Part shown: positions 1-64,000 of the stretch, piece after piece
How the letters are laid out: each line of letters starts with the position of its first letter
How positions within the stretch are numbered: position 1 is the stretch's first letter
The notes under the pieces: generated by a model
Told to the model about the DNA's origin: nothing
Databases searched by the model: none
The model's input: only the letters and a program-made list of their open reading frames with translations
Assembly: GCA_029582155.1 (NCBI GenBank)
Contig: CM055903.1
Span: 42,733,769 to 42,797,768 of the forward strand
Direction of reading: 5' to 3'
Length of the DNA: 64,000 nucleotides
DNA from: Panopea generosa
Lineage: Eukaryota > Mollusca > Bivalvia > Adapedonta > Hiatellidae
Made by a program: the position numbers and the translations under genes

Positions 1-745
1 AACTTATTGACACATTCCAGTTACATTATTCCACGTATGTGATAACTAGACTTCTCTGTGAATAAAAGAAGCTTACATTCGTTACATTTTTCTCCAGCCC
101 AATAAGAGGAACAGCCTTTTTGACACATTCCCGTCACATTATTACACGTATGTTATAACAAGATTTCTCTGTGAATAAAAGAAGCTCACTTTTGTCGCAT
201 TTTTCTCCAGCCCAGCCAAAGAACAGCCTTCTTGACACATTCCAGTTACATTATTACACGTAATACAATGGTATAACTAAACTTCTGTGTGAATAAAAGA
301 AGCTCATTTTTCCCTAGCCCAGCCAGAAGAACAACCTTCTTGACACACTCCAGTTACATTATTACACGTATGTTATAACTACACTTCTCTGTGAATAAAT
401 AAAGTTTACCTTCGTCACTTTTTTCTCCAGCCCAGCCAGGAGAACATCCTTCTAGACACCTTCCGGTTACATTATTCCACGTCTGTTGTAACTAGACTTC
501 TCTGTGAATAAAAGAAGCTTACCTTCGCCACCTTTTTCTCCAGCCCAGCCAGAGAAACATCCTTCTTGACATATTCCAGTTACATTATTACACGTAATAC
601 TATGTTATAACTTGACTTCTCTGTGAATAAAAGAAGCTTACCTTCGTCACATTTTTCTCCAGTCCAGCCAGGAGAACATCCTTCTAGACACATTCCAGTT
701 ACATTATTACACGTCTGTTTACACTGGAAGCATCCATGCTGACAT
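1..745. repeat. Tandem repeat, unit about 112 bp, entering from the left edge
   Basis: The phrase gacacattccagttacatt and close variants recur at about 9, 121, 234, 343, 456, 568 and 686. Spacing is 109-118 bp. Each is followed by a stretch resembling cttctctgtgaataaaag. About 6.5 diverged units are visible and the array probably continues left of the window. No coding potential is seen. Confidence 0.9.
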
Positions 746-959
746 CGTTTTCCAAAGTAGTACTTCGGGCAATGTTATTCTTAAACATAAATTGCACAAT
801 CTAAACTACGAACTAAACATTTGAACTGGATGATATAACTGCAAAAGCATAAGAATTCTCGGGGGGGGGGGGCAGAAATAAAGGTGAATGAGTAACAGAA
901 ACTTTGATTAAATAGACGTTTAAATTTAATTTACGTGTTTTTGTTTAACTATTCATCAT

Positions 960-1105
960 AAGCATTCTCAGAAATACGTATTATGTTAAATCAAACATGT
1001 TTCACGTATTATGTTAAATCAAACATGTTTCACAGATAATGTTAAATCAAACATGTTTCACGTAATATGTTGAATCAAACATGTTTCACGGATTATGTTA
1101 AATCA
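960..1105. repeat. 28-bp tandem repeat, left part
   Basis: About five units of the type atgttaaatcaaacatgttt plus cacgtatt are present. Two more units in the same orientation lie at 2316-2380, on the far side of the inverted-repeat element at 1106-2315. One array has therefore been split by that element. Confidence 0.85.
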
Positions 1106-2315
1106 TATGGAAGGGTATCACCGCCATAACTTTTAGTCTGAAATCTGTCGTTTCTTTCTTCTTAGTTCTTTGTGGGAAATGAAAAATTTCACCTTTGTAA
1201 CTTTGCTATTTGTCTATCCGACTATATCCTATCATAATAAAAGTTACGTACGTCTTGTCTCTTTGTGTCAGATTAAACATTACTTGCTGTGTAAAATTTA
1301 TTTTTAGAATTTTATGTATGTTTCGATATGTGTTTCGGCTGCAGTCAGTCACGTATCTATTTTTATGCCAATGTTCTATCCCTTTGTAATGAGTGTAGGG
1401 AATGTTTTTGGACAGGGTATCAGACTGTTTCGACTGTGCTGACGCTGAACGTCATCATTGTAATAAATCACAACTTCCCTTTATAACGTTCAGTTACAGA
1501 CATGTCCCCTGTAAACAACCCAAGAAGTTGCGAATGGAAATATTTGCTGTAAACAATCATCAGAATTCGCGACTCTAAATACAGCCTTACTTTAAAGTAC
1601 CACTGTTTACCACTTTTTGCCCCCTGAAGTTGGGTACCCCCACTTTCAGCATAAAAAAAAATAAATTTCACCAATTTTACTTTTCATACAGTTTCCTTAA
1701 TAAAATGAATTTCGTCTGTCACAGAAACATATTTTTTTTATTGACACAAACATAATATATATTTTATTGTGATCATGTGACAGTTTGACATTTTCATCCA
1801 ACCAGAAATAAGCTTTCTATAAAAGTATATGCTCTGAACATCCCCTATACTTTTTTCAGCCGATCAGAGAGATCCTTTTAATGGTGGTAGCTGACCATAT
1901 GTTCCATATGACTAACGATGAAAACAAAGCAACACCGATTCTACTAGGGACCAGTCGTTATTCTTTTATATATTTTTAGCGGCACCTGTCGTCATAATTG
2001 ACAATGCAAACTGTGTATTTTGCATTGTTACATATGCCTAAGTGCATTGTACAACATGCTTACTGCATAGTTAAACGTTTGCACAATTCGAATCCTTTTG
2101 AAACACGTGATTATGCTGAACTCGTTATATTATGACAGGAAGTATGTAACTTTTACAATGATAGGATATAGTAGGATAGACAAATTGCAAAGTTACAAAG
2201 ATGAAATGTTTCATTTCCCACAAAGAACTAAGAAGAAAGAAACATTTACACCCATTGCACAAAGAACAAACGACAAATTTCAGACTAAGGGTTATGGCGG
2301 TGATACCCTTCCATA
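1106..2315. mobile_element. Non-autonomous DNA transposon with long terminal inverted repeats and TA target
   Basis: The left end TATGGAAGGGTATCACCGCC (1106 on) is the reverse complement of the right end GGCGGTGATACCCTTCCATA (ending 2315). Complementarity continues with a few indels for about 155-175 bp: 1108-1262 pairs with 2137-2313. The terminal TA on each side could be a target duplication, as in Tc1/mariner-like elements. The interior has no recognisable transposase, so this looks like a MITE-scale derivative. The short ORFs inside are just the TIR arms read through. Confidence 0.8.
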
Positions 2316-2380
2316 AAAGCAAACATTTTTCACAGATTATGTTAAAGTAAACATGTTTCACGTATTATGTTAAATCAATA
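2316..2380. repeat. 28-bp tandem repeat, right part
   Basis: Two to three units with the aaacatgtttcacgtattat core continue the array seen at 960-1105. Confidence 0.75.
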
Positions 2381-4352
2381 ACGGTATCACGATTAGGATT
2401 TACTGTTCCGTTAAAAATTGAAGTAATATTATTTCCTATTATTTCCTATAAAAATAGTCTTAGAATTCAATTTGCAATACAATACAGCATTGTCATTACA
2501 AGAGTGGTCCAGGTTACATAAAGGCTGTATAAATTGTCAGTTACATATGCAGTACAATATATTTCAGTCATCTTAACTGCTTTGCATCAATATTTTCTTG
2601 TAACAATTTGTCAAGAAACTCTTGTTCAAAAAAAGTTGAGAAGTGTTTAATAATTAACATATATATTTGTTTTTTTTTTCATTTTTGATATCGATTTGAT
2701 TGCTGAATTACGAAATCCGAAAACTTTGAAAGTAAAATAATGAATGAATGAATGGTGTTTTACGGCACGTCGACACATAAATAGGTCATTTTGTGCGCGC
2801 ATAAATTGAAATAAAATTTGATATTCATAGTATAATGTTTCATTATGAAATTTTTTATTAACATGTTTTGAATATCATTGAATGGAAAGGTAAGTCTTTG
2901 AATGTTGGACGGTAACGAAGCAAAAAATAATGAATAAATTAGGATGTATTCTAAGGTCTATTGGATGAAAGGAACAGCGCAGGCGCGTGATTATCCTACG
3001 GAAGTTACCATGAAAAGAAGAAAACGCGTATTCAAAACAAAAGACTTAATGAATTGACATGCTTTTAACTAATAAGAATTTGTCAAAATTTGGTATATAC
3101 ACATTTGAATAGAAAAGCACTTTAAGAATGAAAGAGTATATACCATGTGCAATTATTAGCATATAAAATGAATTGCACTTTATTTTAATGTTTTGAAGTA
3201 CGAACATATCATCTGAAATTATGTTAAAAATTGTATGTTAAAATACATGTTTTTATAGAAATATAAAGGCTCGCCAAATCTAACAAATTACTCAAAAGAC
3301 GCATTGATTTTACAGTCTGAAACGCTGTATATTTAATAAAGGGTTGTCTACAGAATGACTCGTAACAAAATTTAAGCTGTTTGTTATCTGTGGCCATATG
3401 TTAAAATGTTCCATCCGACATGCTTCACAATATATTTTGATTGTTTGATAAGTTACATGTATGAAATATAAGTAAAAGTGAAATTAGACTAATAAAAAGT
3501 ATTCCTGTTACGTATATTCATTTTGGTGGTGACCTGGACTGCAAAGCTTGATCACGCGGACATAAACGGTGTTATACGATTGACATTATGTCCAACTGAT
3601 TATAGTTTCTATTTTTTTTATATATTTTATTCAATAATTTTGAATGTACATATTAAATATATGTCCCACTACACAGTTACGCCCCTTTTTTCAGGGTAAC
3701 ATGATTCTTACGCTGATAAAAGGGCCTTTATAAGTTGGTTTTGAATTTTTTCAAAATTGTTCAATAAGACATCGCTGGTGTTAAAAAAGTGAATTTTTAT
3801 ACGATTTCAACATGTATTTATGAGCATTTGAGGATTTCTTTTTTTAAAAAATCTCTAGGTGTCTCTGCATCCTCTTTAAAAAATACAACCTTGTCAACCT
3901 ACCAGTAATTGTGCATTTTTATGTAGGTATACATTCCTGCTATAAAAATTTATATGTGGAATTTTTTTTTTACCACGGAAATCCTAAACCTTATTTTATA
4001 TAGAACAAAAAACAAAATTCAACTGTGTAGTGAGATCTTATACAGAACATAACGTAATTATACATTGTTACATATGTAATATATAGGCTGCGCATAAGAA
4101 ATATGATTTACATAGCAGGAATGTTTTTAGTTTAACTACATTGGATAACCATACGTATCGTACAGTATTTCCTTTAGTTATGTTATTTATAAGTTACCTT
4201 GAACTACATTCCGCCTTGCTTTTATATTATTAGATTTTTCCAAGTGGTACATAAATGTTGAAAACAAATTTAATATTTCTATAACTTTTTACTTTTTCAT
4301 TAAACACTGAATTTATATGAATAAATATTGTTTGTATGATTACCGTGATTAC
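2381..4352. other. AT-rich sequence with no supported gene
   Basis: No ORF with recognisable similarity, no tandem array and no clear TIR pair was seen. The stretch is very AT-rich. It could be intergenic or intronic relative to the kringle-like exon that follows on the minus strand. Confidence 0.6.
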
Positions 4353-4479
4353 TATAAGGACATTGCTCAATATCGCAGTCATCGATATCGATAACACCTC
4401 GCCCCTTGTCAACAATGCAATACGTTGTGTTGTATCCAATATAATAATTGCGGCAGTAGTTATGATCTTTTCCTGTTGG
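4353..4479 (-). CDS. Kringle-domain exon (second half of a kringle), single exon of an unidentified gene or pseudogene
   Basis: Reading the minus strand from an acceptor (ttattattatag, exon starts 4479) to a donor (ata|gtaatc, exon ends 4353) gives 42 codons plus one base with no stop. It contains HNYCRN, a later Cys, and DDCDIEQC. These match the second-half kringle pattern (NYCRNPD, PWCYT, YCDIxxC) in order and approximate spacing. Kringles are commonly split by an intron just before the NYCRN block, which fits this acceptor, and the phase-1 end fits the usual phase at a kringle's outer edge. The PWCY tryptophan is replaced (TTYCI here), so it is divergent. I could not find the first-half exon on the minus strand nearby. 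It may belong to a gene with distant exons, or be an orphan copy. The longer minus-strand ORF covering this region is in another frame and is not supported. Confidence 0.5.
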
Positions 4480-5717
4480 CTATAATAATAATTCATAATC
4501 AAATAAACTGAAAACTGATAGATATGAACAACACTACACATTCTGGGTTCAGTATCTGTTTTTATTATTTTGAGCCCAAACAAGTTTACATGGGTCACAG
4601 TAAAACAGGACAGGTAGGACAGGTGGGACAACAGGTAGCATTTTCGCACTATATTACCGACCATCAGTATGGCAAATGACAGTCAATATATTGCAAATAC
4701 AATACACTCTTTGTTTAATATCGAGTTTTTTTTTATATATATCGATGGCAATTTAAGAAACCAGATCGTATTATGTATAGTTATAGTTTTATGAGAATCT
4801 ATATGTACATAACTTTCATTTAGAAGAAAGGTGTATTCAAGTGGTTTAATAAATTAAGATATCAAAAGCCTAGACTGGAGTTATTTTATATATTAGTTTT
4901 AAACGTAATTGCTTAACGTCGATTCTGAAACAAGTTCTGACAACTTGAGCAAATCACGTTCGAAGTCTTCCTGGGTAGAACCATTACTACATGTGTTTGT
5001 AAACATCTTATATTTGGATACTGTGTCTACACATTTAATGTTTAGTTAAAATTTACTAATATTGGCGTATGTCCCTTTAACTAGATGGGATATATACGCC
5101 AAATATGGAATCATCTAGACGACTACGGTTTGTTACGGTGAGTTCGAAAACGCCCTTTTGTCAAGAAAATCATTGTACTTTATATAAATATTGAAATGAG
5201 GTTTTTAATGCAAAATAACGTATAAAACTACAATTCATAGTTGAAATATGATTGATCTAGATTTTCAAATCCACCATAAACGTGACGAATATTAAATAAT
5301 ATTTTAACGGATTTGCTGAAGGGAATTATTATATAATCTTTAAATAAATATATTCTGATTGGCCAGAATGATTCCTCATTGAACAAAATACTGTATGATA
5401 TTGAACAGATTTTACTTTGGTTTTGCAAAACTGTGCATAAAATTACGATACACGGTTATTAAAAATGGCTGCTGGATATTTCAAGTGTAAGCCGAATGCA
5501 ACGATGAAAACTAAGATATTCCGAATGCGGCGTTGTTTTAAAATTGCTATCAACAAGAGATTTGCGTCCGATTTGAGCAAAATTATCGATAATAAAGATG
5601 CCGATACGTCAAAAATGGCAACTGTTCCATCAATACATATATGTCGTCAGTATTAACAAGAAAAACACAAACACTCAAATAATTAGTTTAAATATAAAGA
5701 TAACAACTATTTATCAA
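4480..5717. other. AT-rich stretch with no supported gene
   Basis: Searched for a companion first-half kringle exon (a Cys-Gln-x-Trp pattern) on the minus strand without success. A 63-codon plus-strand ORF at 5465-5656 is basic but resembles nothing I know. Confidence 0.5.
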
Positions 5718-5795
5718 GAAGTGTCTGTGGCATAGTGGTGATATGCAATATTTTGTTTTTTCCGCCATGGTTCGAATCCCACCAGAGGAATTTTA
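5718..5795 (+). repeat. tRNA-derived SINE-like element
   Basis: A box-A-like TGGCATAGTGG is followed about 40 bp later by the box-B-like GGTTCGAATCCC. It does not fold as a convincing tRNA cloverleaf and is followed by a T-rich tail, so a SINE remnant is more likely than a tRNA gene. Confidence 0.6.
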
Positions 5796-5924
5796 TTTTC
5801 AATTTATTTTTTTATGTTGATGTTATTTAATTTCTTTATTGAAATAGGGTCTACTATTGTTACATAAAATGTAAAATGTTAATTTGGTGACCTTCGTCAT
5901 TTCCCGTACGAAAACGCTAGACAA

Positions 5925-6166
5925 GGGGTGATATTCACCAACATTTTTAAGAATATTCTTAAAACTCATGAATCAATTTTGAAAAACACAATGAGAGTCA
6001 TTTTTAGACCAAAATGTGCAAGCATGTAAGGTCACCTGATATATAATCAAATACACTCTCACAATTATTTTATCTGGCATGGTAAACTAGATATCTAGAT
6101 TTGAAATTTGGATTTTCAAGCTCAAGGCTATGAATATTCTCATGAATGATTGGTGAATACGGCACC
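5925..6166 (+). mobile_element. MITE copy 1 (ends ggggtgatattcacca / tggtgaatacggcacc)
   Basis: The terminal inverted repeats pair GGGGTGATATTCACCAA with TTGGTGAATACGGCACC. Subterminal stretches (aagaatattctta; gaaatttggattttcaagct) recur in inverted order in the element at 8269-8521. There is no ORF. The length of about 242 bp is typical of a MITE. Confidence 0.8.
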
Positions 6167-6215
6167 AGATCTAGTAAAGTAAACAAACGCATTTATTTTT
6201 ATTTTATATAATAAA

Positions 6216-6325
6216 ACAGTTATGGATATTTCACCTGTGCAATATGATGTGCTATGCACCAGACAAACGAAAACAGTTCTGGTGCATAACACATCATATT
6301 GCACAGGTGAAAAGTCCATAATTGT
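6216..6325. repeat. Near-perfect hairpin (foldback element)
   Basis: The 48-bp left arm (6216-6263, containing CACCTGTGCAATATGATGTG) and the right arm (6278-6325) are reverse complements with about 4 mismatches. They are separated by a 14-nt loop. The arms would form a long stem in single-stranded DNA or RNA. A very short foldback transposon or a snap-back duplication would explain it. Confidence 0.85.
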
Positions 6326-6814
6326 ATAATGTAATGTCACCTCAAAAGCTAGTTAGCCGCACTGTTATACAACGTCCACCTCGCCATAGAGGTTGCTTCT
6401 AAGATAAATCAAAGTCTTCAATATGTAAGAAATGTGACTGTGGCTGTGGCATAATCCTGTTTTGCACAACCTAAAATTTTGTTCTGACATCCTAACATAC
6501 TGTCCATTGAAAATAAACGTTTTGTATATTGCAACACGCACCCTGTATGCAATCAATACGCTGATAAAGTTGGGATAAAACTGCCAATGGGTAAGTCACG
6601 GAGTATCGTATAAAATATTTTACTAACACCATATCATACCGTGTACTTTGCGGCTAGTTCTGGATGGTCACTCTATCGTAGACACGTGTACCCGTTAATC
6701 AATGTTGATTTAATTCCACTGTAAAGTCCACCGTCCCCAATTTGGCACTCTGTTTTGAGAAAACAAAATGTAACTTGTTGGGATATACAGATTGAAACAT
6801 ATTTAAATGCTGTA

Positions 6815-7600
6815 AAAATATTATTGTTGTTATTATTTATTATTGTTTATTATTTTTGTTTCTATTGCTATCATCATTAATATCATTGGTATCAACTACT
6901 ACTTATTATTAATATTAATATTATTATCATTTATATCATTATAATAATTATAAATATAATAGCTATTTTTATATTACTATTATTATTATTTTTAATAATA
7001 TCATTTTTATAATTATCAATATAATAGCTATTTTTATTATATTGTTATTATTAATATCATTTTTATAATGAAATATAATAGCTATTTTTATTATATTATT
7101 ATTACATCACTATTATCATTAATATAAATATCACAATTATACTTGTCACTATTATAATCATCATATTATCATTAATATAAATATCATATTTTTACTTATT
7201 ACTATTATTATCATCATTATTATCATTAATATAAATATCAAAATTATACTTATAACTTTACTTATCATCATAAAAAATATCATAGTTATACTTATAACTA
7301 TTATTATCATCATTATTATCATTAATATAAATATCATAGTTGTACTTATAACTATTATTACATCTTTATTATCATTTATATAAATATCATAGTTATACTT
7401 ATAACTTTTATTATCATCATTATTATCATTAATATAAATATCATAGTTATACTTATAACTATTATTATCATCATCATATCATTGATATAAATATCATAGT
7501 TATACTTATAACTATTATTATCATCACCATTATCATTAATATCAATATCATAATTATACTTATAACTATTATTATCATCATTATTATAAAATTTTATTAT
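6815..7600. repeat. AT-rich minisatellite, unit about 51 bp
   Basis: The core attaatataaatatcatag plus ttatacttataactattatt recurs about nine times between 7130 and 7590. It is preceded by simpler and more diverged ATT-rich sequence from 6815. Minus-strand ORFs here (runs of Asn, Asp, Ile, Tyr) are products of the repeat. Confidence 0.85.
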
Positions 7601-8268
7601 CGTTGTTATTATTTGCAATTTTTGAAAGACTTGTAAATTATTATTGATAGAATGTTGTCCAGAATATATGAATGTGGTGTTACACATGTTATTTATTTAC
7701 GAATGACTTAAAACGAGAAAAAATACAACGCATTGTGACTTTGAGAGAGCCCAAGTTTGAACGCAGAACATAGCGAAATCTCATTATCATTACATTCAAC
7801 TTCGATAAAACTTTGGGATGCATCTAAAATTTATAACTTTGGAAAGTGGAAATTCCGATATAAAAGAGACAATGAAAGCAATGTGTTTTTATATCCGAAT
7901 GTTTTATTGATTTGAAGCATTGCAAACTGCGATGGATATAATTTAAGACCATTTTTCAAGATGAAAATATTATGAACATTAACGCTCAAGTACATCATAT
8001 ACGAGGGCAAGGCATTTTGAATGATTTAATATACTCTAAGCCAAATAATTCTCGTACTATTTCATGGGCGTTTACATATAGTCACTAGATGCAATTACTA
8101 TAATTCTCTATGTAAGTCATTTCTAGTACATTGTATGTACCGTAAATATATTGTCAACAAAACGAATAAATATATGCATAAATTTCCATAATAAAGTATA
8201 AAGACGGTCAACAATCATAACTCAAATCGTTAAATGCAAATACTCCGGTTAATTCGAATTGAAATCCA

Positions 8269-8521
8269 GGGGTCGTATTCACCAACCATTCTTGAGAATA
8301 TTCTAATACTTGAGCTTGAAAATCCAAATTTCAACCTTAGAGATCTAGTTTACCGTGACAGGTAGGGTCATTGTGGGAGTTGTGTTGACTATGTATTAGG
8401 TGTCCCTATATGCTTGCAAATTAAGGTCTCAAAAACGAGTCTCTAAATGTGTGTTTTTTTTAAATCCATTCTAGAGTTAATTTCTAAGAATATTCCTAAG
8501 AATGTTGGTAAATACCTCCCC
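8269..8521 (-). mobile_element. MITE copy 2, same family as 5925-6166, opposite orientation
   Basis: It begins GGGGTCGTATTCACCAA and ends with a related inverted end (gttggtaaatacctcccc). The internal motif gagcttgaaaatccaaattt is the reverse complement of sequence near the right end of copy 1. The two copies therefore face opposite ways, 2.1 kb apart. Confidence 0.8.
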
Positions 8522-9039
8522 TTGTCTCGTTTTAAATTCTTATATATCTATAAAAATGTAGAATGATACTTTGCCTCCCAGATCAGAAAGGAACTGTGAG
8601 ACAACTTAATATAAAAATGTTCTGCTTGAAACCGACGATACCATTGCAAACAAGAATTATATTTTTGTTGATGATAATGGCATTTTTATGTATATAATGA
8701 AAGCTGTATGGACAATAAATAAGCATATGTTTGTATGGTGTTAAACGACACTTTCATCAATTTTCCAGCTATATTGCGACTGTTTCCACTTAAGACAGTA
8801 TTTTAGGCGCTGGTATATGACTTTCTGAAGATACTCGCTCACACAGACTTACCACCCTGTTATTACATATTGTGTATTGATATATCTGTTAACAAAGCGA
8901 GAGTGGGCCTGTTTGGTTACTATCCATCAAAAACGGTTTAAGCCGATAAGCAGTTTCGATTGGATTATTTGGCTTTCTGTTTTACTTATGCTGTAAGGTG
9001 ACGTCCACGAAAATCCAGGTCAAGCTTCATCTAATACAT

Positions 9040-11895
9040 CCGATATGAGTTCCGGCTCGTCCTCCACTATGCCTAACGGATCATTTGACCTCTCAGAACT
9101 TTTTTTAGCCATCTCTCATTTATTCATTATAATTTCTAAAGCTTTGCCCCAAAGATACACCAAATGTATGCTAATGTATGCTCTTTTGAATGATTGGCTT
9201 TCACGGAAACCTGGTTTAATAACAATACATCTACATCGGATCTTGCCTTTTCTAATTACCAAACACTTTTCCGTAAGGATCGCCTGACTAATAGATATAG
9301 CGGTGGTGTCCTAGTTTATGTTAAGGATACGGTCACTGCTCGCCGAGGGCAAGACTTAGAGGTAAACGTCATTAAATGTATATGCTTAGACATGAAAGTG
9401 AAACATAAACCTATTCTGTATGGCGTTTTCTACCGAATTCCATGGCAGATGTATTTAGGATTCCATAGCCGTAGCTGTCGATACTGAGATTAAAGACATA
9501 GGCACTATGGTTACTTGTGATTATAATCTTGACTGTCTCAAACCTGCATCCCGATTGAAAATTTGTATGCAAATCGGCATTTCCCAACTAATTTCAGAAC
9601 CAACCAATTTCACCGAGTCTTCACAGTCTATTATTGACATTTTTCTTGTGTCCTCCCTCAATCTATTATTCATTTGTGGTGTAGGTAAACCCTTTTTTAA
9701 GCAGAATATTCACTCCCATTGTCCAGTTTTTGTTGTACCAGATACCCTAAACTCAAACACAAACCATTCAAGCTCAAGCTTGATATTTATATGAAGTAAA
9801 TTTTGATCAGTTGCGTACCAATAATCTGTGTTTGACTGGGAATCTTGCTTTGATGCTGCTAAAATGGATCTTTATTCTTCTAGTATCACTGCAGCTTTAC
9901 TTTATTTGTATGATGAGCGCATTCCTAAAATAGCTGTAACAGAACGACCCAACATACAGCAGAGCATGCAAAACAAACAACGCAAATTATTAGAATACAG
10001 ACATTACCATGCAAACCAATAAAATAAGATTACACGTATGCAATGAAAAACACGCACACAACACTAAAGTGGACAACATAATAAAGCTTCATCTATAACA
10101 ACACCACTCGTCTAACTACTGGAAACTTCTTAATAATTTTAATAATCCCAATTCCTCTTAAACAAACATCCCAACACTTTTTCAAAACAACAACACATAC
10201 CAAACAAACACAAAAACAGAAGATATACTCAACACATACATTCATAGATGACACTAATACAGACCTCAAATACTTCCCATTAACGATCACGGCCCTAAAC
10301 TCACCAACATTAACATTTAACCTAAGGAAGTTACTGCCTCCCGAAAAATACTAAATCAGGGAAAGTCACAGGTCCCGATACCATCAATATCATAGTCCTC
10401 AGAGAACTTTCAAACGAACTATCTCTTCTTTTTAATCTGGCTTCGTTCCCAAGGACTGTACTCTCAATCAGCTTACATATATTTTTCATACCTTTTGCAA
10501 GACTCTTTGGGATGGTAAATAAGTTCGAGCTGTCTTTAGGGATATTTCTAAAGCATTCGACCGCGTGTGGCATAAATAACTGTTATCCAAACTTGAACAT
10601 AGTGGTATATTCCTCTCTTCTTCTTTAGTCAATGATTATTTAGCTGGCAGAACACAATGTGAAGTCCTTTCCGGGTCCTCATCCGACACGGTTACAATAT
10701 CGGCTGTCGTTCCTCAAGGCTCAATTCTTGGTACATTATTGTTTCTTGTTTACATCGACTTTATTGTTTCTGAAATTGGCACTACGATTCGCCTCTTTGC
10801 TGACGACACAATCTTCTATGTCATTGTCGATAACCATCAACGTGCTGCTCTCCGTCTCAATTAATGATTGGCTTTTAACCTGACAAGTCACTTTCAATAC
10901 TGCTCAAACTGAATATTTACTAATCCCTCGCAAACACGCCAAACCCCCACTATGCAGTCACGGAAAGTCGACACTGACAAACACATTTGAATGACTCACT
11001 CTGTAGCGATGGCACATGGCACAAACACATTGAAGACATCACCAAAAACGCTTGGACTCGAGTCAACATTCTGCACTCTATCCAATTTACTCTAGATAGT
11101 CAGTCACTCGAAGCCGTCTACATATCTTTCATAAGGCCTACACACAAATACTCTGACGTCGTTGTGGACAATATAACAAAAACTGAAGAAGAAGACCTCG
11201 AAAACTCAAAATGGAAGCAGTTAGAATCATAACGGGAGCAACAAGTCTGGTATCACTCAATAACTTATACAAAGAATCCGCTCTTGAACCCTTGAAGACC
11301 CGCAAACGTCAACACAATTTGGTCCACTTCAACAAAATGGTCATGAGTCCCTTAACCCGTTCCTACTTATCCAATTTGACCCCCGATACAGTAGGTGATG
11401 TTGCAAACTACGGCCCACATACATCTGACCACATTAGGAATGTTTTCTTCAATACCCTACACTTCTCTACATCTCTCCTTCCCTCCGCTATATCAGAATG
11501 GAACAAACTTCCTCCCGCCACCCGGTCTGCTGTTTCCACCTTGTCTTTCAAGCATGCTCTGAATTTTGATTAGAAAACTGTTCCAAATTTTCACTACGAT
11601 GGGAAATAAGATTTGGCAATTCAGCACGCACGGATACGGATGCATCTGTTTTTTCAAAATCATTGCAGAAAACCCTACCTGTGTCTGTGGAGAATTTCCG
11701 GATACTCATCACTATCTTTTCACATGTCGTTGATCTTCGCCAACAAACTCTACTCCATGATGTTCTTCGTCCTATTAATCGTCTAGACCTAAATACACTG
11801 CTGTTCGGCAACGGCACTCCCTCTAATGATGTCAATCGTCAAATATTTCACCATGTCCAAACACTAAGCGTTTCATTAATTGAGTTGAACTAGCT
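9040..11895 (+). mobile_element. Decayed CR1/Jockey-type non-LTR retrotransposon (LINE), nearly full length ORF2
   Basis: Frameshifted pieces occur in the right order. An AP-endonuclease segment (9194-9475) has TETW, then DRLTNRYSGGVLVYVK. The endonuclease C-terminal part (9507-9780) has CDYNLD and SEPTNFTESSQSIIDIF. Reverse transcriptase motifs (10,680-10,860) include VPQGSILG and FADDT (FADD at 10,796-10,807). The thumb/C-terminal segment (11,211-11,573) has VRIITGATSLVSLNNLYKES. A last fragment ends at 11,893. Multiple frameshifts and stops make it inactive. The C-terminal segment is clearly related to the LINE at 38,525-39,856 (VRIITGATSLVSL versus ARIVTGATKLVSL), so both belong to one lineage. 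The individual short ORFs are fragments of this single element, not genes. Confidence 0.85.
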
Positions 11896-11963
11896 ATCCT
11901 TTATTGCCATAAGAGTACCCGCAACACCTCAATATGCAAATTGTGATCACAACTCTCATTTCT

Positions 11964-12014
11964 TTCTACCTACCTATCTACCTACCTACTTCCTGCCTAG
12001 CTAGCTACTTACCT
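11964..12014. repeat. (CTAC)n-like microsatellite
   Basis: Short imperfect run of ctacctacctat-type units about 70 bp after the LINE remnant. It could be the simple-repeat tail that CR1/L2-type LINEs often carry, or independent. Confidence 0.6.
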
Positions 12015-12419
12015 ATTTTTTAAGGTAATTCAAGTAATGGTCAAGGCTAGTATACATAACTGTCAGTAGTTGAAGCGTCGTATACGCCGTAGGTTAACCT
12101 ATATACATACCCAATCAGCTGCAACTGGTTTCTCGACGATCAAGTTACTTGTACATATTTATTGCTTACAACCCGTTTGTGTAGTAATTATAGTGTTAAC
12201 TTTGCTAGAAATAGTTTTCTTCTCAACTATGTTGTTATGTCACGCTGTGTAATGAATATATGTATATGAAGTATGTTGATACCAAAGAAACATTGGAATA
12301 TCATGTCGCAGATACATGGTATTTTCATCAACAACGTCACATTATACTGTAACCGGACCAACAAAACCTAGATCTATCGTCTAAATGATGAGCGCAAAGC
12401 GAAGAATCTTCCAGTAGTT

Positions 12420-12515
12420 TTATTCAAGTCTTTGGTACGACCTGACCAGGGATCGAACCCACAACCTTCCGCATGCGAGTGGGATGCTCTATCTCTGGGC
12501 CACCGCTAAATACGT
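12420..12515 (-). repeat. tRNA-derived SINE head, minus strand
   Basis: On the minus strand a tRNA-like head reads gatagagcatcccactcgca, then GGGTTCGATCCC, then a body beginning with a form of ataccaaagact. The same head and body junction occur in plus orientation at 13,445-13,520 and 19,630-19,720. Confidence 0.75.
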
Positions 12516-12519
12516 GCTA

Positions 12520-13280
12520 ATTTAATTTCTAACTTGGGGTAAGCATAACAATTTTATTAAAATACATGTTACGCTAATTTCTAACGTGGGGTCAGCAAAA
12601 CAATATTTATTTAAAATATGTAACTTTAATTACTAACTTGTTGTCAGCATAACAATATTTATTTAATTACATGTAACTTTATTTACTGACTTGTTGTCAG
12701 CATAATCAAATTTATTTAAATACATGTAACTTTAATTTCTAACTTGGGGTCAACATAACAATATTTATTTAAATACACGTAACTTTAATTTCTAACTTGG
12801 GGATCAAACACAACAATATTGATTTAAATACATGGAACTCTAATTTATAACTTTGGATCAACATAACAATATTTATTGAAATAAACGTAACTTTAATTTC
12901 TAACTTGGGGTCAGCGTAACAATATTTATTTAAATACACGTAACTTTAATTTCTAACTTGGGGTCAGCGTAACAATATTTATTGAAATGCACGTAACTTT
13001 AGTTTTTAACTTGCGGTCAGCATAACAATATTTATTTAAATACACGTAACTCTAATTTCTAACTTGGGGTCAGCGTAACAATATTTATTTAAATACGTGT
13101 AACTATAACTACTATCTTGTTGTCAGCATGATCAATTTTATTTGAATACATGTAACTTTAATTTCTAACTTGTTGTCAGCATTATCAAATTAATTAAAAT
13201 ACATGCAACTTCAATGTCTAACTTGGAGTCAGCATAACATTATTTATTTAAATACATGTAACTTTAATTTCTAACTTGAG
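12520..13280. repeat. Minisatellite, unit about 56-60 bp
   Basis: About 13 units carry the core tttctaacttggggtcagca plus taacaatatttatttaaata. Units differ at a few positions (ggggtcag versus ttgtcag). There is no coding potential. Confidence 0.9.
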
Positions 13281-13313
13281 GGAAAATAAAGCAACTTGAG
13301 AAAATTAACAGTT

Positions 13314-13646
13314 GTATTATGTCAATGGCCGCCAAAATCAATCAAACCCAAATAAAGGTAAACTCTATAGAAACCAGTGTTGAGGTGAACAGTGATTATT
13401 ACATAAAACAGCCATCTTATCACAACATAGACATAGAGTCCAGATAGTGGTAGAGCATCCGCCTCGCATGCAGAAGGTCGTGGGTTTAATCCCCGGCCGG
13501 GTCATACCAAAGACTTTAAAAATGGTACTAGCAGCTTCCTCGCTTGACGCTCAACATTTAGAGGAGAGTTCTAGGTCTGGTCGGCCAATTGTCAGTATAA
13601 TTATGTATTATGTCAATGGCCGCCAAAATCAATCAAACCCAAATAA
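13314..13646 (+). repeat. SINE copy flanked by a 42-bp direct repeat
   Basis: A tRNA-like head (tagtggtagagcatccgcct; B box GGGTTTAATCCC) is followed by ataccaaagact and a body containing cttcctcgcttgacgctcaa and agttctaggtctggtcggcc. The same body recurs at 19,700-19,790. A 42-bp sequence starting gtattatgtcaatggccgcc is found on both sides (13,314-13,355 and 13,605-13,646). That is too long for an ordinary SINE target duplication, so it may reflect a tandem duplication or a previously repeated tail. Confidence 0.7.
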
Positions 13647-14429
13647 TGGTCACGAATAACACAGACTCCCAGACGGCCGGTTATTGCAGCTTTACGAAAT
13701 TGCAGAGACACGGAATTAATTTTGGAGATAAATTAAACAAAAGGGCAAGTGTGGAAGTTAGGGTCGTGACGCCGCCCGCAAACCAACAGCAATCAACACA
13801 TGTGGAAACATCACCGCGTCGCGACCAGCTCCTAACTCACACCAGCAATCTCGTTGACACTCATGCGCCAGCCGTGATAATATGACTGCTAGTCAACCGC
13901 ACTAACCCATCGCAGCCATCGATAATTAGAGATGCCAAATTTATCCCGGCGCTTGTTGATCGAAACGATTATAGGCACAGTGTAACACCATATGTGCACA
14001 CCATATCAAAACGAGGAGAATCGCACGAGATCGGAGCAGAGAAAACAGCAGCCGAATTTAAACTTAGTACCTTTGTATTTTATGGTTTAATTGTAGAGTT
14101 TTAATCTTAAAACGGATGTTTATGTTATGTGATACCACGAGGCAGTTCCCGTGAAGTATTTGTTGAAACAAACGTTTATGACAGAGTTCTGAATAAGATA
14201 GAGTCAATAACAAACTTATCAAATGAACAGTGCAATTTTGTGGTCCTTGATGATCTTAATGGTCATATAGGACAATAAAGTGATATATGTTGAGCACGAT
14301 GAGGTTGATCCGCATATGGGAGTACTTCCGGAACACTATCACCAAGACTTGCCTATTGCAAGAGCTTCAAAAGATAAATTTATAACTCAAAATGGGTCAT
14401 TGCTTTTCATGCTTAATTGGCGTGTAAGT

Positions 14430-15720
14430 GTAATATCCGAGTGCAGGAATGTATAACACAAGTGCAGGAACGTAAAACGCAAGCGATTGAATGTATAACT
14501 CAAATGCAGGAATGTATAACACAAGTGCAGGAATGTATAACACAAGTGCAGAAAATGTATAACGTAAGTGCGGAAATGTATAACACAAGTGCATGAGTGT
14601 ATAACACAAGCGCAGGAATGTATAACACAAGCTCAGTTATGTATAACTATAGTGCAGGAATGTATAATTCAAATGCAGGAATGTATAACACTAGTGCAAC
14701 ATGGTACAACATAAGCACAACAAGACATAACACAAATTCAGAATAGTATAACACTTGTGCAACACGGTACAACACCCGCACAACATGACATAACACAAAT
14801 GCAAAAATGTAAAACATCACGTGCAGGAATCTATAGCACAAGTGCAGAAATGCATAACACAAGTGCAGAAATGTATCATCCAAGTGCAGGAATGTATAAC
14901 ACAAGTGCAGGAATGTATAACACAAGCGCAGGAACGTATAACTCAAATGCAGGAATGTATAACACAAGTGCAGGAATGTATAATATTAGTACAACATGGT
15001 ACAACACAAGCACAACATGACATAACACAAATGCAGAATTGTATAACACTAGTGCAACATGGTACAACACAAGCACAACATGACATAACACAAATGCAGG
15101 AATGTATAACTCAAGTGCAGGAATGTATAACACAAGTGCAGGAATGTATAACACAAGCTCAGGAATGTATAATTCAAGTGCAGGAATGTAAAACACAAGT
15201 GCAAACATATATAACACAAGTGCATGGATGTATAACACAAGTGCAGGAATGCATAACACAAGTGCAGAAATGTATAACAAAAGTGCAGATATATATAACA
15301 CAAGCGCAACATGGTACAACACCAATGCAGAAACGTATAACACAAGTGCAGGAATGTTTTGCATAAGCGTAACATGGTACAACATTAGCGCAACATGGTA
15401 CGACACAATTGCAGGAATGTACAACCCAAGTGCAGAAATGTATCACACAAGTGCAGAAATGTATAACCCAAGTGCAGGAATGTATAACACAAGTGCAGGA
15501 ATGTATAACATAAGCACAGAAATACATAACTAAAATGCAGGAATGTATAACACAAGTGAAGGATTGTATAACAAACGTGCAGAAATGTATTATACAAACC
15601 TAAAATAGTATAACGCAAGCGCGACATGGTATAACACAAGTGCAGGAATGTATAACACAAATGCAGAAATGTATAACACAAATCTTAAATAGTATAACGC
15701 ATGCGCAAAATGGTAAAGCA
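14430..15720. repeat. 21-bp minisatellite with open frames on both strands
   Basis: Roughly 60 units of the type gtgcaggaatgtataacaca are present. Because 21 is a multiple of 3 and the unit lacks stops in several frames, long overlapping ORFs appear on both strands (heptads such as QVQECIT or CYTFLHL). Variant blocks with acaacatggtacaacacaag form a second subtype. Simultaneous open frames on both strands argue against coding. Confidence 0.95.
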
Positions 15721-15780
15721 CCTGGGCAGTAATGTGTAGTGTACAAAAGTATAGCAAGTACACAATACTATATAAGAGGA

Positions 15781-16985
15781 TTCCAGGAATGCCCAAAACG
15801 AACATACCACCAGTGCTGTTAAACACACATTAAGGAAGGCATAACACGATCACAAAACAGTAGTAAATAATGTCGAATCATGCACAAATCTGACATAAAG
15901 TCCCTCGGATTTAATTTGATTTGCGCGTAATTCGACATTCTTTACACATGCATAAAAATAAAACAATCGAATTTAATCCTATTAGTAAATTTCTCGTTAA
16001 TATTTTGAATGAAAATGTACATTTTCTAAATAGTATATAATTCATGGGTTTTATACATACAAACTTTGCCCCGAACAATTTACCATTTTCTAACCGGGAA
16101 TATTACTGACCATGACACTTTTTATGCAAGGAACGGCATTATCTCTTGGATTCAACAAACCACTTAAATTAGAACAAATTGAGTGTTTGAATGCTGTTTC
16201 GGTGGAATAGGGCGCCATTGCGGCACTCCTGACTTGTTACGGGAAAACTTCGAAATATAAACAAATCCCAGAGTTCATGCATTGGGTCATAAGTCAGTGG
16301 TAACACAATGCGGACATCGTGCGTCTGCTGACGGAGATGTGTATGGAAATGCTTCTATATCGTTTTCAGCAGGAGAAAATTGCAACCATGTCGGACCATT
16401 GTTTCACTGACCACAGGTAATCGTGTTAGGTTGAAGGAAGATGCAAAATAGGCATGCACTATTTGCAAAGGTGTCTAGAGCGGTATCGGCCATTTCCGAA
16501 AAGAGCTATGGTTTTAATTAGAATCTCTTTTTCAAATAATATCAGTATCCCACTTTGATGACATAATTATGTCCATCAATTTTTTGGTGTGATTGTTTCT
16601 AACTGAAGAATATTTCATTTTCATCCATATAAAATTATTCCGAGAATATATGAAAATATCGAGATAGATGAGATAATTTTGCGGGTTCCGTGAGAAGACC
16701 ACACTCAGTTGATGAGATTCTAAACTCCGTTTTTTTTGTTATTAATGCCTTATTTATGGTGATGCTATGTATCCAATATAAATAACATAATTTATTTTTT
16801 TTTATTGATCTTCCACTATTTTTAGAAAGAATGGAATCATTTTCTAAAGTAAACATGATTATATGCCATGTTCAAGAATACCGGTATGGGTGGTACTTTT
16901 CAAACATTGGTTATGTAGACCTATATAGAATAAAAAAACTGTATTGACGAAATAGGATAGTCGGTGTCATTATGGATTCCAGTGT
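15781..16985. other. Unannotated unique-looking sequence
   Basis: No ORF, tandem array, TIR pair or RNA gene is supported here. Confidence 0.5.
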
Positions 16986-18430
16986 GAAATGAGTTAAATA
17001 TTGCTATGACAACCCAACACAATGATTATACAACTGAGCATAGTGATTATACAAGCAAACACAATGCCATGGAAACCAAACACATTGAACACATTGATTA
17101 TACAACACAACCTGATGATATTACAATCGGACACAATGGTTACAACCTAACACAATGTCATGACAACCCAAGACAATGATTATACAACCCAACATAATGA
17201 TGAGACAACCAAACGCAATGTTATGACAACCAAACACAATGATTATACAAAAAACCAACCTGATGCTATTACAGTCAAACTAAATGGTTAACACCCAGCA
17301 CAATGTCATGACAACACAACACAATGATTATACAACCGAGCATATTGATTATACAAACCAACACAATGCCATGGTAACCTAACACATTGAACACATTGAT
17401 AATACAACACAACCTGATGATATAATAATTGAACACAATGGTTACAACCCAACACAATGTCATGACAACTCAACACAATGATTATACAACCCAACATAAT
17501 GATGAGACAACCAAACGCAATGTTATGACAACCAAACACAATGATTATACAAAGAACAACCTGATGCTATTACAGTCAAACATAATGGTTAACACCCAGC
17601 ACAATGTCATGACAACACAACACAATGATTATACAACCGAGCATATTGATTATACAAACCAACACAATGCCACAGCAGGCAACCAAACACATTGAACATA
17701 TTGATTATACATCACAAACTGATGCTATTACAGTCGAACACAATGGTTACAACCCAGCACAATGTCATGGCAACACCACACAATGATTATACAACCCCAC
17801 ACTAATGTTGAGACAACCAAACATAAAGATGAGACAACCAAACATAATGATCAGACAACCAAACATAATGATGAGACAACCCAATCCTAATGTTGAGACA
17901 ACCCAACATAAAGATGAGACAACCAAACATAAAGATGAGACAACAGAACAAAATGTTATGACAACACAACATAGTGCTTTTACAACTGACATTGATTATA
18001 CAGCGCAACACAATGCCATGACAACCCAATACAATGATTATACAACCCAACATAATGATGACCGAACATAATAATGAGACAACCGAACGCAATGTCATGA
18101 CAACCCAAAGCAATGATTATACTACCGAACATAATGATGAGACAATCAAACACAATGCCATGACAACGCAACACAATGATTATACTACCCAACATAATGA
18201 TGAGACAACCGAACATTATGATGAGACAACCGAACGCAATGCAATGACAACCCAACGCAATGATTATACAACCCAACATAATGATGAGACAACCGAACAC
18301 AATGTTATAAACGTGCATAATAATATGACTACTAAACGAAACATGTTCATACGACCGAACATAATGTTTTTACAACCCAACACAATGCTAAGACAAGCCA
18401 TCAAAATGACCCATAACCAAAGACAATGAC
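16986..18430. repeat. 18-21-bp minisatellite with higher-order structure
   Basis: Units are built on acaacccaacacaatgat and variants (tatacaaccgagcatattga; gatgagacaaccaaacgcaa). A larger block of about 300 bp is repeated: the gatgagacaaccaaacgcaa phrase lies near 17,200 and again near 17,500, with matching surroundings. The ORFs here are Thr/Gln/His/Asn-rich readings of the repeat and are not genes. Confidence 0.9.
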
Positions 18431-19615
18431 ACGAAAACCCAAGATAATAATACAATAGCCTTTTGACAGTAAAACATATCAGATAAAAAAAGTATGATAA
18501 ACAAGACAACACACAAGACGACAGTTGAATACACTCGATTAACCAGACGATAGTGATATTTTAGATTACATCAACGGACATGCTTATTACTTGATACTTA
18601 TAACAAATTACGAATTCAGGAAGAAAATATCCCGTTTTCAGCTTAAACGGGGACCATAAGTGTTGAACGTCACGTATATGATCGTGTGAATAAATACTAA
18701 CTTTTGGAAAAGTGCATAGATCTATTGCCGTTTATGTATTAATTATTCTAGAAAGTTAATCGTATGCATGCTGTTAAAGATATCGGGACTTAAAACAGGT
18801 AATACTTTTCTGATACTGTGATTATTGATCTTAAAAGGCACACCTGTTGTTTGTATAGGGTATTATGTGCAATGCACTTAAAATGGAGTACACACCAAGG
18901 TGATGTTTAAAAAATCATTACAGATGAAAAAACTCCATTAATTGCTCTTGTTATTTCTACTGTGAATAAAACATGTTTAAAGCCGTGTCATTCATAAAAA
19001 GACCCGAATCAAAGCAGGGAAGCTTAAATTGTAGTTTGTTTACATCTGCAGGGCCAATATACAAGTAGAATTACAGGAGTTATGTCTCACCCAAGATATT
19101 TATTCTATGTTGACTAAGCGAAAGTAGACTTCAGAAATAATGTATTTATACACAAACTTCCAAGAATATTTTTTTCTAAATTAACAATTCAAACATGACA
19201 GTGCTTTCAAAATCGTTCAAGTACATCATAACTATTATCTATCTTCGCCATTATGCGACTGGGAACACTTCCTGTTTCTTGATCTTGCTAAAACTTTTAT
19301 TATATAAAAAGCATTGAGAAAAGAAACTTTATATACTCGATAATCTACTTCCTCTTTAGTTGATATTTGAAAGTTTGTATGTATAAAAAAGGTATTTGAT
19401 AATGTATAGGGGCCTACATAATTCTATTGCAATTTATAATGACTGCAATGAATCATTAAATTGAATCAGCTATGTATAAGTCATTGACAACTTATGTATG
19501 GCTGTATTGTAACATGTGCATCTATCTGTTTGTTTGTATTTTGTTATTTACCTGGTGTTTCCCAAAGGAAATTACAGCTATGACGTAATTAAATAAAATG
19601 GCGTCTATGTCAAAT
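18431..19615. other. No supported feature
   Basis: AT-rich, without tandem array, recognisable ORF or tRNA-like boxes. Confidence 0.5.
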
Positions 19616-19621
19616 AAACCG

Positions 19622-19800
19622 CAGCGGTGGTCTAATGGTAGAGCGTCTGCTTCGCATGTGGTAGGTGGCTGTATGTTTAATCCCCGCCCGGGTTATACCA
19701 ATAACTTGAACACTAATACTTGACGCTTCCTTGCTTGGCGCTCAGTATTTAGAGGTTAGTTCTAGGTTTGATCGGTCCGGTGTGAGTTTAATGTGACTGG
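19622..19800 (+). repeat. tRNA-derived SINE, same family as 13,445-13,590
   Basis: The head gtggtctaatggtagagcgt, a B box GTTTAATCCCC, then ataccaataact and the body cgcttccttgcttggcgctc and agttctaggtttgatcggtc. The body matches the copy near 13.5 kb. Confidence 0.8.
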
Positions 19801-19929
19801 GGTGGGGTGTCACACTGTGTGTTTGCAGCAGGATACATCAGTGTGCCAGCGCTTAGAATACTGATCTAATTAGACACCGTCGCAATATAACTTAAACATT
19901 GTTGAAAGCAACGGTAAACACTTAATAAT

Positions 19930-20185
19930 AACACTCAAGTAGGTGTACTTCTAGTGATATCGCAATTAAGGTATCGGTGAGAGTGATTTATACTTACATA
20001 GTTTCCTTCTAGTGATATTGCAATTAAGGTATCGATGAGAGTGATTTATACTTACATAGTATCCTCCTAGTGATATCGCAATTAAGGTATCGGTGAGAGT
20101 GACTTATACTTACATTTATACTTACATAGTATCCTTCTAGTGATATCGCAATTAAGGTATCGATGAGAGTGATTTATTCTAACAA
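19930..20185. repeat. Short tandem array, unit about 57-80 bp
   Basis: The phrase ctagtgatatcgcaattaag plus gtatcggtgagagtgattta occurs four times with only a few differences, indicating recent amplification. One spacing is lengthened by a repeated ttatacttacat. Confidence 0.9.
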
Positions 20186-20479
20186 ATTTGTTTGTTTATC
20201 ATCATTGGACAACAGAAAAAAACTATCTCAGACAGTTTAACAAATACTTTATATTTGTTTTCAAATATGTTATGAACTGACTTAGAAACTTTAAAAAAGT
20301 CTAACTATAAGAGGGATTTCAATTCTAACTAACAGTTACCTGTATCGATCAACATCAACTGTTCTCATGTAAACAAAATACGAAACGCAAAACAGATTTA
20401 AAAATTTTTTTTATGCAGTAATGATTGCCAAATATAGCTCTGTTAAAGTTGAACAAATGGTGCCCATGATGTTTAGAAT

Positions 20480-20870
20480 GACTCCGGAGCAAAGATTCCA
20501 ATAGTGGACTGCTTTTGCCTAAATTTCCAAGGAGGCATAATGTTTTTTATCATGGCTGATGGGAACATTATGATAGGGATGACACATGGATCAAGACTAG
20601 AAGAAGTTTCTTCTTATGTAGTTATAAATAGAGGAACATCATATGACTATGCCATAAGTACCAGGTCGTTTTTACATACAAAGTTTGATGCAGTTAAACG
20701 TCTCATATTAGGCATACATAACACTGATCGTCGATCAGACATTCCTGTAGAAAAGCTAGTGGCATCATTAGAAAAGTACATTATCTATTTTAAAGGCAGA
20801 GTTAAACATCATGGGTTTAGTGTTTTACAAAATAATCCAAAAGAATTTTGTTTGAGATAACATGACTTTT
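20480..20870 (+). pseudogene. Decayed partial duplicate of the plexin Sema exon
   Basis: Translation from about 20,530 gives MADGNIMIGMTHGSRLEE, then YAISTRSFLHTKFDAVKRLI, IHNTD, KHHGFS. These align in order with residues about 136-241 of the plexin exon at 22,085 (IMPDGNMIIGVTFGSGLKE; YLISTRSLLN; KHLILSIYKTD; QHNGFS). At the DNA level similarity runs on to agataacatg near 20,860. A shift of frame just after the HHGFS block brings in a stop. Nothing equivalent to the N-terminal 130 or C-terminal 120 residues of that exon is present. It lies 1.2 kb upstream on the same strand. It is best read as an abandoned tandem duplicate, though an untranslated or alternative use cannot be excluded. Confidence 0.8.
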
Positions 20871-22069
20871 GCCCAATGTAAACAACAATTCCCGCTCTTA
20901 TCAATAAAACGCTTAAAATCATGGGTGCTTGAGCTTGCACATTTGCCTATGCATTAAAGGTTAATCGAACAGTTTGTTCCAATTATGACCCTGGAGTCAT
21001 ATTTTACCACATTGTGTGGTTCCCTCTTTCACAAATATAGGGAAATATATAGGGATCTTTAAAGACAAAGTCCTCAACCAAGCTAGCTCAAATCATTATC
21101 TTTTGGACACAAATGACCCTGCTTCAACGTTGGCTCCTCCCCACCCCCCACCCCAAACAATAACTTTTTTTTATTTTTTTCCCTATGAAATAAAATTTTC
21201 CCATACAGATTTTGTTGAAATGATGAGATGGAATCATATTTGACCCCACTATTGGGTATCAAACATTAATCGTTATTATGACATCTCTTTAAAAGTATAC
21301 ATACAACAGTATGGGTCCTGCTCAGTTGAAAGTTCTTGATCGTTTTATCCCTATGATACCAGTATTTATGATTTGATAAAGTAATGTACATAAAATAGTA
21401 TCCAACTGTTTATTGGTTCTCATCTTGTTATAATTCAGTGAGTTATGTGCTCTTGATTTATAAAAGAAATATAGAATTTATAAAATGATGGTCTCCTTGT
21501 TCAGTTCAGCGTCTTAGTCCCATTTGGGCCCCTTGTTATAAAACATCTCTGCAAATACATATGCCAGAGGTTTAACATTTTATATAAATTAAGACCCAGT
21601 GTCCTCTACCAGTCATGATCATGACTCTGGAGTCATTATTTGTGTCCACTCCGGGGTATCAAACTTTTAAAAACAGCGAAACTGCAATAACCATGATAAC
21701 TTGCACCATGCTTAAATTTAGTGATGATTCATTTAAGGGTTTCGCGAAATTTACTCATTCTTTGAATACTGTATGGCTGCAGTTGCTTTAAAAAAACATA
21801 ATCGACTTTAATATAAAAGTAATCTTTTTTATTTGATGCTTTTATATTTATTTGAAATAATGCTCGTTTTCATCCGTTTCTCTGTGGTTCTCTGTGTTTT
21901 TCATTTACCAGTTTTGGCAAATTACTACGGTGCACTGTGAATAATTCCATTAAAGTTTCATTTATGTAAATGTGGGCCAAAGCAATTGTAATTAATCGTG
22001 CTATATACATTCAGCATCAAACTTAAATTGATGTCTTTATAATTTGGTGAATGCGTTTCTTATTTTCAG
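20871..22069. other. Upstream region of the plexin gene
   Basis: No coding exon is seen. There are scattered repeated phrases (gaccctggagtcat near 20,985; gactctggagtcatt near 21,620). The acceptor just before 22,070 implies at least one non-coding 5' exon upstream, which I could not place. I cannot identify a promoter. Confidence 0.5.
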
Positions 22070-23176
22070 GAAATATTACATAAAATGGGGCATTTCCAAT
22101 TGATCTGTTGCATTATTATAGTTCTGTTAGTTGTACACCTGATTTTAGCAGAACAGAAAATGATCAGTGTTCAAACATTTTCCAATGATCCCCTGACCAA
22201 AATACGTTTTTATAATAAAACCATATATGTCGCTGGCCGTGGACGACTCTACAAACTCGATGAAGATTTGAATATATTGAATAGCACAGGGACATGTGTG
22301 GACAAAACAGCTGTCTGTGATAATGTTAACAAGATTATGTTGGTGAATGAAGATACAGAGGAACTGATTCTCTGTGGTACAGGGAATAATGGGAAATGTG
22401 AAATAAGGAGTCTAGGTGATATCAGTAGAGTGACACATACAGGATCAGACACTTTGAAAGTTTCTACTGATGAGAAAAGACCGGCACAAGCTTTTATTAT
22501 GCCTGATGGAAATATGATTATTGGAGTAACATTTGGATCAGGACTCAAAGAGATTATTTCTTCAGTTGTACCTTTATCTGCAGCAATATCATATAACTAT
22601 CTCATAAGTACCAGATCTTTGTTAAATACAAACTCAGAGGCACGTAAACATCTTATATTAAGCATATATAAAACTGATGGTAACACAAAAATTCCTACAG
22701 AAAAGAAAGTGACTTCATTAGAAGATTATAAAATATATTGCAAGGGCGGATTTCAACATAATGGATTTAGTTATTTTACAACAACCCAAAAGAATTTTGT
22801 TGGAGATAACATGTATGTTTCAAAATTGATAAGGATTTGCCAAAATGATACAAGTAATGACTACAACTCCTATGCAGACATAAATATTTTCTGTCAGAAG
22901 GATGGGGGTGTGTATAATCTAATTCAACATGTAGTTATTGTGGACCAACCTAGTAACAAGGGTACACTGTTTATAGCATCATTTAGTGCTGGAGATGACC
23001 CAGAATCCACACCTGGAGACAGTGCCATATGTGTTACTAAACTTGCTGACTTGGATAAAGCAATAATGGTGGCAAAGAAAGAATTTATTGTATGCCCAAA
23101 GTCAAATAGATCCGACATTGAACGATACTTACCTGATGGACTTACTTTTAAATACAGATGTTTGGCTAATGAATCA
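22070..23176 (+). CDS. Plexin exon 1 (first coding): signal peptide and most of the Sema domain
   Basis: Acceptor tattttcag precedes 22,070; 15 bp of 5' UTR lead to ATG at 22,085; donor tca|gtaagt follows 23,176. It encodes 364 residues ending in phase 0. Residues 1-22 are a hydrophobic signal peptide (cleavage probably near LILA-EQ). Residues 25-364 read as the N-terminal three quarters of a plexin Sema beta-propeller: early blade VAGRGRLYKLD, cysteines 71/78 and 97/105 spaced as in plexin Sema disulfides, then ISTRSLL and GTLFIASF. N-glycosylation sequons lie at N44, N66 and N341. Plexins are semaphorin receptors at the cell surface, and the Sema domain binds ligand. One large exon holding most of the Sema domain also occurs in vertebrate plexin genes. 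The ORF runs on past 23,176 to 23,260, but that part is intronic. Sequence identity to textbook plexins looks low; the subclass (A, B or other) is not called. Confidence 0.9.
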
Positions 23177-24189
23177 GTAAGTATTTGTAAGGATCGATTT
23201 AACATAAACTTAGATGTTCTTGTTCTTTTCCATACATGTTTTGATATCTATATAAACTGAATACATACTATGCATAAAATATATTTTTTTTTATAAACTA
23301 TACTTTTTTGGCCATTGTTAACAATGCATTCAGTTGTATAGATCTAGTAGAACTTTACATATTAGAACATATTTCCGGAAACCATATAAAAAAAATATCC
23401 TACAACTTAATTAGCAAAGTTTATCGATGCTAAATTCTCTCTATTACTTTTTAAATAAATAGCATTCAGAACACTGACATTCACTGAATGACATACCCTA
23501 TACCAAAGTGGCATGAGAATGATGATGATAACATAATAGTTTACCGCATAAGGCACAAATAAGTTGCTTTTATATAAGTCAGGCACTTCTAACTGATTTC
23601 CATTTTAAAGAATTACTGGAACAGAAACAGATTTAAGAAGCATAAATTGACTAAAAGACATTTTATATATTTTGTTATGTTCCTTTTTTATGAAATAATA
23701 TTTCATACTTATTTTATATAAAAGCTATATTTACTTCATAGTTATATTGTGTCGAACGTTGTTACATCTTAAAACGGGATTGGAATGCAGTTGATAGAGT
23801 GTTGGTTGTGGGTTCGATCCCCAACTCGTCCCAGTGGTATCTCAAAATCGCTTTGTACTCTTCGTAATCGAGATAAAATAAAATACATGTAGTATAAAAT
23901 TATAAACAGTTGCATCGACCATGACCTATTAGCAAATACCATTAGGAACAATAAAATATAGTTGTACCGCGAAAGAATTATACTTATTGAATATCAGCAT
24001 TGTAAGTAATGTTTAGTTTAAAACGAAACATTGATATAACATTTGAATATATGATTTGGTAATTGTTCAGGTCAGAAAGTTTAAGACATTAAAATACGTA
24101 TCAAATATTGAAGCCATTATATGTTAAGTAAAAAAGACATATCTTTATTTAAGTGTCGTCTGTTTAATATATTTATATTACTATTACAG
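23177..24189 (+). other. Plexin intron 1, with a tRNA-derived SINE
   Basis: A SINE at about 23,775-23,900 has a tRNA-like head (gcagttgatagagtgttggt; B box GGTTCGATCCCC). Its tail cttcgtaatcgagataaaat resembles the tail of the SINE at 30,950-31,140. The rest is AT-rich and unremarkable. Confidence 0.7.
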
Positions 24190-24387
24190 CTGTATAGTGA
24201 CGTTGACGTTACATGTGACACTGCTATGTCAACATTCCGCTATGTGATCGGGGAGACACCGTTTAACATGACAGCCGTCTACACCCTGGCATCAGACAAT
24301 GGCTACATAACCACTATGTACGGTGGATTAGTTGATGGAGTCAAGGTGGACATACACGCTGGTACATCATCAGGGAGTATTATAAAG
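24190..24387 (+). CDS. Plexin exon 2: Sema domain, late blades
   Basis: Acceptor tattacag, donor aag|gtatca; 66 codons, phase 0 at both ends. Contains FNMTAVYTLASDNGYITTMY and HAGTSSGSIIK. The latter is the Sema blade signature of the type GTxxGxxxK found near the end of plexin Sema domains. It continues the protein at residue 365. Confidence 0.88.
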
Positions 24388-24564
24388 GTATCATAATTTT
24401 AATCTAATTAATGGATGGATCTGAAATTCCATTTCCTATAATTTTGAATACGTATATTCCAATAAAGCACTTTCTGGGAATATTGACAATTCTATTATAA
24501 TTTATAAAACAGTGTAAATGGTACAAATGCTGAAATGTATTACAACATTTTACCTTTATAGCTG

Positions 24565-24764
24565 TTGGTTATTGTTAGTTCAACTGTTGTAAAAGCACTT
24601 AAGATTATGAGTAGAGTTCAATAGAGATAAATATTAATTAAACATACTTTTATTTAATAGGTTATTTACAGTTCAAATTTTGCGACAACACTTAAAGTTA
24701 TGCGTAGAGTTCAATAAAAATAATATCAATTAAACATCTTTTTTCTTAATTTGTTATTGTTAGT
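24565..24764. repeat. About 90-bp intronic tandem repeat, left part
   Basis: Two units containing gttattgttagttcaactgt, tatgagtagagttcaataga and atcaattaaacatactttta. The same repeat resumes at 27,719-28,215, beyond the TTAA-flanked insertion. Confidence 0.85.
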
Positions 24765-25705
24765 TTAAAGGGTACCGCAAGTCAGAATTTAAATGGCCAT
24801 TTATCGTTAAATAGACATGTTACTAACACAAAAATCAACAAATTTTAATTGAACGAAATTTATCAAGTGAGAAAAACGATATTAAATATCATGATTTCAA
24901 GCGTTTCCTTTATATCATGGGTGCTGCCATTTAAAAGCTCTTTTATGTTGGAGGTTTTCGGTGACGCCATAGCTGCACTTCCATTCTAGTTCTTGCGAAA
25001 AATTTATTGTGTCGTTAGTGACTGCTCTCTACTGATATTCTTTTGTATATACACTAATTCACGTAAACAATTGATAGATAGATATACAGTACATTAGTGA
25101 ACATCGAAGGAAGACAATTAAGTGCGAAAACTATTCTGAATTGAAGGACTTAACCATAAACATTGTTTTCTTCAGCGGAATAAGTCAGTGGAGTAATGCG
25201 ATATGTTTTGTGGGCAGCGTTGTTTTTAGTTTTCCTAATATGTGATTTCACATTGCCTCAGTGTCAAGCTGCTGGTGACATCACGCGCAAAACGCCTTTA
25301 TACTTTGGGGTATGACTGATTGCAGAATGAAGCGTACCAATGCCTTGGCGTACTACTATCCAAGCATACAATTTCTGATGATTTCAGTACGAAGATGACC
25401 ATATGCGACATACATATAGACTTAGTGTATATTATCCAGTGGGAAGCTCTTAAAAATGTGCTAATAACATATAGCTCAGCTGATTTCTAAAATTTAATTT
25501 GTAATTTTATATACTCTTCCAAAATATTGCGAAATTGATATAGCAAACTTTCACAATCTTATAATTGCAGGCTGTTTAAACAGGTGTGATAATCCAATTA
25601 ACAATTAAAACAAGAGGTTAATGCCAAAACATAAGGTGTGAAAACGACATGGTATCTAAAAGTTCTTATTAAAATACAAATTAAGGCCAATTAATTGTGA
25701 CAGGC

Positions 25706-25985
25706 CCGATTAGCTCAGTCAGTTACGTGTCTAATTATCAATCCAGGCGTCTCGAGTTCGAATCCACACCCGGCGACAGTCTCTGTGATGACTGACATAC
25801 AACATTGTGTCTCAATATCATTTGTTTCTCACTGCTGATTCGAGTGGAAAAAATATCAGTTACTTGCGGTTGTTGGGTGTGCTCGAGTACTGGTTAACTT
25901 TTGCATGAAACAGTGGTTAGGTTAACTGAACATCTGTACAGTAAACCCTCGATGGCAAAAAAATGATTCTTAATATTCAGTCAAC
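25706..25985 (+). repeat. tRNA-derived SINE, family shared with 55,075-55,335
   Basis: The head gcccgattagctcagtcagt with B box GAGTTCGAATCC resembles a tRNA gene closely, but it continues into a body with tctcactgctgattcgagtg and ends gtaaaccctcgatggcaaaa. The reverse complement of 55,075-55,335 has the same head, body and end (cactgctgattcaagtggg; agccctcgatggcata). A SINE, not a functional tRNA. Confidence 0.85.
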
Positions 25986-27059
25986 CATTAATTGTTCATA
26001 AACTCATTTTATTAATTTTATAATTAATAGGCAAATTAGTTTATTGATATATGGCTTTTTCACAGTCAATTAGGTTATTATTCTTGAATAGACATTTGAA
26101 CTACCTCTACTTCGTAATGAAAAAAGATAAAGTAAAACCTTTGTTCCTTTATTTATTCATTAATGCATGAAAAGTTTCTTTTAATGTCAAAATAGTGTTC
26201 TGGTATACAATTAATGAAAAATATTCATAAAATCATATAACATAATTTTTTTGCTTGTAAGTTTGCATTGATATTGAAACCCTAATTAACTGAAAATGTT
26301 CAAATTAGTAATAAGGCATAATACTATGTGATATAACATCCTGTCATAAACCCTGGGGTCATTAAACCTGGGGTGATTACGCTTATTAGGGTACAATATG
26401 CACACTGTGGCAGGGTATTTCTCATTACCACATGGTGTGAATTATGAAAACTCAGCAGAGTGCCAGTAGCTGGACAGTAACATACACTTTGTGGAATATG
26501 CCTGTAGACATTATATTCCATATGACACTCCCTATAAGGAGACACATTCATATATGTTCAGAGAACTGGTAGAAAAGATAATCATCATATATCAAATTGG
26601 GTAGTAACACCATTTGAATAACCAAAAGACAGTGCCAGTTATGTAATACAACACAAAAAAAACCAACTCATTCATGCTTCATCTAAATTTACTAAAAAGG
26701 GTATGAAATCAAAATTTTATCAGCCATTTCGCAGTACGCAACAATGGCCGCACCAGCTAAACACGATAAGAAAAGAGATATAATATTATTTCTTATTCTC
26801 TCTTAGACAGGTAAATATATGTAACAAAACATTTTCCCTTAAATTCCATTCCTGGTCTAATTAGTGTTTTATTTTGTGTTTTTTTTTTTTGATAATGTAT
26901 TGTCTGAGTAGCAAACAGTATATACCCTGATAGTACAGCATGAATGTGCAGGCTCTCCTGGATCTACATCAATACTGACGGCAATAATTACTTTTTTATC
27001 AAGCTAAGGCTAATTTTACTATTTTGAAAAATTCAATCATCAATGTCAGGCTACATGAT

Positions 27060-27135
27060 AAGATGTCAGAGTCGTGATTGATGGGTTTCGGGTTTGATCT
27101 CTGGTTCATGATCGGTATGACTGTTTAACAGTTAT
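27060..27135 (+). repeat. Degenerate tRNA-like SINE head
   Basis: Sequence ending gggtttcgggtttgatctct resembles a box B with only a weak box A. Low support; noted because it directly follows the end of the P2X7-like ORF remnant. Confidence 0.35.
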
Positions 27136-27155
27136 CATCTTTTTGGGTGAAAACT

Positions 27156-27428
27156 TCATAAGACATTGCTGTGACATATCTGTATTATTTCTGTGAGATA
27201 TTCTAAATCTTCTAAATTTCCAATAGTGTGGTCATTGCATCTGCAGCACGTTTTTTCGTCAGATGAAAGCATCATTACACAGTTTTCGCAGCTGCAAAAA
27301 TCTTTCACATGTGTGAACAACTGTGCCGTCTCACTATTTCTCTCGTCTTCTTATTAATTTAACTCTGCTTCTGAAATTTCTGGTTCAAAGTTGTAGGTCA
27401 CAAGTCCTTCTCCGTTACTAAAATCCAT
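27156..27428 (-). pseudogene. P2X7-like zinc-motif protein fragment within the TTAA element
   Basis: Minus strand from ATG at 27,428: 91 codons to TGA, open except for two adjacent stops at codons 25-26. The start has the TYNFEPE motif. Downstream in the same frame are CSCENCVMM and TCCRC, spaced like the WCxCxxCxxM...ExxCC zinc-binding module shared by the P2X7 cytoplasmic domain and many uncharacterised invertebrate proteins. Those proteins often start with a YxFEP motif. Retention of frame across the stop pair suggests either two recent nonsense changes or a spliced intron too short to recognise. The identification is from remembered family patterns and is moderate. Confidence 0.5.
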
Positions 27429-27718
27429 TTTATTATTCTTGCGAGTACTTTTGCCGATGACTATAATTGCACGTTTCTATATCTGCTGTAGCTTTTAAAT
27501 CAATTATGTTTTAAACCGGAAGTGCAGTTATGACGTCACGCAGGTATCCAATATGGCGACTTCCACCACAAAGTCGATGTGCGAAAATGACCGTTACAAA
27601 ACGAGCTGATATATCTTTATGGACTCGAATTTCTGCATAATAATACTATTAATAGAAAGCTGAACTCATAGCTATTCATACTATCCTGTTTTATACACAG
27701 GGTTGCGTTCCCGTTTAA

Positions 27719-28215
27719 CTGTTGTAAAACACTAACGGTTATAGGTAGAGTTCAATTTAGATTAATATCAATTAAACATAATTTTTCCTAATTGGTTGTT
27801 GTTAGTTCAACTGTTGAAAAAACACATAAGGTAATGAGTAGAGTTCAATATAGATTGATATCAATTAAACATACTTTTACTTAATTGGTTATTGTTAGTT
27901 AAACTGTTGTAAAAACACTTAAGGCTATGAGAAGAGTTCAATAGAGGTTAACATCAACTAAATATCTTTTATTTTTATTGGTTATTGTTAGTTCAACTAT
28001 TGTAAAACACTTAAGGGCATGAGTAGAGTTCAGTAGAGATTAACATCAATTAAACACCCTTTTACTTAATTGGTTATTGTTAGTTTAACTGTTGTAAAAA
28101 ACACTTTATGATATGAATAGAACTCAGTAGAGATTAAAATCTTTTTATTTAATTGGTTATTGTTAGTTTAACTGTTGTAAAAACACTTAAGGTTATGAGT
28201 AAAGTTCTATAGATA
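27719..28215. repeat. About 90-bp intronic tandem repeat, right part
   Basis: Five to six units of the repeat seen at 24,565-24,764 (ttggttattgttagttcaac; aaacacttaaggttatgagt). Its first bases restore the interrupted unit. Confidence 0.9.
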
Positions 28216-28393
28216 TAAATGCGATTGATATAAAGTTAATCCGTTTAAATGTAGTGCAGAAAATTGGCAAACTTGAACTAGCTAAATTATATAAAGGAAA
28301 AATAATTGTGAAACATATGGTTTCCATATCAAATATTTTATATCATTCTCGTATGAAAACTGTATTGTTCTTATATGAACTGATTGTTATAAA

Positions 28394-28480
28394 TGTCCTC
28401 CGATGCCGAGTGGTCTGAGGCATCGTCTCAAGATCACTTACCACTCACCGCTAAGGTGGTTGTTTCGAGTTCCGCTCGCT
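28394..28480 (+). repeat. tRNA-Leu/Ser-like SINE head or tRNA pseudogene
   Basis: ATGCCGAGTGGTCTGAGG matches the A-box region of tRNA-Leu closely, with a TCTCAAGAT anticodon-like region. A variable-arm-like hairpin and a degenerate B box TTTCGAGTTCC follow. The B box is off consensus and the acceptor stems do not pair. The overlapping 88-codon ORF (28,393-28,659) is therefore not regarded as a gene. Confidence 0.5.
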
Positions 28481-28795
28481 CTAAAATTTTATGCGAGAAA
28501 GTTTGCCAAATAATTTCGGAAGGATGGTGGTTCTACGTAAGTATTGTGTGTTTTATTGTTTGGATATCATTCCATATTAGAATCATTTTTGTAGTTATTG
28601 CCTATGTGCAGCAAAAAATGACGAATGAGAAAAAATCAAATAAAAATTATAGAGTTTAACTTTTTTTCTTTTATTTAGATAAATCTCTTATTGGTAATTT
28701 GTTACACTTAAAACAAGTATCACGTACGTATTTTAAAGTTCATAACCGACACCGTTATACTCAACACTAATATGATTGTATGTACCAATGTTTAG

Positions 28796-28918
28796 TTGAA
28801 CTACCTTGGCGTTGGTAAGAATTTGGAACTATATGAAACACAGCATGTGCCTCCGGGGTTTTCTGTTCGAGCTATTGCTCAGAAGAACGACAACTACTTT
28901 GTTATGACAAGTAAAAAG
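28796..28918 (+). CDS. Plexin exon 3: end of the Sema domain
   Basis: Acceptor aatgtttag, donor aag|gtaaat; 41 codons, phase 0 both ends. Contains YLGVGKNLELYETQHVPPGF and NYFVMTSKK. These match the last Sema blade of plexins, where a text such as yxVTsxxVxKv leads straight into the first PSI cysteine cluster. Joins exon 4 without a gap in the expected Sema-to-PSI transition. Confidence 0.85.
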
Positions 28919-29959
28919 GTAAATATTCTAAAACTAATAATGCCATCAAAAATTGTTGAGCCAAGCAAAATTTCTTAATTGTATTTTTGGTTTCATTGAT
29001 TTTTTGAGAATGAACGTTATGTTTTATACAATGTAGTGTTGACATGTCTATTACTAATTACAAAGGGCAGGGTACGTTGTTGGTCGCATTTGGCCCATTC
29101 CAAAAATAAAATGATATAAAAAAGCTATATTGATAAAATGTAACATCTTACAAACACAAAAAGTGTTTATTATTAAGACATGTTCATTACTTATTATTTT
29201 ATCATCCTCAAAAGTTACAGTTACCCCAGGATGTAAAGACGCCATTTCTGACGTCGCCTAATGTAAAATGACATTGCATTATACATATTTCATTGATATT
29301 TAACTTTGGAATAAGTATAATTCTAGTAAGGAAATAATCAACAACACAATCGTTATAAAAGATATTTAAAATCATATTTAAAAAAAAGTGTTAAACATTT
29401 TGTGTTTGCATTTTAAATCAAATCAAATAAATTGCATTTAACGTCGGCATGACAGTAAACATAAATATAAAAAAATATATATTTGTTTAAATTTGCGCCA
29501 TTCGTGTACATATCTATTCAATATATTCAAAATATATTGTGGGAGTATTGTATTATTATACGTAATACTGGCTGTCATTCATTTTACATTGACACGTTAT
29601 TCAATACCAAGTACTTGTTAAGCATTCTTCTCTAAGGTGTTTTCAATAACAGCATTGCATAAACACAAATATATCGTCCCATTGGTGCAAGAAGGTACCA
29701 AATGCCTTCTTATTTTATATACACTTGGTACCGTATTACCGAGGTGGTAATACAATTGATCATCATAAGGATTAGCGTAAGAGAATTCCATTTTTAATCT
29801 TAACCCCACCACCGCCGCCAGAGTGCAGCATTTGATTGACGTTTTAAATATCAAATTTCCCTGGGGTGTTGGGGCATCCGCTAGAGGGCCTTCCCATCCC
29901 ACAAACTCCTTAATACCGATACAAAAAGTACAAAAAAAAGCTCAGAATATAATTATGGA

Positions 29960-30008
<49 letters not shown>

Positions 30009-30186
30009 GGGTATAGTATGTATGTCATTAATTTAATACATGAACTAAACTATTTACTTAAATCATGCAGACAACGATCTCCAACTGTAGTAATTTTAAA
30101 CGTGTGTCAAATTTTGAACATATACAGAAGGAATTAAGAAATTAACTGTGTATTTTGATCGCATGAATTTTTGCGTGCGTGCGAGC

Positions 30187-30254
<68 letters not shown>

Positions 30255-30545
30255 TTATACAGCTTGGCCCATTTGCCCCTTTATGTTACTGAACACACCC
30301 ATGAAGTTTCATTGATAATGTCCGTCATATTGACCAGAATACAACGACGACTCCACGCCGAGACGAGTAAAATAGCTTAATTCACAAATATTAAAGAAGG
30401 TTTAAAATCAACTATGCCTGATAAATAAAATAATGTGCAAATGTAAATGAAATGAAAGAGATGATGTTTGTTTAAGAACAATCAATAATTTTATGTTAGA
30501 TTTTAAAAGTAAATTTATGACTAACATCTTTTGTATCGTATTTAG
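28919..30545 (+). other. Plexin intron 3, with two (GA)n microsatellites
   Basis: Pure GA runs occur at about 29,963-29,998 (followed by a run of G) and 30,187-30,249. Short ORFs rich in Arg-Glu are their translations. Otherwise AT-rich with nothing else supported. Confidence 0.8.
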
Positions 30546-30646
30546 TTATTGAAGTATTCAAATACAAACTGTTCAGAATATACAACATGTGCGGGAACTA
30601 TCGTTGGTAGAAACCCATTGTGTGGGTGGTGTGTTTATAAACAAAG
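30546..30646 (+). CDS. Plexin exon 4: first PSI domain, N-terminal half
   Basis: Acceptor cgtatttag, donor aag|gtaaag; ends in phase 2. Contains NCSEYTTC and NPLCGWC, the two hallmark cysteine clusters of a plexin PSI domain. It is too short to stand out as an ORF but splices in frame to both neighbours. Confidence 0.88.
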
Positions 30647-30949
30647 GTAAAGGTAGTTTTTATAATATTTGTCAGCCTTATTATTATCTCAGAATATGTG
30701 TTAACCCAGGTAACCACCAATAATTGTTCGCCAATATACATTTGTTCGTGATGAACACAACTGTATCACAAATATTCATTAGTAAGCTGTTGGTGGGAAT
30801 ACAAATATATAACGAATATTCGTTTGAAAGTCATGGTGGTGAACAACAAATGGCCACTATATAGTACTTAGTAAACACCATATTATCACCAGCAGAGTTT
30901 AGTTAACTATGGTGTTTATCAACAAAACACCACCAATAGGGCTTAGTAG

Positions 30950-31140
30950 TTTGCGGCTTGCGTGGTCCAATTATAGAGCACTGAGCCCATGATTGCAGGG
31001 TCGTGGGTTCGATAATCCCCATGGTCATGTGTAGTGTCCTTGAGCATGACACTTTCCCGCATTAGCTTAAAACTGGTTCTACTCAGGAATACTTCGAGCA
31101 TAATTTGTATAAAGTTCGCAATCAAAGTAAAATAAATATG
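30950..31140 (+). repeat. tRNA-derived SINE, family shared with 42,625-42,840 and 48,500-48,690
   Basis: tRNA-like head gcgtggtccaattatagagc, B box GGGTTCGATAATCC, then gtgtccttgagcatgacact and aactggttctactcaggaat, ending in acttcgagcataatttgtat and an A-rich tail. Confidence 0.85.
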
Positions 31141-31738
31141 GTTAAGAAAACGCTACATTATAACCAATAGTTGTAAACAAGCTCTGGTTTTGAACAGCAT
31201 ATTTTCTTCATTAATGCTTAGTAAACCGTGGTGGAGATCATCACATGTACACCAATACTGCTTAGTAAGATGTCATCACAAATACTCCAGTGTAAGCCGT
31301 GGTGATGTAAATATAGTTATCACTATTATTTCTTTATACGCCGTGGTGAAGAACACCTAATTATCACAAATAATCTTTATACGCCGTGGTGAATACCAAT
31401 GTATCATCTTTACTTCTTTATATGCCGAGAAGTTGAAAACACGCAACCCTTCCCTCATACCCTCACATTTCTTGAAAATAAATCATAAATGCTTGCAATT
31501 ATGTGTAACATTATTGTTTACAAATTTGGTTACATAAATCTTACTAACGGTTCCAAAGCGTTTACACAGGTCGTTAGTTTTTCTGCATGCATGTATTGTA
31601 TTTAATATGATTTTTCTGTATGTTGATTATGTTGTGCTTTCTTTTGTGCTGTTTTAATTGCTGTGTCATTTGAACATCTATTGGTAGTTACAAATTTCAA
31701 TTCTTTCAATTAAATACTTCCTTAATTGAAACATATAG

Positions 31739-31856
31739 GAGTAGCAGAAGAACAGATTGCTCCTCAGAACTAAACCATTGGCTATCATCGCAAGGCGATT
31801 GTGTTACCATTTCATTGGATACCAATGGACTGCCGATCAATACCGAAACAAAACAA
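31739..31856 (+). CDS. Plexin exon 5: end of PSI1 and start of first TIG-like spacer
   Basis: Acceptor acatatag, donor aaacaa|gtacat. The first base completes an Arg codon begun in exon 4; the exon ends in phase 0. It contributes RTDCSSELNHW and then SQGDCVTISLD, the last PSI cysteines followed by the first strand of the Ig-like/TIG region found between PSI1 and PSI2 in plexins. Confidence 0.83.
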
Positions 31857-33061
31857 GTACATATAAATAATTGAACATCATGTAGCGCTAGAACATAGAA
31901 CATTTGCTTTTTGTATGTTATTTTCGTTTAAAACAATGATTAACATATAGCATAATAAAAGTTGCCTATTAAAAAAAAGAAACTCCAGTTACTGTTTAAT
32001 AATTTACTACACAGATTGTTAAACGAATTGTTAAACAACAATAACAAATAGGTAATTGTTTTCATAATGAATTCTCTTTATTACTAAATTGTCAAGAAAT
32101 CTTAGTGTATTATTAAATGCATTAAATGGCAGTAGTCTGAGACATTAGCTCGTGGTTTTGTCGAAAAGTGTTTTACACTCTCTTTAAGAATATCAGTAAT
32201 TTGTATACGCACGGAACCAATGTATCGAATAATGATATTGTATAAAAGCAATAAAAAATGTTCACGCGAACTTCTTAGAAAGTTCTAATATTAAACAGGT
32301 TAATTCTAAAATATATAAGAAAAATGCAAGCGCGAATGAAGCTATAGTGTATATAAAAAAATTATGTAATATCTTCTCTGATACGAATATTTTTGAATTA
32401 GTGACTTTAATTTCTCTTTAATTAAGACATTCGATGAAGTAGTGTACACAGTTATCAAGTAAACGAACTTACTGGCGAAACGTGAAACTGTCCAGTTCAC
32501 ATGTCTGTTCTTTAAATAGCGGTTAAGGAGTTTGAAAAGTCTTGAATAGATAACATTTACATGCTCATGTGAGACATCATCATAGGTATGCGAAGTGTCA
32601 CTACCTTCCAGATGTGAAATGCGATATGTGTTCAGTTCGCTTAAACGTTTTATTTATTTGTCGACACCTCCAAAAAATGTTTGCTTGTGTTTAATCACTT
32701 AATGATCAATTGAGTTTACTTCAGCCCGTTGTAATCCGTTTTCCGTTTACTTTATTTGGTCACTGTATGCGGTTATAAACAGATTAGATATATTTAAAGG
32801 TGCTGAACGCATCCCAGTTAAGCATCATATTATATAAGCTGTGACTGAGACCATTTCTATTTTGTAGTGAATTCTTTAGTAGTGTATTTTGTTTGCATTG
32901 TAATTATGTCTGGTATGATAGATTCATGCCCGACTGTTTACAACTTATCGGAATATATCGATTCAATATTTATAGATACCAACGTATTAATAAAACACAT
33001 ACATCGTTTTATAATGAGATGATTTCTATTCACAATGACTTTGCGTTTGTTATTTTTACAG
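31857..33061 (+). other. Plexin intron 5, no supported feature
   Basis: AT-rich, with no array, TIR pair or tRNA-like box. Confidence 0.55.
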
Positions 33062-33206
33062 ATACGACTGACTGTTAACAACTTTCCTTCTAAGCAAGAT
33101 GAGGACGAATACAAATGCATATACAAGAATGGAGCCAAAGTTATTGGTATAACAATTGCATCAAGAATTGACAACTATATAATCTGTAGCTCACCAACTG
33201 TGGATT
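33062..33206 (+). CDS. Plexin exon 6: first TIG-like spacer, middle
   Basis: Acceptor atttttacag, donor gatt|gtaagt; phase 0 start, phase 1 end. Encodes LTVNNFPSKQDEDEYKCIY and IDNYIICSSPTVD. The pattern YxCxY followed about 25 residues later by xIxCxxP is that of the plexin Ig-like/TIG domain between PSI1 and PSI2. Confidence 0.85.
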
Positions 33207-33889
33207 GTAAGTAGAAATTGATCCTTAACGGCAATTATAAAAGATAGTATGCTTCTTATTTGTTTTAACAGATTGTTTATTAAATGAACAAGAGCTGTCG
33301 AAAAAGAGAATCGACACGACGTTATGAACTCTGTTCTAAATGGCTCTTTATCCAATACACTGTGACCGCAAATATTCTGATCTTTTACAAGTTATCACTG
33401 GAAATTTAGGCATAAGCTAGCTGACCATGATATATACATTTGTAAAATATTATTGATAATAAACAAAAGTTACTGATATTTAAGTCATAATATTCGTTTG
33501 CCCCAAAAAGAGAGAAAATTATCAAAGTTTCTAATTATTCTATTTTCCTAATGCCTAATGAAAATAAAAGCTTGTTACCTCGTTTGTCTCCCTGAGTTTC
33601 ATTGGTCATATTGAATACATATTGAAGTCTCATTGACGTAGACATGTAAGTCTATCTAGAAAAGTATGAGTTAGCTATAAAACTGCAACAAAAACATAAA
33701 ACAAGAATAAGTCGGAAGACACCAGGCACGACTTTTGACAGATTGTCGCAAAACAACAGCTATCGGAAGCCTAAAACTTGACGATAATATGGATAAAAAT
33801 ATATCCCAGTTCTTAAATATGAGTAGTGATATAATTCTTAGAAGATGTATGTAATGATTATGGCGATTATTCTTATGATATTTTATTTA

Positions 33890-34132
33890 ACTGTGATAAT
33901 GAACACATCAGTTCATTTCCAATTAAATCCCTGTAGCATTTTGGGAGATAAGAGCTTTCTAATGTCTTTAATCAAAATTATAAATATGAAAGGAACACTA
34001 ATTTTTCCTGAAACTGTTAATGGTTGTGGAAAATTTGCGATATTTCATTGCTGTATGGCTAGTAGTTACTGAAATGTTTTCTTACTTAAAACTATGTATA
34101 AACTTTACCTAGATTTTCTATGCATAAAGGGA
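33890..34132. repeat. Diverged flanking copies of the 126-bp repeat
   Basis: Phrases such as tttcattgctgtatggctag and agtagttactga resemble the unit of the array that follows, with many differences. Similar degraded phrases recur at about 36,090, 37,980, 38,100 and 38,390. The young array therefore sits within an older, wider field of the same repeat. Confidence 0.55.
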
Positions 34133-36097
34133 ATGTTGTTCTCTCTTAAATCAAATTAAAGTTGTTTCGCATGTCTCCTTGAGTCTCTTTAACGACACAT
34201 GTGAAGTTTCATTGTTGTATGACAAGTGCAAAGTACAAAGGGGCTGTTGCTTTCCCGATAATCAAAATGAAGTTGTTTCACTTAACCCCTTGAGTCCCAT
34301 TATTAATAGTGAATACAAATGTTGAGTTTCATTGTTGTATGACTAGTACAAAGTACGAGTACAAAGGGGCTGTTACTTTCCCGATAATCAAAATGGAGTT
34401 GTTTCACTTAACACCTTGCGTCCCATTATTAATAGTGAAAACACATGTTGAGTTTCATTGTTGTATGACTAGTACAAAGTACTAGTACAAAGGAGCTGTT
34501 GCTTTCCCGATGATTAAAATGGAGTTGTTTCACTTAACACCTTGCGTCCTATTATTAATAGTGAATACACATGTTGAGTTTCATTGTTGTATGACTAGTA
34601 CAAAGTACTAGTACAAAGGAGCTGTTGCTTTCCCGATGATTAAAATGGAGTTGTTTCACTTAACACCTTGCGTCCTATTATTAATAGTGAATACACATGT
34701 TGAGTTTCATTGTTGTATGACTAGTACAAAGTACGAGTACAAAGGAGCTGTTGCTTTCCCGATGATTAAAATGGAGTTGTTTCACTTAACACCTTGCGTC
34801 CTATTATTAATAGTGAATACACATGTTGAGTTTCATTGTTGTATGACTAGTACAAAGTACGAGTACAAAGGAGCTGTTGCTTTCCCGATGATTAAAATGG
34901 AGTTGTTTCACTTAACACCTTGCGTCCTATTATTAATAGTGAATACACATGTTGAGTTTCATTGTTGTATGACTAGTACAAAGTACGAGTACAAAGGAGC
35001 TGTTGCTTTCCCGATGATTAAAATGGAGTTGTTTCACTTAACACCTTGCGTCCTATTATTAATAGTGAATACACATGTTGAGTTTCATTGTTGTATGACT
35101 AGTACAAAGTACTAGTACAAAGGAGCTGTTGCTTTCCCGATGATTAAAATGGAGTTGTTTCACTTAACCCCTTGCGTCCTATTATTAATAGTGAATACAC
35201 ATGTTGAGTTTCATTGTTGTATGACTAGTACAAAGTACGAGTACAAAGGAGCTGTTGCTTTCCCGATGATTAAAATGGAGTTGTTTCACTTAACACCTTG
35301 CGTCCTATTATTAATAGTGAATACACATGTTGAGTTTCATTGTTGTATGACTAGTACAAAGTACGAGTACAAAGGAGCTGTTGCTTTCCCGATGATTAAA
35401 ATGGAGTTGTTTCACTTAACACCTTGCGTCCTATTATTAATAGTGAATACACATGTTGAGTTTCATTGTTGTATGACTAGTACAAAGTACGAGTACAAAG
35501 GAGCTGTTGCTTTCCCGATGATTAAAATGGAGTTGTTTCACTTAACACCTTGCGTCCTATTATTAATAGTGAATACACATGTTGAGTTTCATTGTTGTAT
35601 GACTAGTACAAAGTACGAGTACAAAGGAGCTGTTGCTTTCCCGATGATTAAAATGGAGTTGTTTCACTTAACACCTTGCGTCCTATTATTAATAGTGAAT
35701 ACACATGTTGAGTTTCATTGTTGTATGACTAGTACAAAGTACTAGTACAAAGGAGCTGTTGCTTTCCCGATGATTAAAATGGAGTTGTTTCACTTAACAC
35801 CTTGCGTCCTATTATTAATAGTGAATACACATGTTGAGTTTCATTGTTGTATGACTAGTACAAAGTACGAGTACAAAGGAGCTGTTGCTTTCCCGATGAT
35901 TAAAATGGAGTTGTTTCACTTAACCCCTTGCGTCCCATTATTAATAGTGAATACACATGTTGAGTTTCATTGTTGTATGACTAGTACAAAGTACTAGTAC
36001 AAAGGAGCTGTTGCTTTCCCGATGATTAAAATGGAGTTGTTTCACTTAACACCTTGCGTCCTATTATTAATAACAAATACACATGTTGAGTTTCGTT
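34133..36097. repeat. Homogeneous 126-bp satellite, 15 units plus partial ends
   Basis: Units start at 34,258 and every 126 bp to 36,022 with exact register, and differ by only a few bases from about 34,510 onward. One more diverged unit precedes them. The unit is 42 codons long, so one frame stays open: MIKMELFHLTPCVLLLIVN and so on. It closes only where tacGAGtac becomes tacTAGtac, near 34,607, 35,113, 35,743 and 35,995. It lies wholly inside a plexin intron and is not regarded as coding. Confidence 0.95.
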
Positions 36098-36386
36098 AGT
36101 GTAGCTAGTAGCTAAACTGAGAAAACTGAAAAACCTTTTAGACAATTTTAAAGTAAACATGGACCATTATTCTGCTTAAAATCAAAACGAATTTATTTTA
36201 GTTTTCCTTTTTAATACCTTTAATAGTAGTAAAGACATAATAATTATGTGAAGTTTCCTCTGATGCAAAGCTAATAATTACTACTCTTACGGTACATTGT
36301 GCCCAAGTTATATTAAAATTGAAACAGCTGTCAGTTTCATTTTGATTGTTACACGCTTACAATATAATTGGAATAATCCTTTACAG

Positions 36387-36477
36387 CACACACAGAAGCC
36401 ACTTTGGAATTATGGGTAAATGACGTCTTTCTGGCGTCATCTTCATTTCTGTTCTATGCATGTGGACATTACAACAA
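36387..36477 (+). CDS. Plexin exon 7: end of first TIG-like spacer
   Basis: Acceptor ctttacag, donor acaa|gtaagt; phase 1 start, phase 2 end. Encodes ATLELWVNDVFLASSSFLFY then ACGHY. This is the last strands of the spacer (xLxVxWNxxxxxxSxxFxxY in plexins) leading into PSI2. Confidence 0.85.
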
Positions 36478-37394
36478 GTAAGTATGACAGAACTGATTAT
36501 AAAGGTAAATGAAAATCTAACAATTTTATAAAACCCTCTAAACATACCTAGCTATGGGTAATAATTGTGATAATGTAACATGTTTCGTTAAAAAAGCTTC
36601 AAAACTGCTTGTTTCTGTAAATAAATGTAGCAATTTCTAATCATTTGAGTCGGAGTCTAAATCTCAGACTCAAATATCGATGAATTTAGATAAAAAAACA
36701 ATAGCAGAAAGCCTGTATCAATCTTCCAGTGTAGTATAACAAGTGGTTACTGAAATAAGACATTCTAACCCAATTTTATAAGTATTAAAAGGTATATAAT
36801 GCTAACAAAAACACATAAGATAATGTCACTTGTTTTTATGAGTATTTTCTTATTTAATACTGAACACACGTTTAACATGAGTTGGAGGTTCGGATAGAAT
36901 CTTTAGGTGTTTTTTTTGCTTATTAAACACATCGAATATTTATTTTAAATTATAGCTTCATTTATATTATTATTTTCACAACAATGGCTTTCTAGAGGTT
37001 AAATAAGATATATGACGTCATATGATTTTTAATACGTCACGTCATAAATTGTTCAAACGTCGCAACAGGATATGTTGAGCGCGCGTAAGATTAAAATTAG
37101 TAACCCGGTAAAAATACTAGGAAATCCATATCCGTTATGCAAAAACTATTCTACTTGTCCCCTTTATGACAGTGGAGGTGTCTCATTAATGTATGATTAG
37201 TAGTTTCTGATATTATATACATATAAGCGTGTTATAATAAGTGAACTATATTTTCAAAGTACTAGATCTATATTGGCCTTACTGTTACCTTCAATCAACT
37301 TATAATCCCAGTCAAATTTAAATGAAAATGGCACATGGAATGTTTCACTAATATATGAATGGTGAAAATGAGATATGAGCTTTCTATATTTGAA

Positions 37395-37660
37395 CTATAA
37401 TTAGTGATATCATTTGTTCGAATTAGTAATATCACTCATTCGAAATGAACAAGTGATATTACTTGTTCGAAAACGTGATATCACTAATTGAATAGGTGAT
37501 ATCACGTATTTGAAATGAACAAGTTATATTGCTTATTCGAGTAGTTGATATCACTATTCCAATAAGTGATATCACCTATTCAGAACGAATAAATGATATC
37601 ACTTATTAGAATAGGACATATTATTCGTTTTGAATAGGTGATATCACTTATTCAATATAT
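37395..37660. repeat. Cluster of GTGATATCAC palindromes
   Basis: At least eight copies of the palindrome GTGATATCAC or one-base variants occur, separated by about 15-25 bp of AT-rich text with ttattcgaa or caataagt. A detached pair lies at about 37,930-37,972. Since both unit and spacers are near-palindromic, the whole block can fold back on itself in several registers. Confidence 0.85.
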
Positions 37661-38524
37661 CGAGCAAGAAAAAAAGAAAGCTTCCTGAAAATGATCCAGC
37701 AGTAAATATATGCTCAAAATGATTCAGCAGATATATGATGAAAATGGTTCAGGTGCCAAAACAAATTGTTTTGTTTGATTAAATGATTAAAGAATAAAGC
37801 AATATATATTCTACATTCAGAATAATATTTATTATATAACAAATATTTACGCAATATTTTTACAATATATTTAATATTTCTATTTTATTCTCAACAAATA
37901 TACATTTTATATCATTGTTAAATTCCTGTCAAATAGGTTATATCACTTATTCAAATAAATGATATCACTTAATCGTGTCATTGTTGTATGTGTAGTAGTT
38001 AGTTCTACTGAGAAGGTAATTTGTTATAGAACAAATTTCAAACAAGTATTAAAGTGGAGGTCATAAAACAAGTTTTATGTTGACGAACATACACGTGGAA
38101 TGTTATTGATTTATGGCTAGTAGTTACTGATATGAGCTTCCTAAAAATGAAAAAAAAAACAACACAACTTTATGTATGAATGAAGACATAATTCCCTCTT
38201 AAATCTACATAGAGTTACCCCAATTTTCCCGCAAGTCTAGTTAATGGTAATAAATATACATTGATGCAAAGAAACAACCACAATTTTTAACATAAAAGGG
38301 GGTATAAGTCTGCATAAAATCTAAACAAAGTTATCTCACTTTTCCAGCTAGTGCAGTTAATAGTAGTAAATAAACATTAATGCAAGGCTAGAAGTCACTG
38401 AGAGACGAATATTAACTAAAAGAAACAACCACATTTTCCAACAAATGGGGTCATAATTGTTGTACACTTAAATAGTCTATTCTCTGGTACTTTGGTATTG
38501 AACACACATATGTGAAGTGTAAAA

Positions 38525-40015
38525 AATCGTAATCAATGTGTTGTCGTATCCGGCTGTACATCCGATATGTCTAGTTTGAAAGCCGGGGTACCCCAGGGAT
38601 CTATCCTAGGGCCTCTGTTGTTCCTTGTCTATATAAATGATATTGTAGAAAATATAAGCTCATCCATAAAATTATTTGCTGATGATACTAGTCTTTTTAT
38701 TATAGTAGAATCACCAGATCTGGCCGCTTCTATGTTAAATTCTGATCTCAGAAAAATTCACAACTGGGCTGATAGATGGCTTGTTAATTTTAATCAAAAT
38801 AAAACAGAATCGATGGTTATTACCCGTAAAATCAACAAACCGATACATCCAAATATTTCTATGAATCAAACTGTTATACAAGAAGTTATTACTCATAAAC
38901 ATCTGGGCCTTACTTTTTCAAATAATGGATCATGGCATGAACACATTCAATACATAAAAGAAAAGGCATGGAAAATAATAAACATTATGCGACTTTTAAA
39001 ATTTCAATTAGATAGAAAATCACTTGAGATTATATATACTACTTTTATACGTCCAATTCTAGAATATGCTAACATTGTCTGGGATAATTGCACTTTGTAT
39101 GAAGTTAATGAAATAGAAAAGATTCAGTTGGAAGCAGCAAGAATAGTAACGGGAGCAACAAAACTTGTTTCTTTATCAGCTCTGTACAAAGAGACCTGTT
39201 GGGAATCCTTAAAAACAAGAAGACAAAAACACAAACTTATACTTTATTACAAAATGCATAATGGACTATCTCCTTCGTACCTATGTTCACTCTTACCTGA
39301 AAATGTTGGGAATCTTGTTGGCTATAACATTCGAAATGCACAAGACCTTAGGACGTTTTCATGTAATACTCAATTATATTTTAACTCATTCTTACCGTCT
39401 TCTGTGCGTGAATGGAATTCTCTTCCTCACCTCATAAGAGAGTCGCCTTCCCTTAATATATTCAAATCAAATATCAATGCTAATAAACAAAAGGTTCCAA
39501 ATCATTATTATACAGGAAACCGAACTGCCCAAATATATCATACACGACTTCGTACAAATTGCAGTAACTTGAATCAACATTTATTCAATAAAAACATAGT
39601 TGCAAGTCCAAATTGTCTTTGTGGTGAAATTGAGGACACATATCATTATTTATTCAGGTGCAGACTATTTCACCAATATAGACAAAGAATGATGACTGAA
39701 ATAAAATTAGCTTATCCACATGATCCTTCCTTGAACGATCTTCTGTATGGTAATGAAAATCTTACATTAACTGACAACAACTCGATTTTCATGACAGTTC
39801 AAAATTATATTATAAAGACCAAACGTTTTGAATATCGCACACATTTAAATAGATAATGACTTGTTATGTTTTTTACCTACTTAATTATAACAACAAGCCT
39901 CTATTTGATCTTGGATAGTAAGAAACAATGGCTAATGAATGGATTGGATTGATAAACATAAACTTGGAAAATACCTATCCCCTGTATCGGAATGAACCGA
40001 TAAAGAAAATAAAAT
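38525..40015 (+). mobile_element. 5'-truncated CR1/Jockey-type LINE with intact C-terminal ORF
   Basis: An open frame from about 38,516 to 39,856 (ATG at 38,567; 429 codons) encodes the C-terminal half of a non-LTR reverse transcriptase: GVPQGSILGPLLFLVYINDI, then LFADDTS (FADD at 38,675-38,686), a thumb region with ARIVTGATKLVSL, and a late Cys-rich motif CLCGEIEDTYHYLFRC (39,614-39,662). The part upstream of the fingers/palm, including the endonuclease, is missing, so it cannot retrotranspose by itself. No stop or frameshift interrupts the remainder, so insertion is fairly recent. It is inside a plexin intron, same strand. The 3' UTR ends near 40,010. A target duplication was not identified. 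It is related to the decayed element at 9.0-11.9 kb. Confidence 0.9.
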
Positions 40016-40510
40016 CAGTGGAGTCTCTTTCTTTCTTTCCTTCTCTTCAACCAATACTCTCTTTATTAGTTTTTGAAATATTCTGAATAAACCATTATTT
40101 CTTTAATCAATTTTTGCACATTTGGCCAAATTGAAATTATTTCGGAACAATATGATAAAGTTTATAAGAAATGTAAAATAACTGTTATGGAAGCAGATTT
40201 ACACAAGCTTCTAAAGCTTTTTTCTGTATCCTTTCCACATAATTCGTTAAACGTATGACTTTATTGTTAAATGTATGCTAAATATATGTACTTATGTGAA
40301 TAAAATATTGTTTAAACTAATTGATTGCATGGATAGTAAGTTGTGAGATATGATTTAGATGAACACATTAAAAAATCAACAATGGTATCGGGAAAATACA
40401 ATGATTCCTGATTTCAAGTTCTTCGAAGGTCTCATTAAAATTACAATGTGCTGAATCAGATGTGGAATATTTCATTTACAGAGTCTATTAAATATTATTT
40501 TCTGATACAG

Positions 40511-40622
40511 ATGCGGCGAATGTACAAACACTACTGGATATGATTGTCAATGGTGTTTACAGAACAACCAGTGTGTGTCTCCAGGACAATGTAGCCAGAG
40601 TGCCGGTCTTAGTATTACACAG
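40511..40622 (+). CDS. Plexin exon 8: second PSI domain
   Basis: Acceptor tgatacag, donor acag|gtaata; first base completes a Lys codon, ends phase 0. Encodes CGECTNTTGYDCQWCLQNNQ then CVSPGQC, the CxxC...CxWC...C spacing of a plexin PSI domain. Confidence 0.88.
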
Positions 40623-40679
40623 GTAATAATGTAACTTGTGTTATCAGTGGTGTTTACCTTAATTGGAAATATTACAGAA

Positions 40680-40890
40680 GATATAATATAACTGGTGTTT
40701 ACAGGACACACAGTATGTGTCACCTGGACAATGTAGCCATAGTGCAGGTATTAGAATTACGCAGGTAATAATGTAACTTGTGTTACCTTAATTGGTAATA
40801 TTATATAAGATATAATGTAACTACTGTTAACAGAACACACAGTGTGTGTCTTCTAGACTATAAAGTTAAGGCACATGTTATAATTATTGT
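40680..40890 (+). pseudogene. Decayed tandem copies of the 3' part of plexin exon 8
   Basis: From about 40,692 the sequence tggtgtttacaggacacaca, then gtcacctggacaatgtagcc and ttacgcaggtaataatgtaa, copies exon 8 from its WCLQNNQ codons through its donor and 15 bp of intron. A third, more degraded trace (gaacacacagtgtgtgtctt) follows at about 40,832. Neither has an acceptor in register, so these are not alternative exons as they stand. Confidence 0.8.
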
Positions 40891-41236
40891 CATCCAGGCA
40901 ATGTAGTTAGAGTGTATTTTATGTTATTACAAAGGCAACAATAGGACTTAATTTTGTATTTATCACAATTTTATTTAACGTTGCATTCTCTAAATGTGGT
41001 TTGTAGGTTTTGTATATACTATTTTGCTAAAGTACGATATTTTAATTGACCATTTACTTTTTTGTTTTCTTTAGATATTACAAAGATCAGTGTGACTATT
41101 AGTACGTGTGGTAAAATGAAGATACATTATCCATGAAATAAAACTAAAACATGCTTAGATGATATTATAGTACAGAAATGATTTCAAAATTTAACGTATT
41201 ATCTTTTTTGAAACTTGACCCTATATTGCTTTACAG

Positions 41237-41329
41237 AAGAGCCAGTGCCCCCAACTTGTAGAGAACCCGTCCCAGTTTGTACATAATGGTGTGGTAACAA
41301 GTGTGACATTCCACGCAAAAAATCTTCTA
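41237..41329 (+). CDS. Plexin exon 9: start of second TIG-like spacer
   Basis: Acceptor ctttacag. Encodes KSQCPQLVENPSQFVHNGVV then TSVTFHAKNL. Two donors three bases apart are possible, both phase 0: after 41,329 (cta|gtagta) or after 41,332 (gta|gtacgt). The protein differs by one Val. PSI2 ends at the first cysteine here and the Ig-like second spacer begins. Confidence 0.82.
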
Positions 41330-41332
41330 GTA

Positions 41333-42231
41333 GTACGTTGTGTTTCATAAATTGTATTAAAGAAAACAATGCTATAACACTATGTTAAAATGTGTTAGGA
41401 TAAAGAATATAATCATATAAGCATCACTACAATTTGGTTTATAAAATCTTACGCAGCATTATTATAACAACCTTATCAAGAAAACGTTCTTAAATAAACC
41501 AATTAGGAGGTGTGGCGCATGAATCATCATTTGATTATGTGTGCACTCTAGCATCTGTTTGTATAATTTTATCTTAATCAAACACACACAGTACTTATAT
41601 CATCGTGTAATCTTAGACAAGGTCATAAATACATACATGCAATGACCTTTGAATAATCAAACATTTCTGGACAAACACCAAGCGCCAAACAGATAATTGT
41701 TGTGTTTTCAATCTAAATTTCAAAATGGCTGCCATTACCTAAATAGTAAAACGTTCAAAGGCTTAAACATTCTCTAAAAAATAACCCTACCTTAGGGATT
41801 ATTAAAGGGTCGCATGTAATTATTTTATAGACAATGATACTATCGTTTTAAATACAATTAATATTTTTAACATTTTCGTAGAAGCATGATTGGGTCAAAG
41901 ATCCTCAGAGTTATAATGATCTGGTTTAATAATCGGGAATAAGAAGGACCCAAACAGTTAAAGATATATATTTTCATATTTCATGAAACAGTCAGATTTG
42001 TTCTTATTTGAAAGTTTAGAGAAAAGAAAAATTATCTATACATGTAATGTAATGGGACTGATTTTTACGTAGAAATACTATAGGAATCCGATTTTTTTTT
42101 CTTATCGATTTTTGCAAGAATTTAACTAAACTTAATATTCAAAGTATTTGTTCAAGCAAAAACAGCAAAAAGAAAAAAAAACGTGTATATATTTTTATAT
42201 TCATAATAAAATTGTATCATATTTTATACAG
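41333..42231 (+). other. Plexin intron 9, no supported feature
   Basis: AT-rich intron without recognised repeats. Confidence 0.55.
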
Positions 42232-42333
42232 GATGCTTCAGACTTCTTCCTAACAATGCCAGCAATTCCATCATTGCCACTGGTAAAGGCATCAGACACA
42301 GCGACACAGACATCTGTCACTTTCTCGATACAG
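42232..42333 (+). CDS. Plexin exon 10: second TIG-like spacer, middle
   Basis: Acceptor ttttatacag, donor ataca g|gtaaca; 34 codons, phase 0 both ends. Encodes DASDFFLTMPAIPSLPLV and TQTSVTFSIQ. Lacks cysteines; placement rests on phase, splice sites and position between PSI2 and PSI3. Confidence 0.78.
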
Positions 42334-42624
42334 GTAACAGATTGTGCATTGTCAATGTGTTATCTCATCTGAACCAAGCTCTACTTACATATTACAACCG
42401 TCGGAAGATATAATTTGCTAGCATGTGTCAATCTATCAGTCTCTGGGAACATTGACGCTTGCTGGTTCGGAAAACTAAAAAAAAAATAAACCGGAAATTC
42501 CCTTTAACTTGTTGTTTACATATTTGTTAACATCTAATTGGCTTAATAAGCCAAAATATTTCTTTTTGTCCACTTAACAATGCCAGACCATACACAAATA
42601 CATAAAAACGGTGCTGATGATATG

Positions 42625-42840
42625 ATGGGACGGTCAAAACAAAATAAGGAATTAACCAGAAGAAAGCGGGGTGGTAATGTAATGGATAAAGTATTGGCCG
42701 CTCACGCCAGAGGGTGCGAGTTCAATCCCCCGATCGACCCGATGCCTCTCATAAAACAACACTCAGTACTGGTTCTACTCAGGAAGTGGACTCGAGAGCG
42801 GTTCAAAAGCTAAAAAATATTAATATAAACTAAACTAAAA
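42625..42840 (+). repeat. tRNA-derived SINE
   Basis: A tRNA-like head (ggataaagtattggccgctc; B box GAGTTCAATCCCC) is followed by actggttctactcaggaagt and gactcgagagcggttc. The tail matches the family at 30,950 and 48,500. Confidence 0.8.
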
Positions 42841-43624
42841 CAAAACAACAAGAACCTAGATGAATTGGTATTGCTTTGATGAAATAATTACCATATTTGA
42901 CACATTCCATATATATGTTATGGATACCTTTAATACAAATTATATTTATATTTAATTTACTGCTGTTCATTTAATGAGTACAATTTTCTTCGACGAGCGA
43001 TAGTATCCAACGTCTGGTATGAATATAATATTTTGGAAGTTTACACTGGACATAAGATATTCTCTCGGATGAAACACGACCGCTACTTTTCTCATTATAT
43101 TTTGGAAGAGCAGAAGTTGTCTAACAATAAAGTGTTAGTTTCATTTCTCTAATATGGTCTTTCTGTGAATGACAAGCATGCAGACTTGTTTATTTACTTT
43201 AGAATACAGAACAAAAAAACGTTGTCATAATGGTTATAAGTATATTGTCCAAGTTGAATACCCACAAGTCTATAGATCTAAATTGGTGAAATTTATAAAA
43301 GCTGATTTTGCTAAAATGGGAACATGGTTACACAATGGCGGTTGGCATTTTTTGTTTGTTATCTGTATTCCAAAAGTGACAATGATACTAACAATAGTGA
43401 AACAAGTCTTTGTCAGGACTTAATATTCTACAGTTGCTGTTATAACTACTACTGGACAAAAGTAATGAGATGATACTCGCATTGAAATATAGATCAAATC
43501 TCACTGCTAAAATCGATACAGCTACAATATATTGCTTTTATATTATTTTATTTTATGTTCAAATAAGGGTAGGAGAACCACATTTGTTCCTACTTGTTAA
43601 ACTGAAATAGTATGTGTATACGCA

Positions 43625-45286
43625 GTTAACCTGTAATATATTTATATAATGATTACTTTCCATATCACTACAATTAAACTGTAACATACTTATATAGTAA
43701 TTACTGTTCCAGATCACTAAAATTAACCTGTAACATACTTATATGATAATTACTGTTCCAGATAACTCTACAACTAAACTGTTACATACTTAAACAATAA
43801 TTACTGTTCCAGATAACTCTACAATTAACCTGTAACATACTTATACAATAATAACTGTTCCAGATCACTACAATTAACCTGTTACATACTTAAACAATAA
43901 TAATTGTTCCAGATCACTACAATTAACTGTAACATACTTAAACAATAATTTCTGTTCAAGATCACTAAAATTAACCTGTAACATATTTATACAATAATAA
44001 CTGTTTAATATCACTACAATTAACCTGTAGCATACTTATACAATAATTACTGTTCCAGATCACTACAGTTAACCTGTAACTTACTAATATAATAATTACT
44101 GTTCTAGATCACTATTAACCTGCAACATACTTATAACTTATACAATAATTACTGTTCCAGATCACTACAATTAACCTGTCGCATACTAATATAATAATTA
44201 CTATTCCAGATCACTACAATTAACCTGTAATGTACTTATACAATAATTAATGTTCCAGATCACTAAAATTGACCTGTAACATACTTATACAAAAATTACT
44301 GTTCCAGACCACTACAATTAACCTGTAGCATTCTTATACAATAATCACTGTTTCAGATCACTAAAATTAACCTGCAGCATACTCATATAATAATTGCTGT
44401 TCCAGATCACTACAATTAACCTGTAGCATACTTATATAATAATTACTGTTTCAAATCACTAAAATTCACCTGTAACATACTTATATAATAAGTACTGCTC
44501 TAAATCACTACAATTGACCTGTAAAGCACTTATATAATAATTACTGATCCTGATCACTACAATTAACCTGTTGCATACTTATATAATAATGATTGTTCCA
44601 GATCACTACAATTAACCTGTAGCATACTCATATAATAATTACTGTTCCAGATCACTACAATTAACCTGTAATTTACGAATATAATAATTGATGTTCCAGA
44701 TCACTACAATTAACCTGTAGCATACTTATACAATTATTATTATTCCAGATCACTACAATTAACCTGTAGCATACTTATATAATAATTACTGTTCCAGATC
44801 ACTACAATTTACCTGTAGCATACTAATATAATAATTACTGTTCCAGATCACTACAAATAACCTGTAATTTACGAATATAATAATTGCTGTTCCAGATCAC
44901 TACAATTAACCTGTAGCATACTCATATAATAATTACTGTTCCAGATCACTACAATTGACCTGTAATGCACTTATATAATAATTACTGTTCCTGATCACAA
45001 AAATTAACCTGTAGCATACTTATATAATAATTACGGTTCCAGATCACTACAATTAACCTGTAGCATATTTATATAACAATTACTGTTTCAAATCACTAAA
45101 ATTCACCTGTAACATTATTATATAATAATTACTGTTCTAGATCACTACAATTAACCTGTAGCATACTTATTTAATAATTACTGTCCCAGATCGCTACAAT
45201 TAACCTGTATTATACCAATATAATAATTACTGTTCCAGATCACTACAATTAATCTGTAATGTTCTTCTATAATATTATTGTTCCAG
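43625..45286 (+). repeat. About 49-bp satellite, roughly 34 units, abutting and copying the exon 11 acceptor
   Basis: The unit is atacttatataataattact followed by gttccagatcactacaatta and acctgtagc. It fills the end of intron 10 and runs without a break into the true acceptor: the last unit reads attattgttccag and then exon 11 begins atcactacaaat. Each unit therefore carries a copy of the splice-acceptor region and the first 10-11 exon bases. In nearly every unit an exon started at that acceptor would meet TAG or TAA after six codons (ATC ACT ACA ATT AAC CTG stop). Confidence 0.95.
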
Positions 45287-45395
45287 ATCACTACAAATGA
45301 AAGATTGAAGAACTACCCTGTAATAATTAAATATGGGTTTAAAGGACAAGGTGAAGATTCAAGTGTAGTGCTGGATGATGACTACAACAATAACG
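45287..45395 (+). CDS. Plexin exon 11: end of second TIG-like spacer
   Basis: Acceptor attgttccag, donor aacg|gtatag; phase 0 start, phase 1 end. Encodes ITTNERLKNYPVIIKYGFKG and VVLDDDYNNNG. Joins PSI3 with a split Val codon. The first bases are shared with the satellite units just upstream. Confidence 0.82.
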
Positions 45396-45849
45396 GTATA
45401 GTACTTCTACATGCCTTATAATGCACAGCATACATATGTATTGCGTAAAAGTCATGTTCTCGTACCAAACAGACGAGAGGTTGTGTCACATCCAAGAACA
45501 GCATGACATTGTATGAACAATATATGTTTGCATACTTTTTTCCCTAATTTAATCTTTGTGAGGTGTGTGCTTTAATCCTTAAAATTGAATTTCATTTTCA
45601 TCTTGGTTCAGGTTTAAAAAAATATTCTACGAGTCCATGTTGACGTAATAAATTAAGAACAATATCCGTATCATTAACGTTAATGACCATTGACTGAATT
45701 AATGCATGTTTCCACAGATGTATTCACTATTAAGACAGCTGTATCTCTTACTGCTTGTCGTGATTTAATATCACTTGCATCTAATGCACCCGTTAGCATG
45801 TTTATAAAGTCGTACTTAATTTTTTTGTAAGCAAAGAACGTATCTTTTT

Positions 45850-47530
45850 GTGTTTATTGTCAGTTCACCTGCGAAGGTTGTATTTCACGCATGCCCAGCT
45901 TTGTAGTATATTTCGTAGATGATTCCTCTGAATATGCAATCAAATACAACCACCGGTATCTCTCTATACAATATAGCACACATACACGTCTTATAAAAGA
46001 AGGTATCCAGGTATATGTATAACATCTTGGCCATGGAAGTTGCTGTGTTAAAAATCCTCCGTCAATGACATACTGAATATATGTCGGCATAGTCTGCGGT
46101 TCTACAGCAACAGCTACACGTTTAGCTAACTTGTTTTTTTTCTGCCCCAAGCGAACAATCTGAGTCGAAGAGAGCCGAGGTAGGTACATAATTGATAAGT
46201 GAACAATGAAGATACACGTAGCTCCTCTCTGGTCAACATAACCACAGCAGCAGAAATGCACCGTTGAAAACATAGCTGAAGATCGACTTAAAATTGATCT
46301 CAACCGCAACTTTAAAAATCAGTGTATCATCCTGTTGTTTTATTTTCAAAAGAATACTCATTTACATCCTGTTCTTCCATGGATTTAATAATATCACTAC
46401 CAGCATCCCTGGAGTTATCAATATTATCACTTTCATCTTCTTTAACGTCAATACTACCTTGCGACGGATCGCTGTGAACAGATTTCGTGATTTGGCAATT
46501 TGTTTCATTCTGTAACTGTCTTGCTTTGCTCTTCCTTTTGTGCTGCTCACATGATCTAAACATAGCTTTTGCATATACTGATTTACCTCCGTACATGTCG
46601 GTGTAGATAACAGGCTAACTGTTCTTTGTATTTCAGTCATACTATTCCCCTACTAATAAGACCAACGGTTATTCCAGTACCCTTAATTAACATTTGCTCT
46701 ATGACCAAACTATCGAGAGTTCAGCCCAGTATAGCCGCTCCTTCCAACAGCAAGATACCTTGGTTCGAGAAACTTTAATACATTTTGATGTTCTTCATTC
46801 CATAGTCACATATTGTACAAGTACATTATTGTACAAGTACATAATTATACAATTATTTCGAATAAGGTGTTTGCCTTGATGCAGCAAATTAAGGAAACAT
46901 TTCTGAAAAATTTCTTTTAATATCCCTTATGTCTGAGTTTGGTGGTCAACGTCTCAAAAAGTTCAAACATCTCTAAGAATTGCATCTATAACAGTGCCGT
47001 TCTTCTACTAACCATCGTTTTCGTATAGACATATGGTTTCTTGTTTAGCAAATGATTTAGGCATAAGGTTGCAACTTTTATACCAGTGTGTGTCTCACAT
47101 TCAGTTAATAAGAACCTCCACAGTGTGTTCTTCCACAGAATATTCAAATAGGCGTTCATTGGGGACACTGTCTCGTATATTACCCAAGTTGAGTGTCTCC
47201 TTGTAATGTTTCAGATACTCCTCTGACACTGCCAATGGTATTGTCCGTGTTTCGAAATTCAACAGTTGCATTATAAGCCTTTGATCACATAATACTGCTA
47301 AGAAATTTTTCTTTTCGAGTGTGTGCCCTTAATCCTCTTAACATAGCTTTTCAGTAAAATATGCCCTACAGTTATATCGGCATAGATGATCTCAAAAAAC
47401 TCTTGTAGCCCCCAACCTCCAATCAGACGACCAATGTTCCCTAAGAAGCTCATTTCAATTTTAAAAGTGATGTCCTCCCAATCCTAGTACAATATACTAT
47501 CCAATGGCTCATTCTATGTTATTTCTAATT
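45850..47530 (-). mobile_element. Decayed transposon-type ORF on the minus strand
   Basis: Minus-strand fragments are scattered over 1.7 kb. One (about 47,170-47,290) reads RTIPLAVSEEYLKHYKETLN then NERLFEYSVEEHTVE. Another (46,130-45,870) reads YIQYVIDGGFLTQQLPWP and later YSEESSTKYTTK. The VIDGG...W... and FDGY/STK patterns recall a large class of repeated uncharacterised mollusc and cnidarian proteins of probable mobile-element origin. Multiple frameshifts and stops show it is inactive. I cannot name the superfamily. It sits antisense in plexin intron 11. Confidence 0.4.
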
Positions 47531-47689
47531 TCTTCTTCCATAAAGGCTGGTCAGAAAGAAGTATAAACGTAACATATAACCTGCTCGTTTACAAGCTTTA
47601 TCTTTAAAATAATATGAGTTTCACGATAATCACCGGCATGTGTCATATGCGATTTCAGTTACCACAATATTTTTTTGTTAATCAAATAA

Positions 47690-48482
47690 CACGCGAATGA
47701 TTACTTATTTGGCAAACTTATCTTTCATAAATCAAAGGCAACTGATTTATTATACACAGAATGTAAGTTGTATGTAACCTTAAATATGTTGTGATGTTCT
47801 GATTCCGCAAACGAATTGCCGTTTTAAGTAAGATTTCAAGTATGTTTCAAGTTACAGCAAGGAATTATATAGAGAAGAAATGGCAGCTGATTGAAAGTTT
47901 GTGAAAGCTCGCGTATTCATACAGAATCTCGAAATATCTCGTTTTCAATTATCTTAACTTCCATTCATCTCAGGAACACAAATAAAAGTTCTTACATTAC
48001 AGAATAAAATTCTCATCAAAACAATACCATTCCCAGCAATTTGTATTTTAAGTTGTTTAAATACTTCAGATTACAAAATTTGTATACTGCAACTAAAAGA
48101 ACAACATATTACGAGAAACCTCAATATTTTTAAATCAAGATCATTTTGCGTGATTGAAATATTTTAAAACATCTAAAATTACATACAACTTACATTTTAC
48201 AAGAAATTGGTTGCCTGTAAATTATGAATGATTTATTTGCCAAATATTTAATTCTTCATGTGTTACTTTATCGACATTCAGTCAGGAGATATAAGTTTCC
48301 TATCATTTTATATAAGTCCTTGATTACAGTGTACACATTTTGAAATCATAAGCGCTTCAACTTGAAACATAAATTACTGGGAAAAGTCTCGTTTTATAGA
48401 GAATTTCATTTTAAAAAATAAAACTGTTGGTTTGTGTTCCTGAGATGGATAGAAGTAAAAATAATTTCTCGAGATTTTGCAT
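47690..48482. repeat. Two interleaved inverted-repeat pairs
   Basis: Pair A: 47,690-47,790 (tgtaagttgtatgtaacctt) is inverted at 48,165-48,262 (ttacatacaacttacatttt). Pair B: 47,924-48,060 (tccattcatctcaggaacac) is inverted at 48,350-48,482 (gtgttcctgagatggataga). The order A, B, inverted A, inverted B is interleaved rather than nested. No ORF. Perhaps two related MITEs, one inserted in the other and rearranged. Confidence 0.65.
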
Positions 48483-48499
48483 AAAAATCGTTAAGAGTA

Positions 48500-48690
48500 T
48501 CTTACCTTCAGTCAGTTGCTTTTACCATGACAAATCATGCTCGAGAGATCCCTGAGTAGAACAAATACTAAGCGTATGCGGAAATTGTATATTGCTCAAG
48601 GACGCCATACATAGGCGTGGCAGAGGATCAAATCTAAGATCCTCCGAGCATGGGTTCGATACTCTACCACTAGAGAACGCGCTCCACGCG
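48500..48690 (-). repeat. tRNA-derived SINE, minus strand
   Basis: The reverse complement has a tRNA-like head (tctagtggtagagtatcgaa), a weak B box, then gtccttgagcaatat and ttgttctactcagggatctc ending in cgagcatgatttgtcat. It is the same family as 30,950-31,140. Confidence 0.75.
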
Positions 48691-48889
48691 CCGTTATTTG
48701 TTTAGCTTCGGTATTTTATCGATAGATGGATAAAGATATATGGGCGGGGCATTTGAATTTCTTGTTAGCTTTCTATCCTAAGTTAAAAAAGTGTTCAACT
48801 AAAGACGTTTACGCAATGACTTCCTGTCACAACAAAATGAAGATTGCTATTGTTCTTGGGGGTCATTAGGTCAAAGAATAAGAATCCGT

Positions 48890-49028
48890 CATGAGTAACC
48901 ATGTGAAATAGAAAAAATCTCACCCAATGGGTCAAAATTACCTGCAGGGACGAGGTACTGCCGAGCTCCTTGCATGTAAATTTGACCCAAAGGGTAAGAT
49001 TTTTCTATCTCACATGAATGAACTCATG
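48890..49028. repeat. Foldback (hairpin) element
   Basis: The left arm catgagtaaccatgtgaaat, continuing agaaaaaatctcacccaatg, pairs with the right arm cattcatgtgagatag read in reverse complement. The arms are about 55-60 bp around a short GC-richer loop (cctgcagggacgaggtactg). A short MITE-like insertion in intron 11. Confidence 0.75.
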
Positions 49029-50550
49029 GTGGAATTTTTCTCTCCCATTCATCCCAGTCAAATGATTGACCCTCGATAAGTGCCGTCTTCACTAAAAATA
49101 TTTTTAAATGCGTGGCTAACGCCCAAAATTTCACATATATATGAAGATATCGACCTTTTAAAGTACATTCCATAAGGATATACCAGACCTGGTAATCTCT
49201 CCGCACATTGTTTAATAATTCACTTTAAATATATATTTTCCCTGACCCCAATTTCGTTGGTAGGCACATCGTCATAAATATATACGTTGACGTCATTATT
49301 ATGACGTAGCGCCTCTCTTTTTACGGTTTCCTACAACAAAATCAAGTTTTAAAATATTTTCGTGAAAATACAAATATATATGATTATGATTCGTGAATAA
49401 GAACATAGATTACAAAAATTAATTTAGTTCCAGATTTCCGTCAGGTTATGTGAGAAAGCTGCCACATGACATGGAAGATAAAGTTTTCTTCCATGGCGTA
49501 AACCCGTATCTTCTATGAGCAGAAATGACTTCTTACTACATTAAAACCAATAAACTTTAAGTTTTTTGTGTTTTATTTTCTGGGTTGGGGAGGGGTCAAT
49601 AGGCATTAGGTCATGGTCACTTTAACACTATAATGCAAACGCAAAACATAATGGAGAATTCTTACTTTTCTTCGAAAGCTTTATACTTTTTTTAGAATCG
49701 TTTGACCATTAACGTATCTTTAAGATTTTGTTCAACAATATTTTTCGTTTTAGAGATTTACCAAATACATATATAGCTCTCGTATTTATAGGAAATGTGA
49801 TTATAACATTGTAATTTCTTTTGTGAAAACAGAAAATTAACACTTTCGTAGTATTTTCTGCTATGAATTGAGTTCTGTCAAGGTGTCTTAGTATCCGTAG
49901 GGGACCAGCAGGGACAATAAAAGAAAACATAGTCAACTACCAGTTCCTACTAGTGTACCAACACCGAATTATTATGAGAACAAAATGCAACAGTATAGGA
50001 ACATAAATTATCATATACAACATTAAATCTTCGGGGTAAACACTGTTTCATAGTAAAATAACTAATTCTATGTCATAATGTATTGCTGTTATACGTGTAG
50101 ACATTTGAAATAATGTGAAATATCTCATTGACATTCTCTTGACTACGTCGGTTTTGGAATGACATAATTTTCGGCATTTTCCCGAAAGTGGAAGGCTGTG
50201 GTCTGGAAGAAATATATCGGATGAATTCATAAAGCAAATTTGTTTAGAAAAATAATGCATAAGTGTCAAATGTTTTAGAAAAAAAATCAGACATTTATAT
50301 AAATGATCTCACTTTTTTTTCATTTAATCATTAATATGGTTTCCACATCCACATATATCTATCTAAGGCAAAATAAAACAGTAGTCTTTTACCATTAACA
50401 GACGTTAAATGACACGGGCTAAATTGCTCATAAATGTATACAACACACATGTTGACCTTCTTACGATTTCCGTTTTTAAAACAGTAATATGCATAAAATA
50501 CAGATGCAATTCATTCTATGAATTATCAAATGTTTTATCATTGATAACAG
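49029..50550 (+). other. Plexin intron 11, remainder
   Basis: No further array, TIR pair or exon recognised; AT-rich. Confidence 0.5.
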
Positions 50551-50717
50551 TTACCGTGTACACGTGTAGTAAGATGGCAAGTGACTGTAGTCGATGTAAT
50601 GCATTAAACAAGACCAGGTACAACTGTAAATGGTGTGACGGGGCTCCAGCTGTATGTAACCATTACGAGTCAGAATGTACACTTACTACCACATGCCCAG
50701 CTCCAGTTGTTACTAAG
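50551..50717 (+). CDS. Plexin exon 12: third PSI domain
   Basis: Acceptor tgataacag, donor aag|gtttgt; first two bases complete a Val codon, ends phase 0. Encodes VTVYTCSKMASDCSRCNAL then YNCKWCDGAPAVC and CTLTTTCP. This is the clearest plexin signature in the window: VxxYxCsxxxxDCSxC...yxCxWC matches plexin PSI3. It leads directly to the IPT repeats. Confidence 0.93.
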
Positions 50718-51231
50718 GTTTGTGGGATTTTTTACGTCACTGACCGGAAGAAGCGTGGCTATAGGTAATGCATTATGTGATATAAAATAATTCATAGTAG
50801 CATAGGCTATGGATCTGAGTGTGTTCATCCGTCACCATCTTAGATATCGTTGTATGGTTGATTTGTGGAATCAGGTGAGACTTAAAAAACATTTTGGCAT
50901 AAAGTATATATGCTCATAATAATTACTACGGCGTCTCTGTTGTTTGTAGTTTTTAAGAAAAATATGTAACATATACATAAGTCCACCGGACGTGACGTCT
51001 TAAAATATAATGACACCTATTTTATGTCATTGCATATAGCTCTCCGAGATGTGCGTTAACAAATCTATAACACGTTTTAATATTTCATGTACAGACCTTT
51101 TATACGGTTATACACGTGTTACTTTTTCCGACACTGATATGTTATATTTCAAATCATGTTCCAAAATAAGCGATGATAATTATATTTGCATGTTTTTTTT
51201 CCTTTTTCGGAAACTACCGTTTTTATTACAG

Positions 51232-51407
51232 ATTGTACCCCGTGATGGTCCTATGCAAGGTCATACACGTGTCACTATTTCTGGTACTGACCTTGGATCA
51301 TCACTGTCAAATATCAGTTCCGTGACACTGGCGGGAGTTGCGTGTGATGTTAAAGCAGTTGTTGCAGATCGGGATAGTACGGATTTCGATACAATGGTAA
51401 CAAAAGA
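51232..51407 (+). CDS. Plexin exon 13: first IPT/TIG repeat
   Basis: Acceptor tattacag, donor aga|gtgagt; ends phase 2. Encodes IVPRDGPMQGHTRVTISGTD then LGSSLSN and VTLAGVACDV, the canonical IPT start (IxPxxGPxxGxTxVTIxGxxLG) found after PSI3 in plexins and in Met/Ron. Continues in exon 14. Confidence 0.93.
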
Positions 51408-51886
51408 GTGAGTGATAACTTCAGAATTTGGAATCAGCAATTGAATTAGTAATATACTTGATATTTTGTTTTAAAAGAGTCAGTCATTCAAAAATGTGTT
51501 GAAAGATATTTATATATATTTATATCTCTGATGATGATATAGTCTTTGTAAATTAGGAAAACAATCTAATCTATTCTTGGATACATTATACCATTTTCAT
51601 GTGTATTTAAGCTGAATCATTTGTACCACATGGTACAATGTTAGTATTTCATACTCAAAATTATAATTTCGTTTATTTAGCATTATATTAATGATCAAGT
51701 CAAAATTTTATTTAGACTGGTTGTTTTACAAAAATAAAAAGTAACAATATTCCCATTTATGTTGCCTTTACGTATGATGAAATGTCTCTTTAATGATAAA
51801 CAATGGTTACACAAACAGGTAACAATCTTAATAACATGTCATCCTAATCAACTTTTCCAAACTTATTGCACACACATATATTTCAG

Positions 51887-52007
51887 AATACATTGTACAT
51901 CAGGAGCCCAAAGCACCATGTCTGCTGTGGGTGTCCCAGGGGATGTTGTAGTCACCAGTATTGGGAAACAATCTCGTACATCTGACAGTATTACATTTAC
52001 TTATCAG
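51887..52007 (+). CDS. Plexin exon 14: end of first IPT repeat
   Basis: Acceptor atatttcag, donor cag|gtaaat; first base completes a Glu codon, ends phase 0. Encodes IHCTSGAQ and DSITFTYQ, the IxCxT... and final FxY strand of an IPT repeat. Confidence 0.9.
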
Positions 52008-53473
52008 GTAAATTGTTCGGCATGAATAAATTGGGATATTTTGTGTTTTACGCAGTTCAATGTAATTATTGCACTTATTTATCAGGACCCAGTTGCTCAA
52101 AACACTATAAGCTTAATCTTACGTTAAATTGAAATTTCAAATCACGCTATTTGAGATTAAATACATTTAATGTAAATATGTTCGTGACAATCCTAAAACA
52201 ATGCCATTGTATTTCTAAAGCTCCTTTTGAAAACGTTGAAAACTTCTTTAAAATTCAAAGATATTCCAACCTAACGGAATATTAAGCTTACATAAGTTTG
52301 AACTATTCAAGTAAATAGTTTGGGATAATAAATGTGTTCAGCTAATCCATACAGTTCACTATGATTTATGCATAAATAATTATATCCATAAATAATACGT
52401 AATTGTTGCCGGTTGGTAACTGGGGTTCTTTTTGGGGTGTTACCAAGACCAGAAACACTGTAATAATATGTATGCATATGAATATTTATTACAAGTTTAT
52501 AAATGTGTAATTCATAATTACAATAGGCATATACACGATGGACATGAAATCTGACACAGACTCAAAGTGTTGTCAAACAAACTCAAAGTGTGATCTTGAC
52601 CTTTGAGGTACAGGTGTGGTTCTTACGCGCAACACGTCGTCATGTCATGTTGATGAATCGAGTGGTTTGAAATCCATCTAAAGGTGACAAAGTTACACAC
52701 AAGACACGAAATCTCAAACAGACTAAAAGTGTTGTCAAACAAAGTTAAAGTTTGACCTTAAAATTTAAAGTAGGAGTCTGGGTGTTACACGCTGACACTT
52801 CGTCATGTTATGTTGATCATTTGTAGCAAGTATTTATAAAATACATCTATGTATGACAACGATACAGGCCGGACATGAAATACCGGACGGACGAACACTG
52901 CGATTGCTATATGACCCCCCCCCCCCCCCCCCATTGGATTTGGTAGTAAATTTCAAGGTAATTTTGTGCTGCTTTATAAAAGTTCGTTATCACATTTAAA
53001 GACACTATGCAGTAACAAAAAACATTTTCTTCAATAAAATAGCAGCTCAGTCATTAATTATCAGTTATTCATTTTAAAATTCGGACAGAAAAATAAACAT
53101 AACTGTTATTTAATGTCACATATGACATATGTGCATCACAGGATCAGTGTGTACCGAAATAACAAAGCCGTTCTTACGTCTTATTTATGTTTAAACTATA
53201 TTACATTCATGAAAGAAACATTACAAAACGCTCTGTTTATGGCGGCTTTAATAAAATGCTAACTATGCCATGAAGTACAGTAAAATTGGTTTGACATGTT
53301 TGCCATTCTGTACACCATTTTTTCGGTGTTGTAAATAACAGTTGAAACACTATCGGATGCGCTGAAAATGTTTAAGATGAAAACTTAATTCTGATTTTCT
53401 TATGAAATAAGATATTTTTAAATATTGATTGATGTCAAACATTTGATAGCGTGTTCACTTCATTTACTTATAG
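52008..53473 (+). other. Plexin intron 14, with a dispersed repeat
   Basis: At 52,545-52,935 two related blocks (gacatgaaatctgacacaga; gacacgaaatctcaaacaga; both followed by a form of gtgttgtcaaacaaa) end in ccggacggacgaacactgcg, attgctatatg and a run of about 20 C. This end structure resembles the 3' part of a dispersed element. The rest is AT-rich. Confidence 0.6.
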
Positions 53474-53652
53474 ATAATGACCATCACAGACATGCGTCCA
53501 AACAAAGGTCCTATTGCAGGAGGTACCAGGGTAACAATCTATGGCGAACACCTCGGTGTGGGAAACAGAGAACTTAGCGTTCTGTTTGGCATTAATTATG
53601 CAGGCAATGTTGAAGTATTACCTAAACTTGATCTGGATGTCGTTGTAACAGG
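53474..53652 (+). CDS. Plexin exon 15: second IPT/TIG repeat
   Basis: Acceptor acttatag, donor cagg|gtgaat; ends phase 2. Encodes IMTITDMRPNKGPIAGGTRV then TIYGEHLGVGN, the IxPxxGPxxGGTxVTIxGxxL pattern of an IPT repeat. Confidence 0.92.
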
Positions 53653-54340
53653 GTGAATATTTTGTATTAATGATTTGAAAATCCAGTGATTCAGAATATA
53701 CAAGCATGAATTTAGTAACTTCACTTTAATTTATTCAGCGTTTCAGTATTTAAATAAATATGTTAAATGGTAAATGTGAAACATCTGGTTACGTATCGTC
53801 AGTACAGATTTACACAAACGGAAACGTATACCTAGTTTACACATACACCAGTATACATTGTGTTACCGCTAGGTGGCGCTTACACACTGGATTATGTCTT
53901 AATGCTGGTACCCGGGATTAATTTTCGTTAGAACTATTTTGTTTCGAAATTTTCCCGTTACTCGTCAGGAGTACCGCAATGAAGTCTTTTTCCCATGAAA
54001 CAGGAGTCAAACTTACATTTTATTCTTATTTAAGTTGTCAAGAGAAGCCAAGGAATAGTCCTGAGTATTTTAGAAAAAATGTCATGGTCAGTACTGTTTC
54101 ATTCGAATTATTCAAAGTACTAAACCCTGGGCAATCAAATGAAATAAAAAAGTTTGTTTTAGATATAGCCCCGAAAATGATGTAAGCATACTAATTAACA
54201 GTAATTTAGAAGAGGTTACTATTTACACGCCGTTGTTTGTTGCCCGTTTGCAGTAAAATACATAAGACAGAATAATATTAACTTACTTTTAATGAGACTG
54301 TTAAACATCATGATTCACAGTTCGATTTTCAAGAAAGCAG
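53653..54340 (+). other. Intron 15, first part
   Basis: One isolated unit resembling the 34-bp satellite (gatttacacaaacggaaacg) occurs at about 53,810, more than 2 kb from the main array. A phrase ccgctaggtggcgct sits near 53,867. No exon seen. Confidence 0.5.
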
Positions 54341-54344
54341 TTAT

Positions 54345-54424
54345 ATGTAAATATTTCAAAGAAAGTTCAATTTCTAAGTTAAATGTTTTATTTCAAAGAC
54401 AGTTCAATCTCTTAAATGATCAAC

Positions 54425-54483
<59 letters not shown>

Positions 54484-55070
54484 ATATCCAAGATAATATT
54501 ACTGTTTATATTTAAACAATCTAAGAGATTATCTAAATGTGTAAATTTTAAAAGAAAAAAAATCTGTCTTTAAATTAAATCATTAATTTTTAAAAAGAGT
54601 CACTCTTCAAAGTCAAACATCTATTTAAAAATCTAAATCAAACGTATGGTATGCATTTCAAAGAAAGTTCAATATCAAAGTTGAATTGAGAATATACATA
54701 AAAATCATTCTCCAAGATGACCTAGATATATATTTAAAAAAAAAGATTCAATCTCTCAGTTGAATTATATATTTAAAGAGTTCAATCCCCAAGTATTTAT
54801 TTTGTACATATTGTGAAAAATGTTCAATAGCCAAGTTAAATTATGTATTCAAAAAATGATTATTCTCTAAAATAATGTAGATGTACTTATAAATCTACAT
54901 GAAAAAGTCCACTCATTATGTCCGAGCTGACGTATAAATTTTAAAGACAAAATTGAATATCCAAGTTGAATAAATATATATTTAAAAAAAAGTTAAATCT
55001 TCAAGATGACATGTATTTAAAAAGTTCAATCAAATATATATTTTTTTCAATCTCCAAATTAATTGATTGA
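54345..55070. repeat. Diverged 35-45-bp tandem repeat with an (AT)n run
   Basis: Variants of tttcaaagaaagttcaatct and ccaagttgaattatatattt recur many times. A pure AT run lies at about 54,427-54,478. Repeat-like text resumes at 55,336-55,445 after the SINE, so that SINE probably landed in the array. Confidence 0.75.
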
Positions 55071-55074
55071 TTGA

Positions 55075-55335
55075 ATATTATGCATATTTTTATGCCATCG
55101 AGGGCTAACATGTGTTCACTTAACCTAAATAATGTTTCTAGGGATCCTGGAAGGTGAATACCCCATCTAGGCAAGCACCTGATAACTTTCCCACTTGAAT
55201 CAGCAGTGAGAGACACAATATAATGAAACACAAAGCCGTATATCAATCATCACGGAAATTGTTGCCGGGCGGGGATTCGAACTTGATCCCTGTATTGATA
55301 GTCAGACGCTCTACCGACAGAGCTAGTCGGGTCCG
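55075..55335 (-). repeat. tRNA-derived SINE, minus strand
   Basis: The reverse complement starts gacccgactagctctgtcgg with B box AAGTTCGAATCCCC. It continues through tctcactgctgattcaagtg and ends tagccctcgatggcataaaa. It matches the plus-strand copy at 25,706-25,985 over its length with gaps. Confidence 0.85.
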
Positions 55336-56029
55336 ACTTCTCCAAGTTCAATTTCAACGAAAGTTTTATTTTGACGCTCAATACACCGTAAGCTCAGAGT
55401 CAATATACAATCTACATGTATAAATGTATAAATTTTAAAAAAAAATCCAATTTTGTAGACTAAGTTTAATTATGCAAACAGTATTAACATAACAAACAGC
55501 GGTTGCTAGATTTAGGCAAAGATAAAAATGCACATATGGACACATAATGTTATTTTGCTGGAAGCTAATTCAATTCCATAGGATAGCCGTTTAAGGAGTA
55601 ATGTAAGAAAAAACAGTAATGCTAGTGAAATGAACAAAAAAAACATTGTTTTGGAAACAGGGATTGCCACGGCGACTATCCGCGGCTGTTTATAATGTAT
55701 CTAGTACGTCACAGAGGCTGTTGTATGGTTTAATGTATAATTATGTATATAAATCGATATTAAACAAACTTACCCACTGGATTAATTAGATAATTGTTAT
55801 ACCAAAAGAAAAACACATTAGAAAATACCGCATATAGTTCCAAGATGGCTGGTAATATCTCTAAACTGAGTAAGGATAATCGGCGATTAGGAACTTAGTT
55901 GTTTGACTATGTTTTCAGTGGTAGAATTTCATGGACGTACTTTTGTTTTTTTTACTTTTTAAAAAACATTTATCCTGACAAACTTTGGAACGCGAATACT
56001 TAACATAGGCAAATTTGCCAAGGTAAACA

Positions 56030-56835
56030 TTAAAAACACCTGTAACAAAGTATAAAAACATTCACAAACGGATATGCATAGCCAAGTCTAAACAAACATT
56101 ACAAATACATGTACAAAAAACATAGTCTACATACAAGAATATGTACACCTAGGTTTACACCTATATAAACGGATACGTATAACCAAGTTTACACCTAAAT
56201 GAACGGATACGTATAACAAAGTGTACTCATACACAAACGAATACATATAACCAAGATGACACATATACATACATATACGTATAACCAAGGTTACACATAC
56301 TTAAACGGATACGTTTAACCAAGATTACACATACACAAACGAAATGTACGTATAACCAAGTTTACACATACATAAACGAATACGTATAACCCAGTTTACA
56401 TATTCACAAGCGAATACATATAACTAAGTATACACATTCAGAAACGAATATATATAACCAAGTCTACACAAACTAGAACAGATACGTTTTGCAAAGTATA
56501 GAAATACACAAACGAATACAAATAACCACATAAACAGACATATACGTATAACCAAGTTTTCACATTCACAAACGGGTACGTATAACCAAGTTTACACATT
56601 CACACATGGATACGTATAACCAAGTTTACACATTCACACATGGATACGTATAACCAAATTTACACATTTACAAACGGAAACGTATAACAAAGTTTACATA
56701 TTAACAAGCGGGTACGTATAATCAAGTTTACACATTCACAAACGGAAACATATATCAAAGTTTACACATTCACAAACTGATATTTATATTCAAGTTTACA
56801 CATTCACACACGGATACGTATAACCAAGATTACAT
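56030..56835. repeat. 34-bp satellite, left part
   Basis: About 24 units of acacattcacaaacggatac plus gtataaccaagttt. Units vary at a few positions. Confidence 0.93.
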
Positions 56836-58381
56836 ATTTATTTGGGACAACAAACCCTATAAAATTAAAAAGAATAACAATAATTCAAAATTATGAAAAA
56901 GGAGGATTAAAAATGATTGATTTACTCAAATTTGTTCATTCTCTTAAAGCGAGTTGGATAAAACGCTTACTCGATGAAAATAACGGGCCATGGAAACATA
57001 TATATATATATTCATCAACTAGAAAAAATTTGGTGGCACATTGCTTTTGGAGTGTAATCACAAATTGGAAGACATACAAAAACTATTTCCAAAAACAATA
57101 ATTCAAAAATATACTTGTTGCATGGGGAAAAATTAATGAAGCAAATGATAGAAAAATGGTTGGAAAGTAAGTTTGACTAAGGAATTAAGTATTTTGAACA
57201 TATATTTGACTACAGAATTAAACGATTCTATTTCTTTGATTTTTTCTCATTTCTCTATGATATTCCAAGGACTGTCTTTCTCAAATTTATATCCTTAATC
57301 TCAAGTATACCAAGCAAATTGAAAACCAAACTTAGCAACGAACAAATACATGTTATAAACACAAACGACATGATAGATAAATTAAAACAAACAAAACATG
57401 TGAATACACTACTATACAACCATTTGCTAAATAATCAAAAACATGATGATATTATCTAGCAACAAAAATAGACGGAACTCTTTGTAAATAAAATATTAAA
57501 ATGGAGTGAAATTTACTATATGTCTATAGTTTCAACAACTCATACACAATTAAGAAACTTCAATTATAATATATTCTTAGAATTGTAGCAACAAACACTG
57601 AACTGTTTAAATATAAAATGGTGAGTTCAAACTGATATGATTTTTGTAACATGGGCATAGAGACAGTAAACCATTTATTCTGAGAATGCCCTATTACACA
57701 ACACTTTTGGTCAAACTTAAAAATGTTATTAACTAATATGAACACTTCTCTAGAACTCAATCTAAAAATTATTACCTTCGCTACTCTTGGAAATCATAAA
57801 AACACAAATGCTTTGAACTTCATTATTAATTGTGCAAAATATTATATATGTACAAACAAATGTAAGAAAACCATTCCAAGCTACGCCAGCTTTCAATTTT
57901 CCTTTAAAATCAAAATGAAATTGAAAAAGAAATAGCTTTGAAATATGATAAATTTCACTATTTTATAAATAAATGAAGATTTTTCATCCTTAACAACTGA
58001 TTCGTTACGAACACAGAAAAAACTAACTTAAACATTCAACTATACGCGCATGTCTGCCAAGACTTTCTTTTCTATCCTTCTTACTAATCGATCGTCTTAT
58101 TTTACTTCAAAATTGAATCTCTCATATATTAAATAAAAAAAAAATACACTTCTTATAGACAAGAAAATATGTATTGTTTGAGATTGAACAAATATTATTT
58201 ACTATTCTCTATTTGCTTTAAAAAAAGAAATAAGATATAGATATACATGCATATATATATAAAAGTTGAAATATGTATATTGTGTTATGTTTTGTTATGT
58301 AAATAAATATATATTGTGTAATATTACATTATTTGCTCTCTGTAATATATGACTAAATAAAATATATTTAACTGAAAAAAA
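56836..58381 (+). mobile_element. 5'-truncated L1-like LINE remnant with target-site duplication
   Basis: Flanked by AAGATTACAT at 56,826-56,835 and 58,382-58,391, inside the satellite. Its start reads FIWDNKPYKIK, then after a frameshift YEKGGLKMIDLLKF and LKASWIKRLLDENNGPWK (56,910-57,000). This is the hallmark C-terminal region after the RT domain of L1/Tx1-type elements. A later segment (57,600-57,930) has the CPITQHFWSNLK and NALNFIINCAKYYI pattern. It ends in an A-rich tail. Frameshifts and stops make it inactive. Confidence 0.85.
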
Positions 58382-59450
58382 AAGATTACATGTTCACAAG
58401 CGAATACCAAGTTTAAATATTCACAAGTGGATACGTAAAATCAAGTTTTAATATTCACAAGTTGATACGTGTAAGCAAGTTTAAATATTCACAAGTGGAT
58501 ACGTATAACCTAGGTTACATATTCACAAGTGGATTCGTATAACCAAGGTTACATATTCACAAGTGGATACATATAACCCAGTGTAGAGATACGGATACGT
58601 ATAACCAAGTTTAAACATACACAAGCAAATAGTTATAAACAAATTTACACATTCATAAATGGATACGTAAAATCATGTTTACACATTCATAAACGAATAC
58701 GTAAAACCAAGTTTACACATTCATAAACGAATACGTAAAACGAAGTTAACACATTCACACGCGGAAACGTATAACCAAGTTTACCCATCCAGAAGTAAAT
58801 GTGTTAAACAAAGTTTACACATTCATAAACAAATACATATAACCAAGTTACACATTCATAAACGTATGACTAAATGGACACATAACCAGACGGATACGTA
58901 TTATCAAGTGTACACATATACAAACTTATACGTATAACCAAGTTGACACAGTCACAAACAAATACGTATAACCAAGGTTACACATAACCAAACGGATACG
59001 TATAACCAAGGTTACACATAACGAAACGGATACGTATAACTACGTTGACACAGCCACAAATAGATATGTATAACCAAGTTTACACATAAACAAATGAATA
59101 CGTATAACCTATGTTACACATAACCAAACGGATACGTATAACTACGTTGACACAGCAACAAACAGATACGTATAACCAAGTTTACACATAAACACATTGA
59201 TACATATAACGAAGGTTACACATAACCAAACGGATACGTATAACTATGTTGACACATCCACAAACAGATAGGTATTACCAAGTTTACACATAAACAAATG
59301 GATACGTATGACCAAGGTTACACATAACCATACAGATACGTATAACCAAGTTGACACAGCAACAAACAGATACGTTTTATAACCCAGTTTACATATAAAC
59401 GGAAACGTTCGGCCCAGCTTTCACATATATAAACGGATGTGTATATTAGA
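58382..59450. repeat. 34-bp satellite, right part
   Basis: About 30 more units of the repeat seen at 56,030-56,835, with local subtypes (acaagtggatacgtataacc; cacagcaacaaacagatacg) suggesting blockwise amplification. Ends about 90 bp before exon 16's acceptor. Confidence 0.93.
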
Positions 59451-59538
59451 GGTCCATACTTATATTTTATATTTTTGTGATTATGTGTTTGTTTTTATTT
59501 CACACTGTTGACCATCAAATCAATTAACTTTTTTTCAG

Positions 59539-59712
59539 GTTGTATTTCACCGTGCAGTTTACAGTACCAAGTGTTTTGAAAAGGAATATAACAAAAGTGA
59601 AATTATATTTGCCAAATTATAATATTCTTCCTGTTGCACAGAAATCTCTGAATTTCACTCTGCTGCCAAATCCAATGTTTGACCCGATTCCACCAAAGAA
59701 GGGATTTCTTAG
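59539..59712 (+). CDS. Plexin exon 16: end of second IPT repeat, linker to third
   Basis: Acceptor ttttttcag, donor ttag|gtgagg; phase 2 start, phase 2 end. Encodes LYFTVQFTVPSVLKRNITK then NPMFDPIPPKKGFL. NPxFxPIxPxxG is the boundary between two IPT repeats; the split Ser codon leads to SGGTLITLKG in exon 17. Confidence 0.9.
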
Positions 59713-60937
59713 GTGAGGCTATACAGTAGATGTTGTACATTGTTTTCATTCTATATCCTATGAATCATATATTTATCATAATGATTGATATTATAATGTT
59801 ATTTATCAAGTGAATGCATATTGGCTTACTTTAATATTGAGCTGAGGATTGTCGTATTGGCACGACGCCGTAGGGCGATGGTCAATTTAATAATCAGAGA
59901 GACTCAATATCAAAGTCAATATGAATTCACTCAATTAATGACATTTTCATTAATTAACTATTACATTCCATTTCAGTGTCTGCTTTAACGGTACTGTGTA
60001 AGAAATGTACCTTCGTGTAAATTACACAAGCACAAAACAAAAAAAATAACGAAAGTTATAGACTCTGCCAAATACGAAACAACTTTTGAAGCTAACTGTT
60101 TTTCATTAACTTACATAAATAAATTAATTGAAACTGACACTGTTATTGGCCTTTGGCCAATATGGCAATACATGTATTTGTACCAATAAATGGGTTAATT
60201 TGAGATCACTTAATTATTAACATTATGATATCAAAAAGTGACTCCCATATTGGCTTGGCGTCTTAACCAATCAAAACACTTGGTTTCCGATCTGGCCGAG
60301 CATCTTAACGAATCAATACACTCGGTTTTTGTTTTGGCCTTGTTTGGTCGTATTAGCTGGGTTTCTGTTCTTTACCATACGAATGCTGCAATTCACTCTT
60401 ATGACATCCAACACGTAATAGTTAATTAATAAACACAGCTATGAATGTATTCTTTCATAGAATATCAAGAAAGAAATTAATATTATAACAATCGAAATAT
60501 GTCACATTTCTCTCATGAACCCGTCTATTCATTCAGAACCAATCTAAGTGCGTGTATATTCGGTTATTGATATGCAATTCATTTTGTTTATCCATGTAAA
60601 GTAGTAAAAACCATTTCATCATTCAATGCAAATATACAATTAACTACCCATATGTATTTGAAGTTTTAAGTGCTATACAACATAATGTTACTAACTTTAT
60701 TATATTTGTATTATGTTTTTACAAATACTGTTAAGATACAAATTGCAGAAAGAAAACAGTAGTTTCATTTGTTAACAACCGTAATATTTTTGAAAGTGTA
60801 TGTGCTGTCATTATCAAATACTACAAATATCAACAACAAGAGTCCCAATTGGGAATGTAGCGCTGAGTGACCTTGACATTGTCCCCATTCACCCCAAAAC
60901 ATGATAATGTACCATGTTGGTTTGTTGTTATTTACAG
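59713..60937 (+). other. Plexin intron 16, no firm feature
   Basis: AT-rich. A short phrase acaagagtcccaattgggaa near 60,837 looks like the end of a dispersed repeat. A 63-codon ORF at 60,238-60,429 is not recognised. Confidence 0.5.
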
Positions 60938-61025
60938 TGGGGGAACACTGATTACATTAAAAGGACGTAGACTCGACAATGCTAACCTTGCTACCATAAG
61001 AACCGAATATGGCGGAGTGTATACT
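60938..61025 (+). CDS. Plexin exon 17: third IPT repeat, N-terminal part
   Basis: Acceptor tatttacag, donor act|gtgagt; first base completes Ser, ends phase 0. Encodes GGTLITLKGRRLDNAN then TEYGGVYT, a clear IPT core strand. Confidence 0.92.
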
Positions 61026-61289
61026 GTGAGTTCAATATAACATATTTCTCAAATACTAATTTTTCATAATTTTGACAAATATAAAATGCTTAAGAATCAC
61101 AATGACAAACGCCATATTTTTACACCAATATATCAAAGTTTATTAGTAGGGGAAAACCTCAGTTTCAATCTGAGTAGAAACACCACTTTTTCCCGAAGTG
61201 ACTTGCAAACTTCTCACGTAAGGTTTCTAGACCAAGGTTGGCTCTAACGATGAGTGACAATTAGTCATTAGACGACAAAGCGTTTGATA

Positions 61290-61465
61290 ACCATAGTGAT
61301 CTTATGACTCTTTACCTCTCACTACTAAGATCGTGCGTTCGAGATCACCCCGATCAAAAAAACGTTCATGCCAGAAGGCTTGCAAATCTATATACTTACT
61401 TCTACTCGGATACATTGTGTATTGGGGGTACATTTTCTTAACCTCTAATAAACAAACTCAATAAA
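61290..61465 (+). repeat. Degenerate tRNA-derived SINE
   Basis: The B-box-like GCGTTCGAGATCACC near 61,332 follows a weak head. A tail phrase acttctactcggatacattg resembles the ttctactcaggaat body of the family at 30,950. Older and less certain. Confidence 0.5.
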
Positions 61466-61847
61466 ATATAGTCTGTCATTTTGTTTTAATGGCTTCGTTC
61501 TGTACTTCCAAGATGTCTTGTGTCAGATCATTATTAGATATCATTTAGATAAAGCCAACATCAATGCTTCACTTTGTATTATAAAAAATAATTGATATTC
61601 AACCATTTGCTATCAAAATCATGCACAATTTTTACTGTTTTAAACCTTTTTTATATAACATCTGAAATTCGCCTTTTTAAGCACTATAATTACCAGTACA
61701 ATGTAATATTCAGTCGCATACTAGGACTAGGAACTAGGAACCAACTGTTCATCTGGTAACATACATAGACTAAGGTGGTGCCAGTTGATTCTTTCTATAT
61801 ATCACATGTTGTATGTAGGTGATATCTACTGTCAGTTATAATTACAG

Positions 61848-62093
61848 ATAGAGATGTGCACAATAATGTCTGCTACAGAAACAATTTGTTCAATACCTGA
61901 GGCTCCAGACAACGTATCAGAACTAGATAGCGACTGTTCATGTGTATCTACAGTGGCGACGGTGGCGTTAGATGGAGTAACGGCAAAATTTACTATAACA
62001 TACACGTACAATCCAAATATTACAATATTCAAAAACGATGAAAATAGCAATTTGATCGAATTTGACCCTAGTGAAGCCAAACTCACAATATCA
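61848..62093 (+). CDS. Plexin exon 18: end of third IPT repeat and start of the fourth
   Basis: Acceptor aattacag. Encodes IEMCTIMSATETICSIPEAP, then FTITYTYNPNITIF and FDPSEAKLTIS. TICxxPxxP is the late IPT cysteine strand, and FxYxYNPxI opens the next repeat. The frame stays open to 62,192, so the donor is uncertain: tca|gtcagt after 62,093 (phase 0) or gtca|gtattt after 62,097 are candidates. The next exon is not found before 64,000, so the gene continues to the right. The transmembrane segment and GAP domain are not in the window. Confidence 0.78.
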
Positions 62094-62834
62094 GTCAGTA
62101 TTTCAATATCATATACTGAACAGCTAACCTCCACTTTTTATATTTCCTATATCTTCAAAATATTGAGTATCGTTATAAAAATGTGTATATGACAATAATT
62201 GTTAAATTTGATAATACAAACTTCGCCATTGTTATCCTAGCAAATAGTATTTCTAATTCAAGTCAAAATCTCAAAGAAATTGCTTTTAAACTTTTTGGGA
62301 ACGAGCTTGGTACATAAAATAATGGGTGGCGGTTTAGCTGTTCCGTTCAGTATATTACAAACATTTTAAAATATGAAACTAGTGCATAATTTTTGCTATT
62401 GATGTGCGTTGTTAATTGTATCAATTTGTCAAACAATATATTATAGCTTCTTTTCATGTTCACTTAAAACACAAAGGATTATTCATGAAATTAAAAAAAA
62501 TATAAATAAGTATTTATATAAATTAACTTTTTTTAATTTTTGAATTGACATACCAAAAAATACAAATTAATACCACATACTTTGATATGTATGCCGACTG
62601 TTAAACATCGGCCCGTACTTTGACCCATTTTTTCTAATATCTTGGAATCCTGGAGCATATTTCGTGCTAGGGGATATGAGGTGTGTTGCATATTTCATAA
62701 CACCTCATGAACAGAATCAACAAAACTGAATCTGCTTTTTTCTTATGCCGCGTTTCCAAGATATATTTTTATCAGATAGTATTTCACAAACGCGGTGAAA
62801 AAAATCTATATGTATTTTTTTTGTTAAATTGTTG

Positions 62835-64000
62835 TCATGCTATATATGAACTTACATTATAATTGTGTATTGTGAATAATTACAGTCATTACATTATAAT
62901 TAATCATAATTATGCATTGTGAGCCATAACAGCCATTACATTATAATTATATATAATTGTGCATTGTGAGCCATTACAGCCATAACATTATAGTTGATTC
63001 TAATTGTGCATTGTGAGCCATTACAGCAATTATATTATAATTGATTATAATTGTGCATTTTGAGCAAATATAGACATTACGTTATATTTGCAGATTGTGA
63101 ACAATTGTAGTCATTACATTATAGTTGTGCATTGTAAAAAAAATCCGGCCTTTACACTATAAGTGTGTATTGTGAACAATTACAGCCATTATATTATAGT
63201 TGTCTATTATGAACAATTACAGCAATAACATTATAATTGTGCATTGTGAGCCATTACAGTCATTACATTATAATTAATCATAATTATGCATTGTGAGCCA
63301 TAACAGCCATTACATTATAATTAAATATAACTGTGCATTGTGAGCCATTACAGTCATTACATTATAGTTGATTTTAATTGTGCATTGTGAGCCATTACAG
63401 CCATTATATCATAATTGATTATAATTGTGCATTTGGAGATATTACAGACATTACATTATATTTGCGGATTGTGAACAATTGTAGCCATTACATTATAGTT
63501 GTGCATTGTGAAAAACTACAGCCTTTACATTATAAGTGTGTATTGTTAACAATTACAGCCATTATATTATAATTGTGTATTGTGAACATTTACAGCCATA
63601 ACATTATAATTGTGCATTGTGAGCCATTACAGCCTTACATTATACTTGTGTATTGTGAATAAATACAGTCATTACACTTTAACAGTGCACTGTGAACAAT
63701 TACAGCCGTGAACATTGTGAACACCGGAAACCATTGCAGCCATGATAAATGTGCAAATACAGCCATTACATTACACTAATACAATGTAAACAACTGCAGG
63801 CATTGAAACGTAATTGTGAATTGTTAACAATTACATCCATAACATTATAGTTGTGCATTGTGAACAATTGCAACTACTGCAATAAAAGTTTTTACTGTGA
63901 ATAATTGCTGCCTTGATACTATAAGTGTGCATTGTGAACATTGGTAACCATTGCAGCCATTATAATTGTGCAAATACAGTTATTACATTTCACTAGTGCA
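62835..64000. repeat. About 37-bp satellite running off the right edge
   Basis: Units of attataattgtgcattgtga plus gccattacagccattac, about 30 in number, partly arranged in a longer block: the series at 62,900-63,200 recurs at 63,260-63,560 with the same variant order. It follows plexin exon 18 and lies in an intron or its edge. Confidence 0.92.

Follow-up and report, generated by a model that had tools for sequence, protein, structure and literature searches.

The closest described counterparts of the array reported here are the 'mirage' minisatellites of amphioxus, known at BflGb6, BflGb9 and Adh3 and also at TnC and PGBD5 (PMC3087553, PMC3902484). As characterised in those papers, mirages are tandem duplications of an intron-exon boundary, located at the 5′ or 3′ ends of exons, in which the AG or GT is kept in many but not all units, the length is unstable, and the unit at the edge of the cluster is excluded from homogenisation (PMC3087553, PMC3902484). 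An earlier note on the DNA considered here knew of no described example of such an arrangement, a statement that the amphioxus cases overturn (PMC3087553, PMC3902484). Human segmental duplications provide a second point of reference, since internal tandem repeats and minisatellites are described there in recent paralogs, some of them at exon-intron boundaries (PMC2812944). The literature found under the name 'mirage' concerns amphioxus only, and work published under other names would escape such a search. The minisatellite of IFI6-16 (G1P3), the subject of a 1995 article in Nucleic Acids Res, reportedly provides multiple splice donor sites from a 12-nt unit, with several of the donors used. 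Its likeness to the present case is that of minisatellite units carrying splice sites; the difference is that those donors are said to be in use, whereas the sites described below are acceptor-like and known from sequence alone.

The window analysed is a stretch of 64,000 nucleotides from the bivalve Panopea generosa (assembly GCA_029582155.1, contig CM055903.1, positions 42,733,769 to 42,797,768 of the forward strand). Its plus strand is predicted to encode a divergent plexin-like gene, of which 15 of the 16 listed exons were placed in the window. The exon that adjoins the array, hereafter the array exon ('exon 11' in the numbering of the earlier note), lies at 45287-45395 on the plus strand (ITTNERLKNYPVIIKYGFKGQGEDSSVVLDDDYNNN), starts in phase 0 and ends in phase 1 with one leftover base (AACG|GTATAG). 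The exon before it (42232-42333, plus strand) ends ATACAG|GTAACA in phase 0, and the array sits in the intervening intron, 42334-45286. The next exon (50551-50720, plus strand, 3′ limit approximate) begins TT following AACAG, which completes the split codon, so that the flanking phases agree. This exon contains a PSI_Plexin-B match (PF24317; E 1.2e-05) that, at 25.5 bits, misses the curated cut-off of 27; the two TIG domains downstream of it are both above the Pfam cut-off. The Pfam Sema match in the first exon falls short of significance (E 0.092), and the gene is therefore assigned to the plexins by its PSI and TIG domains and by a protein match of the first Sema exon to a Mercenaria plexin-B-like protein (40% over 81% of the query). 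A protein search with the PSI2-IPT2-PSI3 region returned mostly bacterial TIG proteins, the useful relatives being fish plexin-B1; this query was approximate, one exon (from about residue 882 on) having begun with a few residues unlike the window reading, and when it was extended by 200 X there was no match at E ≤10. Elsewhere in the window, a fragment at 20545-20864 matches a portion of the first plexin Sema exon at 74% identity.

Running directly into the array exon is an acceptor-type junction minisatellite of units of about 49 bp (43626-45296, plus strand), delimited by TRF, wrap-around alignment and 17-mer counts. TRF reports 34.0 copies at period 49, and the wrap-around alignment, with its end fixed at 45296, resolves 34 units that are 42-48/49 identical to the consensus, bearing out the count of about 34 given in the earlier note. 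The unit, TTAACCTGTAACATACTTATATAATAATTACTGTTCCAG|ATCACTACAA, joins 39 nt from the end of the intron, with the AG among them, to the 10 nt with which the exon starts; the opening unit begins TTAACCTG and the final unit finishes ATCACTACAA at 45296. The 17-mer GTTCCAGATCACTACAA, said to be contained in each unit, is certainly recurrent, with 32 occurrences at up to three mismatches (highest value in shuffles, 1), but the wording was too strong because 14 occurrences are exact (0 in 100 shuffles). The terminal unit (45249-45296, plus strand, from the alignment) holds the true 3′ splice site, with its AG at 45285-45286, and exon bases 1-10. It is an outlier in the window array, with a mean distance of 10.1 to the interior units against 7.5 among the others. 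Among the four arrays for which this was computed, the unit at the 3′ edge stands apart in the window, L012 and L019 but not in L011 (5.4 versus 6.9).

We searched the assembly to which the window belongs (1.474 Gb, 39 contigs) for the repeat and scored the best candidates. Among these, all 43 DNA matches fall within C10:42.31-43.57 Mb, at 13 plexin-like loci including the window, and none lies at an unrelated locus, a distribution unlike that of dispersed satellite DNA. Copies of the repeat far from any exon, named in the earlier note as evidence against its proposal, were looked for and not seen among the same scored candidates. The 13 plexin-like gene copies are clustered in this interval in both orientations, and at every one of them the array abuts the array exon. 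By TRF the arrays comprise 8.9-34.6 copies; in alignments ending at exon base 10, with partial first units counted, they comprise 9-37 units. The TRF array ends at exactly exon +10 in 11 of the 13 loci. In L015, which has a substitution in the exon, it stops 3 bases before that point; L020 has a disrupted penultimate unit, and there the shortfall is 43 bases, with the last unit 1 base from the window's. The L020 array also contains an internal duplication spanning several units. L010 has an exon identical to that of the window and matches the following 500 bases at 99.2%, yet it has 10 units rather than 34; its units are nearest to the first one or two units of the window array and to its 3′ part, and thus L010 has probably lost the middle of the array. 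In L013 the array exon is frameshifted by a one-base insertion.

Judged by its structure, the plexin array would be classed as a mirage. In the features that the amphioxus papers set out, it is similar in that its units span the intron-exon boundary and adjoin the genuine one (13/13 loci), in that the splice dinucleotide is kept in many but not all units (the AG is intact in 26 of the 33 decoys in the window), and in that copy number varies, here among paralogs. It differs in unit size (49 bp, compared with 10-72 bp at Adh3 and 150-160 bp at BflGb6), in unit number (34 in the window, compared with 6 and 3 in BflGb6 haplotypes) and in its host, a mollusc; it is also found in 13 paralogs, together with a single-unit relative and a substitution common to exon and array. 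The repeats in human segmental duplications are described as altering exons or forming new introns (PMC2812944), whereas the array exon begins at the same codon in all 13 cluster copies. The explanation that we hold with high confidence is that this is a mirage-type minisatellite which arose by duplication of the junction and whose decoy acceptors are tolerated.

The decoys could instead serve a function, with competing acceptors lowering or regulating inclusion of the exon and the stop-bearing transcripts being cleared by nonsense-mediated decay. Retention of the AG in 26 of the 33 window decoys would suit such a role, as would the presence of an array in every cluster copy; over the 13 arrays (three of them near-identical), 233 of 296 complete interior units have the AG. 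Each of the 26 AG-bearing decoys in the window also meets a stop before the real exon; the earlier note had placed that stop after six codons, and a stop at the seventh codon is found in only 18 of them. We nevertheless consider a function unlikely, as array length varies from 9 to 37 units and eight of the 21 exon copies do not have the array. Among 49 adjacent pairs, the AG pair of the window array comes 33rd in conservation and is kept no better than the bases around it; in six other arrays its rank is 17th, 20th, 28th, 36th, 39th and 39th. By a crude splice-site score, the true site beats 25 of the 26 decoys; the idea that the decoys are as strong as the true site was dropped, a single decoy being at or above its score. 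A claim of constraint on the exonic part of the unit was likewise dropped because the rank differs so widely among arrays: among the 49 phases, conservation of the 10 exonic columns is 1st in the window, 2nd in L019 and 3rd in L010, but 17th in L020, 26th in L012, 39th in L011 and 47th in L015. Nothing in these data appears to point to decoys kept for a purpose, and toleration seems to be the reading that fits best.

The array exon has matches at 21 places in the genome. Thirteen of them belong to the cluster, C10:64.76 Mb provides one more, and the remaining seven are on C13, C16 and C23. The 49-bp array is absent from all eight copies outside the cluster, in each of which at least 800 bp of upstream sequence was covered. 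The copy at C10:64.76 is the nearest array-less relative, and at its corresponding junction a single unit-like stretch precedes ATCACTTCAA. The intronic core of this stretch is identical to the unit at 21 of 25 positions (score 34), a score reached by none of 1130 overlapping intron control windows (maximum 26) and by 10 of 5000 Markov sequences built from the C10:64.76 stretch itself. Such a single unit is consistent with a progenitor of the array. Alternatively it may be what is left of a contracted array, for the tree, built on 204 nt per copy, does not fix the order of C10:64.76 and the L011 group (support 0.645). Because all 13 arrays abut the exon and the nearest array-less relative has one unit-like stretch at that very place, the junction itself is the most likely source of the array, and the amplification from the intron-exon junction proposed in the earlier note is supported.

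We regard as very unlikely the opposite order of events, in which an intronic array came first and the start of the exon was taken from it, either as an exonised last unit or through a shifted acceptor. The seven remote copies on C13, C16 and C23 lend this some credence: their exons begin GTG and are two codons longer, counted by eye, and their first codons (VIDGL, VIDVL or VTDVL, compared with ITT) differ close to the edge of the repeat. For this reason the remote copies appear to leave the deep ancestry of the exon's first 10 nt ambiguous; inspection by eye recognised no unit-like stretch in any of the seven. On the other hand, the array-less copy at C10:64.76 already has the same exon start next to its one unit-like stretch, unless it is a contracted array, and fish plexin-B1 has ITC or ISC here in those five aligned proteins in which the segment is retained, which argues weakly in the same direction. 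An assembly artefact, or a repeat wrongly collapsed or expanded, is scarcely credible, for although tandem arrays are hard to assemble and the L013 exon has its 1-bp insertion, the arrays lie at 13 separate loci, their units have diverged, and L009, L014 and L020 largely keep the unit order of the window.

Returning to an array that grew from the junction, the edge of the exon provides evidence that the two have since changed together. In L011, L016 and L017 both exons are identical and the arrays nearly so, and the array exon begins GTC, an A-to-G change at exon +1 that is coding (Ile to Val). The same G occupies the exon +1 column in 17 of 30 complete interior units of these arrays, with 14 of the 17 in the half nearer the exon. 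The ten remaining arrays precede an exon that begins ATC, and none of their 206 complete interior units has G at that column. A Fisher test on these counts was set aside because the units are not independent. The G common to exon and array implies that, once the array existed, the exon edge either exchanged sequence with it or supplied sequence to it. Homogenisation of exon and array is not invariable: at base 7 the L019 exon has T, in common with the C10:64.76 copy, and this T is in no complete interior unit of L019. The ten-base exon start of L015, ATCACTATAA, is in none of that array's seven complete interior units.

These observations can be accommodated in a simple scheme. A 49-bp segment across the junction, comprising 39 nt of intron end with its AG and 10 nt of exon, would have been tandemly duplicated, and the array would then have expanded and contracted, presumably by unequal exchange or slippage, while being carried along as the plexin-like gene multiplied into its 13-copy cluster. 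Since only the last unit abuts the body of the exon, the authentic acceptor would survive at the 3′ edge of the array. The upstream decoys would be tolerated, and the likely reason is that exon definition gives preference to the acceptor that lies beside the exon body and its donor; use of a decoy would yield a premature stop, and the presence of the decoys may be nearly neutral. The first 10 bases of the exon would stay within the array and share some of its changes.

Duplicated junctions are found elsewhere in and near the window. Two of the 15 placed plexin-like exons, the array exon and the PSI2 exon, have copies of their own boundary close by on the plus strand. The PSI2 exon (40512-40622, plus strand, 5′ limit approximate) has its 3′ boundary duplicated in the next intron, where a copy of the exon's 3′ end and donor lies at 40693-40785 on the same strand (88% over 93 nt). 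In the nine cluster copies where this exon is seen, seven, including the window, have one extra copy of the boundary at E 1e-4, while L019 has five and L020 six plus one partial copy; a paralog on C13 has a 97-bp array of 12.1 copies at the same boundary (L023:1147-2323). The PSI2 exon gave no match in the fetched stretches of L011, L013, L016 and L017, where it is probably outside the fetched DNA, and the searched stretches of C16 and C23 gave none either. The minus strand carries a donor-type junction repeat of 113-bp units, which occupies 3-719 (TRF) and runs from the donor end of a genuine EGF-like exon at 642-774 (3′ end computed, 5′ limit approximate). Most of its units contain the 3′ end of the EGF-like exon, a donor-like GGTAAGC or variant, and the start of the intron, and its TRF rows continue past the edge of the window, reaching a total of about 1.7 kb (L021). 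The window thus has two arrays at junctions and one junction that is duplicated a single time. Other repeated or putatively mobile sequence is present in the window: a 126-bp array of 15.1 copies at 34195-36094 (97% matches), with several open frames inside, adjoins no placed exon, and a 446-aa open frame at 38516-39856 looks by eye like the reverse transcriptase of a non-LTR element, with broken pieces similar to it near 9000-11900.

In conclusion, the plexin-like genes of this mollusc suggest that the mirage-type phenomenon occurs in animals other than amphioxus. More tentatively, junction minisatellites might be a common route of edge evolution in this genome, whereby intronic repeats rewrite coding bases, as in the change from Ile to Val at base 1 and possibly from Ser to Thr at codon 3; an intronic repeat could do so because the exon edge stays part of the array. 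The 13 paralogs with 9-37 units, the one single-unit copy and the seven remote array-less copies would constitute a natural dose series for the choice made by the spliceosome among repeated acceptors, and they offer a case of coding bases caught up in the evolution of an intronic repeat.
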